Source: Bolinopsis microptera (taxonomy: Eukaryota; Ctenophora; Tentaculata; Lobata; Bolinopsidae). From it: 64,000 nt of DNA. The stretch covers positions 20,826,828 through 20,890,827 of the forward strand of contig NC_087076.1 in the NCBI RefSeq assembly GCF_026151205.1. Reading direction: 5' to 3'. The first letter of the stretch is position 1, and every line of letters starts with the position of its first letter. This document shows, piece after piece, positions 1 to 64,000 of the stretch. The notes below the pieces were generated by a model. The model did not search any database. It had not been told where the DNA came from and worked only from the letters and a program-made list of their open reading frames with translations. The translations under genes and the position numbers were made by a program.

Positions 1-318
1 AAACGTCTCACTCCCAGGGAGCATAATCGAATAATTATCGGATAGGATATCATCAGAGGTATGACCAGCATCGAAGTACAAGATAGGATTCTCCCGGACA
101 ATTAGGTCTCCGATATTCAGATCACATGTCGCAAAAAGTCCCAACCCTTTGCCGCTTGATTCCTTTATCTCAAAAGGATTGCAATTTAATTTATGGTTTT
201 TCCAGTCCTTTACCTGGCAATCCCTGCAGCAATACCGCACTTTACAGCATTTACCGCATTTCTTTGCGGTTGTGCTACCGCAAGTTGCGCAGTTGTTGTC
301 TAAGTCTTTCATATCCAT
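1..318 (-). CDS. SMYD-like SET/MYND protein, 5' end only (runs off the left edge)
   Basis: The minus strand reads 106 codons from an ATG at 318 to the window edge without a stop. It opens with a MYND zinc finger: the CATCG pair, then KKCGKC, a YCCRDCQ block and WKNHKLNC. The start of the SET domain follows (GKGLGLFAT, then ENPILYF). SMYD proteins are lysine methyltransferases in which MYND sits inside a split SET domain; the substrate here is unknown. The protein is closely related to the genes at 1710-2932 and 29645-30871 but diverges after ILYF (DAGHTS instead of EGGSNI), so it is a distinct paralogue. A second in-frame ATG lies two codons downstream; I chose the outer one. The rest of SET and the post-SET region lie outside the window. 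Confidence 0.8.
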   Translation of the reverse strand, partial: MDMKDLDNNCATCGSTTAKKCGKCCKVRYCCRDCQVKDWKNHKLNCNPFEIKESSGKGLGLFATCDLNIGDLIVRENPILYFDAGHTSDDILSDNYSIMLPGSETF

Positions 319-532
319 AACGTCCTATAAGTGAGTATAAATATGTGATATTTGCTAGTGCTACGTACATATTATCATATCTTGCGTGTTTAACCGTCCA
401 AATAAATCATTTGACGCGCAAGACCAAGACAACATGTAACACATGATAACTATTTTATAATGTATAAGTTATAGTTCTATGGTCTCGTCATCATCAGTAG
501 TGTCTGGCTTTCATTTACCCAAATACAAAAGT

Positions 533-1505
533 TACTTGATCTATTGGCTCTCGCGATTTGCGTTGCGCAGTGTTTTCAACATTGCATAAATTGATTGAGG
601 CCCATTAATCGTACTTCATAGAGTTTCCAAAAATTGAGCAACTTCATTACAACAAGTTCGATTAAACTAAAACTTCGAGTTCGAATTCAAGAAAATAACA
701 CGAAAATAAAATAACTCGTACGTTTGCGCTAAGAGTCACCAGATTAAACTTAATCAAATGCAAAAAAGAATGACAATGGCAAAATATTATCCACAGTAGT
801 AACAAAGACAGTCCATGACAGCGTATTTGCCAGCCAAACGGAGAAACACCCTGGTGTATGAAGGTCATGACACAGGTGTTACGGTATGTGGGTGATTTCA
901 TCAAGCATTGTAATTTGATACTCGCGAAATATAAATTTACTCGTATACAAATTTACCTACTTGATCTATCGGCTATCGCAATTCGCGCTGCGCAGTGTTT
1001 TCAACATTGCATAAATTGATTGAGGCCCATTAATCGTACTTCCTAGAGTCCCTCCAAAAATAAAGCAACCTCAAGTTCGATTAAAAGATTAAACTAAAAT
1101 TTCGAATTCAAGAAAATGACTCAAAACAAAATAACTCTTAGTACGTATGTGCTAAGAGTCACCAGACTCTGATTATACTGAATGAAATGTTTTAAAAACA
1201 TGATAATGGCAACAGAGACAGTCCATCGCACTCACACTGTGAGTGACTCACAGCGCATTTGCCAGCCAAACGGGGAACACCTTATGACATACAGTATGCT
1301 GGGTAATGTCATTAAGCATTGTAATTTGACACTCGCGAAATGTAAAAATAATATGACTACAATAAAAATATTTTCACACGATGTCATTAATCTTTATTCT
1401 ACGTATCACGTGAGCGCAAGCTTCTTGTTTTCAGAACAAAGTAATTAGTCCGTAGGGCGTAGAAGGAACATAGTGTGTGTAATCTTATTTTCTATGAGAC
1501 TTACA
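533..1505. repeat. Tandem duplication, two ~424-bp units, plus 3' continuation
   Basis: Unit one (about 533-956) and unit two (from 957) share long near-identical blocks, for example TGCGCAGTGTTTTCAACATT and GAGGCCCATTAATCGTACTT, in the same order. The second unit continues to about 1505. A partial third copy of its 3' half lies at 5203-5460 in the same orientation. Short frames in it are not conserved between units, so I see no gene. It lies between two SMYD genes and may be the intergenic part of an old tandem gene duplication. Confidence 0.75.
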
Positions 1506-1709
1506 TGTATTATTATTTTAAACATTTATTTTAAACATTTTCGACTAAACTATTTGAAAACACTATTATATCAGAAATGCGTTAATTAAATCTAGTAAAT
1601 TTGTAACTTTTGGTTAAAACATGATTAAATAAACATAGTTTTTTGAATAGAAAATAATTTCTTAACTAAAACATAGGCAAAATTTGATAAATTTGCGCCA
1701 GTTTGTTAA

Positions 1710-2932
1710 TCAATTAGATCTCTGAAACAGCCATGTTGCAAGACTATTCCTTCTCTTTTCGTAACTTTCCTTTCTGTTCGCAAGTTTGAAGTTTGTCGTC
1801 ATTTCTAACGCCTTCTCCCTGTACTGTTCATACTGCTCAAAAATCGGAGGAATATCATTATACTGCTTAAAAGCCTCAATTGATTCATAGAGATCAAAGT
1901 ACGCCATGGGAAGAAAGGACACGAGATACTCACAGTCTTCCAAAATCTTGCATTTTTCAAGGGCTGCATTTATAGCACTTTCAAATTCATTTCTACTGTT
2001 GTAATCAGGAATTTCGTCATGGAGTTTCTTTAATCTTCTCCGCATTGCATCGTCAGTAGCATGATCGGAGGTGCAAATTGAACACGCGCATTCAAAGTTC
2101 CACTTCTTGGACAGGATCTTTTTCCTCTCCAGATATGTGAGGAAGTCATCGTCTGCAATATAATCAGCCACCACTTCCTCTCCTTTTTTGATTTTCTTGA
2201 TAGCTCTAACCTCCTTATCCTCCCTTACCGTCTCCATGAAACTCCATTCGGCGTTCGGCGAACAACTGTGGTTGATCCTAGCTATGGTAGTGTGCAAAGC
2301 TGCATCGTTTTTAGCTCCGTCATCATCTATTGCTATGCAATTTGTACCAAAGATCCGCATTGCCTTTTTCCTGCAAATGAAGATACATTAAGGGGGGGGG
2401 GGGGGGGGCTGAACTTATTTTCGACAAGCCGGACATGCTTCCAGAAATTATCCTAAAGAGTGAAGAACTCATTATTCCACATTGTTTTATATATATCAAA
2501 AGTCAGTTTGTTTACATACCATTCCTCTTCGACTTCATTGGAAGATGAATCCGGACAAAGCCCTCGAATCATGTCATTCCATCTCACTGGAACTGAGTCA
2601 GCTCCAGTGAGATCAAGAATCATATCCTTCTTTTCCCTACTTAGCGCCTCAAATGCTTTCTTAAACGTCTTAGGGTTCCCAATATTAGAACCACCCTCAA
2701 AGTACAAGATAGGATTCTCCCGGACAATTAGGTCTCCGATATTCAGATCACATGTCGCAAAAAGTCCCAATCCTTTGCCGCTCGATTCCTTTATCTCAAA
2801 AGGATTGCAATTTAGTTTATGGTTTTTCCAGTCAGTTACCTGGCAATCCCTGCAGCAATAACGCACTTTAAAGCATTTACCGCATTTCTTTGTGGCTGTG
2901 CTACCGCAAGTTGCGCAGTTGTTGTCTTCCAT
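1710..2932 (-). CDS. SMYD-like SET/MYND lysine methyltransferase, two exons
   Basis: Two minus-strand exons give a protein of about 370 residues. Exon 1 (2932 to about 2481) has an N-terminal MYND finger (CATCG, KKCGKC, YCCRDCQ, HKLNC) followed by SET motif GKGLGLFA. Exon 2 (about 2370 to 1710) has NHSCSPNAEW, the AdoMet/substrate motif, GEEVVADYI, and a cysteine-rich post-SET block (FECACSIC). Then comes a helical C-terminal region resembling the SMYD tail. The splice uses donor GTGGAA at 2480 and acceptor TTTGCAG ending at 2371; this keeps the frame but is my inference, since no donor there is strong. SMYD enzymes methylate histone or cytosolic lysines; the target here cannot be predicted. 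The intron carries an 18-bp G tract (C on the coding strand) near its acceptor. Usual family length is 430-490 residues, so this one is short. Confidence 0.82.
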
Positions 2933-3009
2933 AACGTCTTACGAGTGAGTATTTAGGATATTTGTTATTTTAGCATACCCGGTATACTGCCGTTTTCTGA
3001 CAAAAGTGC

Positions 3010-3752
3010 TTAAGGGGGCCGGGGGGGGGGTCTTCATCAAAATTCTCTCGAAATCGACTTTATAGTTGTTTCTGATAGAGGGGAGTGATATCTATCAGCT
3101 GCTTTTGGTCTCATGGAAAAATATTGTTCCTAGCCGAAATTATCGCTGGTAAAAGGTCAGCGCTTATATCTTTATGTGTAATTGTATTGCGCGAGCGATT
3201 TTCAATCGCGCGTTCTGAAAATCGAGTCTAAAAATCTATCTTCTCCCACATTTTTTGAGCAATCACCCTCAAACTTTCAGGATATGTTCTAAGGATCAGT
3301 TAGAAGAGAACTCTAGAGCCAGAATTTTGAGATAGGCCTTCAAAGATTTTTAATTCGATTTTGAAAATCTTGGACTTCTAAAAATCAAGGTCCAAGATTT
3401 TCAAAATCGAATTAAAAATCTTTAAAGGCCTATCTTTAAATTCTGGCTCTAGAGTTCTCTTGTAACTGATCCTAAAAACATATCCTGAAAGTTTGAGGGT
3501 GATTGCTCAAAAAATGTAGGAGAAGATAGATTTTTAGACTCGATTTTCAGAACGCGCGATTGAAAATCACTCGCGCAATACAATTACACATAAGCGCTGA
3601 CCTTTTACCAGCGATAATTTCGGCTAGGAAAAATAATTTCCATGGGACTAAAAGCAGCTGATAGATATCACTCCCCTCTATCAGAAACAATTATAAAGTC
3701 GATTTCGAGAGAATTTTGATGAAGACCCCCCCCCCCCCCCCGGCCCCCTTAA
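3010..3752. mobile_element. 743-bp foldback/MITE with TTAA ends
   Basis: Two arms of about 365 bp are near-perfect reverse complements around a loop at about 3375-3390. The outer ends read TTAAGGGGGCCGG and CCGGCCCCCTTAA, each with an adjoining G or C homopolymer. TTAA at both borders suggests TTAA-targeting (piggyBac-like) insertion, although TTAA is also part of the inverted repeat, so it cannot be proven to be a target duplication. There is no coding capacity, so it is non-autonomous. The second copy at 30949-31682 travels with the segmental duplication. Confidence 0.85.
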
Positions 3753-5042
3753 GTAACACAAGGTTCATTTTGTGCAAATTGACTTTAAAGATTTCAATTC
3801 TGTAATTGCTCTGGGCTAGCTGCTGTCAAATTTAAACTGAACCCTGACAGGTTGAGGTAGGCACAACTTTGGTTGTGATTGATGTTTTTTTGATGCAGTA
3901 AAATTATCGATTAGGGAATACTTAAATAAAAACTTTATCAGTTTATCGTTATCGACAAATAAAAATCCATACAATTTATATTACGGAGCTAGATCGTAGA
4001 TAGATAGTAGTATAGATGATAACAAGAAACTATAACATAACTGATTTTAAATTTCCGGATGTATAGGTTTGAGGAAGCCTATGAGCTAGGTAAGCAGATA
4101 ACTTAGTGTTTACCATGTTATAAAGTTATAAGGCACAACACTCATACTCGAAAAATAAAATCGTACAAGAAAAATGTATGGTCAGGAACAGGTTGTAATA
4201 ATACGGAATATTTAAACTGTCCCTTTGATCACGAATCAATACGAACAAAAAGGTAGATTGATTACAGCGTGAATATGAGGTATATAAGATGAGCTATAGA
4301 AATGAATAGATATGTTTCGCTCTATAAGGCAGCTGACCCAGGCCGAGTCTATCGAGCACAAAATAAAAGGATGAAACATTTTTCCTGTAAGCTTGTAGTA
4401 AAAAATAAAAATATACTAGCTTGTTGAGTTGTTAAGTATTACATGCGATGAGCTATTCTTACTTTACATCACAAGATCCAATCATGTCCTAACATTCCCT
4501 ACTCAAAGCCAATATCCCATTCACTGTAATTGATAAGCTAAGAAGGTACACGAATCGTGTGTGAACAATGTTGCGTTATCCAGCTATTATCGTGCGAAGT
4601 ACCTACAGCTTTACACGTCACGAGGCACACTGTTCCTACTCAAGTATTGCATCCTACAAATCTTCTCTCAAGATACTATTTATTCAGCAATACTATCGAG
4701 AATATATCTATTTATATTAAAACTTGACGAAAAAATCCATAATTTCTGATTCGGAGACGAAAACCAATCGACAATTTGCTTCATTTTAAGTCAGGCAAGC
4801 TAAAACTCTGCAGTCTCAACTGATTAGAGAATAAAAATTTTAAAGCAAATTTTGAAGCAAATTTTGAAAGGTTCTGCATTGGCAAATCGGCAATTTTGAC
4901 GGCGAAGCTAGCGTTTCTGAAGTTTATGACCATCACCAATCGATCCGTCATGAAAATTTAGATTTGTAAGTACCGATTATATAGCTTCAGTTGACAGAAT
5001 CAACATTTAATTAAAAGTATTTATACTTTTATAAAAGTATAT

Positions 5043-5099
5043 GGCACTTAAGCACTTTTGTGAGAAAACGAGCTCGTTTTCACAAAAGTGCCTAAGTGC
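5043..5099. repeat. 57-bp near-perfect palindrome
   Basis: The arms GCACTTTTGTGAGAAAACGAG and CTCGTTTTCACAAAAGTGC pair around the centre at 5072/5073, with a 2-nt bulge. The flanking GGCACTTAAG and CCTAAGTGC are also near-complementary. It resembles the ends of a tiny MITE; the ACAAAAGTGCTTAAG string also occurs just outside the foldback at 3010. Confidence 0.7.
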
Positions 5100-5202
5100 A
5101 ATGAATTGTTTTTTTTTCAGGCCAAAAGACCCACGATCACCAAATTGCCGTCACTAGGCCAGTTTGGGACGTAGAAAACAATGCCACCATTTTGATTCCA
5201 TG

Positions 5203-5460
5203 GCAGCGTCCTTGCCAGCCAAACAGGGAAACACTTGGGTCTCTGTGGATGATGTTATCAAGCATTGTAATTTGATTCTCGCGAAATGTAAAAATGATAT
5301 GATTACAATATGTAAATTGTAAGTATTTTTACACGATATTATTTATCTATGTACATTCTACGTGAACGCAAGCTTCATGTTTTCAGAATAAATTAGAGTA
5401 TCGACTGTAGAAGGAACATAATGTGTGTAATCTTATTTTCTATGAGGCTTAAATGTGAGT
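5203..5460 (+). repeat. Third, partial copy of the 533-1505 repeat
   Basis: The order of matching blocks (CTTGCCAGCCAAAC, AAGCATTGTAATTTGA, CTCGCGAAATGTAAAAAT, GAACGCAAGCTTC, GAAGGAACATA, TGTGTAATCTTATTTTCTAT) is the same as at about 1257-1505. Divergence is higher than between the two upstream units. Confidence 0.7.
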
Positions 5461-6052
5461 GCTAGTCACATATCGTTTGGGGTTTTAAAGTTCGACACGC
5501 ACGTCCCTTAGCCCTTGATACGAGAAACATCCCATTAGTAAAGGTTCCAGTTCCTTATGAGTTCCTCTAAACTATATCGAGCAGACAAGTCTTAAAGATA
5601 ATGTTTACTTCTTAAGTACTTCTTAATGAGCAGCTATGAAGTACTGAGTTGTCATGGGTACTGTGTAGCCCATTTATACATCACACCACTATCGCCACCA
5701 CCCGGTTAAGTAAAATCCTGCATGCTAGGAGTAAACTACTGCTACTGTCGGAACTAAGTCCGATAACACCCTCCATATATCCCTGTCCCACATCAGGGTT
5801 CGCAGTTCCTCTTTAGAGTTTGTCCCAACTTCCTTCAGTAACATCGACAAATAGTTTTTTTCTTGGTCGGCCTTGCTGTGCACTACCATGCGTAGGTTTC
5901 CATAAGACTAAATCACTGGCAAGTAGCTCAGGATGTCTAGGATTAAATACATCAAATCAATTATTATTTTAAAATTAACCAATTCTGTTAAACATTATTG
6001 AACAGCTATATTTAAATGGCTCGTAACATTGTCTTAACCTCCAACTGTGTAG

Positions 6053-7890
6053 CATGGTACAATGTCTGAGTGAAGTTTACCCAGCGATAGAGAGGTGCCC
6101 CCAGGACAGCGTTTTACTAGCTACCTCCGGAGGTGTTGTGGTATGTGCGGTATCTAAAGAATGTGCTGAGCAGGCCCTCGGATTCCTGCCTTCCGGCATT
6201 TCCGCGCTGGGTAAGACTGAGATTCTTCATGTGTATTTTGACATGATTTTGTTAACATATTCAGAGGATGAAACGACCCTTAATTACTTAATAGTCGATC
6301 CAATGAATCCAGCTACAAAATTGTCTTACGACTTATATTCAATTCAAGAAGCAATTTTATTTGTATCAATTTTAGAGAAATTAAAATAATAATTTTAAGA
6401 TTTGTCTGCTATCAATCTCTACAGGATCTATTCAAGATATCGGTGATGATATCGAATATGTAAAGGATGATATCCCACTGATACGAATTGTAGGTTCAGT
6501 CGATATCTTGGTCAATAAAAGAGATGGAGTGTATCACCCTGCTTCAATTGAGAAAGCTAGGTAACGTTACTTCTTTTCTGGTTATTTCTGGCACTGATTA
6601 TCGCTGTAATCATATTCATAGTTGAACGAGACTCGAGAGGTTTCTATCCTTGGGTTGATATGATTGGATACTTAAAATTTAAGTTTATTATTCAATTTCA
6701 ACTGTTAATGATATTTTGGTTCTGAGTATAACCAGATTATTAAATATAACAAGTTACATAATTTCCATAAAAGTTCACTAAAACATGACAAAAGACAGGT
6801 TCTACAAGATGCTGTTCTGTTGAGCAACAACACTGTCCTAACTGCTGATAAAGCTGTACCTCCAGCGCAGTCTAACTATCAGCTCGCACTTGACATCTCA
6901 TCTCAGGTATAGTTTAATTAATAATATTATGAAATCAAACCCGATCGATATTTTATTATAATCCGAACCTTACATTTGGAGATATTCTTGTTCTTATTGC
7001 TATCTTCCAATTTCACCTCTTCCATCCTTAACCTGTCTTAACAAGCAAGTTTTCTGTTATCAGGAGGGAAGAGCCCCTGTGATTCTGTCAGATAGCGACT
7101 GTTACAAGACAAGTGTTGATATCGATGTTATCATGATACCAGACAGTGATATTAGCGCTAGAGAATGTATTCTCCAACAATTCGATAAACTTATCCTAGG
7201 TGAATCTATATTCTATCAATTTTAAGTTATAAATGCTCAATACCTTCTTATATTTTTGCTAACATCTGTGAACGAGCACAGCTATGATGTATTGAGTATT
7301 AAAACTAAAACATTCCTTCTGTGATGACCAATAATCCCCTTTCAGATGTCAAAAGGAATGCTCTGCATTTCCAACCACCGGGTTTTGGGGCCCCCCTCAC
7401 ATTCCTTGATTCCCACAGTAAAGATGCAACTTCTGAATTACACCGGGTATTTAACATGCCTGCTGTCAGCCATTTTCATCCAGCTCAAGCTATAAGGTAT
7501 CGATTTTGGTGTTCTTTAAGTTAATACTTGATGCAAAGCTATCGCTTTTTACGGTATCTTTTTTTCTGAATCAGATATATTCTATTTCAGTTTCAATATT
7601 TTCTTCTCATCCATCATTTTATTACTTTAACGATGCTTGCTCTACTTTCATCCGCGATTCTTATATCTTGCAAACCGACTTGTAGTTGTACAGTAAGCTA
7701 CACACAGTACTTCATCAATTAACCTAAATAAACAGACCACTTTAAATACACCTGACACTGAGTTTACACCAGAGTGGAGAAGTGTGACGGAGAAGGGAGA
7801 CTGATAACACCGCACAAGAATGTGTCTGGAGTCAAGTCACGTGATGTTCTCACAGTTTCTGGGGACTACGCTTATCATCATTATATGCAG
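6053..7890 (+). CDS. UFSP2: UFSP2-like UFM1-specific protease, N-terminal part, seven exons; catalytic domain absent
   Basis: Joined exons 6053-6210, 6425-6560, 6795-6906, 7064-7199, 7346-7496 and 7773-7890 keep one frame, about 270 residues. (Six blocks are clear; at least one more upstream exon is expected.) Recalled UFSP2 features are matched by ALHFQPPG (LHFLLPG in vertebrates), ELHRVFNMP (ELHDLFNLP), LITPHKN and YAYHHYMQ, which in UFSP2 sits just before the catalytic DDNGWGCAYR block. UFSP2 matures UFM1 and removes it from targets at the ER. After YHHYMQ a normal donor (GTTTGT) follows, but I find no exon encoding the Cys, Asp-Pro-His catalytic motifs anywhere downstream. The ATG at 6054 follows an acceptor-like TAG and may be internal. 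The sixth junction (acceptor ACACCAG ending at 7772) is the weakest. It is either a truncated gene copy or a gene split by later insertions. Confidence 0.75.
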
Positions 7891-8640
7891 GTTTGTATCT
7901 TTATTTTGTAGGCATCCTGATCCCTATTCATAACTAGATAGCATTTCATCTTTACTTAGGTCATGTGCCAGTTAAAATAGTGATGATATTAGAAGTCACA
8001 ATGATAATATATTTTCATAATTCGTGTTGCAAAATTTTATAATTCAATATGACGTACAGAATGTAGTTCTGAATAAATTCCCATAGAAATTGCTGGGGTA
8101 TTTTTGTATTTGTGTACAGATTCTATTCAGCGGCTTTACTTGAATTTTCTCTCGTATAACTTACAATTATACAGGGGCCCAGAATACACAGTTATACGTG
8201 AAGGTCACAGCTTTTCTTTTAGATATTAACTGTAATCTATCAGTACAGTTTATTCTGGACCTCCCTTTACATGTAGTTAATTACATATAATAATAATAAT
8301 AATATGTAATTATATAATATATAATAAAAGATCATTAGCCTACTCCAACCACCAGATCCCTAACACGTGCTGATAACAAGAGAGATAACAGTTTCCTCTT
8401 GTTATCTAACAGATGCAGGTCCAGAGGAAGGAGCGTCTCCCAGGAGTTGCCACGAGGAGGCTGATCTTCTGGTTACACCCGCTCTCAGCTCTGTCTTATT
8501 AGTCTCTTTATCTATTATCTCATGATCAAGACACAAATTAAGCAAGAAGTAACAAATTAAGCAAGAAGTACCATGCCTGCTCTTGATTATTGCTGCTTGT
8601 TGGTTATTTAAGAGACAAAATGAGACATGAAGCTGAATGA
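7891..8640. other. Gene-free interval after the last UFSP2 exon
   Basis: AT-rich intron-like or intergenic sequence. A (TAA)n run lies near 8288-8320. Short complementary pieces (CCCAGAATA at about 8178, TATTCTGGACC at about 8251) hint at a small MITE remnant. No exon matching the missing UFSP2 catalytic domain is visible. Confidence 0.5.
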
Positions 8641-9720
8641 ATAGCAAGTGTGTCCTGTAGCCCGCTCTCAAGTACCAACATGACCCAAACCACCCACCTG
8701 GTACCCACAGTTGGAATATCTAGTTCATGTCCTGTAATAGGGCCCACTGGACCACGTAAATCTCAGCTACTCTAGATTCTAGAACCAGTACCTCCCCTCC
8801 CCACCTCCCTCAACCCGGCTGCAGAGAGCGGGCCACAAACTCCCGAACCCACTGAGCCCGTCCTCCCTAGCCGCAGAGCTTTCTCTGATCTGGCATTCAA
8901 CTTGGTAGCAACCAGGGAACTAGCCACCACCACCACCGAAACAGGGTGAAGTCTCCTCGACCCTGGTCCCGCGCTAGCGAACATCGAACAAAATTCAAAC
9001 TTAAATAGTTATGTTTGTATCGGCTAGCAGGTGCCGAGGTGAGAAGACCGGAAGACCCTAGCAGAGCTTCACCCACACACATAACAACAACCTGGTCGCT
9101 CCACTGAACAGGTACGAAGTGGTACTTTTCACTCCAGCGGTACGTTTCACTACAATGGTTACTTATCACTCCAGTGCACGGTTCAGTGTTTGAAGATCAG
9201 GGGACACAGCCGCGCGGTCAGTCCCCCCTGACCTCCTGCTCCAAGGTGTCAACTCAGTGTGCTGGGTGAAACTGACTGCTAGTCACCTAGTCCGGCAACA
9301 GCAATGTCCAGCCCCCTGACAATTGATAATTTGTACAACGATTACACCATGTCGAAGGGGGATGCCAGGGAAAGATATAGCGGCCTGGTCCGATGGAAGG
9401 CAGGCTCAGCAAGTATTAAAAACTGTAAGACAAGATAGGCAGATGAAAGATTCTGATTCTCTTGTTGCCGGACAAAGACTGTGCCGTGGTCCAGTGTTTT
9501 ATACATACGACGCCTCTTCCTTCGACCACCCTCACGCCGCCTCTGCCTCATCCACCGTCATCACGCTGCTTCGTCAGGGTGGCACCAGCTCACATCGTGT
9601 CTTACTCTGAGCAAAGAATAATTGTTCTCGTTGCCAGGCAACCAATAATAGCACTCACGCTTAATCACGTGACTCAAAATTTGTGATCTCATTCGCCTGG
9701 CTAGCATATTCTCACCACGC
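8640..9720. promoter_or_regulatory. GC-richer island, possible promoter/5' gene region
   Basis: Base composition rises clearly above the AT-rich flanks, with many CCNCCC and CACC runs, CpG dinucleotides and no strong repeat. It is followed by a possible first coding exon at 9304. Such islands commonly mark 5' gene ends, but no TATA box, initiator or other defining motif is recognised. It could also be part of an unrecognised gene. Confidence 0.3.
9304..9438 (+). CDS. Possible first coding exon, unrecognised product
   Basis: An ATG at 9304 opens 44 codons (begins MSSPLTIDNLYNDYTMSKGD, later RYSGLVRWKAGS). A good splice donor, GTAAGA, lies at 9425, ten codons before the stop region, so the exon probably ends at 9424. 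It has no known motif. The composition (DNLYNDYT, ERYSGLVRWK) looks protein-like and the setting at the end of a GC-rich island suits a first exon. No convincing continuation is seen before the hAT element at 10220. Start choice is arbitrary between two in-frame ATGs (9304 and 9349). Confidence 0.25.
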   Translation: MSSPLTIDNLYNDYTMSKGDARERYSGLVRWKAGSASIKNCKTR

Positions 9721-10219
9721 AGTAAGTAGATTTAGCCGGATTTAGCCTGCCAATGAGGACTAGTACTCCACCACACGTGACCCTGTGTGACCAATAACAG
9801 CTCATTGTTGCACCACGTGTCCAGGTAATGTTATCACAAGTGATACGTGATGACAATACTCACATTACCACTGATGTGCTCATTAACCAATGTCGTGGTC
9901 CCTGGCTCCAGGTTAGCCAATGAGCTGGGGTAGGTTTTTTACCTGTGCACACTGTAGGAAATATCAGGTAGATGGTGGGGAGTGGGGTGGTGCTGGTATC
10001 TTAATCACTTGCATTATCTAATCTAGCGTACATTATCTAATCTAGCGTACATTATCTCGAAGACAAAGTCTTTATCAAGTTTGAATATTAACATGCTTTG
10101 AAAAATTTTAAACTCTTATCGCTGACTCAGTTACTCAGCAGGGCAGTATCAAAGAAGTCATTGTCTAGGTAAGGTGCGGATGATATTGATAAGACGGGCT
10201 TGAATTGCGTATTTGAGAT
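9720..10219. other. Gene-free interval upstream of the hAT element
   Basis: No reading frame of note. The 19-bp string TCTAGCGTACATTATCTAA is repeated in tandem at about 10020-10056. Otherwise nothing is recognised. Confidence 0.5.
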
Positions 10220-10645
10220 TAGGAACCGACCGGATATCCGGCTGAATCCGGATCCGGCCGGATATCCGGCTTCAATATCCGGTTCCGGCTCCGGCTCCGG
10301 TTTCAAAAATTTTGCCGTATTTTTTGCCGGATATTTCATTTTTAAAATGTATTTCTAAAATCTTGAAATGCATATTTTTCGTCACATTTTAACTCGAATC
10401 CCTAAAATCAAAACTTTTTTCACTATACTTTGAAAAGCCAAAAAAATATTTTCGGCTAATAATGAACAGGGTAGCATGAAACGTGGAGAAAAGTGGTTTT
10501 CAGAAAAAAATTTTGACTTCAAAAATTTTCGGTTTGAGCACTGAGTGATTCTCGATACGTACCTCCTGTATCGAGAGATCCCGCTTCCGAGCTTGTGTTG
10601 CAAAGGGAAGGCTTACAACAGATTGTCGTGAAGCATATACTGCCG

Positions 10646-11322
10646 TTCCCTGAGAAAAGGCATTAAGTCCATTTTTACGAAATTTTGAGATATTGGTACC
10701 AAAATTTTCAGGAGAAGATTCTCTACAACTTAAGCTATGAATCAAGTTATGAAAATACTGTTTTAGCTGTCACGAAAGGCAGCTTAAGTCACAAAAAACT
10801 TGAATATTTAGCTCGTTATCCCAAAACATTCCCTGAGAAAAGGCATTAAGTACGTTTGTAGAGCCTTCTCTGTGGGAACTTTTTCTGTTTCCTGAGATTC
10901 CCTGAGAAAAGGCATTAAGTCCACTTTATTTGCAGTTTTTGTAGTTTTTGGCCTATAACTTCCGCAGCTTTAGTTATATCGAAAAGATTTTATGTGGTCG
11001 TTATCAGCTCAGCAAGCAAAAAGTTTTGGTACCAATATTTAAAAATTTAAATAAATATTATTTTCAACATTTTTGAACCCGAACACAAGGGTCCCCCCTT
11101 GTGTGAATTATTGAAACATTTTTTGAAAAATTTGGTGCTTTAAATATTGTTCAAATTTTTTTAACCCAAATTAATGCGTCTGACTAAATGCGATGCTGTA
11201 AAAATTATTTCAATATATTCGAGGAAAAATGGACTTACTGCCTTTCTAGAGAGGAATCGGTTAAATTCGATCCTGATTAAAGGCAGTAAGTCCGCAATTC
11301 CCTCAGAAAAGGCATTAAGTCC
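10646..11322 (+). repeat. Four dispersed copies of a ~25-bp motif inside the hAT element
   Basis: The core CTGAGAAAAGGCATTAAG (CTCAG in the last copy) recurs at 10646-10670, 10829-10853, 10898-10922 and 11298-11322, always in the same orientation and preceded by TTCC. Related sequence (GGCAGTAAGTCC) forms the ends of the nested 63-bp MITE. They may be relics of one small element family or internal binding sites. Confidence 0.75.
11231..11293. mobile_element. 63-bp MITE-like palindrome
   Basis: Perfect 15-bp terminal inverted repeats GGACTTACTGCCTTT (11231-11245) and AAAGGCAGTAAGTCC (11279-11293) enclose 33 bp. No target duplication is evident. It lies inside the hAT element. Confidence 0.65.
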
Positions 11323-11809
11323 AATTCGGATGGGAAAATAGTTTAGTTATTCTGGAGAAAAATGGTTTTTATAGATCAGTGTTGGTGAATTTATGCTTTT
11401 AAGCATGTTTAGAACATATGTAATAAAGCTTATTGAATGGGAAAAGCGAGCGACCGATTTCATTCTCGGTATCAATTTGCATTTGCGGACGGTTATTCAA
11501 ATTAATATCATTTAATTTTGTTTGGGAAAGAAAGACATATATATTACTTCATCTTGTTACATTTTTACACGGTAAGTTAAGAAAACCATCTCGTTATTTA
11601 AAAGTAGCCGTGTTCCTCCAAACCTACGACTTTAAGGAACTAAAAGTAGCTGTATTTCGCCGTTAACCTACACCTTATACTGTATACTTCATGATTGGGT
11701 CGTAATTCAAAAGCTAATTTGACAAGAACTAGAAGTGGGGCTCATTGGGTCACTTAACGCCACTTGCGTCACACTCACAGTGAAGGTATGTGTTTTCTGA
11801 TCTAGGAAC

Positions 11810-11962
11810 ATGTACCTTGCTCGGATATTAGATTATGAAAATATGTGGAATTCTAATAATATCGATCCAGGATTGTTCCGCAGAAGCAATATTAAGAGGT
11901 GCAAGGATCTCAAAGGAACTTTTAATAGAATTCAACAATCAAAAGGTCGTACTCGTATGTGA
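11810..11962 (+). pseudogene. Exon-like fragment with GLFRRSN motif, possibly RhoGAP-derived
   Basis: An open stretch of 50 codons reads MYLARILDYE, then NIDPGLFRRSNIKR and DLKGTFNR. It is preceded by an acceptor-like GATCTAG (ending 11804) and runs into a donor-like GTATGT at 11955. The pattern G[LI]FRRS followed by a helix recalls the arginine-finger region of RhoGAP domains, but one short motif is thin evidence. The same motif recurs on the minus strand at about 17158-17220 and 18045-18132 (EKPGVFRRSNI), so this is a conserved segment with several copies. It sits inside a transposon and has no visible neighbouring exons; I read it as a captured gene fragment. Confidence 0.35.
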
Positions 11963-12261
11963 TTTGCCTTGAGTCACAGCAAAGGTATGTGTTTATTGCC
12001 TTTACAATTAGGTTACCTGTCTGCAGGAGTAGGACTATATCAGTATATCTGTATAATATATAGTCCTAGTCCTACAGACTGGTTATCTAATTGTCCAGCC
12101 TTATTATCTGGTATTGAGAGCTCCCGCTTCCGAGCTCGTGTTGCAAAGGGGAGGCCTGCCTTCCGAGATTGCGTTACCAGGGGAAGCCTCGAGTCCCCTC
12201 GAGACTACGTACTGCTTGTAGATCGTTGATTTGATATATTACCCTTGGCGGCTTGGCTATA

Positions 12262-12396
12262 ATGTCTACTGCTAAACAGAAAACATCATCGGTCTGGTCA
12301 TACTACTCAGAGGAATGCGGAACCCCGTATGCACGTTGCAACAAGTGCTCAGTCAACTTGCAGCTTGCTGCTTACCTATCAGAATTTCAATTATGA
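12262..12396 (+). pseudogene. hAT transposase N-terminus, BED zinc finger remnant
   Basis: 44 codons from an ATG at 12262 include SSVWSYYSEECGTPYARCNK and CSVNLQLA. This is the first half of a BED-type zinc finger (S.VW.YF, then C..C), which begins most hAT transposases. The expected TSNL..HL..H half and the whole catalytic domain are missing; the frame stops after the finger's first half. Its position close to the right-hand end of the hAT element supports the superfamily assignment. Confidence 0.7.
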
Positions 12397-12692
12397 CTTT
12401 CATTTGGTTGAAAATTGTACGAAAATTAGCTAGAAATTATTCGAAAATTTAGGTGGGGCACGAGAACTGTTAGTTAGACTGTAAACACTATCTTATTGTG
12501 TGATTCCACATGATAATGACAAATATCTAAAAATAAGGATATAAATTTAAATTTTGCGGCATGTTCCGGCTGCCTTATATTTTACCCTCCAAACACCGGT
12601 TTTGGTCCGGCAGAATCCGGCTAACCGGATAGTAAATTGATATCCGGCAAGATCCGGTCCGGCAGCCAAAAGCCCATTCCGGTCAGTTCCTA

Positions 12693-13300
12693 TTTGAGAT
12701 GTTGGCACAAGATAACTTTTCTTGCAAAATAGTATGCATGAAAGTAAAAACTGGCCCGATTAGAAAATCATTGACACACCCTATTTTGGTTTTACTGTAC
12801 CAGGAAGTGTGACGGTAATATATGTAGTTTAGTTAAAAACTTTTAACTAAAATAACAAGTCTGTCAGTTTGATAAATATGAAAACCCTTAGCTTTAGTTA
12901 TCTGCTAGAGTTGCATACCAGATACCGGAGGTATAGGGCCTGTCGTGATAATATCTTATCGCTTAGGTTCCACCAGGATCTGGTAGTCCTCATAATTCTG
13001 CGGTCTCCATGTATCGTCATCTCGCACAACTCCTTAAGAATCTTAAGAGTTTGGCATGTGAAAATTTACAGCCTTCCAGACATTGATTGGGTTAACGAGG
13101 TGTCACCCCAAGTGGAAGTATTTCCCTCTACAAACTGTTGCCATATTTTACCAGGTTTACTACAGAAATCTTGTCCTTAATTCGATTTAACCCGGTATCT
13201 AGGTATGTGACTGAAAATTAAGGAGCTGCAATATTCTGGATAAAAAAAATTTCATCATGTCACTGTCGAGTATCGAACGATTGTCTAGTTTTGAGACGAA
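12693..13300. repeat. Interval holding a dispersed repeat (about 12934-13185)
   Basis: From TAGGGCCTGTCGTGATA at 12934 to about 13185 the sequence matches the left end of the element at 53816 and, inverted, its right end at 57343 (shared CATAATTCTGCGGTC, CTTTAAGAATCTTA-like, CAGCCTTCCAGACA, TTGGGTTAAC blocks). Here it appears as a solo end with no partner. The rest of the interval has no recognised feature. Confidence 0.65.
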
Positions 13301-14368
13301 TTTAGCGAACTGAGGATTAGAAAACGTAGTGCCGATAAAGTAGAACAAATTATACGAAAAACTTTTAATATTCAAAAAATAAACTACGTAGCTAGTTTCG
13401 CGTGACCCAAAGATTACAATTAATGTAATCATTGATTCAAGGTTCTTCCACCGTCAACATTGATTATTTGGCCAGTTAAGTACTGATTACTAATCACAAA
13501 GTCCACTGCATTCCCAATATCCTCCGCGCTCCCAGTTGCTTTAAGCGCAGTCTTGGCCACAACATCCCGTTTGTACTCCTCACCATGTTTCCCCTGGATC
13601 CAGGATATTGCTCCAGGACTGACCCCATTAACCCGTACTCCACTCCGTCCCAGCTCCAGAGCTGCAGACTGTGTCAAGGCTATCAGTGCAGCCTTGGATA
13701 CCGAGTAAGCGGTGTGATGTAGGAGAGGCCTGGTACCGTGAATATCACAGATGTTGACAACACAGCCTTTGTTGGGTGCAAGGTGCTTTGTTGCTGACTG
13801 GATGAGGAAGAAGGGGGAACTAAGGTTTGTCATCAAGATCTTGCTCCAAACCTGAGAGGAATAAATGGTTCGGTATTTACCAATCATAAAAGGGCATTTG
13901 AATTTATTCAATGATCAAAAATTCAGGGTTTTGGGCATGTATTATTACATCCTGTTGGTTTACAACAAGCAAAAATAGTAGCAAATCTAGACTTTTCAAA
14001 ACCAATTTTCTTGCTTTTTCGCCTATATATAATTATTTCTCTGCACGACCAACTTAACTAAATAAGCCTTAAATATAGTGTTAGTAGCAGAAAAGTTATA
14101 CCTCTTGATCGGTTGCAGAGAAGTGTGTCTGGTAGGAAAACAGAGCATTATTCACCAGCACATCTAATCTACCCCACGTTGAACAACAAGATCGACAACT
14201 TTTAGTGAGGTCTCCCCGGTGAAACAGAAAATCACCGGAACAGCGAAAGACTTGTCCACTCGTGGCATCATTCAAGAGTGCCGCGAGGTCATCAGCCTCT
14301 TCCTTTCCGTTACATAGTGGATGGCAATATTATAACCGTTACGGTGGAGTCATGTGGCGAGTGATCTA
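13300..14368 (-). pseudogene. Inverted, broken duplicate of the pteridine-reductase part of the fol gene
   Basis: This segment is the reverse complement of about 15980-17160. It keeps the same intron position and intron sequence. The second exon (13851 to 13429) is intact and almost identical to the functional copy: VWSKILMTNL, NICDIHGTRP, AYSVSKAAL, RVNGVSPGAI, NVDGGRTLNQ. The upstream exon part (about 14368 to 14104) is damaged: a 1-nt deletion after IAIHY shifts the frame and several codons differ. The FolB and FolK parts and the N-terminal half are missing, and no start is available. Because the intron is retained, it arose by DNA duplication and not retroposition. The partner at 16955-17085 carries about 120 bp absent here. 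Confidence 0.88.
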
Positions 14369-14369
14369 C

Positions 14370-14500
14370 CATCTTGCTAGACTAACGGAATCTTGGATTT
14401 CCGTGTTTTATAGACTGGCTGTGTCAGTCTGGATTTCCGTGTTTTATAGACTGGCTGTGTCATGACTCACACGGCTTGCTGTGTGCACGGCTTGCTGTGT
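14370..14500. repeat. Short tandem duplications
   Basis: A 34-bp unit containing GGATTTCCGTGTTTTATAGA and CTGGCTGTGTCA occurs twice in tandem (about 14392-14463), followed by two copies of CACGGCTTGCTGTGTG. The repeats lie between the inverted pseudogene and the fol gene. Confidence 0.7.
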
Positions 14501-14825
14501 GATGCTCAGTGATCACACCGCTCTCTGAATGAATCGTGCGATATTTGGTATCATACCTTTAATTTTGAATTCGCAACAAAAGCCGGTAGAATTCTACACT
14601 TATGTTGTTTCGGTATTAAGACCTTCGCTTTGCAAATTTAGTATTAATTTACATAATTGTTCACCGTTGACAAAGTCTTTAGCATACCAACTTATAATGA
14701 TTTGTACTTTTAGGTTGTAATTTTGGTTTCATTTCATTTCAATTTGTCCCATTTGGTTTTTTAACAACCAATTGTTATATTCTCCTAAGTAAAAGCACGA
14801 TGTTAATCATAACCACCTACTTCAG

Positions 14826-16917
14826 ATGGCAGATATTTTGGAAGTTAACAGTCTCCAAGTAAGGACACAAGTGGGATTCAGCCCCCACGAGCTGAACAAG
14901 CTCCAGGAGATCAATATCACATTCAAACTGTACACAGACACTTCAACAGCTGGGCAAACTGATGATATTCAACATGGTATCAACATCAAACCTGTCTGTA
15001 AAGAAATCATCAGCCACGTACAAGGAAAGAAATACGCGCTAATAGAGGCTATCGCTGAAGATGTCGCCTGTATCTGCTTACACAGTGGAGAAAACCTAAG
15101 GGTAGATGTGAAGATTGAGAAACCGAACGCTATCCGTTTCTCCAAGTTTTCAGCGGTCACCATCAGTCGGGTGCTATCAGATCTACCCTCATATGACGTC
15201 ATCATCTCCATCGGTTCAAACATTGAGCCTGCAATAAATGTTCCGGTAGCATTACGACAAATCTGTCAACGTGTTGGTCCTATTTCTAATATTTCAAAGT
15301 GCTACCAAACGCCAGCCATCGATTCTTCATGTTCCGAAGACAAGAAAGGGGGCAGTTTCTATAATGTTGCTGTAGAGGTTTCAACTCATTTCAACCAAGT
15401 AAAGCTGAAAGATGAGCTTTTGAGGATAGAAGATGATATGGGACGTGTTCGAGATTTGAATGACAAGTTCGCGCCACGCTGTATAGATCTGGACATATTG
15501 TTCCAGGCGAGTAGCACTCCTGCTAGTGGAGCTCAGACTTGGCTAGACGTGAAGGATATTAAACGGTTTCCTCACGTCACAGTTCCAATATCTGATATCA
15601 AACCACACTTCAAAAGTGATGCCACGGCTGGAGCGTCCATTCTTTTGCTGGCTCAGCAGCTTACTAAGTTACGTGTTCCTTAGGATTACTTCCCGCAAAT
15701 TGAGCTTGAAATTCCTGAAGGGGAATTCGGAAAGGCAACTGATGCTTGTGTAAATGAACCTGGTGTAAAACTTAATGGTTGTATCCAACAGAAGGCATGC
15801 AGCAATGATGAAAATACCGCCGATAATAAAAAAGAAAATATTAAGACACCCAAAAACAATCTGAGCGCCTCCTCCTACAAAACAACAAATGAGCTGTCAT
15901 CATGTGACACCATCAGCAAACAATCCAGTAACAAAGTAGCTCTCGTTACGGGGGGTGCCAGCAAGATTGGAGCTCACCTCAGCCACAGACTCCACCGTAA
16001 CGGATATAATATTGCCATCCACTACTGTAACGGAAAGGAAGTGGCTGATGACCTGACGGCACTCTTGAATGATGCTCGAGAGGACTCTGCTATCGCTGTT
16101 CAGGCTGATTTCTCTGCTTCACCCGGGGAGACCTCACTAAAAGTTGTCGAACAAGTTGTTCAACAGTGGGGTAGATTAGATGTGCTGGTGAATAATTCCT
16201 CTGTTTTCCACCAGACACCCATCACTGCAACCGATCAAGAGGTATAACTATTCTGCTACTTACACAATATTAAAGGCTTATTTAGTTAATTGGTCGTGCA
16301 AGAGAACTAATTATATATAGGCGAAAAAGCAAGAAAATTGGATTTGCCCAAAAGTCTAGATTTGCTACTATTTTTGCTTGTTGTAAACCAACGGGATGTA
16401 ATAATACATGCCCAAAACCCTGAATTTTTGATCATTGAATAAATTCAAATGCCCTTTTATGATTGGTAAATACCGAACCATTTATTCCTCTCAGGTTTGG
16501 AGCAAGATCTTGATGACAAACCTTAGTTCCCCCTTCTTCCTCATCCAGTCAGCAACAAAGCACCTTGCACCCAACAAAGGCTGTGTTGTCAACATCTGTG
16601 ACATTCACGGTACCAGGCCTCTCCTACATCACACCGCTTACTCGGTATCCAAGGCTGCACTGATAGCCCTGACACAGTCTGCAGCTCTGGAGCTGGGACG
16701 GAGTGGAGTCCGGGTTAATGGGGTCAGTCCTGGAGCTATATCCTGGATCCAGGGGAAACATGGTGAGGAGTACAAACGGGATGTTGTGAGCAAGACTGCG
16801 CTTAAAGCAACTGGGAGCGCGGAGGATATTGGGAATGCAGTGGACTTTGTGATTAATAATCAGTACTTAACTGGCCAAATAATCAATGTTGACGGTGGAA
16901 GGACCTTGAATCAATGA
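14826..16917 (+). CDS. FolB-FolK fusion followed in frame, after one TAG, by a pteridine reductase (PTR1/FolM) domain
   Basis: Exon 1 (14826-16241) and exon 2 (16495-16917) join in phase 0 across a 253-nt GT-AG intron. Residues ~1-117 are dihydroneopterin aldolase-like (EVNSLQVRTQVGFSPHE, then the conserved Lys in KIEKPNAIRFSK). Residues ~120-285 are HPPK-like: DVIISIGSNIEPAINVPVAL, FYNVAVEV, GRVRDL, and PRCIDLDILF with the two metal-binding Asp. Codon 286 (15681-15683) is TAG; the same frame then continues open for 326 codons. After a polar linker (~287-370) comes a short-chain reductase: VTGGASKIG, SAIAVQADFS, VLVNNSSVF, NICDIHGTRP, AYSVSKAAL (catalytic Asp, Tyr, Lys), RVNGVSPGAI. These are steps of pterin/folate synthesis (aldol cleavage of dihydroneopterin, pyrophosphorylation, pterin/dihydrofolate reduction), which animals normally lack. 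The FolB-FolK frame alone (14826-15683, 285 aa) looks complete. An acceptor-like TTCAG directly precedes the ATG. No dihydropteroate synthase is seen. Confidence 0.85.
16242..16494 (+). other. Spliceosomal intron within the reductase domain
   Basis: The donor is GAG|GTATAA and the acceptor TTCCTCTCAG|GTT; removal restores the DQEVWSKILMTN reading across the reductase. The inverted copy carries the same intron. This argues that the gene is resident in a eukaryotic genome and not a bacterial contaminant. Confidence 0.85.
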
Positions 16918-17149
16918 TTACATTAATTGTAATCTTTGGGTCACGCGAAACTAGAGAAATGATTTTAAAATTCGTTACTTTGACTTGCATCGCACTAAAG
17001 TGACAGATTGAATTTGATATTTTATTGTTTTTTTACTGTGACAATCAAAATATCAATTGGTCTGATTATGTATGTAAGCAGTTTAGTTGCTATTTTATTT
17101 TTTGAATATTACAAGTTTTTCTTATAATTTGTTCTACTTTATCTGCACT

Positions 17150-18132
17150 ACGTCGGATGAGATCCAATTGCCTCGTAATATTGCTTCTGCGGAACACTCC
17201 TGGCTTCTCAATACTCCGTCCCCAGAAAAATTTGTGAAACGAAAAGTCTAACTGATAGTGCTGATTACTGATTAGTGCACCGGTCCTGCTAGGTTCAAGC
17301 TGGAACTGTAACTTTCCTCCTTGAACTCATAGTTACCTCCTGACGTGACCTCTTCGGTTATGTGATTGATGTAATTAATCGAAGCTTTTTTACAATTTGT
17401 AAACCGTGAATGAATGGGAAAAGCGAGCGACCGATTTCATTCTTGGTATCATTTTGCATTTGCAGACGGTCAATCAAATTGATATCATTTCCTTTTGTTT
17501 GGGAAAGAGAGACCCTGACAGCGGTCCACTCTATACCCATGATTATGGGTTTTGGTCAAATACCCAATCGATTTCTCAGGACAAACAAATAAAATCAAAT
17601 GTCGTATCGCGATTTATTTGATTTCATTTTAAATTGTTGGCATAGAGTTTACTGTTTTATTAGAAATTTCTTTGAAAGAATCAACAGAAGTTGAAATTGC
17701 AGTACGTTGTTTTTTATAAAGTAGAGAGCAGTTAGAATTTGTGTTACCTGGACAATTAGATTACCAGTCTGCAGGACTGGTAATACTTATATACAGATAT
17801 ACTGATATATTCCTACTCCTGCACTCCTGCAGACTTTGAAACTTTGAAAGAATCAACAGCAGTTGAAATTGCAGTACGTTGTTTTTTATAAAGTAGAGAG
17901 CAGTTGGAATTTGTGATACCTGGACAATTAGATTACCAGTCTGTAGGACTGCAGTACTACTTATATACAGATATACTGATATATTCCTACTCCTGCACTC
18001 CTGCAGACTGGTGGCTTTTAATTGAATTTCACGATCAAAAGGTCGGATGAGATCCAATTGCCTCGTAATATTGCTTCTGCGGAACACTCCTGGCTTCTCA
18101 ATACTCCTTCCCCGGAAAATTACAAAGATCAA
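17150..18132. repeat. Repeat cluster sharing segments with the hAT interior
   Basis: Three kinds of match are seen. Sequence at 17406-17520 matches 11433-11533 directly (GGGAAAAGCGAGCGACCGAT, TTTGTTTGGGAAAGA). About 17158-17220 and 18045-18132 are near-identical to each other and, inverted, match the GLFRRSN fragment at 11830-11910. A ~185-bp unit is tandemly duplicated (about 17645-17833 and 17839-18012; GTACGTTGTTTTTTATAAAG in each) and its tail matches 12015-12095 inverted. On the minus strand the two GVFRRSNI fragments read EKPGVFRRSNITRQLDLIR. No complete gene is present. Confidence 0.7.
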
Positions 18133-18149
18133 ACTAATTATATGACGCA

Positions 18150-19570
18150 GTATAAGTTATATAAACTGGTGCTGGAAGGTGAGCAATACGGCTAATGAAA
18201 AACTTATAGTTATATAGTCTTGTAAAAGATGGAAATGGATCGAAGAATGTATGAAATGAAAGGACGCTGTGAGAATGAATGTTTCTTAAGATAACACAGT
18301 GGGGATCTGCTCAATAAATTAAAGATATGTACCTGTATTCTTAAAGAGAGTTCCCTTGATAGATGTTTTATGGATAAAAAGAATGCTGTGTGAAAATATC
18401 AGGAGGTGACCGGGACATGATTTCAGGCCTGACCGGGACCGGGACCGGGATACAAAATGTGACTTGACCGGGACCGGGATAGCTCAAAATTGAGATTATC
18501 AATTTACCGGGACCGGGACCGGGATGAAAAATGTGACTTGACCGGGACCGGGATAGCTCAAAATTGCCAATCCCGGTACCGGGATTCCCGGTACCGGGAA
18601 TTCCGGTCGATTACTGGTTAATTCATGATCATAATTTATTACTCAAACTTGTTTAACAATTTTAAACATTGTTGTATTTGGCTCAGAGGATGTTTAAAGA
18701 TGAAATTCACAATGAATGAAAGGAAAAACTTAAAATCACAGTGAATGAAATTATGTATAAGATCCCGGTCAAAATCCCGGCAAATTTGAGTGATTTACCG
18801 GGACCGGGACCAAGAATCCCGAATTAACCGGGACCGGGACCGGACCGGGATCATAAATAAATAAATCAGCATTTGACCGGGACCGGGACCGGGACCGGGA
18901 TAGCTCAAAATTGCCAATCCCGGTCACCTCCTGGAAAATATGAATAGACAGATATGAATAATTTAAAAGAAAGATAGGCTTCAAATGGTGCTGGAGGATA
19001 GGTTATCAAGTTATCCTGGAGTAGCATCTTATGATGATTGATATGAACTGACACATAAGTGCAATGACAGGTTGACTGGACGACACTAATTATGATAATG
19101 TAATAACATGATGAAGCCGCAAAACTGGAACTTAAAAATGTGAGCGAAAGAGTTGTTTTAAAACAATGCTGGAATATCGAACAAATATATGAATGTGTTA
19201 CCATGTGCCTTTAAGATAGCACATATTGAATCTGCGTAAATCTGCGTGTGAAAGAAGATACATATTAGTGTTCCCAGAGCGGGTTCCCAGGAAAGGTGGT
19301 TCAGAGATATTTAAAATAAATGTGTTAAAATGTGTAAAGAAAGATATGAATTATGATTAGATATCAAAGCAGCAGTTAGCGGTGTTGGAGGATAGGTTGC
19401 CAAAATAATCAGGAGTAGACTCTTATAATGATTGATATGAACTGACACATAAGTTAAATGACTGGATGACTCGTAATATTATTTTGTAATGTTATGATGA
19501 AGCCGCAAGATTGAATTTTAAAGTTGTGAATGATAGAGTTGTCTTAAAACACCAGATTTTTTATTATGTT
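18150..19570. repeat. Diverged tandem repeat, units of roughly 330 bp
   Basis: Units near 18975-19300 and 19330-19570 share GATTGATATGAACTGACACA, ATGATGAAGCCGCAA and GAGTTGT.TTAAAAC in the same order. An earlier unit around 18160-18390 shares the AAGATA.CACA...ATCTGC part and is interrupted by the hAT-type element at 18400. No coding potential is seen. Confidence 0.6.
18400..18933. mobile_element. Non-autonomous hAT-type element, 534 bp, perfect 8-bp TSD
   Basis: Terminal inverted repeats CAGGAGGTGACCGGGA (18400-18415) and TCCCGGTCACCTCCTG (18918-18933) are perfect over 16 bp. An exact 8-bp direct repeat GAAAATAT flanks them (18392-18399 and 18934-18941). The CAG...CTG ends and 8-bp duplication are hAT hallmarks. 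The interior is built from clusters of ACCGGG motifs, most pointing away from one end and in the opposite sense near 18575-18600 (GGTACCGGGATTCCCGGTAC), with GATAGCTCAAAATTG repeated four times. There is no reading frame for transposase. The uneroded ends and TSD indicate recent insertion. Confidence 0.9.
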
Positions 19571-19880
19571 ACCAAATCTTCAACGGGGTCTTTGTTGTCT
19601 CTGTCGTAGTAGTTCCATTATGTTGTCTGGTATGACTTTTTCTTCGTTTTATTACGTCGTGTTACCATCCAAGATAGTATCTAAGGTTGCCTCAAAACAT
19701 AGTGCTAATACTTAGCCAATATCGCTCTCCAGTAACCATGTCATAGATTGCACAGAACATAGTGCAATCACAAGGCAAAAATGCGCTCTCTCCACTAATT
19801 ATAATTATATAGAGAGCCAGCTCGAAGAGCAGTAAAAATTGATATGTACAAAATTAGCAATTTGGAACTCAGATGTATAT
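19571..19880. other. Gene-free interval
   Basis: Low-complexity and AT-rich sequence. Two weakly similar segments around 19690 and 19755 (AACATAGTGC.AAT) suggest local duplication; nothing else is recognised. Confidence 0.45.
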
Positions 19881-21264
19881 ATAATAACATAAACCCGCCA
19901 CGCAAAGGGTTTATATAACAGATCATCCCGCGCTAGCGGGATGATCTGATAAACACATACGAGTGCGCGCAGCGCACGAGTTTTGTGTTAATATGTAATC
20001 CCGAAGCGCCAGCTGAGGGATTACATTTATTTAGCCCTGAGCGTGAAGTGTTTATGGATTATAATTATCTCCGGCGATTTCGACAAGGGATTTATACTTT
20101 AGAAGAATGTCAAACCGATCTGTCATAGTGGAGCAATAGCTTGAACGTTAGCAGGAACAAGAGCTGGAAGGAGAGCAAGCAAAACAATACTATTTTTAGG
20201 GCACGGACAAGGGTAGCTGGCTAGTCGCCAACTTCTCACGCCACGCGTTGGAGAAATTCCAAGAATTAGCTGCTTTGGCAACGTTCCCAGGAGTTTGCGT
20301 GTAAAAGAAGTGGACGGTTACGATGTTTCATATCACGTGGTGCGCTTTCGTGTCACGTGGTATAGACTCGGCGTATGCTATTGGTGGCACGTGGTACGCA
20401 CGTGACGCGCCCACGTGATCGCGCGTCTAACTGTTCTACTATTATCGAGTTCTAATCAGCAGTATCATTGATTATTGTAAGTCGGAGAATTGAATGATAA
20501 ACATCAGTTACGACTAAAAAGCGGGCCGGGTTTATACAAATTTCCGGGGCGGGATGATAATAACATAAACCCGCCACGCAAAGGGTTTATATAACAGATC
20601 ATCCCGCGCTAGCGGGATGATCTGATAAACACATACGAGTGCGCGCAGTGCACGAGTTTTGTGTTAATATGTAATCCCGAAGCGCCAGCTGAGGGATTAC
20701 ATTTATTTAGCCCTGAGCGTGAAGTGTTTATGGATTATAATTATCTCCGGCGATTTCGACAAGGGATTTATACTTTAGAAGAGAGTGATAAAATAGTTTT
20801 TATTTCAATCTGAATGTCAAACCGATCTGTCATAGTGGAGCAATAGCTTGAACGTTAGCAGGAACAAGAGCTGAAAGGAGAGCAAGCAAAACAATACTAT
20901 TTTTAGGGCACGGACAAGGGTAGCTGGCTAGTCGCCAACTTCTCACGCCACGCGTTGGAGAAATTCCAAGAATTAGCTGCTTTGGCAACGTTCCCAGGAA
21001 TTTGCGTGTAAAAGAAGTGGACGGTTACGATGTTTCATATCACGTGGTGCGCTTTCGTGTCACGTGGTATAGACTCGGCGTATGCTATTGGTGGCACGTG
21101 GTACGCACGTGACGCGCCCACGTGATCGCGCGTCTAACTGTTCTACTATTATCGAGTTCTAATCAGCAGTATCATTGATTATTGTAAGTCGGAGAATTGA
21201 ATGATAAACATCAGTTACGACTAAAAAGCGGGCCGGGTTTATACAAATTTCCGGGGCGGGATGA
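19881..21264 (+). repeat. Tandem duplication of a ~0.7-kb hairpin-rich unit with CACGTG cluster
   Basis: Unit one (19881-20556, 676 bp) and unit two (20557 to about 21264) are almost identical; unit two has a 31-bp insertion near 20785. Each begins with a hairpin of 11-bp stems GATCATCCCGC/GCGGGATGATC around GCTA, then GTGCGC-GCA-GCGCAC. Each also holds five CACGTG (E-box type) motifs within about 100 bp (about 20332-20417 and 21038-21124). Each ends with a CCGGGGCGGGATGAT block. No reading frame is conserved. It is either a non-coding transposon dimer or a duplicated regulatory block. Confidence 0.8.
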
Positions 21265-21425
21265 TATCACCTTGAGATGTTTATCTAACAGCGGGCCGGG
21301 CTGAGTGATAATATGATCCCGCGTCGAAATCCCGGAGATATTTATATCACCTTGAGATGTTTATCTAACAGCGGGCCGGGCTGAGTGATAATATGATCCC
21401 GCGTTGAAATCCCGGAGATATTTAT
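21265..21425 (+). repeat. 80-bp tandem duplication
   Basis: Two units (about 21265-21344 and 21345-21425) differ at one or two bases. Both carry ATCACCTTGAGATGTTTATC, GCGGGCCGGGCTGAGTGATA and ATCCCGGAGATATTTAT, and share the GCGGGCCGGG and ATGATCCCGCG vocabulary of the 0.7-kb unit before them. They look like spare end modules of the same element. Confidence 0.8.
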
Positions 21426-21429
21426 AAGG

Positions 21430-22360
21430 CTCTAGATAACTATATAGTATATAAGGAATAATTGGCGATGTTCTGTAATATCATTGTGCGGTCATTGTGG
21501 CATATGTATGTAATATTGTACCGTTTCGTGTTGATATAAAATGTACTGTAGTTAGTAGTAGCTGTTCTAATGTTCTAGTTTGATATCTAGTCGATAAGGA
21601 TAAGATACTCTATTATCCTGTCCGTTAAATTCGTTTCTTGATTGGGTCATGTTATGTTTTTATCTCCTTTTTGAGTTTTCGCAAATTAATTTTTAAAACT
21701 TTCATATGCCCCGCGGCCGCCTGCATATTATTGATATAGGTACTTGAGTAATGAGTACTTATCGGAATTTTAGGAAACATCACCAGAATTTCGATTTTAA
21801 GCAGATAAGAATGGAATAAGAACGGGAGCACAGATTTGTTTCACAGAGTGTTAAAATTAGGAAGTTAAATGCTAAAAGGGGGAAGTTAAATTCGAATTCA
21901 TTAGGTCTCATGAGGTCCTAATACATGAGGACCTTGGTGGTTTACTCGTTTTTCTGGGATGGGGCATTCTTTTCTCAGTTCCTTAGCGATAATTAACATC
22001 ATCGGATGTTTACACTTAACGACCATTATCATTGATATACTGTAGTATGAGTATAATAGCTTATCAAATGTTTGCATCTAATAAATTTTTAAGTGAACTC
22101 TTGATCTGTCCTTGTAATCTTTCCTTGTTATATGTCATACAAAGAATATCTGTCGCGGGTCAACCTTGCTGCTTAAATTTGTATGATTTAGATATAAATG
22201 TACAATGTACGTGCCATAATTCATGAAGACTGTCGAGAAGAAACCGTTTTTTGAATTCTGAAAGCATTTTATGTAATCTTCGCCCGTATTAAACTTCAAA
22301 ATCCAAAGGGACACTTCTTATAAAAAGGGATTTCAGATAAAATAATAGATCAAAGGATTT
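21430..22360. other. Gene-free interval
   Basis: AT-rich; a small palindrome around AGGTCTCATGAGGTCCTAAT (about 21904-21933). No supported gene. Confidence 0.45.
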
Positions 22361-22364
22361 TAAT

Positions 22365-22650
22365 TTTTGTAATTTATAGATCTTATCCAGATTCGAACCC
22401 ACAACCTCTGAGCCAAACAGACTTCACTTTTTTGGTATAATTATGATCTTTTAGAGTATATGAGGACTGTGGATGGCACTTACTGTAGATAAAAGTATGT
22501 CAGATGGTAAAAATCGTTCGCATTTGTACAACCTTGTAGTTTTCGCAGGACGGGCATTGCTCAAAGTCTGGTCGTGTACGAACCAAATATGACTTACCCT
22601 CTCAGCTACTGAGCCTGCATCCATAACGCAATAATAAGATACATATAACA
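22365..22650 (-). mobile_element. SINE-like repeat with tRNA-like modules, copy 1
   Basis: Read on the minus strand it contains GGTTGTGGGTTCGAATCTGG, which includes a near-consensus tRNA B box (GGTTCGAATC), near its 3' side. At its 5' side is GGCTCAGTAGCTGAGAGGGT, resembling a tRNA A-box region. About 200 bp separates them. The second copy is at about 23380-23645 in the same orientation. The family (tRNA-derived SINE) is inferred from these boxes only; no poly-A or target duplication was established. Confidence 0.5.
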
Positions 22651-23236
22651 TTATTCTTGGCTCATTGCCAAGAAAGTCTAAACTGGGGGTAGAGACGAGA
22701 CGTTCTTAGCCAATGTTCATTAGTTGAAACATTGTTAGTGTACAGTGTATAACTCAGTGTATGTGTACAAATTCTATGCTGTTGAATTCTGTTATGAATG
22801 TGTTGGAATGTTGAATTCTGTTATGAATGTCAGTGTTGTTAGGCAGTGTTGCTTATCGTCTAAAATTTCGTATGTGATCAATTGTTTTAGACGTGAGGCT
22901 TTCTGCAGAAACGGCCCCAGCGAACATGGGGAGGGTTGTTCGCTTGAGTACTATGACGCGGTTACAAAACAATTTGTGACCTGCCTATTGGCCGGGCGCC
23001 GCCGTAGACTGAACTCACGGAGTGTGGAGTATTTACCTCGGGCACACACCTTAATCTCTCGACCGGCGGGTCACACCCAAATCTCCTGCTCCAACTCTTT
23101 GAAAGGCTGGTACCCTAAGCTACTACGTGGCCAGAAGGAAATTCTTGTAGGAACTCTTAATGTACGAACAATAAGAGAACAATACAAGAGGGATGAGCTG
23201 GGTGTATGCATGAGGGATAGTGGCGTACGGTAATCG

Positions 23237-23350
23237 CACTATATAGTGACAACACTATATAGTGACACACACTTTATAATGACAGCTGATCTTTGTCATT
23301 ATATAGTGTGCAAAACGCACTATATAGTGACAACACTATATAGTGACAAG
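23237..23350. repeat. Array of CACTATATAGTG palindromes
   Basis: The 14-mer CACTATATAGTGAC or close variants occurs at about 23237, 23253, 23317 and 23333, with diverged copies between (ACTTTATAATGAC, GTCATTATATAGTGTG). The whole block is roughly symmetrical about 23293, as in a MITE with repeated ends. It interrupts the LINE endonuclease frame just after 23230. Confidence 0.75.
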
Positions 23351-23379
23351 TTTATCCTTACTTTTCTTTAATTCAACTT

Positions 23380-23645
23380 TTGTAATTTATAGATCTTATC
23401 CAGATTCGAACCCACAACCTCCGAGCCAAACAGACTTCACTTTTTCAGTAGATTTATGATCTTTTAGAGTATAGGAGGACTTTGGATGGCACTTACTGTG
23501 AATGATGACTGTGTCAAATGATAAAAGTCAATTCAACACGGTATGTTCGTCCATCGCATACAGGTCGGGTATTGCTCAAAGTCTGGGATCATACCAACCA
23601 GATCTGACTAACCCTCTCAGCTACTGAGCCTGCTTTTATGTTGCA
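23380..23645 (-). mobile_element. SINE-like repeat with tRNA-like modules, copy 2
   Basis: About 75-80% similar to the element at 22365-22650. It conserves the GGTTGTGGGTTCGAATCTGG module at one end and CAGGCTCAGTAGCTGAGAGG at the other, on the minus strand. It lies within the interrupted LINE. Confidence 0.5.
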
Positions 23646-26000
23646 ACCTAAAGCTTTATGAATAGTGAATACATTGAATTCCAATGTGGTACAACTTGAA
23701 AGCTAGATATTGATCTTTATCTAGCGGTAGTGAACACATTTGTGTTCTATTTATCACAGATCGCTAAGCTTATATTTTGAAGGTAATGACTCTGGAGTAC
23801 AAGGAGCCGTGTGGCCCTTCAAAGATGATTTGCAATGAAAGCTTAGTTCCTTGCTAATATCGTTCAACCGTTTCCCACAGTATTGGCTCGGATCACAGAG
23901 TAGCGTAGCAAGGGTAAAGCTTAGTCAATCGATAAGCAAGACGGCGAAGGGGGCTCCGGTTCTGGACTGGTCTAAAAACTTAAAACTGATATCGCTCTAC
24001 AAAAGCGAGGTAACACAGTGGAAGTTAAAAAAAACCGGCTTTTCCAGACTTGAAAAGGATGATCAGGCCGTGCAACAGAAAGGTACCAATGCTTTAATGA
24101 TCGGGGACAATAGGACAACTTCTCGACTTTTACTACCTGAAAAGGAGAAAAAGAAAAAGATGTTAAAATCTCAGGCGACTCCAAGTGTTGAGATTGCCAG
24201 GGTGACGCTGAGAGGAATGTAGCATAAAAATACACTCAGATGCTACAGAGACAAACCGAATAGCTGTTCAGAGGGCAAACAGAAGCTAGGCGATGCTTCT
24301 TCAAGCAGCCAAAGAGCACCTGCTGTGAGGGGCAGGTCCGGAACTGGAGGAAGCCAAGTTGGCAGGGCAGACATGCTAAAAAGCAGGGACCATGGATCAT
24401 ACAAGATCACAGGTAAAGCTCCATCATATACTGGCAAACCAAGGGAAGGAAAACTCACCAACGGAAAGGGTTCCAGGAAATGGGAAGACTATTTTGCTAC
24501 TCTTCTGGCTTCACCCACCGACGGTAGAGATAAACGCGGAAAGAGGATATTGTCCAGTCCACCCACTCTGAATATCGGCACAGAAACCGTTTACGTTGGA
24601 TGAGTACAGGAACGCAAAGTCAGCTACAGGAAGGGAAAGCATGGGGTGACGACCAACATAGCCCAGATAAGTCTTAAAACGATGCGGACCTTGATCAAAT
24701 TTGTCTTAGACTTTCTGTAACCAATGCTCTATTGAAAGGGTGAGCACCAGACCAATGGTCAACACTTCCAACATCCATACCAATTCCAAAGAAGGGCGAC
24801 CTTGCGAACCACTGAACTTATCGGGGAAGAAGCTTGTCATCCCTATGTTTGCCAAAAAAAAAAAAAAAAAAAAAAAGTCTGCTAAAAAGAAGGTTCTAAA
24901 ACCGGTTGAAGCCTGAAATCGAGGAAATTCTGCGTAGAAAACCAGAATGGATTCCAAGACCAGGGAAGGTCAACAACTCAACAGATATTGGTACTGAGAC
25001 GTCTTATCAGAGGGTGTCAAGAGTCGGAAAACTCCAGCTGTTTCTGGGACATTTATAGACTTTAAGAAGGCTTTTCGACAGTGTACATTGTGAAAATGCT
25101 AAAGATTTCTAGGAAGCTTACGGCATTCCAGTCAAAAATCGTGCAGCTTATACGGCCTCATGTACGAGAAGGACAATGGCCAAGTTCCTAACTCCAGACG
25201 GAGGAAACTGAATTGTTCGAGATACTTGCAGGTGTGTACCAGGGGTGATACCTTAGCACCTTACCTCTTTGCAATAGTCATCGGGGACTTACTGTATGAG
25301 GCTCAAGCCATAGGCGATGATGCGGGGCGACTTGGACTCCACCCTCGCAACGTGAAGAAAAGCAGCAGAGTGGGGGCCCAAGATCATCACGATGTGGACT
25401 TTGCAGATGATATAGCACTTAATATTGAGGAACATGGACAAGGCTACGAGTTTGCTCTAGAGTAGGAATCGGCGGCAGCACGCGTGGGACTACACATAAC
25501 GAAGGCGAAGACCAAGGTCATGGACACTGAATATGGAGGAATGAATCTAGCGACCTTACAAGTCGATCCGGGGAAGCCCATAGAAAATGTAGTGATTTCA
25601 TCTACTTAGGCTCCTGGATTGAGAGGCCACAGATAGGGGATGATAAGGGTTAGAAAGGGAAAAGCGTGGGGTGCCCTACATAGACTGAAAGATTATCAGG
25701 AAATCCCAACTCTCAAAGAGGCCTAAAGATTAGCTTGTTCATAGCGGCTTGTGATCAGTTACTGCTCTACGGATCAGAAACCGGGACACGTGACAAAAGG
25801 GCTTCTAAGCAGAAAGTTTTGGCGGGGGGACATACACCCAAAGGTGTTGGCGTATGGTGCTGGGTATCTCATGGATGGACAAGGTTCAGCAATGTACCTT
25901 TGTATGGTAGCTCCCAAGGCTGTCAAACAGTTACGAAGCAGGAGATTAAAAATGGGCGGGACACTGCATCCGACATCCTGAGCTACTTGCCAGTGATTTA

Positions 26001-27649
26001 GTCTTATGGGAACCTAGCCACGGTAGCGCACAGCAAGGCCGAACCAAGACAAAGCTACTTGTCTATGGTACTGCAGGAAGTTGGGACAAAACTTCTAAAG
26101 AGGAACTGCGAACCCTGATGCGGGACAGGGATATATGGAGGGGGGGTTTTTCTGCGTAGATCGGACTTAGCTCCGGACATAGTAGTAGTAGTAGTAGTAG
26201 TTAAGTGTCTTTTACCAAGGGTATAGTGACGCCTACACACAACGGGAATACTGCATTCTAACTTAGGAAATACCTTAAGTTTGCTGTAATATAAAACTGG
26301 CTTTTGTTTAACCTCATGATAAAACTGCAATTCATTACCCCCGACCCTATGAGGAGGATGAATTTGTAGTTGTAGACAAAATTTAAATGGAACGGTATAG
26401 GGACATCATCTGATGCTCCCAAATTTGGGCATCAGGCCTTGAAATTACAAGAATATTAGCATAGGTGTTACAAATAATCAACGGACTTTTAAAAACTCGA
26501 CATAATCCCAAATAAACTCAGCTCCAATCCTCCATAGCACCAAGAAACCTTGGTTATCTGAATTAACGTTTCTTAAAATGAAATTAACTCAAAAAATCAG
26601 CTTTATTCTTGACAAAATTAGCTACACCATTAGCAGAAGCAAAAGTATTATGTGAGGCTACACAAATTAAAAACAATAGACTCATTAGATCAGTGGCCCA
26701 AGTGAACCCTACAACTTTTAGCTAGAAAACTATATTTACACACAAACAAAATTGAACATTAGTTGGCAACAGCTGGAGGAAGGATTAGATATTGTACACC
26801 CATGCAATGTCGAATTACAATGTAACTGGCCCAGAAACTCTAAACAGTATGTGCAGTACATTAAATTCCAGTGAACTATTTCAATAATAGGACAATTCAC
26901 GGTTCAGTCCTTAATTTTCGATCTTATATGGTCTAAGTTTGTGATTCTCCCAAGGTGAATTGGCGATCAGGGCCCAGATCAATATTTTGGCCTAGGAAAT
27001 CAAACTTTATTTAACACGCCAGGTCATATTCCAAAAACCGTTTCCACAATTAAAAATCAGGACTGGCCTACCTTAGGGCAACTATTACGGATAGTCTAAT
27101 CGAGCTCCCTGAAAGTTGGATATTTTAATGAATCCAACAAACTAGACCCATCTGACCTTTAATTTGGGATTTTCTAGATAAACGTTCTTGGATGAATTAA
27201 TCCTTAGTGATTATGATGGAACATATGACCAGTTGGCAGGGACTATCAATACTCGGTCTTTTCTCGGTCTCTCCTTTGAAAATATCATAGATGGCATAAT
27301 AACAAACCTTTTTAGAGTTATTTGCATTTCTAGGTATGTTAGCATTTTTCAGAAAGTAAGCATATATAAACATATATCAGAGCTGTTTAATTATAGGTGA
27401 TCAAATGCATCGACCCAGGAACCTCAGCTCCAACTCATAGACACAATATTTACATAGAGGTCATTGAATAAGACGAATATGCACAAAATGCCACCAGTTC
27501 TGTAATGCTGAGACCTGAGCTTGAGTTCAATATTCCTTGCAATCCCAAAACATATTTCTTGTTTAGAGTGACACATCTGACAAGCAACTAGAACTGATCT
27601 CAACTTTGGACAATTGTAAACTTTATTCGGTATCTCCGAGTTCACATGA
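26001..27649. other. Gene-free interval
   Basis: A (GTA)n run occurs at 26182-26202 and a 26-bp palindrome TGATGCTCCCAAATTTGGGC at 26411. Between about 26600 and 27180 the sequence is AT-rich with broken frames and no recognisable domain. It could be decayed mobile DNA. Confidence 0.4.
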
Positions 27650-28306
27650 ACTCGCCCTATTTCAGAGCCCATAATAGCGTTAGAACCGGAACCGTCCTCT
27701 ATCCCATCCGATCCTCCCATGCCTCCAGTTGAGCCTGAACCGGAGCCAGTTGTACAAGAGGTGCCGCTTAATCCCGTAGAATTGGCGCCAGAACCTTTCG
27801 CAGAATTTGCGCCAGAACCCATTGCGGAAATGGTGCCAGAACCCATTTCGGAAGAGGCATCAGAGCCGATCGTTGAAGTAGCGCCAGAACCCCTCCTAGA
27901 ATTGGCACCAGAACCTGTCATAGAATTGGCACCAGAACCTCTCATAGAATTGGCACCAGAACCTCTCGTGGAATTGGTACCGGAGCCTATTGTTGAGGCG
28001 ACACCAGAACCCCTCATAGAATTAGCGCCAGAACCTTTTATAGAATTTACACCAGAACCTCTCCCAGAAATGGTACCAGAACCCCTCGTTGATGTAGCGC
28101 CAGAACCGCCCGTGGAGGAGGCGTTAGCACCTGCTCCTACAGAGACGCCAACAGAGGCGGTGGAAGAGGCGTCAGAAAAGCGCGACTTGTTCGGGAACAG
28201 CAGTACCGATTTCCTGGACGACATGGATAGGGAAATATCGGAACTTAACCTGGACGATATTAATGTTGATGATATCGATCTTGATGACGAGAGCTTGTTT
28301 GATTAG
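27650..28306 (+). CDS. Pro/Glu octapeptide-repeat protein with acidic tail, unrecognised
   Basis: The frame is open from 27650 and has an acceptor-like TATTTCAG ending at 27665, so it is probably a 3' exon; an internal ATG lies at 27719. From the ATG it is 195 aa. Residues ~1-135 are about 16 copies of an octapeptide PEP[LFIV].E[LFM]. (for example APEPLIELAPEPLVELVPEP). The C-terminus is a non-repetitive acidic tail: LFGNSSTDFLDDMDREISEL, then DDINVDDIDLDDESLFD. I do not recognise a family; surface, structural or scaffold roles are all possible. The tail looks like a genuine evolved terminus, which favours this strand over the opposing Ser/Gly frame (28224 to 27424). Upstream exons were not found. 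Confidence 0.5.
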   Translation, partial: TRPISEPIIALEPEPSSIPSDPPMPPVEPEPEPVVQEVPLNPVELAPEPFAEFAPEPIAEMVPEPISEEASEPIVEVAPEPLLELAPEPVIELAPEPLIELAPEPLVELVPEPIVEATPEPLIELAPEPFIEFTPEPLPEMVPEPLVDVAPEPPVEEALAPAPTETPTEAVEEASEKRDLFGNSSTDFLDDMDREISELNLDDINVDDIDLDDESLFD

Positions 28307-29100
28307 CTGCGAACTTTGAGCACATTATGTGAGGTCAGGGAGACTTCTATTTGAGAAGTTACTCCTCGCTTGTCCATATTTTGAATAATAATATTAGTAT
28401 AATTGATATGAGGTATGTCATGATATTAGTAAAGGGTAATTTAAAATTCTAAATTATATAATTACTAGCGCTTCAGTTTTAATTTCGATTTAGTGTTATA
28501 GTTCGAATCTTAAATTTCGATAAGAAGCTGGGCTTTAAACCTGTGCTCGTTTAGTTTTCTTAGGATATGTAAATTTCTTAATGCCTAATATTTATAATTG
28601 AGTCCGCTTTATTCTATGTTGAACACTGCTATACTTGTAGAGTTGGGCACGGAATTTTGAAAAAACAGATCAAAATTTAGAATAATCTGATGTTTTTACG
28701 CACGTTATTTCAATCTACATTCCTCCCTGTACAGTGGCTGTTAAATTGTCGGATTACAATTTCTCTTGTTGATGTTAATGAGGAATTTAAAAAGATATAT
28801 AAGTGCTTAAAATTGTTGCGAATCTTAAATTTAATGTTATTATTTTTGAGATACCCATTTCAATGCGAGTTTTGATTTTGAAAGAGAAAAATATACTTGA
28901 CTCATGAAATTCCGAAAATAAATCAATAAATATATTGTGACATAGTTAATAATTATCTGACCATTGGATTACTGTGCAGCATGGTATAATGATTTCAAGT
29001 AAAGTGTACCAAGTTTGAGTGAGCTCTTCTCTAAAAGAAGCAGGGATGAGGATTGAGGAAGAGGATTATCAAGTCCTGACGGGTTAGTTCATTACATCTT
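28307..29100. other. Gene-free interval
   Basis: AT-rich 3' flank of the repeat-protein frame; AATAAA-like strings occur near 28916. No gene or clear repeat is seen. Confidence 0.45.
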
Positions 29101-29104
29101 ACTT

Positions 29105-29272
29105 AGGGGTCGTCCACATATTACGCAATCCATTTTTGGCTAATTTTTAACCCCCCTCTCTCCTCTCCGTAATCAGTTTTACACATAGCTATTGTGGTAA
29201 AATAACACTAGCGTAACCATTTGGAAACCCACCTCCCCCTAGGCTGATTACGTAATATTTTTGGGGATAGCC
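29105..29272. mobile_element. MITE-like element, ~165 bp
   Basis: The left part (AGGGGTCGTCCACATATTAC, GCAATCC) is complementary to the right part (GATTACGTAATATTTTTGGG, GATAGCC) around a C-rich/G-rich core. The same family appears in the noisy region near 60314-60420 and 60778-60830 (GGGGTCGTTCTCATACTTAC; ACCCCCCC tract). Ends are approximate. Confidence 0.6.
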
Positions 29273-29644
29273 TTGTGTTGATATGCATCACTTAAATAAC
29301 TGATGCAGTTAATCACAATTATTTTAAACAAGTTGAACAAATCATGGAAATATACAGTTTTTATGAAAAGTGTACACTAGAGATCATTAATTAATGTCAA
29401 TAAGATTTAAAAACTGAACACGAGTATACCCGGGATTTAATTTCGTAACCAATTGAAGTGAAGAAGGCATTGAATGCAAATTAGACCACAAACACTTTAT
29501 CAGACACATGCGTTGCCGTTAATTAAATCTAGTAGATTTGTAACTTTTGGTTAAAACATGATTGAATAAATATAGTTTTTAGAATAGAAAATTATTTCTT
29601 AATTAAAACATAGACAAAATTTGATAAATTTACGCCAATTTACG

Positions 29645-30871
29645 TTAATCGATGAGATCTCTGAAACAGCCATGTTTAGCAAGACTGTTCATTTTCTTAT
29701 TGTACGCTTCCTTTTTCTTCGCAAGTTTGAATTTTTCTGTCATTTCAAACGCCTTCTCCCTGTACTGCTCGTAGTTCCTAGAAATCGGAAGTAGTCTGAG
29801 TCCCAGACTAACAGGATACTGCTTAGCACCCGCGATTGTTTCATAGACATCTAAGTACGCCATGGGAAGAAAGGACACGAGATACTCACAGTTTTCCAAA
29901 ATGATGGTTTTTTCATGTGCTGCATTTATAGCACTTTCAAATTCATTTCTACTGTTGTAAAAACGAATTTCGTTATGGAGTCTCTTTAATTTTGTCCGCA
30001 TTGCATCGTCAGTAGCATGATCGGAGGTGCAAATTGAACACGCGCATTCAAATTTCCACTTCATGGACAGGATCCTTTTCCTCTCCAGATATGTGGAGAA
30101 GTCATCGTCTGCAATATAATCAGCCACCACTTCCTCTCCTTTTTTGATTTTCTTGATAGCTCTAACCTCCTTATCCTCCCTTACCGTCTCCATGAAACTC
30201 CATTCGGCGTTCGGCGAACAACTGTGGTTGATCCTAGCTATGGTAGTGTGCAAAGCTGCATCGTTTTTAGCTCCGTCATCATCTATTGCTATGCAATTTG
30301 TACCAAAGATCCGCATTGCCTTTTTCCTGCAAATGAAGATACATTAAGGGGGGGGGGGGGGGGGGGGGGGGAGGGGGGCTGAACTTATTTTCGACAAGCC
30401 GGACATGCTTCCAGAAATTATCCTAAAGAGTGAAGAACTCATTATTCCACATTGTTTTATATATATCAAAAGTCAGTTTGTTTACATACCATTCCTCTTC
30501 GACTTCATTGGAAGATGAATCCGGACAAAGCCCTCGAATCATGTCATTCCATCTCACTGGAACTGAGTCAGCTCCAGTGAGATCAAGAATCATATCCTTC
30601 TTTTCCCTACTTAGCGCCTCAAATGCTTTCTTAAACGTCTTAGGGTTCCCAATGATAGAACCACCCTCAAAGTACAAGATAGGATTCTCCCGGACAATTA
30701 GGTCTCCAACCCTTTGCCGCTTGATTCCTTTATCTCAAAAGGATTGCAATTTAGTTTATGGTTTTTCCAGTCAGTTACCTGGCAATCCCTGCAGCAATAA
30801 CGCACTTTAAAGCATTTACCGCATTTCTTTGTGGCTGTGCTACCGCAAGATGCGCAGTTGTTGTCTTCCAT
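29645..30871 (-). pseudogene. SMYD-like gene, second copy, broken in exon 1
   Basis: Exon 1 begins at an ATG at 30871 and keeps the MYND cysteines, but 31 bp are missing at about 30707 relative to copy A (the GLFATCDLNIGD part). That shifts the frame between the MYND finger and ILYF. Exon 2 (about 30326 to 29645) is open, with NHSCSPNAEW, GEEVVADYI and FECACSIC, but has drifted in its C-terminal third (KQYPVSLGLRLLPISRN replaces the NDIPPIF segment). The bases just beside the deletion match the paralogue at the window start and not copy A. Downstream use of an internal start (30677) would give a protein without MYND; I consider it non-functional unless expression shows otherwise. Confidence 0.78.
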
Positions 30872-30948
30872 AACGTCCTACGAGTGAGTATTTAGGATAT
30901 TTGTTATTTTAGCATACCCGGTATACTGCCGTTTTCTGACAAAAGTGC

Positions 30949-31682
30949 TTAAGGGGGCCGGGGGGGGGGTCTTCATCAAAATTCTCTCGAAATCGACTTT
31001 ATAGTTGTTTCTGATAGAGGGGAATGATATCTATCAGCTGCTTTTGGTCTCATGGAAAAATATTGTTCCTAGCCGAAATTATCGCTGGTAAAAGGTCAGC
31101 GCTTATGTCTTTATGTGTAATTGTATTGCGCGAGCGATTTTCAATCGCGCGTTCTGAAAATCGAGTCTAAAAATCTATCTTCTCCCACATTTTTTGAGCA
31201 ATCACCCTCAAACTTTCAGGATATGTTCTTAGGATCAGTTAGAAGAGAACTCTAGAGCCAGAATTTTGAGATAGGCCTTTAAAGATTTTTAATTCGATTT
31301 TGAAAATCTTGGACCTCTAAAAATCAAGGTCCAAGATTTTCAAAATCGAATTAAAAATCTTTAATGGCCTATCTTTAAATTCTGGCTCTAGAGTTCTCTT
31401 CTAACTGATCCTAAAAACATATCCTGGAAGTTTGAGGGTGATTGCTCAACAAATGTAGGAGAAGATAGATTTTTAGACTCGATTTTCAGAACGCGCGATT
31501 GAAAATCACTCTCGCAATACAATTACACATAAGCGCTGACCTTTTACCAGCGATAATTTCGGCTAGGAAAAATATTTTTCCATGGGACTAAAAGCAGCTG
31601 ATAGATATCACTCCCCTCTATCAGAAACAATTATAAAGTCGATTTCGAGAGAATTTTGATGAAGACCCCCCGGCCCCCTTAA
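30949..31682. mobile_element. Foldback/MITE with TTAA ends, second copy (734 bp)
   Basis: It is the duplicate of the element at 3010-3752, with the same inverted arms and TTAAGGGGGCCGG ends. The right-hand C tract is much shorter here, so the arms are less symmetrical at the end. Confidence 0.85.
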
Positions 31683-32238
31683 GTAACACAAGGTTCATTT
31701 TGTGCAAATTGACTTTAAAGATTTCAATTCTGTAATTGCTCTGGGCTAGCTGCTGTCAAATTTAAACTACACCCTGACAGGTTGAGGTAGGCACAACTTT
31801 GGTTGTGATTGATGTTTTTTTGATGCAGTAAAATTATCGATTAGGGAATACTTAAATAAAAACTTTATCAGTTTATCGTTATCGACAAATAAAAATCCAT
31901 ACAATTTATATTACGGAGCTAGATCGTAGATAGATAGTAGTATAGATGATAACAAGAAACTATAACATAACTGATTTTAAATTTCCGGATGTATAGGTTT
32001 GAGGAAGCCTATGAGCTAGGTAAGCAGATAACTTAGTGTTTACCATGTTATAAAGTTATAAGGCACAATACTCATACTCGAAAAATAAAATCGTACAAGA
32101 AAAATGTATGGTCAGGAACAGGTTGTAATAATACGGAATATTTAAACTGTCCCTTTGATCACGAATCAATACGAACAAAAAGGTAGATTGATTACAGCGT
32201 GAATATGAGGTATATAAGATGAGCTATAGAAATGAATA

Positions 32239-33800
32239 AACTCATTAATTAAAGAATACTTTAATAATGAGTTCAATGACAAAGATGAACCCCACCTCCC
32301 AGCATTCATAGACCCTCCTGGAAGCCTCCTCTGTCCCATAACACCTGAAGAAGTTGGCCGTGCTGTTATGAAGCTGAAATCCGGTAGAGCGTGTGGCCCT
32401 GACGGTATACCTAATGAGCTAATGAAAGCTGCTGGATATCCCCTCCACTGTGAGTTGGCTAGGATCTATAATCTCTCCTTTGAGACCAACACATACATCC
32501 CAGCTATTGGAGAAGGTATCCTGACACCCCTTCAGAAGCCAGGAAAACCCCGAGGTCCGATAAAGTCTATCCGGCCCCTCACATTGCTAAATGGAACTAG
32601 AAAAGTCCTATCCCTCGTAGCCTTGAACAGAATCAATTACCACGTTGATATGTACACTGGACCTTGGCAGGCGGCATACAAGCAGGGTCGCAGTTGTGCT
32701 GACCTGGTATGGTCTCAGAGAATGTTGACATCAGTGGTTACCAGGCGCGAGTTTGAGTATAGTAAAATCAACATCGACATGACCGCTGCGTTTAATACTA
32801 TCCGCAGACAGACCATCATCAACCTCCTCATTGATGCAGGATGCTCTAGAGACGACATTCGCCTAGTTCAGTACCTCCTCTCAAATACAAAGCTCAAGGT
32901 GACGGTCAACAGATCTGAGTCTGGTGAATTTGTGATTAATATTGGCGCTTACCAGGGAGACAGTCTGGCAGGTAAAGTGTTTACATTGACCCTTGCCGGT
33001 GCCCTGAATCACATCAGAGCCGTGATCAGTGTCACGATTCCTAGACCGAACCCCCCAGTCTCTGATAGAGGCCTCCCGTTAGAGTCCGCCTATGCTGACG
33101 ATGCTGAGCTTCTGAGTGAAGATGGTCAGAGCCTGGTGAAGATACTAGAGATTGCCAGTGATATACTAAAGGATTGGAGTCTCTTTGTTAACGAATCAAA
33201 GACGGTGTTTACAAGAGTGTATTTGGCAGATACAGATGCTTTAGATTTTAGATGACCTTGGCAATAAAATCTGAGGAGGATGAAGAGTGGGCAGTGTGGG
33301 AGTCAGTGGCTATTAGGATCAATGATACTTGTTCAGAAAGAGATATTCGTCAACCAGACAAACAAAGCCAATGTAAGCCTTGTACAACCTACAAGAAAGT
33401 CCTGGTTGTATAGTTCTCGTTAGATCTAGTGGAGATAGAGTTAGAATAGAAAAGCTGACGATGTACGAACTCTTGTCTCTTCAGTTGTTGTTGTATAATT
33501 GTAGCAGCGGGGATGCTCCTGAACCTAATGGCATCTCTGTCGAAGTTCTCACAAGGAAAGCATCTGAGACAGAATGCAAACACCTACGGTTTTCTCAGTA
33601 ACGAGACCTTATATTAAGAGATGTCACTGTAGGACCCCAATTTTCTGAATGGATTCAGAGAAAGCAAGGTGCGAAGATGCTTGGGCACGTTCTAGAAGCG
33701 GTGTGATGACATCTCCCCCGACTTTCTCTATCTTTCAGATTTGCCATCGTTTAGGTTGTCTCGACTACAAAGGAGGAGGGAGGGGCTGACCCGTTCAAAT
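32239..33800 (+). mobile_element. 5'-truncated LINE with reverse transcriptase
   Basis: A frame open from about 32245 to 33255 encodes the LINE reverse transcriptase: GRACGPDGIPNELMKAAGYP, IRPLTLLNGTRKVLS, AAYKQGRSCADLVWSQRM, INIDMTAAFNTI, GAYQGDSLAGKVFTL and YADDAELL, the last being the catalytic motif (YADD). After the stop at 33255 the C-terminal part continues with frameshifts (ILVQKEIFVNQTNKANVSL near 33325, LLLYNCSSG near 33490, ARCLGTF near 33675). The endonuclease is missing, as usual for 5'-truncated LINE insertions. The left edge coincides exactly with the end of the segmental duplication. It differs in sequence from the LINE at 22.9-26.0 kb, so it is another family. Confidence 0.85.
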
Positions 33801-36060
33801 TTTATTTGTTTGATTATTAAAGACATTATGAAAAGTACATTTTGTTATTGTTAAATATAAGATTTAGTTTCTGTTAATTATCAAACGATTTTAGTGTACA
33901 ATGCTCATGATAGACGATTATGGAGATGCTAGAAGATGCTATGGGTAGAGGTCGAGACTACTCGGCCACTCGATATTTGACGATTTTTTTTCTATTAATC
34001 TTGTGTGTGCTGTTTTTAGTTGATTTACTATACATCCACGTTTACATTTTATTATAGGTTTTTTGAGGTCTTTAACAACTAAATTTTTATTTTTTTATTG
34101 CCTTTTATGTAACATTTTGTTTCTGTAAAATAAATATTTTTGAAAATTTATTTTGATAATGGAGGCTAATATTTGTATATTTTACGCTTCTGAGTCATTT
34201 TCCTATTATCGTATGTTTGGTTGTTATTTTGTTATTGTATATATTAATGGTCATTTTGTTTTGATTTATTATCTTATTTGAAGTCTTTTGTTGTATCTTT
34301 GCATTAGTAATATATTTTGGTGTTCAGTAATGTTTTAAATTAGTGTTGTAAAGTTTTCGTATCTATGTTTATTAAGATCGTTAATGAAGGGATTGATTTA
34401 TTGTGTTGGTGGAAGGTACTCTAATACTCTTCCACGTCCGGGAAATGGCGTTTCGTTTATATTGTATCAAACATGAATCACATTCTTGATTCTCATTTTG
34501 ATTCCTGACTTAGATTACATTGATTTTTGGCAACTCTTTCCGATGAGTTGCAATTTCGTCTCTTATGGGCTCTGAAAGGAATATACAACGTGATATCGTG
34601 GAGACGACCTATTGGATATCTTAAGGAAGACTGGCGGTTTTTTTTCAGGTATAATTGTGTGTTTTACAGTTTAAATAACTTAAAAATCCTTTTAGATGTT
34701 AATTTTTTCCATTTCTATGATGGATTATGCCGTCTTCAGTCTATTGTGTGTCTATTAGTTATGCCAAAGTAATTTGTCACACCTTTACATTAAAATTTTA
34801 GAACGTCTGTAGAGTTATCATGGAATCGGTAAGCTGACAAATTCTTAATATGTGATATGTCAACATGTTACTATCTGTTTCAGCTGATCCGAAAAAAGAA
34901 GTACTGACAGAACACTTTGGATGCTACAAAAGTAACAGGGCCAAACGTTTTGGATCGGGAGGGATCAAGGCGTCCTGGATTAATGTTAATTAACCTTTAC
35001 AACTGATGTGTATCGGGAATTGGTAAAACAAAGCATTGAAGGAGTGCAAGGTTCGTCAAACATTTAGTTGCTTATTTTTATTGTACTTTATAGAGGGGAG
35101 GGGGGGCGAGCGGAGGGGCAAAAGTACGTTAAATAACACTACGTTTGTTCTTTATAGGATAGTAAACGGATTACCCGGATTCAGGTAAATTTTGTTGGTA
35201 TAGACTTTACTATTCACCATCATTCGAGGAATGTGTGCTTGAGTCCATTTAAATCACTCAGCAGTAGTAAACAAAGGGGATTCACAAACCAGTTTGACCC
35301 AGTGAGCGGTGATAAAAACAAACAGTTACAGAGTACGGACCTAAACGGACTTAATTAAAATAATGTTATACAAATAATAAGTTAATGTTTTATTATTTTT
35401 TAGCTAATATTAATATTAAGTTTTTATTAATTATTTACCAAGCCATCCAGAGTGTAGATGTAGTTGTGTATTCTTAGATTGAGTTGGAGCCGAGTGTAGT
35501 TCATTATTCTCAGTGATTGCTGTCTCGCTCTGGTTATCAGTGTACTCAAAAGCACTATGGAACGCACTTTGGCATGAGATTACTCCTTCCAAATCGTACT
35601 ATTGCCAGTCTCTCTGACATGTGTTTTCAACTAATGTGTAATACAATCACTACGACCGTGTGTTGGCTTCCGAATTGTGCAAATTGAATTAATATTTATT
35701 GGAAAAACTGTACAAATAGTAAAAGACAAAAATGAAGGCTCCGTTCATCCACCTTTACAAATATCGTGGATCTATTCCTAAATTGTGGTAAATTAAAAAT
35801 TTGCTATACTTTGCACTGTCGAAAATAAGATTGTAATTGGATAATAATCCCTGTTTTTTTTGCAAACCTTTACATTGAAGAACACAAGTAAGAAATATTT
35901 AATCCATGACTAATTCCAAGGTCATGTGTTAGTTATTGTAATGTTAGATAATTTTCAGTTTGGAAAAAGAGGAATTTGTAATCTAGGTATCGTAAATTTA
36001 TATTACACAAACCATGTTCTCAAGTACTTATTCTCTGCAACATTAATACCTTTATTCCCA
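33800..36060. repeat. Noisy direct duplication, copy 1 (partner 38020-42550)
   Basis: Blocks at 34140-34640, 35160-35620 and 35720-36060 recur in the same order at 38040-38520, 40260-40690 and 42190-42550. Examples are TACGCTTCTGAGTC, CTTAAG.A..GACTGGCGG, CAGTGA.TGCTGTCTCG and GTTCATC.ACCTTTA. Differences are mostly single-base gains and losses. No gene is supported; the short frames are not conserved between copies. Confidence 0.65.
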
Positions 36061-38020
36061 TATGATTTGGGAGACCAAAAAATTTGAGCGGGCCGTTCGC
36101 ACAATTTTTTGCAGACCATTTAATTGCATAATCTTTTCCAGTCTGATTAATTTTTGCCTAAACCCCAAACTTTTGGGCATTTGGACTGTTGGCCGGAAAT
36201 TATAGAAAGATGGCTCTTTTTCTTTCATACTACAAGTGATTTAATATTCTGAAATTTTAGTTTTCTAATCTGTCATTCATGGCTTGACCAAAGTAAAAAG
36301 GCTTCTATTTTAAATGATAGAAATAACTGGAATATAGCTAAAAGCTACTAAAAAAACACAATTCGCAACTAGTTAGAGGTTACGAATAGCTAGAGGTTTT
36401 TTACTAGATCTGCATATGGATTATACATCTACCGTAAAGTCTGATCTAATGCATACAGGGTTATACCCGACTTCTCAATGCCTTTCCTTATCTGTCATCT
36501 GGCCTACTCTTTTATTATACAAAAAGTTCGTTGATCCAACGTGCGATGTACTTAGGATCACGTCAAGCGGGGTATCAAATTTTCACATTTGTCTGATGTG
36601 AAAATCCTACCATTGAGTGGAAACTCTTCGTTTTTCGCCGTACCATTATTCGTACTTATTGCGCATGATTTGAATTTCTAGCCTGTCCATTGATAGATAT
36701 GTCCGGGGGTGTGTAGGCTAGATGTGTAGTGATGGGTCATATTAGCTGGTACTTTCTGTTTGTGACCAGGTTGTTGGCTTTCATCAGATCTTTAGATGTC
36801 TGTGTGTGTTTGCGGCCCAAAAACAACATCTGATATTCAGTAGCGCTTCCTTGATGAGGTTGTTGATGAGGTCTCGAACCTGTTTCTATGTGGGGAAGAT
36901 GGAAATTTTCTCAAAGATGGGACACTGGGTCAAACCTTTCGACCATCTGGTGAGGCGTCATAATGTATTGTATGTGAAAGGGTATAAATATTTGATAAGA
37001 TATGCTGAGTGTAAGTAGACTTAATCTATCTGATTGAGAGACTAAAATATCACTTTTTGGATTTCCATCATTTTGTACTTGTGCATCTTCACTGTATGTT
37101 TTTAGTAGTTACTGGGCAGATCGTTATTTAATATGTGAACAACTCAGAATACAACTCTTCTATATGCTTAAAATTTAAAGCTAGAACTGACTGGATTTAT
37201 AAAGGATTTTAATGAACTCAAGGCAAAATTTCTAACTGAAAATTTTAGTGGAAAATCGTCATTTTTTCGAAGGAATTTGCTTGCCACCAAAATTTTACGG
37301 TCGCCCAAATGACGTTCTATTTTCTGCCCATAATTTTTCGGGCTCAAATAAATTGTGATCAATATAATGGCACACAAAATTTTTGGGAAACTACAGGTTG
37401 TTATTTTTGTATTGACACATTATTGACTATTGAATTTTCAGTGCAACTTTGATTTAAATGTCCGCTTAATTTAATAGCTAAACCTTATTATCTTGAGGAC
37501 TGTAACCCCATATCAAACCATTGCTAACATCACATATCTCCGGCCCAACCAAATCTTATAAATTAAAAGGCACATAATTTCCGCCAGGCTTATCTATGTT
37601 TAGAGGTCTGACATTCTGCGCACAAAATAAAATAACTTGTTTAATAATTGCCTTTACGTCAAGCAACATTAGATAAGTGAGGATGAAAAAGGGAGAGATT
37701 CCATCAATGTACGAATTGAATTATCACTTTCTATTCACAATTGCTTAGACTATGTTAAGTAATTTACGAATTTAGAAGGATTTATAAAAGATTGTGAATT
37801 CTAATTAAAAATCAATTATTGTATCAGATTTTTATAATGTTGTATTCAAATATATATATGTTTTAAAAAATGTTCATTGACGGCTTATATAAACATCAGT
37901 TTTGTAATTATAAGTTTTGGGGCGGTTTTAAAAACTGACTTTTTATCTATTGCCCTTTTCTGTAAAAATTCTTTCTGTAAAAATTCTTTCTGTTTAAAAT
38001 ATTATTAATTTTTTTCTGTG
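36060..38020. other. Gene-free AT-rich interval
   Basis: No supported gene. Weak matches to 42590-42650 (TTATTATCTTGAG) continue the duplication pattern. Nothing else is recognised. Confidence 0.4.
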
Positions 38021-41000
38021 TAAAATTAATTATTTTTGAAAATTTTTTTTGTTGAAGGAGCAAAAAAATTTGATATATGTACGCTTCTGAGTCTTCTTCT
38101 AATGTCGTATTTGTTTTGTTGTTATTTTGTTTTTTTGCTATTATGTTTTTTATGATTGTTATTGTTTTGAGTTTTTAATTCATTTGTTCTTTAGTTGTAT
38201 CTTTGAATTAGTGTGTAATATATATTTTTCGGTGTTTGTTAATTTTGTTTTCGTTGTTATCTTTTATTCAGGCGTTTCAGAAGGAATTGGATTTTAATGT
38301 AGTTGGAGGAGTACTAAGCATAATACAGTCCGATAAGGCGTTTCTATTGTATCAAAATTTGAATAACATTCTTGCTTCTATTTGATTCCTGATCCTATGA
38401 TTAGATTATTTTTAGGCTTCGTTCAATGAATTGAAATTTAGTCTCTTAAGAGGGCTATGAATGGAAATTAAACTTGTCATTGTGAGTTATCCTATTGGGA
38501 TATCTTAAGCACAAAGACAGTTTGTTGTGAAGGTTATTAAAGTTTATTTAAATAACCATTCCTTAATTATTTTTGGTGTAGTTGTTAATTTTCTTCTTTC
38601 TGCTGATAGATTTATGCCGTCGTCGAATATTGTCTATTAGTAAATGCAAACTATATATATCTCCCATTACATTGTTTTTTAGAGCGTCTGTTGGGATTTC
38701 ATGATAATCACAGGCAGCGATCTTATCTTTGATATGTCTCTTGATACTATAAGAATCAGCTGATACGATGTATAGAAGACGACAGTAACTACATCGGATG
38801 TAGATACAAAACTTAATAGCACAATAAAAAGTTTAGTGGGGTGAATACAAGCGTCGTGTTTAATGTTAACTTTACAACAGTTGTATATAAGGAAATGTAC
38901 TTAGTAAAGCAAGAGTGCATGGTTTCGTCATACTTTTACACATATTTTATTTTATGTTCTGATTTATTGCCTTTTTAGTTCATTCATGTGTTTTGATTAA
39001 ACCTTACAAGCTAACACTCTACAGGTGTGTTATCTACAGTAATTTCCCCAATTTAGGGGTAAAATCCGCGTCGATATATCGGGGAGGGTTTTAATTGTTT
39101 ACAATATGTACTTGGTTGATTGGTGGGCCCTATTTGGGGTGAAGGAATTGCACTCCAGGCCCCCCCCCCCCCCCCCGGCTACTTTATTACCTCTAAAACT
39201 GGGAACATCTCTGCCCGAATTAATAAATTTTGTAACCTGTTTCGAACACAAATGTAGACTCAGATTTGGAGTTTGACGAATATCACAACAACTATCGATC
39301 AGGTGCCAAAAACCTGAAATAAAGATCAACATTATATGAAGCTCTGCTCTTCGATCTTACTCTGTTGGCTTTGGTAGGTTAATGTAAATATTTATATTTT
39401 TATATGTTTGTAAAGAGTGTTTACAGAGTAGTTACGATTTCCTGTGCGATGTAACATCTTTTTAGTGGGAAGGGTCTTCACACATTATCTTTCTTCTAAA
39501 TACTAGAATTTTACTCCAATATGATTTAATTATCATCTGGTAAGAAATTGTGAAAAACGTTACAACGTCAAATTTAACATGTTTACGCTTCGCGGAACTG
39601 TGTCAAATATACGACCTTATAGAAGCAGACTACAAGTTGCAGATGGTCTGTTACTACGAATGGATGAATATTTACTTTTCGGTTTGTAACATGAACAGCT
39701 CTGATTGATCCATGTTAATAGTTTGAACAGACGGTGGTACTGATGATATGAATCCTTCTTGATTATCTATATTATTAGCGTGCAGTCCTCTTTTGCGGTG
39801 TCGTTGCGGTATGAAAATGTTTTTACGGCATAGCGAGGGACGAGGTGGAATCCAACATCAACAGCTGCTACCAGGTATTTCCCAACTAATCACCGGCAAA
39901 CAGTGGCACCTGGAGCACACTACATAACCATTTACTGACCAGCACTGAGGTACCACTCTCACTGTAAACCGGTGGTTCACAACACTCAATCTCCTGCAAA
40001 CGGTGGTACCAAATCATCACATGCATCCAGGTGTAACCCACTAATCACCTGCTACGGACAGGTTCCTACCCTCCACCATGCCAACCGGAGTGGTAACTAT
40101 ACTATCACCTGCATACCGGTGGCCTCTAACCAACCACTCGAACCGTGGGGAGCTATGATTTCTACATTAATATGACCACTCTCCGCAATGTTACTATGAG
40201 GTCATTCGACACTTCCCACGGCTCCCACGCCCACAGTAAATGCTTGTCAACCACTAGTGGTGGGGGAAGGAACATACTCTACACTATGGACGGACTGGTT
40301 TGCAATAAACATCCTAATCAGTAAACAAGTTCAACTAGTGTTGAACCAGTTAAATAGATGACCTTACCTCAAAAAATTGGACAGTGATGAAAACAGTTAC
40401 GGAGAGAGTTACAAGTAGGCGTGTACGGATAACGGAGACTTAAATTAATTATACTGTAACTTAACAACATAATAAGTTATTTTTTATTATTATTATAGTA
40501 TAGTTATTATTAAGTTTTTATTATATATTTAAACAAGCACCTATGAGAGTAGATTGTAGTGTGAGTTTTTGTTCGTGAAGTGAGAGTGCTAGATCTATAT
40601 ATCAGTGACTGCTGTCTCGGCCTCTACGTTATCAGTAATCCACAGCAATTGGAACAAGCACTTTGTCAGAGATTATACTTCCTGATCGTCCTCTGCCAGT
40701 CTTTTTTTTTATTAAATACTTTTCAAATTTTTCTGAGTACGCAATAGATGAATTTAAAATAGAATCGTTCAAAATATCGCCCCATTCTGTAAAATATGAT
40801 GGGCAACCAAACTCGGTATAAGTAAAAAAAATTAGTGAAACTATCGTCCGCAGTAGTAACTTGGACTCATTAACATCGAATTAATCTTAATCCAAACATT
40901 TATGAAAAACTATTTAATAACAAACAAATCCATGGTGAATTAACTGTGGATATTAGTCAAAATGGTATTTTCAATTCGTCAAATTACAGATACATAGGAT

Positions 41001-42550
41001 ACAGGTCTGAAATGGTCATTTATGTGTGTGATGGTGTTGCGGGTGGAGTGTGATATGATGTTGGGGATAAAGTATAGAAGGTAGTAAAAAAATTAATAAA
41101 ACGAAAATAATAATAATAATATGGGAGCAATGAGTACTAGGTCTAGACTTGTTGTTTACTATCCAATAAACATTTCCATAGATGCTTAGTGACCTCAGCT
41201 TTGAAAGGTTGTAGACAAATCTGTCTTACTGTAAAGGGAAGTCATTCCACTGTATATGGGTTTCTGTAGAAAATAGAAAAATGATTTTTGCCAGTGGGCT
41301 ATTTGAGGTACATGTGTCGGTGTTGTGAATTCAGACTTTACTTAGGTAAAATTGATGACACAAATAACAGGAATGTAGAGATGGGGGTGGCAAACGTATT
41401 TGTCAGAGAAGTGCCCTGTTAATAAAGTAGAGGATAGTGAGGCAGCGTTACAGGAAATTAAATTGTTAAGATACCTTGTGGAATAAAATTAAGATACATC
41501 AAGTCAAAATTTTGAGGACTAAGGGAGAATGGTCGAACAAGCTTGCACTTGTTGACCATATTGCTCAGGTGGATAACTGCGGACCTCTTCACAAGGACAG
41601 AATCCATTTAATAGCTCTCATTTTGGAGAGACTTTCTAATTTTATAAATAAGTGATTTTTACTAGGGCGCAAGATTTGGAAAATTTTCGAATTGGCTACG
41701 AAACAGGGGAGAGGGAGAGGTTAAAGCGCCCGGCGACGTTTCTGATCAATGTCATATGGCCCATCTCCTTATGCCCATACCAAGTTGTTTGGCAAGGAAT
41801 TATTTGTAGAAAAATTCTGTCGCACTGACTATTTCCAACTTAGCTTAGGTGTAACATCGACTCAAGATCTTTTTCTAATATCACATACAACAAGAGGTAG
41901 AGCAATCAAAGATTATATGCGAAATGGAGTGAGATAAAGATGGTTTTCACTGATACAAAAATGCACTTTCATATTTTGCTGATGGGAATCGCATTTTTGT
42001 TTCTTAAGTGCCAGTCAGAGAGATAGGTCTATATCATTTGTAAATTAGTTTTATCAGAAGATGAAAGTATTTTACGCCAGATTTTTGTATTCATCTGGCA
42101 TACAAAAAATAACTTTGTTTCAACTAAAATTTGTTAAACAAACTGGACGTGTTGCATCCGAAAGTCCAAATTAAATTTGAAAAGTTTATTTATGGGATTG
42201 AAGTAATAATTGTGGATTAATGATGGATCCCGTTCATCACCTTTAAATTTAGTGGATCTATTCTCAATGGGTAAATTTAAATTTGGCGACACATTATGCC
42301 GATATAAGAATTTTTTAAAAGGAAATCCTGTTTTATAGCACAAACTCTACTCATTGAAGAAGGACAAAGTCAGAATTATTTAATACCATGACCAAATACC
42401 TATGGTAATGTGTTAGTATGTCAAGTTACTGATCTATTATTCAGTCTTGGAATAGATAATTTGTAATCAAGGTACGTAAATAAATATTTATAATTATCTT
42501 CAACTAACATATGTTTCTCCATGTATTATTCTCTGCAAACATACATAGTT
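38020..42550. repeat. Noisy direct duplication, copy 2
   Basis: Partner of 33800-36060, expanded by unmatched inserts at about 38950-40250 and 40720-42130. The first insert contains a minisatellite (39860-40160). A C tract lies at 39160-39176. No gene is seen. Confidence 0.6.
39860..40160. repeat. Degenerate minisatellite
   Basis: About five imperfect units contain AATCACC.GC followed by AC.GTGG.ACC (around 39889, 39990, 40033, 40104). The unit length varies, roughly 50-70 bp. GC content is higher than in the flanks. Confidence 0.5.
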
Positions 42551-45500
42551 ATTTTTGATGAACACTTAGTTGACATATTGATTTTCTATTGCATTGTTTT
42601 AACTGTTTCGCTAAATATATTACTTTATTATCTTGAGACTTTATACTCCAGTAGCTGGGAGGGGTTTTTGTGAAGAGTGTGCCATTCGATAGGCAGGCAT
42701 TATAGCATTTATTGAAGGTTTTTTCCCTTAAATTTTGCCTCACGGACAACAAGTTTCTACATTTCAATTACCACCTATTATTTATCTGGTTCGTTGTGGG
42801 AATTTCCAAGGAAGCTAAATGGATTGGAATTGGTAAAGACAACATATATAATGTGCCACTGGCGACGTCGTTTACGTTTGGGGAATTTGGAAGTAATTAT
42901 ATCTCTGGGTTGAGCTTATAATTATTTGGTTTTTAAACGTTTCCCGGTTACACTAAGCAAGAAAGAAATTCACAGCCCCACTTCCCACTTCCCCTACCAT
43001 TCCCTGAACTCCCAAAAATCACCGGAAATCTTTAATAAATTTCCTAATTAGCATTATCTGACATCTCGGTTCCGTTAAAGTGGTAGATTGAATGTGACGA
43101 CAAGTTTGCCGACCCGAATGCTTGTCTGATCACCTTGGTTTCGAGATTGCAGTTTAAGAATCCTGCCTGTATCAGTCGCAAAGGTTTATATGCTAATCTA
43201 CATTGAACTAGTTGGCATAGTGCTGACAGAGTAGTTCATCCAAAACATTTTTGCTGTTTCAAGCCTCATAGGTCTCTAAAATCGTGTATATGATTTTTAA
43301 GCTGTCGTTGGCCGTGGGACTATTTCTTTGGGTAATTTGTATTTTTTGTTACTACTTATAGTGTAATACTAGAGGTTATCTTGTTTAAATACTTTATCAC
43401 AGTACCTTTTCCCAATTGGACAAAGATAAACTGTGACACGGAGGATGTGACACGGGTTTTTGTGCACTGGGTTGTGATGTGACACGGGTGTGTCACAGAC
43501 AGATTTGATGATGTCAAACCAGCTTCTAAAATTATCAACCTGGCCTGATTTAACCTTATTTGGAATGGCCCTTGATAAGTATTTCCAGAGGTCTTGGTTT
43601 CTTTTACATACGGCTCATCATTTTTAATTCCGAAAAATGATCTTATATTTCAGTTTAAAATTATATAGGATATTTGAAATACTTTGAAAAAAGGTGTTAA
43701 ATCATTAATGCTGCTCGTTCTCAGGACACAATCCGAAATTTAAGCGACGCTTTAATCACAGCTAAATGATGGTCACCAGCACTCCTATTTCTGGACAATG
43801 CCAGGAATCTTAATCAGCTCTATTACTCAAGGTGACTCTATTCATTGCATGGTATTATTTTTGTTTGGGTTTTTTTTGGGTTCTTTTGTGATAGTTAAAC
43901 GCGACTTACTAGCGATGGTGGCGGCAACTAGCGTATCCAGCGCTCAGTTGTTATCCTGCGCTGGATTAATAATAATAGAGATGGGGATAGCGCTGGTTGT
44001 CACCAGCCAGCGCTTGTTGGCGCGTTTACAACTATCGCAAAAGAACGGGTGGTTTAAAAGTTGCCTACTTGCCTTACGTTGTTATTGGTGTTGTATTGTG
44101 CCATATTTGTATTTACAGAAGAAAAAACGATAATTCGGACCATAAGACTTGTTAATAGCTATTGTTTTACGCAGATTTTGTGGAAAATGTCTCTCTTTGA
44201 ATCTGGCCCCGCCGATATAGTTACAATTTTTTTTTCCTACTGTTTTAGATCAAGGATGTCCTGAGTTTAATAATTTATTTTGTTAACATGTTATATTATT
44301 AGTTTCTCTGATTTTATTTCTTATATTGTTTAATTAATATTTACTGTATATAGTTATATAGGGTAAACACACTCTAAAATATAAAATTTAAACCAATATT
44401 TCATTACAATGTTGTTCTGAAGAAGAATTAAATTAATCATAAAATCATTTTTCCAGAAAATAATTAATTCCTAAAACTACAAATTTAAAATACATGTTTT
44501 TCGTGTGGGAATTTTTTTTACACAATAACCCAGATCTACTTACCATAACACCATATTATGTTCATTGGTTAGTACATCCTTTAGATGGGAAATCACGTGC
44601 GTAATTAAATTTCTGAACACAAGTCAGCTCCATTATGTCCGGGCCGCAAGGAAGTGGTTAAGTAAGAGTATGTGGTTATCACTACAGCACAACAAAAGAA
44701 CAAATTATCAGGCAGAACTTCAAAGTTGAACACAATTTATTCATATTATTCTTTTATATTGGGCCGTGTTTTAAACTGTTATTTGATAAGTGCACTATCG
44801 TAAGGTCTATCAATGAAACTACTTAATAATATGGCTAATGTGACTAGCTGTGCTACTATAGCCAACGGGCAGATCACGAACGTATTCATATGCCCTTCCT
44901 ATCGTTATTGTGCACACAATGTTATGTTTCCTGCTTTTGATATCTTAAAGTTGATAATTCAGTCATATAATTTAAGTTTTCGAGATACCATGAAAATTTT
45001 TAATGTTCTGTCTCCCCAGCCTAATATGAACAATTCGTTCTTACATCATTGATATTTTTTATTAAGCTTGTAATTGTGCCAGTAACGTAATGTGTACAGC
45101 AACAGGCACAAAAGTCGTACTTCATGAGCTACTCTCTCTCTCTCTCTCTTTCCTTTGCTTTTTAAATTTTGACGTAATCAAATTTAGGTTTCGGGTTGTG
45201 TAGAGTATATCTTGCCTCATAATACTCCTTACATATTGCTCTTTAATCGATTGTTCTTTAGTATATCATCTTAGATTGTTTTGCTTTTAATTATGTAGAG
45301 AAGAAAGCCTTTTTTGATTCGTTTCTTGTTGTACGATCGTTTGTTGCAGATTTTTGGATATTAACAGAACCTCTATACAGTGTTTAAAAGGTCGGGTGCC
45401 TGTAGAATCTATGAAGATAAGCTGTGGGACTGAATTGAATGAGGCAGATGGAAAGGAAGCAAGTGATGCTGTCTTCCTTAACTGTGGGTGGGATTCTCCA

Positions 45501-45960
45501 GAAATTTACTGAGGGTCTACAATACAGCTCTTAACATCACTAGGGTAACGGGTCTGGATGGAATATTTTTTGGGTAGGTTAAAGGGTTTACTATTCAATA
45601 TCCATTAAAATTTCACACTCAAATTAGGGTTAAAATTAAAACGTTTTAGAAAGTGAGCGTACATATAACCGTTTTATGGTTATTCCTCTTAAGGTTTTGT
45701 ATTTTTAAAATGTTTAAACTTCTAAAGACGCCACACTGGCAGTATTTTGATGTTGGGTATTTTCTACCGCAACTTAATTCTGCTGTTAACATCCTACTTA
45801 TGTTGTGACCATATACATACAACCGTTTAGATTGTTTGGGAGGCAGGGAAACATACACCAGTTAAACTTTAGGCTCTTAAAATTCTTCGAATATGAATAT
45901 TCCATTCTTTAGAGAATACTTCCTCAACTTTTTGTTAAATGTAGTGTTGAAAGTATTAAA
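42550..45960. other. Gene-free interval with one unusual GC-richer frame
   Basis: Mostly AT-rich. A 111-codon frame at 43798-44133 has hydrophobic stretches (MVLFLFGFFLGSFVIV; AGLIIIEMGIALVV) and its 43895-44090 part is more GC-rich than the surroundings. I recognise no family and cannot support it as a gene. A (CT)n run lies at 45130-45149. Confidence 0.35.
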
Positions 45961-45961
45961 A

Positions 45962-48900
45962 CCCCCACCCCACACACACCATGATAATAAGCGGAGGTAA
46001 CATATTCGCCAGCATGGGCACTTAACACCTACAAACACCAGGTATAAGCGGAGACCGGGAGAAAGGTAAGGTAACATATTCGACAATGATAGGCACTTAA
46101 ACACACACATAACAGGTATAAGCGGAAACGGTAACATATTCGCACAGCATGGCACTTAAACACACACACACCAGGTATAAGCGGATGGTAAACTTACTTC
46201 GCACAGCATGGCACCTTAAACACACCACACTCCAGGTTAAGAGGAATGGGTAAACATATTCGTCCAGCATGGACTTAAACCAACATACCAGGGATAAGCG
46301 GGAGAGGTAACATTTTGGCCGCATGGCACTTAACACACACACATCCAGGTATAGCGGAGGGTAAGGTAACTTATTCGCCAGCATTGGCACTTAACAACAT
46401 CATACCAGGTATAAAGCGGAGGTTACAATATTCGACAGACATGGCAACTTAACACAACCACAATGGTATAAATAAGCGGATTGAACCAGGGGTAACATAT
46501 TCGCCTGCATGGCATTTACACAAATACCACCAGGTATAAGCGGATGGGTAACATTTCGCCCTGAATGGAACTTTAACACACATATTCACACAGGTATAAG
46601 CAGGAGCGTAACTATTTACTCCAGCATGGCTACTTTACACACACATTCCAGGTATAGGGAGCCACACAGGCGTTATCATATTCGCAGCATGGCATTAACT
46701 CAAACACATACAGGTATAAAGCGGAGGTAACTTAGTCGCCCGATTCGGCACTTTTTACACACATACACCAAGGGTATAAGCGGAAGGTAACATTATTCGC
46801 CTGCATGGCACTTAAAACTCACAAATACCAGGTTTAAGCGGGATGGTATCATATTAGCCAGCAGGCAACCTTTACACACACATACCTGGTAATGCGGAGG
46901 TAACATATTCGCCAGCATGGCACTTTACACTCAGTTCACACATAACAGGTATAAGCGGAGGTATCAATATTCGCCTGCATGGAACTTAACATCAAACACA
47001 ACCTCGGTATAAGCGGTGGTAAAATATTCGCCAGCCTTGGCACTACTTAACAACACACACAGAGGTATATAAGAGTAGGTGGATAGGTAACATATTCGCC
47101 TGCAATGGCATTAACACACACCATACATGGTATAAGCCGGGAGGTAGTAACATATTCGCCTGCCATGGACCTTAACACTTCAACAATACCAGGCTATAAG
47201 CGGGAGGTCAACATATTCGCCAGACTGGCACTTTAACGCACACAATACCAGGTATTAGCGGATAAAGGTAACATATTCGCCAGCTATGGACTTAACACAC
47301 ACCACACCAGGTATATGCGGATGGTATACATATTCGCAGCATGGCCACTTTAACACACACACACAGGTATAAGGCGGAGACCCGGTAACATATTCGCCAG
47401 CATGGCAACTTAACACACACAATACCAGGTATTAAGCGGATGGTCAAACATATTCGCCAGCATGGAACTTAACACAGACATACCAGGTATAAGGGGGGAG
47501 GGGAGAACATATTCGCCAGCATGGCACTTAAACAAACACAATTTCCAGGTATAACGCGGAGGTATATTTATTTCGCCAGCATAGGCACTTAACACACACA
47601 TACAGGTAAAGGGATGGTTCATATTCAGCCCACAGCATGGCACTTAAACTCACAATACACACAGGTTAATAAGCGGAGGTAACCATATATTCGCCAGGCA
47701 TGGCACTTTTAACACACACACACACAGGGTATATGCGGGGAGGTATACATATTCGCCAGCATGGAACTTAAACACACACATACCAGGTACTTTAGCGGAG
47801 GAGGCTAATTATTCCGCAAGCGATGGCACATTATCACTCAAACAAATGTTTATGCGGATGGGTACTTATTCGCCAGCAATGGAAATTATACAATCACCAA
47901 ACCTGGTTTAAGCGGAGGTATAACTTTTTCCGACAGCATGGCACTTAACACTCTCACACTCCTGGTATATGCGGGAAGGTTACTTATTCGCCAGCATCGG
48001 CAATTAACACTAACACACTCCAGGTAATCACAGCGGAGGACCCCGGTATCATATTCGCCAGCATGGCACTTAACATACACATACCTGGTATATGCGGAGG
48101 GACATTGGTAACCTTATTCGCCAGCATGGCAATTAACTACAACACACCAGGTATATGGACGGAAGGTAACATAATTCGCCTGATGGCACTTAACACACAC
48201 ACATTCCAGTATAAGCGGGAGGGGCTTAACCATATTCGCCAGCATGGCACTTCAACTACACACATACCAGGTATAAGCGGAGGGATGGTAACATATTCAG
48301 CCACGCATGGCACCTTTAAACACACCACACACAAGGTATAGCTGGGATTAGGTAAATTTTCTCAAGCAGGCCTTAACAACCTACCACACACACACCCCAG
48401 GTATAAGAGGAATCGGGTAACATATTCGCCAGAATGGCAACTTAACTCAAACTCACCAGGTATAAGAGGGGACTGGTACATATTAGCCTGCCATGGTCAT
48501 TAAAAATCACTAACATCCAAGGTATAAGCGGGTGGTAAATATTCGCCAGGCGCGGCACTTAACCAAAACCATACCAGGTAATAAGCGGGGAGGTAACATT
48601 TTCGCCAGCATGGCACTTAACTCACGCTTTCCTGGTATAATGCGGGAGGTAACATATTCGACAGTATGGGAACTTTACACAACCCATACCAGCCGGTATA
48701 TGCGGATCGCGGTAACATATTCGCCAAGCATGGCACTTAACACACACACTAACCACCGGTTTAGCGGAGGTAAACATCATTCGCCAGTATGGCACTCTTA
48801 ACACAACACACATACCAGGTAATAAGCGGTGGTAACTATTCGCCAGCCATGGCACTTAAACGCTCACACACACCCAGGTATATGCGGGACTGGTAAACAT

Positions 48901-49286
48901 ATTCGCCAGCATAGGACCTCTTAACACACACATACCAGGGTATAAGCGGACAGGAGCCGGTAGGTAAAATTATTCGCATGTATGGCTTTTAATCACACAC
49001 ACCGCATGTATAAGCGGAAAGGTACATATTCGCCAGCATGGCACTTCAACACACAACTTTACCAGGTATATGCGGAAAGGGTACAATATTCGCCGCTTGG
49101 CACTTAACACACACACACCAGGTATTATTAGCGGAGGAAGGGAAGGTAACATATCGCCAGAATGGCACTTATCACACACTCATAAGGTATAAGCGGGAGA
49201 AGGTAACATATTCGATGCATGGATCTTTAACACACAACTCAACAGGTATTAGCGGATGTGTAAAACTATTCGGCCTGCATGGCAAC
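45962..49286. repeat. 54-bp satellite array, about 60 units
   Basis: The consensus unit contains GTATAAGCGGAGGTAACATA, TTCGCCAGCATGGCACTTAA and a short ACACACACATACCAG run. Almost every unit differs by one to several single-base insertions or deletions, yet the period stays near 54. The consensus length is divisible by three and three of the six frames are open. The array produces many short frames on both strands; none is long enough to call a gene. Confidence 0.9.
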
Positions 49287-52200
49287 AGAGCCTTCGCAGG
49301 AAAAGAGAAGTGCTCTAGTGTCTCTTGAATGACGCGCTAGACCGGAGGTCGTCTAATGGGGAGAAGGAGTTGACTAGTACGCCGGGACAATTTTCGGGAG
49401 TGTCAGGATTATACCGTGTTGTTTGTTTGGCAAGGAGAGGGCGAGTGGGGGAGAGGAGGATCCTTATTAAACCGACTTGTAATTATTTAATACATATAAT
49501 TAATTATTCAAATTAATCTGCAACGCTACGTTGTGTTCATTCTATCACATAATTATGATAATTGTGATTTTGAATCGCCCATCCACAAAGAGTTGTGGTT
49601 AAGAGATTAAGTAAAGTTTAATTTCTTTTGGAATATTAAGTAATTTCCGAATTAGAGATATGACAGAGTTCTTCTTCTCAGGCTGTCTTGGATTTATTAC
49701 ATCTAACTTACTGTACGTTTGATTTCACGTAGGTGAATCAGGAGAAGAGGTTTATTGATAAAAAGCAATCGGAGGACCTCCGTCAAAACTGATGCATACG
49801 TTTACATGAGATTGCGATTTCTGTTCCGCAAATTGCCAAATCAAAAACAATATGTGTGAATTAGAAATTTGGATGATAACGTTTTTAAAATATGCTATTA
49901 TGAAACTAATTGGTTTTGTGGGTATATTGATTCATAAAATTGTACGTTGCACGATTAGTTTACCAATTTAAACCTATATTTTCCAGCATAATCCTATTTA
50001 AATGGATCATGAAGCACAAGAAAGGATCTTTTTATAAACTCGAAGTTAGAGTTTCATAACCTACAGCTGACTTCCAAACAGCTTGACCTTCCTACAGCAT
50101 TCATATTCTAACCCACATTATCCCACTTTACCCAGAAAGGGGATGTCAACCGCTCAGGAACCCATGCCAAGCGCTGAGGGGGACCCAGTACTTGAATCAC
50201 ATAATGCACAATTGTGACGGCAATGTTAGCAGACTATTCATCGCTCTAGTTCACGGGGTCCAGACAGCGTTTTTTGTAGTCAAATTCTTGCCGGGTGGTG
50301 GAGGGGAGATATGGGATCCAGTACTGACAGTACGGCTTCTAGTCTGAAGTTCCTGAATGTCCTGAACCCCTAGGTTTAGATGAAACAAATATTCTACCTT
50401 GCGTAGTTGCTCTTACGTGAGACCGTCATACGAGTTTAGTAATAATGGTATTTGTTTATTGTTGTTAGATTATGGGATATAATTTTTCAAGGTGGACAGG
50501 ATCAGTAGGGATGAGGAAAAAGGGAAAGGTGAGAGGAAATTGGAACGGAGTGGGCATTTTCGCATTCCTGCCTCTTATCATTAGTTTTTACTCATTATGC
50601 CTTGCTTTGTTGAGATTTGTTTCAGTTGAGTCCTGATCAGAAATCTGTAGAACAGCACCTAGCGTTAGTTGAAGTAAGTTCATTGATATTCGAATTGATA
50701 TTATGGTAAATTTTTAATGAGATTTTAGATATATAATGAAGATATTTACCGTCAAAATGACTGAACACCATATACCATTGTTGAACTAATATTTTCGTTT
50801 TACATACAGCTCGATCTATACTTTTCGTCACCTCGGCAACTCCATTACTACGCGCTCGAAAGCATGCTTCAATGTATCCTCTAATCCTGTAGTTTATTCA
50901 CTTTTTTTAATTATAGCCTTTTTTATATAGAATTGATTCTAATTTTTCCAACTTTGTTATTAATACCAATTACTGGTAATGTAAAGTGCAAGGATTGACT
51001 TCAGGTGCATATCATACTGTAAATAGAGCTTCTTGTTCACTGAGGTAGTTTTTTTTCTTTTTTTGTAAACGGCTTGACTAGTTTGTTGTTGAGTTGTTAT
51101 GAACGTTGCTTAAGTGATTTGTTAAGAACCTTTATGATCCCTGGAATATTCTTCATGCCGGACACCATGTGGTTCCATTTAGAATCACATAAGTTTTTGA
51201 AATTTTTCTCTTTTTATTAAGAGATTCTGATCATAAGTATGAGTAAAAGGGACCTTTAGAATGATGTTTAAGTATATAATGAGCTCGGTCTGACACGTGT
51301 TGTAATGTCTCAACTAATCAGTGGATTCCCTTGAGAAAATACCTATATTACCTCTACCAATACATCGCCTAAACCTCGCAAGGAAGGCGATAATTGTTCA
51401 TGTTCCTACGATCTCTGATATTCCTTGACACATCATTTTTTTAATAGCTACAAAACCACTTGAACACCCTGTTATCACGACCACTTGCTGCCATGCTCTA
51501 GTCCAGTTATAACTACCAGTATTCAGCCTTTTGCTATCTTTGTACATTCATGCAAATCTGTATTTAGAGTGGTTCAGTTTTTGTTTTAATTTATTGTATT
51601 TTTGATCTCTAAGCAGATTGTGTGCTGTTCTTTGCTCGGTCAGTAGTAACGTGAATCATTAACAGTAAAGGTATAAATAGATACTTGATTTTTTATATCT
51701 TTCTGTCACACTTACATTAACTAGGATTTAAAAGTTAAGTTCACTATAACATGAAAGTAAACGAAGAGGAGTTTTTTTAAAATCCAAATGTTTGGGGCTG
51801 TATGCTCTCGGGATATGCCTTTGCAGCACTGATTACTCGATACTCTCACCCTCACCTATGCATATACTTCATATTAATAATAATTCTTGTGGAATTGGTA
51901 AAAATCCCTCGTCATATACGGAGTATGGAAGCTCAACGCCCCTCATAAATTGGGAGAAGAGATATGTTACTAGCCCTACTGAGATGTGGGCATTTGCTGA
52001 CCCTTGAATGTGTGTGGTTGATCTACTTCCCGAGTCTTACCACTCTTCTGGGTTGGGTGATTAGTGGGTTCTCTAAGGAACTAAGTTTTGTTTTTACAAC
52101 AACTCATGTAGGTGGACCGGATGATCACGTCGGTGAGCTGAAACTTCATAGCTTTGCTGTCTGTCACAGAGCAATCTTATATGTGAAACCCTCCGAGGCG

Positions 52201-53084
52201 GCTCACTACCACCCGTCTATGAGGAACCTCCTCTAATCTTATCTTTGAGTGTATTCTTCCCCCTCACGTATTCTATGGTTTACATGTGCTGTTTGTCGGG
52301 ACATTCTGTCAAGCTTTGAGCCATTTCTATTGTTGATTGCGAGATTGATGTGACGCAGAATAAATTGTTCAAGACGTACTTCAGCTAAAATTCTTTCCCA
52401 ATACCGAAGGATTTATTTCCCAAACACTTTCTCCCGCTTTTCGCTATCATCTAGGGACACAAACGTCCTAATTCTTGCTTTTATGGGTGGAAGGAATGCT
52501 GGTCACCTGTGAGTCCGGTTGCGGTTTTAAAACAAATGTAGCGTTAGTTTGTTGGCAACATTCTGGGTGAGTTATATTTCCTGTTGGCTCTGTGGATATT
52601 TGAGGGTTTATCAGCAAACATTACCTTACCCACACGAGCAGTCAGGGGGTGTTGAATCGGACTGAGGATAGCCACCCATCATGTCAACATTTTAGCTATT
52701 TCAAACATGTGGCAAAACCCCCGTTATTTTTTCTACACCAACCGAGAAAGTTTATCTTTCTCATACGGAGCTGGTCTGATGGGGGGATATGTGAGGGAGT
52801 TTGGGAAGGTATTGCTTGAACCACAGTGAGATTCACGGTATTTCGAGTCCTAACACCAGGAAACTCGTCTACAGCTCCCCCTATGCCATGCAACATAGTT
52901 ACTTCAATCGTATGGCTAACGGGCTAAGTCATACGCCGACCCCTTAAGAACTATGCATGCCCTATATACACGACGTTTGAACGGACTATCCATTTATACT
53001 TATTTAACGGTTTCTCTGACAAAGTGGTTGTAAATAAAAAATAAAGGATGTTGATTAAATCACATCTACACTCGACTGTCACGT
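49287..53084. other. Gene-free interval
   Basis: The sequence just after the satellite (49287-49470) is GC-richer and without repeats; the rest is AT-rich. Short frames (for example 51964-52236, 90 codons) show no recognisable domain. Nothing is supported. Confidence 0.4.
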
Positions 53085-53815
53085 TTTTTGTGATGAAATT
53101 TTCCTGGACCGACATTTTTCTGTTCAGAATTTTTCATTATTTGAAAATGGAGACCATGATTTTGTGTAGATAAAAAATACAACTTTTTGTTTTGTTATGC
53201 TTTCTGCTTGGATACTTCTATCCGTACCCAGAAATCATAATTCCGCACCTCAATCGTGCCATTTGGTATCTACTGTTGTCTTATTTATTGGTTGCGGTTG
53301 AAATATAATTAATCAAAACTGTATAATTTCGGACCTCGAAATTTCAATCTTCAATAAAATGAAAATGGAGGACACAGATTTGGGAGATATTTATTTTGCT
53401 ATTGTATTCGGGATTTTTTGACCCTAAGTACAGGTTTTTGGTTTATTTTTACCATCATCATTTAACTGAATAATTGGTTTCTGGGCAACATATTCATCAA
53501 ATTTGTCAAATTGGTGTTCTGAAAATTTTCATATTTTGAAAATGGGGGACAGGATTTGAAAAATAATAACCTTTTTGTTTTTGTTAAGCTTCTGTGTGGG
53601 CTTCCGCACGACCAGAAATCAAACTTCCAAGCACCTCAATCGTGCCATTTGGTATATATTGTTGGACTTTTTAATTGGTTGGGGTGGTGAAAAAAAAAAT
53701 CTATCTAAACTGTAATATTTAGGTTCCTAGATAATTTCACTCTTCAAAAATCTGAAAAATGGGAACAGATTGGGACATTGATTTTGCAATTTTATTCGGG
53801 ATTTTATTGACTCCA
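53085..53815 (+). repeat. Dispersed ~430-bp tandem unit, first cluster
   Basis: Two units in tandem (second one partial) share TCGTGCCATTTGGTAT, TTTTATTCGGGATTTT, GATAATTGGTTTCTG-like and AAAATGGGGACAG-like blocks. The same unit recurs at about 57410-58100 and 60835-61215 in the same orientation. It is non-coding. Confidence 0.75.
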
Positions 53816-56800
53816 TAGGGCCTGTCGGATACATGGATTTCGCTTAGGTTCCCAACAGATTGGTAAATTGTATTCATAATTCTGCGGCCTATATGGTTTT
53901 CGTCATCTTGCCACTTCTCTTTAAGAATCTTAGTGGATTTGGAATGTGGAATTTTTTGCAGCCTTCCTTCACAGACCTTTGTTTGGGTTAACTTAACGAA
54001 GTGTCGTTTTCAGTCACATCAAGTATCGGGGTGAAAGGGGGTCTCCTACTAACTCTGCTTACCTTCTGACCACTGGGACCTAGCACTGACCAGGCAGGAA
54101 CCCAATTTGATTGGGTCTTAGGTCACCTTGATTATGAGCATGAATGGTCTAACGTTGGACTTTGAGTCACCAGACTTCCTCTCCGTTTCCGATCATTGGA
54201 CCAGGAAGTGGTGGATTGCAATGCTATGTGAATGTGGGTTATGTTTGTATAGCTGTTACTGTAGTTTTACCTAATTATTATACACCCTTATAGAAACCGA
54301 TAAATGTTTTTTCTGGCAGAAAGAATGCTAGAAATTTACCAAAATACGTCCATTGTTTTATATTTATTTTTTTGATGACCATTACTTTCCTGACCCTAAA
54401 ATCGCACGAGAAATCGATTTTTTTTTTATTATTTTTATATTATTTTTAAAATTGGTTTAGAACACTCAAACAATTGCTTACTCTTTGTATTAAAACCATG
54501 TTTTATATTTAACATTCAACATCTCGATCATTGTAGTTAAACTGAGTAATTAACGGATTTCAAGTATATTAAGGCGGTAGTCAAACTAAAACAAAATTTA
54601 GGTTTATAAACTGCCAGGACGCCGTGCGCGAGTTTAACTTGTTGCGAAGGTAATATTTGACGAGTGTATCACCCGTTTTTTTGTTTAGACAGTACACAAG
54701 TTGTAATTGTACCTTTTGTCGGAACCATAATGGTTAAGTGCTTGATGTTACATTACGTCCAAAAAATCTTATATCCGAATCGTTTCAAAAGTCTTCTTTG
54801 TTTGTATATGTGTAGAGATCAGAGCCAGAACGACAAGGAACATGATTGCTTGCAGGATTCTTTTCGGAAATTATTGTCGACTGGTTAACATCAATTGGCT
54901 ATTCACGTTCACTGGGTCTGTGGGTTTTAAAAAGGCATGTTAGGGCTGTGTTAAAAGCTATCATAATTTCTCTTAAGTTATTATCGAGTAATGTTTTGCA
55001 TTATTATAATCCTATTTTAATGATTGTTCTTGTGATCTGAAATTTAAGTTAAGCGACCAGACGTTTTTTGTGACAATTTCAAGAAATTATGGTTGAGCTC
55101 CTCCTTCCTGCCTGTGAGCCACCATTAGGTAATATACAAGTATATCGGATTTATTGTTCCTTCAAATTCTTACTGCTTTTTCCTGTTTGCTGTCTGTGTC
55201 TGCGACGCAGCCTATTTGTTGCCAGGACTTCCTATCCTCCCCCCACTTCTTACCATCTTGTTGTCATCATTTAAAGAGCCTCTTGCCTCATAAACCAGGC
55301 TCTTGATTGTTGTTGACAAATGGCGTTTTCGTTCCTTGAGAGGCATTCAATGTATAGGGGATGATAGAGGCTATCGTCAGACAACATAGCATGGGGGGGT
55401 GGGTTTACCCGGGGCCCCATAAGGATTAACTATTCACATTATGCTGAGGATAATTGTGTTATTTTTATTTACATACTTGTACTGATCTATTACAGAATAT
55501 GTCTGATCTTTTTTTCAGAGACTTAATGTACAAGGGAAATTGAAACTAACTACTACCTTGAAGTTGTTTGGCTTTACTGTTAGTAAGAGATATCACATTT
55601 AATTCGATATTTTCAGCATACATAATTTTTGTACAAGTTCCTCAGCCTCCAAGGTCACTGGGTATTCTGTTAAATCTGTTCTTCGGTTTGCTGGTCAACT
55701 TCTATGTAGAGTAATAATTGAAGACAATCTCATTGTCGAAGGAATCGTTTGATGTGTATCCAGTGCTTCTCTCCTTTATTGGTGGGGATAAACTTCATTT
55801 TTGTATGGTAAAGTGTAACGAATTGAAATGTTTCGTTTTTTAAATTAATGCTTGAATTTAGTGCGCTCATTTGTGATTGTAGCTTGCCAGTGTGTTTACT
55901 ACATTGTTTTTCTTTTTGCTGTAAGTATTGTTTTTAAATCTGCGGGACTTTGGGTCGTTATTTATTTTTTATGTAGAATTTCGAGGCTTGCTTGTGGACC
56001 ACTTATTGCGTTATCTAATGCACCAAAATGTACGAGTGTGGTCTTTCTCAGTTTTCCTTACTTTCTTTTGCGTGTTATTATTATACGATAACAGTTTCAT
56101 TGTCATATCAGCACGAGTTGTGGCTATGAAAGATTTGTTCTCTTCATAACTAGCAACAATCGTAAAATATATATGATCTTTACTATTTACGAATGGGAGA
56201 AAACCCTGCTGTGTGTACTGCTTTTTGGCCTACTGTGTATGTGCTAGTAGTCTTATTTGGTTGTTTGTTTAGATGCACTTTTTTTCTTTTCCAGTTTGAA
56301 GTTCAGTTTTTGTTTGATTTTTCTTGTATACTGTTATAAATGTACTCGTTTTGACAATACTAGACCCTGAAATAATGGCACCCTATTTTGCAATGTCTTT
56401 CGGCCATTAAACATGGGTGTGTTATAATTAATAAGTGTTATTTACCGGTGGTGATTCTCGTAATAATATTTGTTAATAATATTTACCTTCAGTCGGTTTT
56501 AATCGGCCGCAGGGGTCCTGGTAGGTTACTTATTACTACCTACAATTTTGTTCTTAGTTTGCGGTTACCGCCGTTTTAACTATTCTTGATCCGTTATTAT
56601 CGTAATAGTTTAATACATGATCGAGATGTTGATTGTTTGTTTTAAATCCAAGGATTTTTTAGGTCATAAGGAAGCATTGTTGAGTTTCAAGGCAAAACAT
56701 TGGAGTTAATCGTTTTTATCGTGCGATTTTTTAGGTCTGGATATTGGTCCCATCAAAATTATTTAATTAACACAATGACGATATTTCTGGTAAATTTTAG

Positions 56801-57343
56801 CTTTCTGCCAAGAAAATAAATTTTCGGTTGCTTTAGGGAGTTTAATTTAGGTTATATAATAAACTTCCAGTACAGCATATTACTTCACCCCCACATTCAC
56901 TTGCATGAAAAGCCTCTACCTGGTACCCAATGAGAGGGTGGAAAGATGGGGGAATTAGATTGTAACGGTGAGGAGAGGTAGGTTAGTTTGGGTCTCGCTT
57001 GGTGTACATTGTTCAAACGGTGAACTCAGAAGTAAATTTTTTTATCAAGTGACCCTAAAAGACCCCCAATCAATTGGGTGGGAGTTCTGGCCCCTCGGTA
57101 CAGCCACCTGTAGTCACCGATCATTGAGGTGTGAGGGTTTACCGACCGCCTCGTTAACCCAATCCAAATGTCTGGAAGGCTGCAAATTTTACAAATGGCC
57201 AATCCACAAGATTTCTTAAAGAGTTGTGGAAGGAGCATCGGACGACCGAAACATAGAGCGGCCCCGCTAGAAATTATGAGGGACTACCAGATCCTGGTGG
57301 TGGGGTGGAACTAAGCGATCCTTTGATATCACGACAGGCCCTA
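53816..57343. mobile_element. ~3.5-kb element with long (~450-bp) inverted ends
   Basis: The left end (TAGGGCCTGTCGGATAC) and right end (reverse complement TAGGGCCTGTCGTGATAT) remain similar for about 450 bp inward (CGCTTAGGTTCC, CATAATT.TGCGG, TTTAAGAATCTT, GCAGCCTTCC, TTGGGTTAAC, CAATTGATTGGG-like). TAG...CTA ends suggest hAT; the flanks ATTGACTCCA and ATGGACTCAC could be a noise-damaged target duplication. It sits in the ~430-bp tandem repeat. The interior (54280-56880) shows no transposase, though base-level noise would hide one. A solo end lies at 12934. Confidence 0.55.
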
Positions 57344-57409
57344 ATGGACTCACAGATACACCAACAATTGTGGTCTTTATATACCATACTTTTTTTAGAA
57401 ACCTGATAA

Positions 57410-58100
57410 GTGGTGTTCTGTCAAAATTTGTGTTTTCTGTATATTTCAACTTTTTGATCTAAGGGGACTGGTTTTTGTATAAATAAATGATATATAATGC
57501 ATACTTTCGTTTTGTTTAGCTTTCTGCTGTGGGCGTTTATTTCCACCTATATTCTTTTAATTCATGCTCCTACTAATCGTGTGTCATTTGTTTATATATT
57601 GGTTGACTTACTTATTGGTTTTCTTTTGCATGTGTGAAAAATAAAGAAAATATTATAATTATAAATTTATGTCATAACTGTTTAATATTTCGGCGTTGTC
57701 ATGCGGATATTGCTTCTTCAAAAACTGGATAATTGGTCCAGTTATTGGGGTAAATAAGGAATTGTTTTTTTGCTACTTTTTTATTATTATTTCGGGATTT
57801 TTGACCCTCCAATACTCATTTGGTTTCATACCACTCAATCACCATATGTATATTGACTAATTGGGTTCATGGGCAAAAAAAGTTTCATCCAAGCTGTCAA
57901 TTTTGTTTTCAGGAATTTCATTTTTTGATAATGGGACAGGTTTTGAAATTGCAACCCTTTTCGTTTTTGGTTAAGCTTTATGCTGTGGGCCTTCCTCGAC
58001 CGCCCGAAATCAATTTCCAAGCACATCAAATAGTGTCATTTGGGGATCTATTTTTGAGACTTACTTATTGGTTGCAGGTGAAAAACAATCAGTAAAAACC
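57410..58100 (+). repeat. Dispersed ~430-bp tandem unit, second cluster
   Basis: Continuation of the repeat seen at 53085-53815 on the other side of the inverted-end element. It leads directly into the (CCCTCT)n tract, as the third cluster does at 61215. Confidence 0.7.
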
Positions 58101-58111
58101 TCGGTAAATCC

Positions 58112-58568
58112 CTCTCCCTTCTACCTCTCCTCACTCACTCTACCTCTCCCTCTCCCTCTCCCTCTCCTCTCCCTTCATCCCTCTCCCTATCCATTCCTCC
58201 CTCTCCTCATCCTCTCCTCTCCCTCTCCCTCTCACTCTCCCTCTCCTCTACCTCTACCTCTACCTCTAACCTCCCTACACTCTCCCTATCACCTCTCACT
58301 CTCCTTCCCTCTCCCTCTCCCTCTCCTTCTACCTCTCCATTTCCCTATCCCTCTCCACTATCCCTCTCCATCTCCCCTCCTCTCCTCTCCCTCTACCTCT
58401 CCTCTCCCTCTCCCTTTCCCTTCCCTCTCATGTTCCATAGGTTTCAAGGCTCTATGTGTCACCCTCTACCCTCCTCTCCCTCTCCTCTCCCTCTCCCTCT
58501 CCCTCTTACATCTCCCTCTCCGCTCTCCTCCTCTCCACTCCCTCTCCCACTACCCTCTCCCCTCTCCC
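58112..58568 (+). repeat. (CCCTCT)n tract, first
   Basis: About 450 bp of CCCTCT/CTCTCC repeats with irregular interruptions. The long Pro/Leu/Ser frames here (and Arg/Glu/Gly frames opposite) are products of the repeat and not genes. Confidence 0.9.
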
Positions 58569-59690
58569 TCTCTGAAAGAACAGTAAAGATTAATAGTATT
58601 GTATGTATAACTATAAGCTTATTAGAGGCGTGGTCGTGTTATAATATACAGCAAACCTAGCCGCCTAGAGCTCTTGTGGATACACCGTTTTCTTGGATAA
58701 CAGTGCTTAAACATGATCTATATTATGCCTAGTAACCTCTGTAACATAGCATTAGCACTTAGTCCAACCAACAAGGGCTTCAGAGAGGCTATGGAAGAAT
58801 CGCGATCGCGATTGGTGGATTGTAGCAAGTACATGTCCCAGGCCTAATGGTAATGTGGACCTTTTTCTTAGCATTAGCCATGTGAATGAGTGCGAACTCT
58901 CTCCAAGGTGGACACTAACTACTATGTTCACCTTTGGACTTAGCGTTCAATTCCTTAGCTCTCCAAAGTTTCACACAATCGTGTCCGTAGAAGGGTCGTG
59001 AATGACAAGATGAAGATGAAACTATTGCTTCGAAGAGTTCCACATTCACAATGGTCAGGCACCAAGGAAATCTTGACCATCTTGATCACTGTCTATTCAG
59101 TATCTGCCTTTTGGGGGGGGGCGGGGGGCCGCTGCTGCTGCGTAAATGGTATGTTTCTTTGTTTACCTATTCGACGTAATTTGAACGGAATTGTGTGATT
59201 GTGAATCAAACATATAAATTTTACGTCTTTACCTTAATTAGTCTACTGTCTCTTTAGATTATAGAATTGGGGGACTGGTCCGGGAAACTACTCGATGTGT
59301 AGGTTCGGATCAACCTGGATAGTATTTCCTTCAGTGAGTCATATGAATTAAAAAAGGATATGGAAACGGGAATAGGACATCATATATAAAAATAGAATAA
59401 GAAACATTATTATAAATTATAAAAAATCATTCAGACTTCTTTTATAAACAACATAAATACTAATTTGAAGTTTGCCGGCTCATATTAATTTTTTTTTATT
59501 GCAGGAACTACTGGAATACTTATGACTGGTACAGCTTAAAATACCGGGAGGATCCGGCTTAAAAACCGGAGAAAACACCACTGACCGAGAATGATATCCG
59601 GTCATCGATGGTTACTACGTTATTTAATCTCATCAGAATGTCCCAGTTTAAGAGTCTATTCTGCAGTTCCAAATTTTTATACGGGAACGG
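58569..59690. repeat. Noisy duplication, copy 1 (partner about 61830-62850)
   Basis: Follows the first (CCCTCT)n tract. Matching blocks include CCGTTTTCTTGGA, CGATCGCGATT.GTGG, TAATGTGGA.C.TTTTCTT, CATTCACAATGGTCAG, GCGGGGGCCGCTGCTGCTG and ATTATAGAATTGGGG. No intact frame survives in both copies. Confidence 0.75.
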
Positions 59691-60830
59691 CCCCCCCCCA
59701 GTATTGTTCATCAAGGATCGGTATTGCTCATTCAATTGTTGAAACTCCGCTGTAATTCATTACCTTCACGCTTAGTCTGTGATTGGCTGGTTCTGGGGCT
59801 TTTGTCTTATTTAAAAAACCCCTCCTTAAATCCATAGTAACTCATCAAACGAGTCAAATTATTCAATAGTTTTTCACAGAAGAAAATGACATTTTGTTAA
59901 TTAAAGTTAAACTTCAACGTATATTCCAATTTATGGTTTACTTCTTAATTTATAGTTAACAAATTTTACTATCTATCTTAAATGAAAGAAGTGACTGTTA
60001 TGCTAAGTCATTTACAAAACTAACGTTAAAGGAAGATTGAATAAATATAGGATTCGAGGTATACTTACACTTACGGGATAGACCTACAACTACTAGGTAA
60101 ACTGTCCGGGCGGGGGGGGAATATTTGGGCGGCATATACAATCATCTAATTCAGAACATTATGTCAAGATTCAAAAACTAGATTCTAAAAAAACCACTTT
60201 TGCTCAATTTTCATCACCTATATACGACTCCGGATTCCACCATGTTTTTCGGATAGTTTTGAAAGCCCGATGGGAAAGGTCTTCAACAAATTTTCAAAAT
60301 GTTTTCAATGAACCGAGGTTATGGGGTCGTTCTCATACTTACACGTAATCAATATTTGGCTATTTTTACCCCCCCCTCCGCTATCAAACCGTAATCAAGG
60401 TTTGCCACCCCACACCACCACACTAAGTAATCATGACCCAAAATATACCTACTCCTTTTTTACTCAAAACTAATAACTATAAGCCATTTATTTATTTTAA
60501 GTTATCACATACGATTATGGGGGGGGGGGGGGGGTTTCACCCTAATTTTTTGTGAAACATGGTTTCGAGGATAAGCAAGTTGACCAATACAAACTAGGGG
60601 CACCGGTGACCGAAACTTTTGAGGGGGTCCCGGACCAACCGCCAAATGGTGCTCGCGGGGGACAGCCACGCCATTATTTGGTTCCTAATTAACCCAAATA
60701 CCCTGAGCATGCCCAAACCCAGGTTTTACTGTGCTTTTCTTGTAGCTTGTGGTCCCCTAAAGTCTAAAAACCGTTATGGGGTAGTTCACATATTTACGTA
60801 TCAATTTTAAGCAATTTTTTATCCCCCCCC
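59690..60830. other. Interval with MITE-like and inverted dispersed repeats, no gene
   Basis: Homopolymer C/G tracts mark relatives of the 29105 MITE near 60314-60420 and 60778-60830. The segment 60590-60740 matches 62890-63190 inverted (GGGTCCGGACC/ACCGTTTGGCGG blocks). No coding sequence is supported. Confidence 0.5.
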
Positions 60831-60834
60831 CGTC

Positions 60835-61215
60835 AAAACTGTACAAATTTCGGTACGAAATTTCATCTTCAAAAACTGAAAAATGGGACAGATATTGGGT
60901 CAAATATGATTCTGCAATTTTATTCGGGATTTTGACATCAATACCTTCATTTTGGTTTTTAACTTCATCATATAACTGATAATTGGTTTCTGTGCACAAA
61001 AAGTTTCAATACAATCTGTCAATTTTTTGTTAAGAACAATGTCATATTTGAAATGGGTCTGGATTTTGAATAATACAACTTTTTGTTTTGTATTAAGTCT
61101 TTCTTGTTGTGCGGATTCCTACGACCGAAATCAAACTTCAAACACCTTCGATCTGATCACAATTTGGCATCTTTGGCTGACTTCCTTATGGTTGCAGGTG
61201 AAAAAAATCAGTTCA
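60835..61215 (+). repeat. Dispersed ~430-bp unit, third cluster
   Basis: It matches 53085-53815 and 57410-58100, and ends at a (CCCTCT)n tract exactly as the second cluster does. Confidence 0.65.
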
Positions 61216-61235
61216 AACCTGTAAACTTTCGGTCC

Positions 61236-61826
61236 CTCTCCCCTCTCCTCTCCCTCTCATTCTCCCTCTCCCTTCCCTCTCCTCTCCCTCTCCCTCTCCC
61301 TCACCCTCTCCCTCTCCCTCTCCCTCTCCCTCTCCCTCCCCTCCCCTCCCCCTCCCCTCCCCTCTTCCCTCTCCCTCTCCCTTCTCCCCTCTCCCTCTCC
61401 ATCTCCCTCTCCCTCTCCTCTCACTCTCCTCCTCCTCTCCCTCTCCTCTCCCTTCATCTCCCTCTACCTCTCCTCTCCCTCTCCCTCTCCTCTCCCTCTC
61501 CTTCTCCCTTCTCCCTTCCCTCTCCCTCTCCCTCTCCTCTCCCATCTCCTCTCACTATCCTCTCCCTCTCCCTCTCCCCTCATCCCTCTCCCTCTCCTTC
61601 CCTCTCCACTCTCCTCTCCTCCCTCTCCCTCTCCATCTCCATCTCCCTCTCCTCTCACTATCACTCTCCCTCTCCCTCTCCCTCTCCTCTCCCTTCCCTC
61701 TCACTCTCCATCTCCCTCTCCCTCTTCCCTCTCCCTCTCCTCTCCTCTCCCTCTCCCCTATCCCTCTCCCTATCACTCTCCTATCCCCTTCCCTCTCCCC
61801 TCCTCCCCCTCTACCTTCTCCTCTCT
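61236..61826 (+). repeat. (CCCTCT)n tract, second
   Basis: About 590 bp of CCCTCT/CTCTCC repeats, longer than the tract at 58112. It is followed by TCTCTGAAGAACAGTAAAGG, as in the first copy. Confidence 0.9.
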
Positions 61827-62850
61827 GAAGAACAGTAAAGGTATAATGTATAGAATGTATAACTACTAAGTATAAGAGGCGGTCATGCTTACCAATACCC
61901 AGCACCTGCACTGTGATAAATGTGAGCTCATTGTGGTACTCCGTTTTCTTGGAATGTATGTTCAACTATGATCTGTATTATTACTAGCAACCTCTGTGAA
62001 TAGCCATAGCACTTCAAGAAATCCGTTCCCACCACACAGGGCTTCCAGAGTGAGCTAGCGGAAAGACTCACGATCGCGATTAGTGGTTTGCTTCACGTAC
62101 TGTCAGGCTAACTGGTAATGTGGATCCATTTTCTTTAGCATTAGCCATGAGACTGAGAGCGGTCAATACAACTATGTTCAACCCTTTGCATTTGCGTTCA
62201 ATTCATTAGCATCTCCATTGTTTCACACAATCGAGTCCGAAGAGGCCGTGCTGTTGACAAGATGAAGGAGTTGAACTATTGCTTTCGATTGTGTTCCATT
62301 CACAATGGTCAGCCCCTATGGACTCATCTCTGTCCATCTTGACCTGGCTATCAGTTTCTCCATTGGGGGCGGGGGCCGCTGCTGCTGTACAGAAAAAATG
62401 GTATGTCTTACATGTTTACTTATCGGACGTTTTGTGACCAGGTCATTGTGTGAACGGACTTTTAAATTTTACGTATTTACACTTAATTAGTCAAATATGT
62501 CACTGTTCTTTAGATTATAGAATTGGGGACTGTCGGGAAATTAATACACGTTGTGTCGTGGTCGGATCAACATAGGATTGATTTACTTTCAGTGGAGTTA
62601 TAGAATTTATAAGGACTATTGGAAACCGGGAATAGATACTAGAAAACAATACTATAATATAAATAATCACGTCAGGACTCTTTTATAAAAAACAAATAAC
62701 CTAATTTTGAAAGGGCTGCAAGGACTTTCTGGATTTCTTATGACTGGAAGCTTAACGTATCCGGGCGGAACGGATTAAAACAGGAGCAACCTCATGAACC
62801 GAGAATTAATATCGGTACTCCGATTGTAATTATAGGGCTAAACTTCCACA
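61827..62850. repeat. Noisy duplication, copy 2
   Basis: Partner of 58569-59690 in the same orientation. The two copies differ about every 5-8 bases, mostly by single-base gains and losses. Confidence 0.75.
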
Positions 62851-62879
62851 TAAAGTTGGTTTCATTCCATAATATATTG

Positions 62880-63195
62880 ATATTTGACCAATTTTTTTGG
62901 GCCAAAAATACGATAAAATTTGGTGCGTTTGCCCAAATTATGGTCATATGGTTTTTGGCTCATAACTCAGTCATTTGTTGTTCTCCAATCTTATGAAAAT
63001 TCATTTTTGTGTTTAGGGGTCCATCTAGCTACAAATGTAGAGATCCAATATCTGGTTTTTGGGAATGCTAAGGCTATTTGCCCTAATTTTGGGCCTAATT
63101 TGGACCAATATGGGAGGGGCTGCCTAGCGAGCACCGTTTGGCGGGTTGGGGTCCGGACCCACTCAAAGTTCGCGTCACCGGTCCCTCCCCCCCTT
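62880..63195. repeat. Dispersed repeat, inverted relative to 60590-60740
   Basis: GAGCACCGTTTGGCGGGTTG, GGGTCCGGACCCACTCAAAG and CACCGGTCCCTCCCCCCC match the reverse complement of the earlier copy. The 94-codon frame inside it is not considered a gene. Confidence 0.55.
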
Positions 63196-63465
63196 ATTGA
63201 ATGAAATATATCGTGAAAGCACTAATCGAAATTGGTTTAAAAAAACGAATATTTTGATTAAATAATTAACGGAAAAATTGTCCATCCGGTAAAAAAATTA
63301 AAATTTTATTACGTAATCAACGGACCAAACGGCAACAACATTCTCTCACATCTACGTTTCGCACGTCTTTCCTTGTGGTGGCGCTTTTTTCTTGCTTCCG
63401 AGATAGCGAGCAATAGACTTTCATACCTCATAACATCGATACTTGAACGAGGTCTCATCTAGTCG

Positions 63466-63982
63466 ATGGGTGGCCTCATCCACACACTTCTCTTTTATGA
63501 TGTATCATCGTTCCTCCATTCACTCGTTTTATGGCACAAACTGTTTTACTGCGTCTCATGTGATGTTATAGACACATGTAATGTCACGCGCATCCTCGAG
63601 TACAAACAGGCCATCGAGCCCTTTGAGGAGGTCGTCCTGTCAATCTCTTTCCATAGTTTAGTTTCATCCAGTAGAAAATTGGGAAACCGTGTCTCTGGCA
63701 TTTGAAAACGTGTCTGACCCTTTGTCTAGCCGAAACGATGAAGGTTTCAATAGACTTATTCCAGCTCGCCTGAGAAACTTCTTCATTGGAGACATGGATG
63801 AACAACTTTTCTTCCAAGATATTCTAAGGGAGGACAGATGGAAGACCTCGAACCGTTCATCTGCTTCTTTGTTGTGTTCCAAAATCAGACATTTAACAGA
63901 AATAGTAATAACAGAAGCTCTTGTTGATACGGATATTGGTGGGGTTACTTTTAGTTCTACTGTTCTTATTTCCAAAAGCTGA
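63466..63982 (+). CDS. Unrecognised reading frames at the right edge
   Basis: Two overlapping plus-strand frames, 63466-63705 and 63689-63982 (97 codons: begins MSLAFENVSDPLSSRNDEGF, has MDEQLFFQDILREDRWKT), are separated by a frame change near 63660-63690. The second reads like an ordinary globular segment and has no repeat. An opposing frame (63975 to 63664) covers the same bases. I recognise no family and found no splice sites that settle the structure. The sequence looks cleaner than the preceding 30 kb. Function unknown. Confidence 0.25.
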
Positions 63983-64000
63983 TGGTACGCTCACATTTGC

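What the first reader, a model, noticed from the sequence alone, without database searches (positions are those of the whole stretch)
14826..16917. Animal-resident FolB-FolK-PTR1/FolM pterin module in one reading frame
Seen: dihydroneopterin aldolase and HPPK motifs fused in one frame, then a pteridine-reductase-like SDR in the same frame, with a spliceosomal intron in the SDR. Known: FolB and HPPK belong to de novo folate synthesis, which animals lack; PTR1/FolM reduce pterins. Inference: a bacterial-type pathway segment was acquired and domesticated. Without a visible FolP it may make a non-folate pterin or cooperate with a gene elsewhere. A three-domain fusion in this order is not one I know.
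Basis: partly seen in the sequence, partly recalled or inferred. Interest (0 to 1): 0.85.

Follow-up and report, generated by a model that had tools for sequence, protein, structure and literature searches.

The report
Animal gene with bacterial-type pterin enzymes
An animal chromosome carries a gene that joins two bacterial-type folate-pathway enzymes and, in the same reading frame but behind a stop codon, a pteridine reductase; the genome seems unable to finish folate, so the locus probably serves another pterin.

Summary
Confirmed: 14826-15683 is one ORF with a FolB-type and an HPPK domain. A pteridine-reductase SDR (15684-16241 plus 16495-16917, 253-nt GT-AG intron) follows in the same frame. 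The locus is native: Wnt genes lie on the same 23.6-Mb contig. Searches found one FolB, one HPPK, GCH1, PTPS and DHFR; the Pterin_bind hits look like methionine synthase, and no PabB-type enzyme was found. The FolB domain scores nearer FolX and has Ile where seven of seven aligned relatives have catalytic Tyr54. The SDR fits bacterial pteridine reductases best. A FolB-FolK fusion in animals was published in 2014 (Branchiostoma, putatively Nematostella); I found the attached reductase in no paper that my searches listed. Vibrio folK-folX-folE-folM gene rows are a parallel. Most likely the locus makes a FolX/B-HPPK protein and a pteridine reductase for a non-folate reduced pterin. The TAG ends in an acceptor-like site, so the reductase may be a separate spliced product; a recent nonsense change or base error in a three-domain gene is nearly as likely. 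RNA data would decide.

The parts
14826..15167 (+). FolB/FolX-type (dihydroneopterin aldolase/epimerase family) domain; Glu22, Glu74, Lys99 kept, Tyr54 replaced by Ile54
   Evidence: Pfam FolB 79.1 bits; NCBIfam FolX model 70.1 bits vs folB 52.7; alignment A1; catalytic residues from PMC11328599 passages
15183..15680 (+). HPPK (FolK) domain; conserved core N180, E202, R207, R218, D221, D223 present; the usual Pro-His/Arg pair near the C-terminus is aligned with Asp-Val
   Evidence: Pfam HPPK 63.8 bits; TIGR01498 55.2 bits, cut-off 54.1; alignment A2
15681..15683 (+). in-frame TAG stop; also the last bases of an acceptor-like site TACTAAG...TTCCTTAG|GAT
   Evidence: acceptor score reached or exceeded by 166 of 3522 AG sites of the window
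15684..15923 (+). open, coding-like linker of 80 codons with no ATG and no Pfam match
15924..16241 (+). SDR exon 1: Rossmann motif TGGASKIG (Lys where pteridine reductases have Arg)
16242..16494 (+). 253-nt spliceosomal-type intron
   Evidence: GT-AG ends; continuous family alignment across the join
16495..16917 (+). SDR exon 2 with Asp-Tyr-Lys active site, ending TGA
13392..14378 (-). inverted, 5'-truncated partial copy of the SDR; the exon 1 part has indels, exon 2 is nearly identical to the main copy

Best explanation
This is a native animal locus that makes a FolX/FolB-like-HPPK protein and, just downstream in the same frame, a bacterial-type NADPH pteridine reductase. Shown: domain content, frame, intron, stop codon, genome context. 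Inferred: GTP cyclohydrolase I supplies dihydroneopterin triphosphate, the FolX/B-HPPK protein modifies its side chain, and the SDR reduces a dihydropterin to a tetrahydropterin that is not folate, as in bacterial FolX/FolM tetrahydromonapterin synthesis. The FolB domain has lost Tyr54, so its chemistry is probably changed (oxygenase-like or non-catalytic). How the SDR is translated past the TAG is open. Given that it is made, I favour splicing into the acceptor-like site that the TAG ends (about 45%), for example from 14859 so that both products share MADILEVNSLQ; next a recent nonsense change or base error in a three-domain gene (about 40%).
For: FolB and HPPK Pfam cut-offs passed. SDR fits NF006598 'pteridine reductase' at 265.1 bits, next best model 173.8. 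The best four PDB matches of exon 2 and the best eleven of exon 1 are named pteridine reductase. Asp-Tyr-Lys active site. One FolB and one HPPK match in the genome. Both Pterin_bind matches read as methionine synthase, judged by eye. No Chorismate_bind match. GCH1 exons at two loci, PTPS and DHFR present. folK, folX, folE and folM lie in a row in 3 of 3 Vibrio plasmid records opened, of 4 Vibrio folX hits; an SDR with pteridine-reductase motifs sits next to folB in Marinicaulis. Linker is coding-like. Exon 2 of the two SDR copies differs by 5 synonymous substitutions (about 100 sites) and 3 non-synonymous ones in 2 codons (about 320 sites), weak evidence of past selection on the protein.
Against: No RNA or protein data. 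The SDR has no ATG of its own and may not be made. The donor at 14859 is no evidence by itself: 59% of 2000 synonymous shuffles of the ORF hold an equally strong phase-0 donor. Tyr54 is lost. Arg of TGX3RXG is Lys. The HPPK Pro-His/Arg pair is not kept. FolX, folB and NF006598 equivalog cut-offs are not reached. By plain identity a Ser-type SDR of a Sphingobium plasmid (39%) is nearer than Vibrio FolM (25%). A missing match in this genome does not show absence.
Confidence: 0.5

Rival explanations
1. A three-domain FolB-HPPK-pteridine reductase protein is the normal product; the TAG is a recent nonsense allele or a base error in the assembly.
For: Single stop in 472 codons of frame 0; the linker behind the TAG is coding-like; no SDR start codon.
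Against: The TAG stands right after the HPPK domain end and coincides with an acceptor-like site. No second copy of the FolB-HPPK part was found in the assembly to compare.
Confidence: 0.35
2. The FolB-HPPK protein ending at the TAG is the only product; the SDR is a decaying remnant, like its inverted copy.
For: TAG plus missing ATG; the neighbouring SDR copy is clearly degraded in exon 1.
Against: The SDR frame of the main copy is intact over both exons, with active site and splice sites; exon 2 differences lean synonymous.
Confidence: 0.15
3. A short in-frame intron 15549-15683 (135 nt) removes the TAG and joins HPPK to the SDR.
For: GT-AG ends, phase 0.
Against: Its donor ranks 9 of 50; it would remove the HPPK C-terminus that the family models align, up to Pfam position 115 of 116.
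Confidence: 0.07
4. The locus is contamination from a microbe or symbiont.
For: Bacterial-type enzymes.
Against: Position 20.8 Mb in a 23.6-Mb contig that carries Wnt exons; spliceosomal-type intron; SET and MYND domains and a reverse transcriptase in the window.
Confidence: 0.02

Closest known systems
folB-folK fusion of Branchiostoma floridae (and putative Nematostella), Maguire et al. 2014, PMC4224340
   Same: FolB then FolK in one animal gene on a native contig, no folP; orthologue transcribed in B. belcheri (passages)
   Different: no SDR is mentioned in the passages seen ('short-chain' occurs 0 times); orthology not testable here
Bacterial FolB-FolK fusions (PDB 2cg8; Fusobacterium vincentii 281-aa ORF)
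   Same: same order, two domains
   Different: the Fusobacterium ORF has a GTP-cyclohydrolase-like ORF before it and a dihydropteroate-synthase-like ORF after it (by eye); here an SDR follows and no FolP was found
Vibrio folK-folX-folE-folM gene row and the FolX/FolM tetrahydromonapterin route
   Same: same set of activities side by side
   Different: separate genes in another order; that FolM is only 25% identical to this SDR; here Tyr54 is lost
Bacterial pteridine reductase NF006598/PRK09135 and trypanosomatid PTR1
   Same: full-length fit, Asp-Tyr-Lys active site
   Different: below the curated cut-off (265.1 vs 288); Lys for Arg in TGX3RXG; stands in frame behind FolB-HPPK
Fungal/amoebozoan folB-folK-folP
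   Same: FolB before FolK in one gene
   Different: FolP follows there, an SDR here

Membership tests
Dihydroneopterin aldolase (FolB) | FolB fold family | tested here: met
   Pfam 79.1 bits, cut-off 31.8
Dihydroneopterin aldolase (FolB) | catalytic Glu22, Tyr54, Glu74, Lys99/100 | tested here: not met
   Glu22, Glu74, Lys99 present; Ile at 54 where 7 of 7 aligned relatives have Tyr; roles from PMC11328599 passages
Dihydroneopterin aldolase (FolB) | TIGR00525 equivalog cut-off | tested here: not met
   52.7 vs 72.15 bits
FolX epimerase | NF008418 equivalog cut-off | tested here: not met
   70.1 vs 152 bits, yet above the folB equivalog models
HPPK (FolK) | equivalog cut-off TIGR01498 | tested here: met
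   55.2 vs 54.1 bits, narrowly
HPPK (FolK) | conserved Asn, Glu, two Arg and two metal-binding Asp | tested here: met
   invariant in 6 of 6 aligned sequences; their roles are recalled
HPPK (FolK) | Pro-His/Arg pair before the C-terminal element | tested here: inconclusive
   5 of 5 relatives have PH or PR; the window aligns DV there, in a poorly aligned stretch
Pteridine reductase (PTR1/FolM/PRK09135) | Asp, Tyr-x3-Lys active site | tested here: met
   D140, Y153, K157 of the 244-aa spliced SDR; that Asp marks the family is recalled
Pteridine reductase (PTR1/FolM/PRK09135) | TGX3RXG motif | tested here: not met
   TGGASKIG, Lys for Arg; motif from PMC1971073 and PMC13259868 passages
Pteridine reductase (PTR1/FolM/PRK09135) | NF006598 cut-off | tested here: not met
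   265.1 vs 288 bits; best of 228 matching families
De novo folate pathway | FolP and PabB in the genome | tested here: not met
   absence from a search is not proof
Animal FolB-FolK fusion (Maguire 2014) | orthology with Branchiostoma/Nematostella genes | not testable with these tools
   no animal protein collection on hand

The most novel reading that the evidence does not exclude
One animal gene makes two enzymes from a shared first exon: unspliced message gives FolX/B-HPPK ending at TAG, and splicing into the site that the TAG ends gives a pteridine reductase, a eukaryotic stand-in for a bacterial folX-folK-folM operon. Together they make a reduced pterin not known from animals, with a FolB domain whose chemistry changed by Tyr54 to Ile.
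Probability: 0.2. Interest if true: 0.8.

Novelty: new variant of a known kind. Interest (0 to 1): 0.5.

Why it matters
Maguire et al. remarked that it is interesting for an animal to keep the first part of the pathway without folP. A linked pteridine reductase gives that remnant a plausible other purpose, a non-folate reduced pterin, and makes it testable with two expressed proteins and pterin profiling.

Tried and rejected
DHFR replacement by the SDR: suggested when DHFR_1 gave no match at E 0.001; rejected after a loose search found two collinear exons on C2, both below the family cut-off (E 0.006 and 0.41). Their sequence, with a third exon read by eye, is DHFR by recalled motifs.

Donor 14859 as proof of alternative splicing: rejected by the synonymous-shuffle control (59% phase 0, 73% any phase).

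Organism: COX1 and GFP searches gave no match; for GFP no control rang either. The species stays unknown.

Donor lineage: the one genome-contig scan gave 1 relative of 51 pattern matches, an alphaproteobacterial folB. Plasmid tblastn for the SDR reached its 5000-record limit; the top rows are Sphingobium SDRs, of which the one opened has Ser, not Asp. The viral-contig scan gave 0 of 10. No tree was built.

Literature: ten searches. Among the papers listed I saw none on a FolB-FolK-pteridine reductase gene in an animal; some lists were cut (20 of 24, 15 of 288, 12 of 31), and the library lacks most subscription papers. Seen as passages only: PMC4224340 (also outline and abstract), PMC1971073, PMC3750612 (one passage, which reports a PabBC enzyme in a coral proteome), PMC13259868, PMC3405516, PMC11328599. 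The S. aureus Tyr54 mutant acting as an oxygenase is recalled, not read; PMC11328599 passages say the M. tuberculosis enzyme has oxygenase activity as well.

Full report
Setting. The window is G000:C5:20826828-20890827 of a 264.65-Mb genome in 232 contigs; C5 is 23.6 Mb. Wnt, a family that rings in none of the 14 prokaryote controls, matches at 17 places in this genome, 10 of them on C5 itself. This is an animal chromosome. The species is not known to me.

Observation. The frame from ATG 14826 to TAG 15681-15683 encodes 285 aa with a FolB-family domain and an HPPK domain. The same frame continues behind the TAG for 186 codons to a GT donor at 16242. A 253-nt intron ends at 16494 and exon 2 closes at 16917. 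Spliced, the SDR aligns without a break to positions 7-248 of the 249-position pteridine reductase model NF006598, 265.1 bits (cut-off 288); the next model scores 173.8. So the domains and the intron are real.

Is the frame relation chance? Frame 0 of 14826-16241 has 1 stop in 472 codons; the other frames have 27 and 42 in 471. The 80-codon linker, not used in training, scores higher for codon use than each of 162 stop-free random windows, and than all but about 5 of 15,953 random windows; 20,000 were drawn and those touching known genes or simple-repeat ORFs were dropped. The measure is crude, since the linker also outscores the two enzyme stretches when these are left out. I infer that the linker has been translated, at least until recently.

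How could the SDR be translated? The TAG ends TACTAAG...TTCCTTAG|GAT, an acceptor-like site; 166 of 3522 AG sites in the window score as well or better, against 7 for the known acceptor at 16494 (weights recalled and approximate; the TACTAAG branch-like word was seen by eye and not scored). A splice into 15684 would need a phase-0 donor; the best is 14859 (CAA|GTAAGG, rank 1 of 50). A synonymous-shuffle control finds one as strong in 59% of shuffles, so this is permissive only. Trans-splicing would also fit but would have to supply the start codon. A single nonsense change or base error is the plain alternative. A 135-nt intron would cut the HPPK end.

Active sites. FolB domain: Glu22, Glu74 and Lys99 are kept, but residue 54 is Ile; 7 of 7 aligned relatives have Tyr (two of the seven are close Vibrio FolX). 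In M. tuberculosis FolB, Tyr54 and Lys99 are described as essential for aldolase and epimerase activity (PMC11328599 passages). The domain scores 70.1 bits with the FolX model against 52.7 for folB, both below cut-off; a control folB (L011) shows the reverse, 44.4 against 85.2. The two best PDB matches are FolX epimerases. HPPK: core residues are invariant with 5 relatives, but the Pro-His/Arg pair is aligned with Asp-Val. SDR: Asp-Tyr-Lys present, TGX3RXG has Lys for Arg. In the same alignment a Ser-type Sphingobium SDR is 39% identical, the Marinicaulis SDR 33% and Vibrio FolM 25%, so plain identity does not single out FolM.

Genome context. One HPPK and one FolB match. GCH1 exons at two loci, PTPS, DHFR. 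Two Pterin_bind matches at one place on C7, which read as methionine synthase by eye. No Chorismate_bind match, though all 14 controls ring. De novo folate is therefore unlikely. Searched with SDR exon 2, the genome gives 6 matches: the gene, the inverted copy next door, and four on C2 at 31-33% identity.

The inverted copy (13392-14378, minus strand) aligns from 15960 of the main copy. Exon 1 shows 23 mismatches in 274 paired bases and 11 gap columns; the intron 7 mismatches and 5 gap columns; exon 2 shows 8 mismatches in 423 bases and no gap. Such a mosaic suggests gene conversion of exon 2 (inference). Exon 2 differences: 5 synonymous, 3 non-synonymous in 2 codons, over about 100 and 320 sites.

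Bacterial parallels. folK, folX, folE, folM lie in a row in 3 of 3 Vibrio plasmid records opened, of 4 Vibrio hits listed; these are relatives, so not independent. In Marinicaulis an SDR with pteridine-reductase motifs (best model NF006597) directly precedes folB. De Crecy-Lagard et al. report folM-like genes clustered with pterin-branch genes and a FolK duplication fused with FolB in Bifidobacterium longum (PMC1971073 passages). A FolB-FolK fusion of the same order stands in Fusobacterium and in PDB entry 2cg8.

Prior knowledge. Maguire et al. 2014 (PMC4224340, passages) describe a folB-folK fusion on a native Branchiostoma floridae contig, with a transcribed B. belcheri orthologue, judged likely prokaryote-derived, and a putative one in Nematostella, and remark on the missing folP. 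So the animal fusion is known; the pteridine reductase behind it, the lost Tyr54 and the TAG/acceptor arrangement I did not see in what the ten searches listed.

Verdict. A real, native, unusual pterin locus; a variant of a known animal fusion. Function proposed: a reduced non-folate pterin, by analogy with FolX/FolM. Expression and product are untested.

Noticed in passing
window 13392-14378 (-): Inverted partial SDR copy with a degraded exon 1 and a nearly identical exon 2, a pattern that suggests gene conversion.
   Followed up: partly
G000:C2:18406072-18411106: DHFR and PTPS exons lie about 4 kb apart on the same strand, a possible pterin gene neighbourhood.
   Followed up: partly
G000:C11:9215777-9216904 and C6:10037771-10042587: Two multi-exon GTP cyclohydrolase I loci.
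   Followed up: no
window 1-324, 1713-2938, 29648-30734 (-): Repeated SET/MYND (SMYD-like) gene copies on both sides of the locus.
   Followed up: partly
window 32236-33252 (+): Reverse transcriptase ORF of a retroelement.
   Followed up: no
window 57975-58660 and 61074-61869: Long CT-rich repeats that are open in several frames and give Ser-Pro-Leu-rich ORFs, probably not genes.
   Followed up: no
L019, L022, L023: folK-folX-folE-folM gene rows on Vibrio plasmids.
   Followed up: partly
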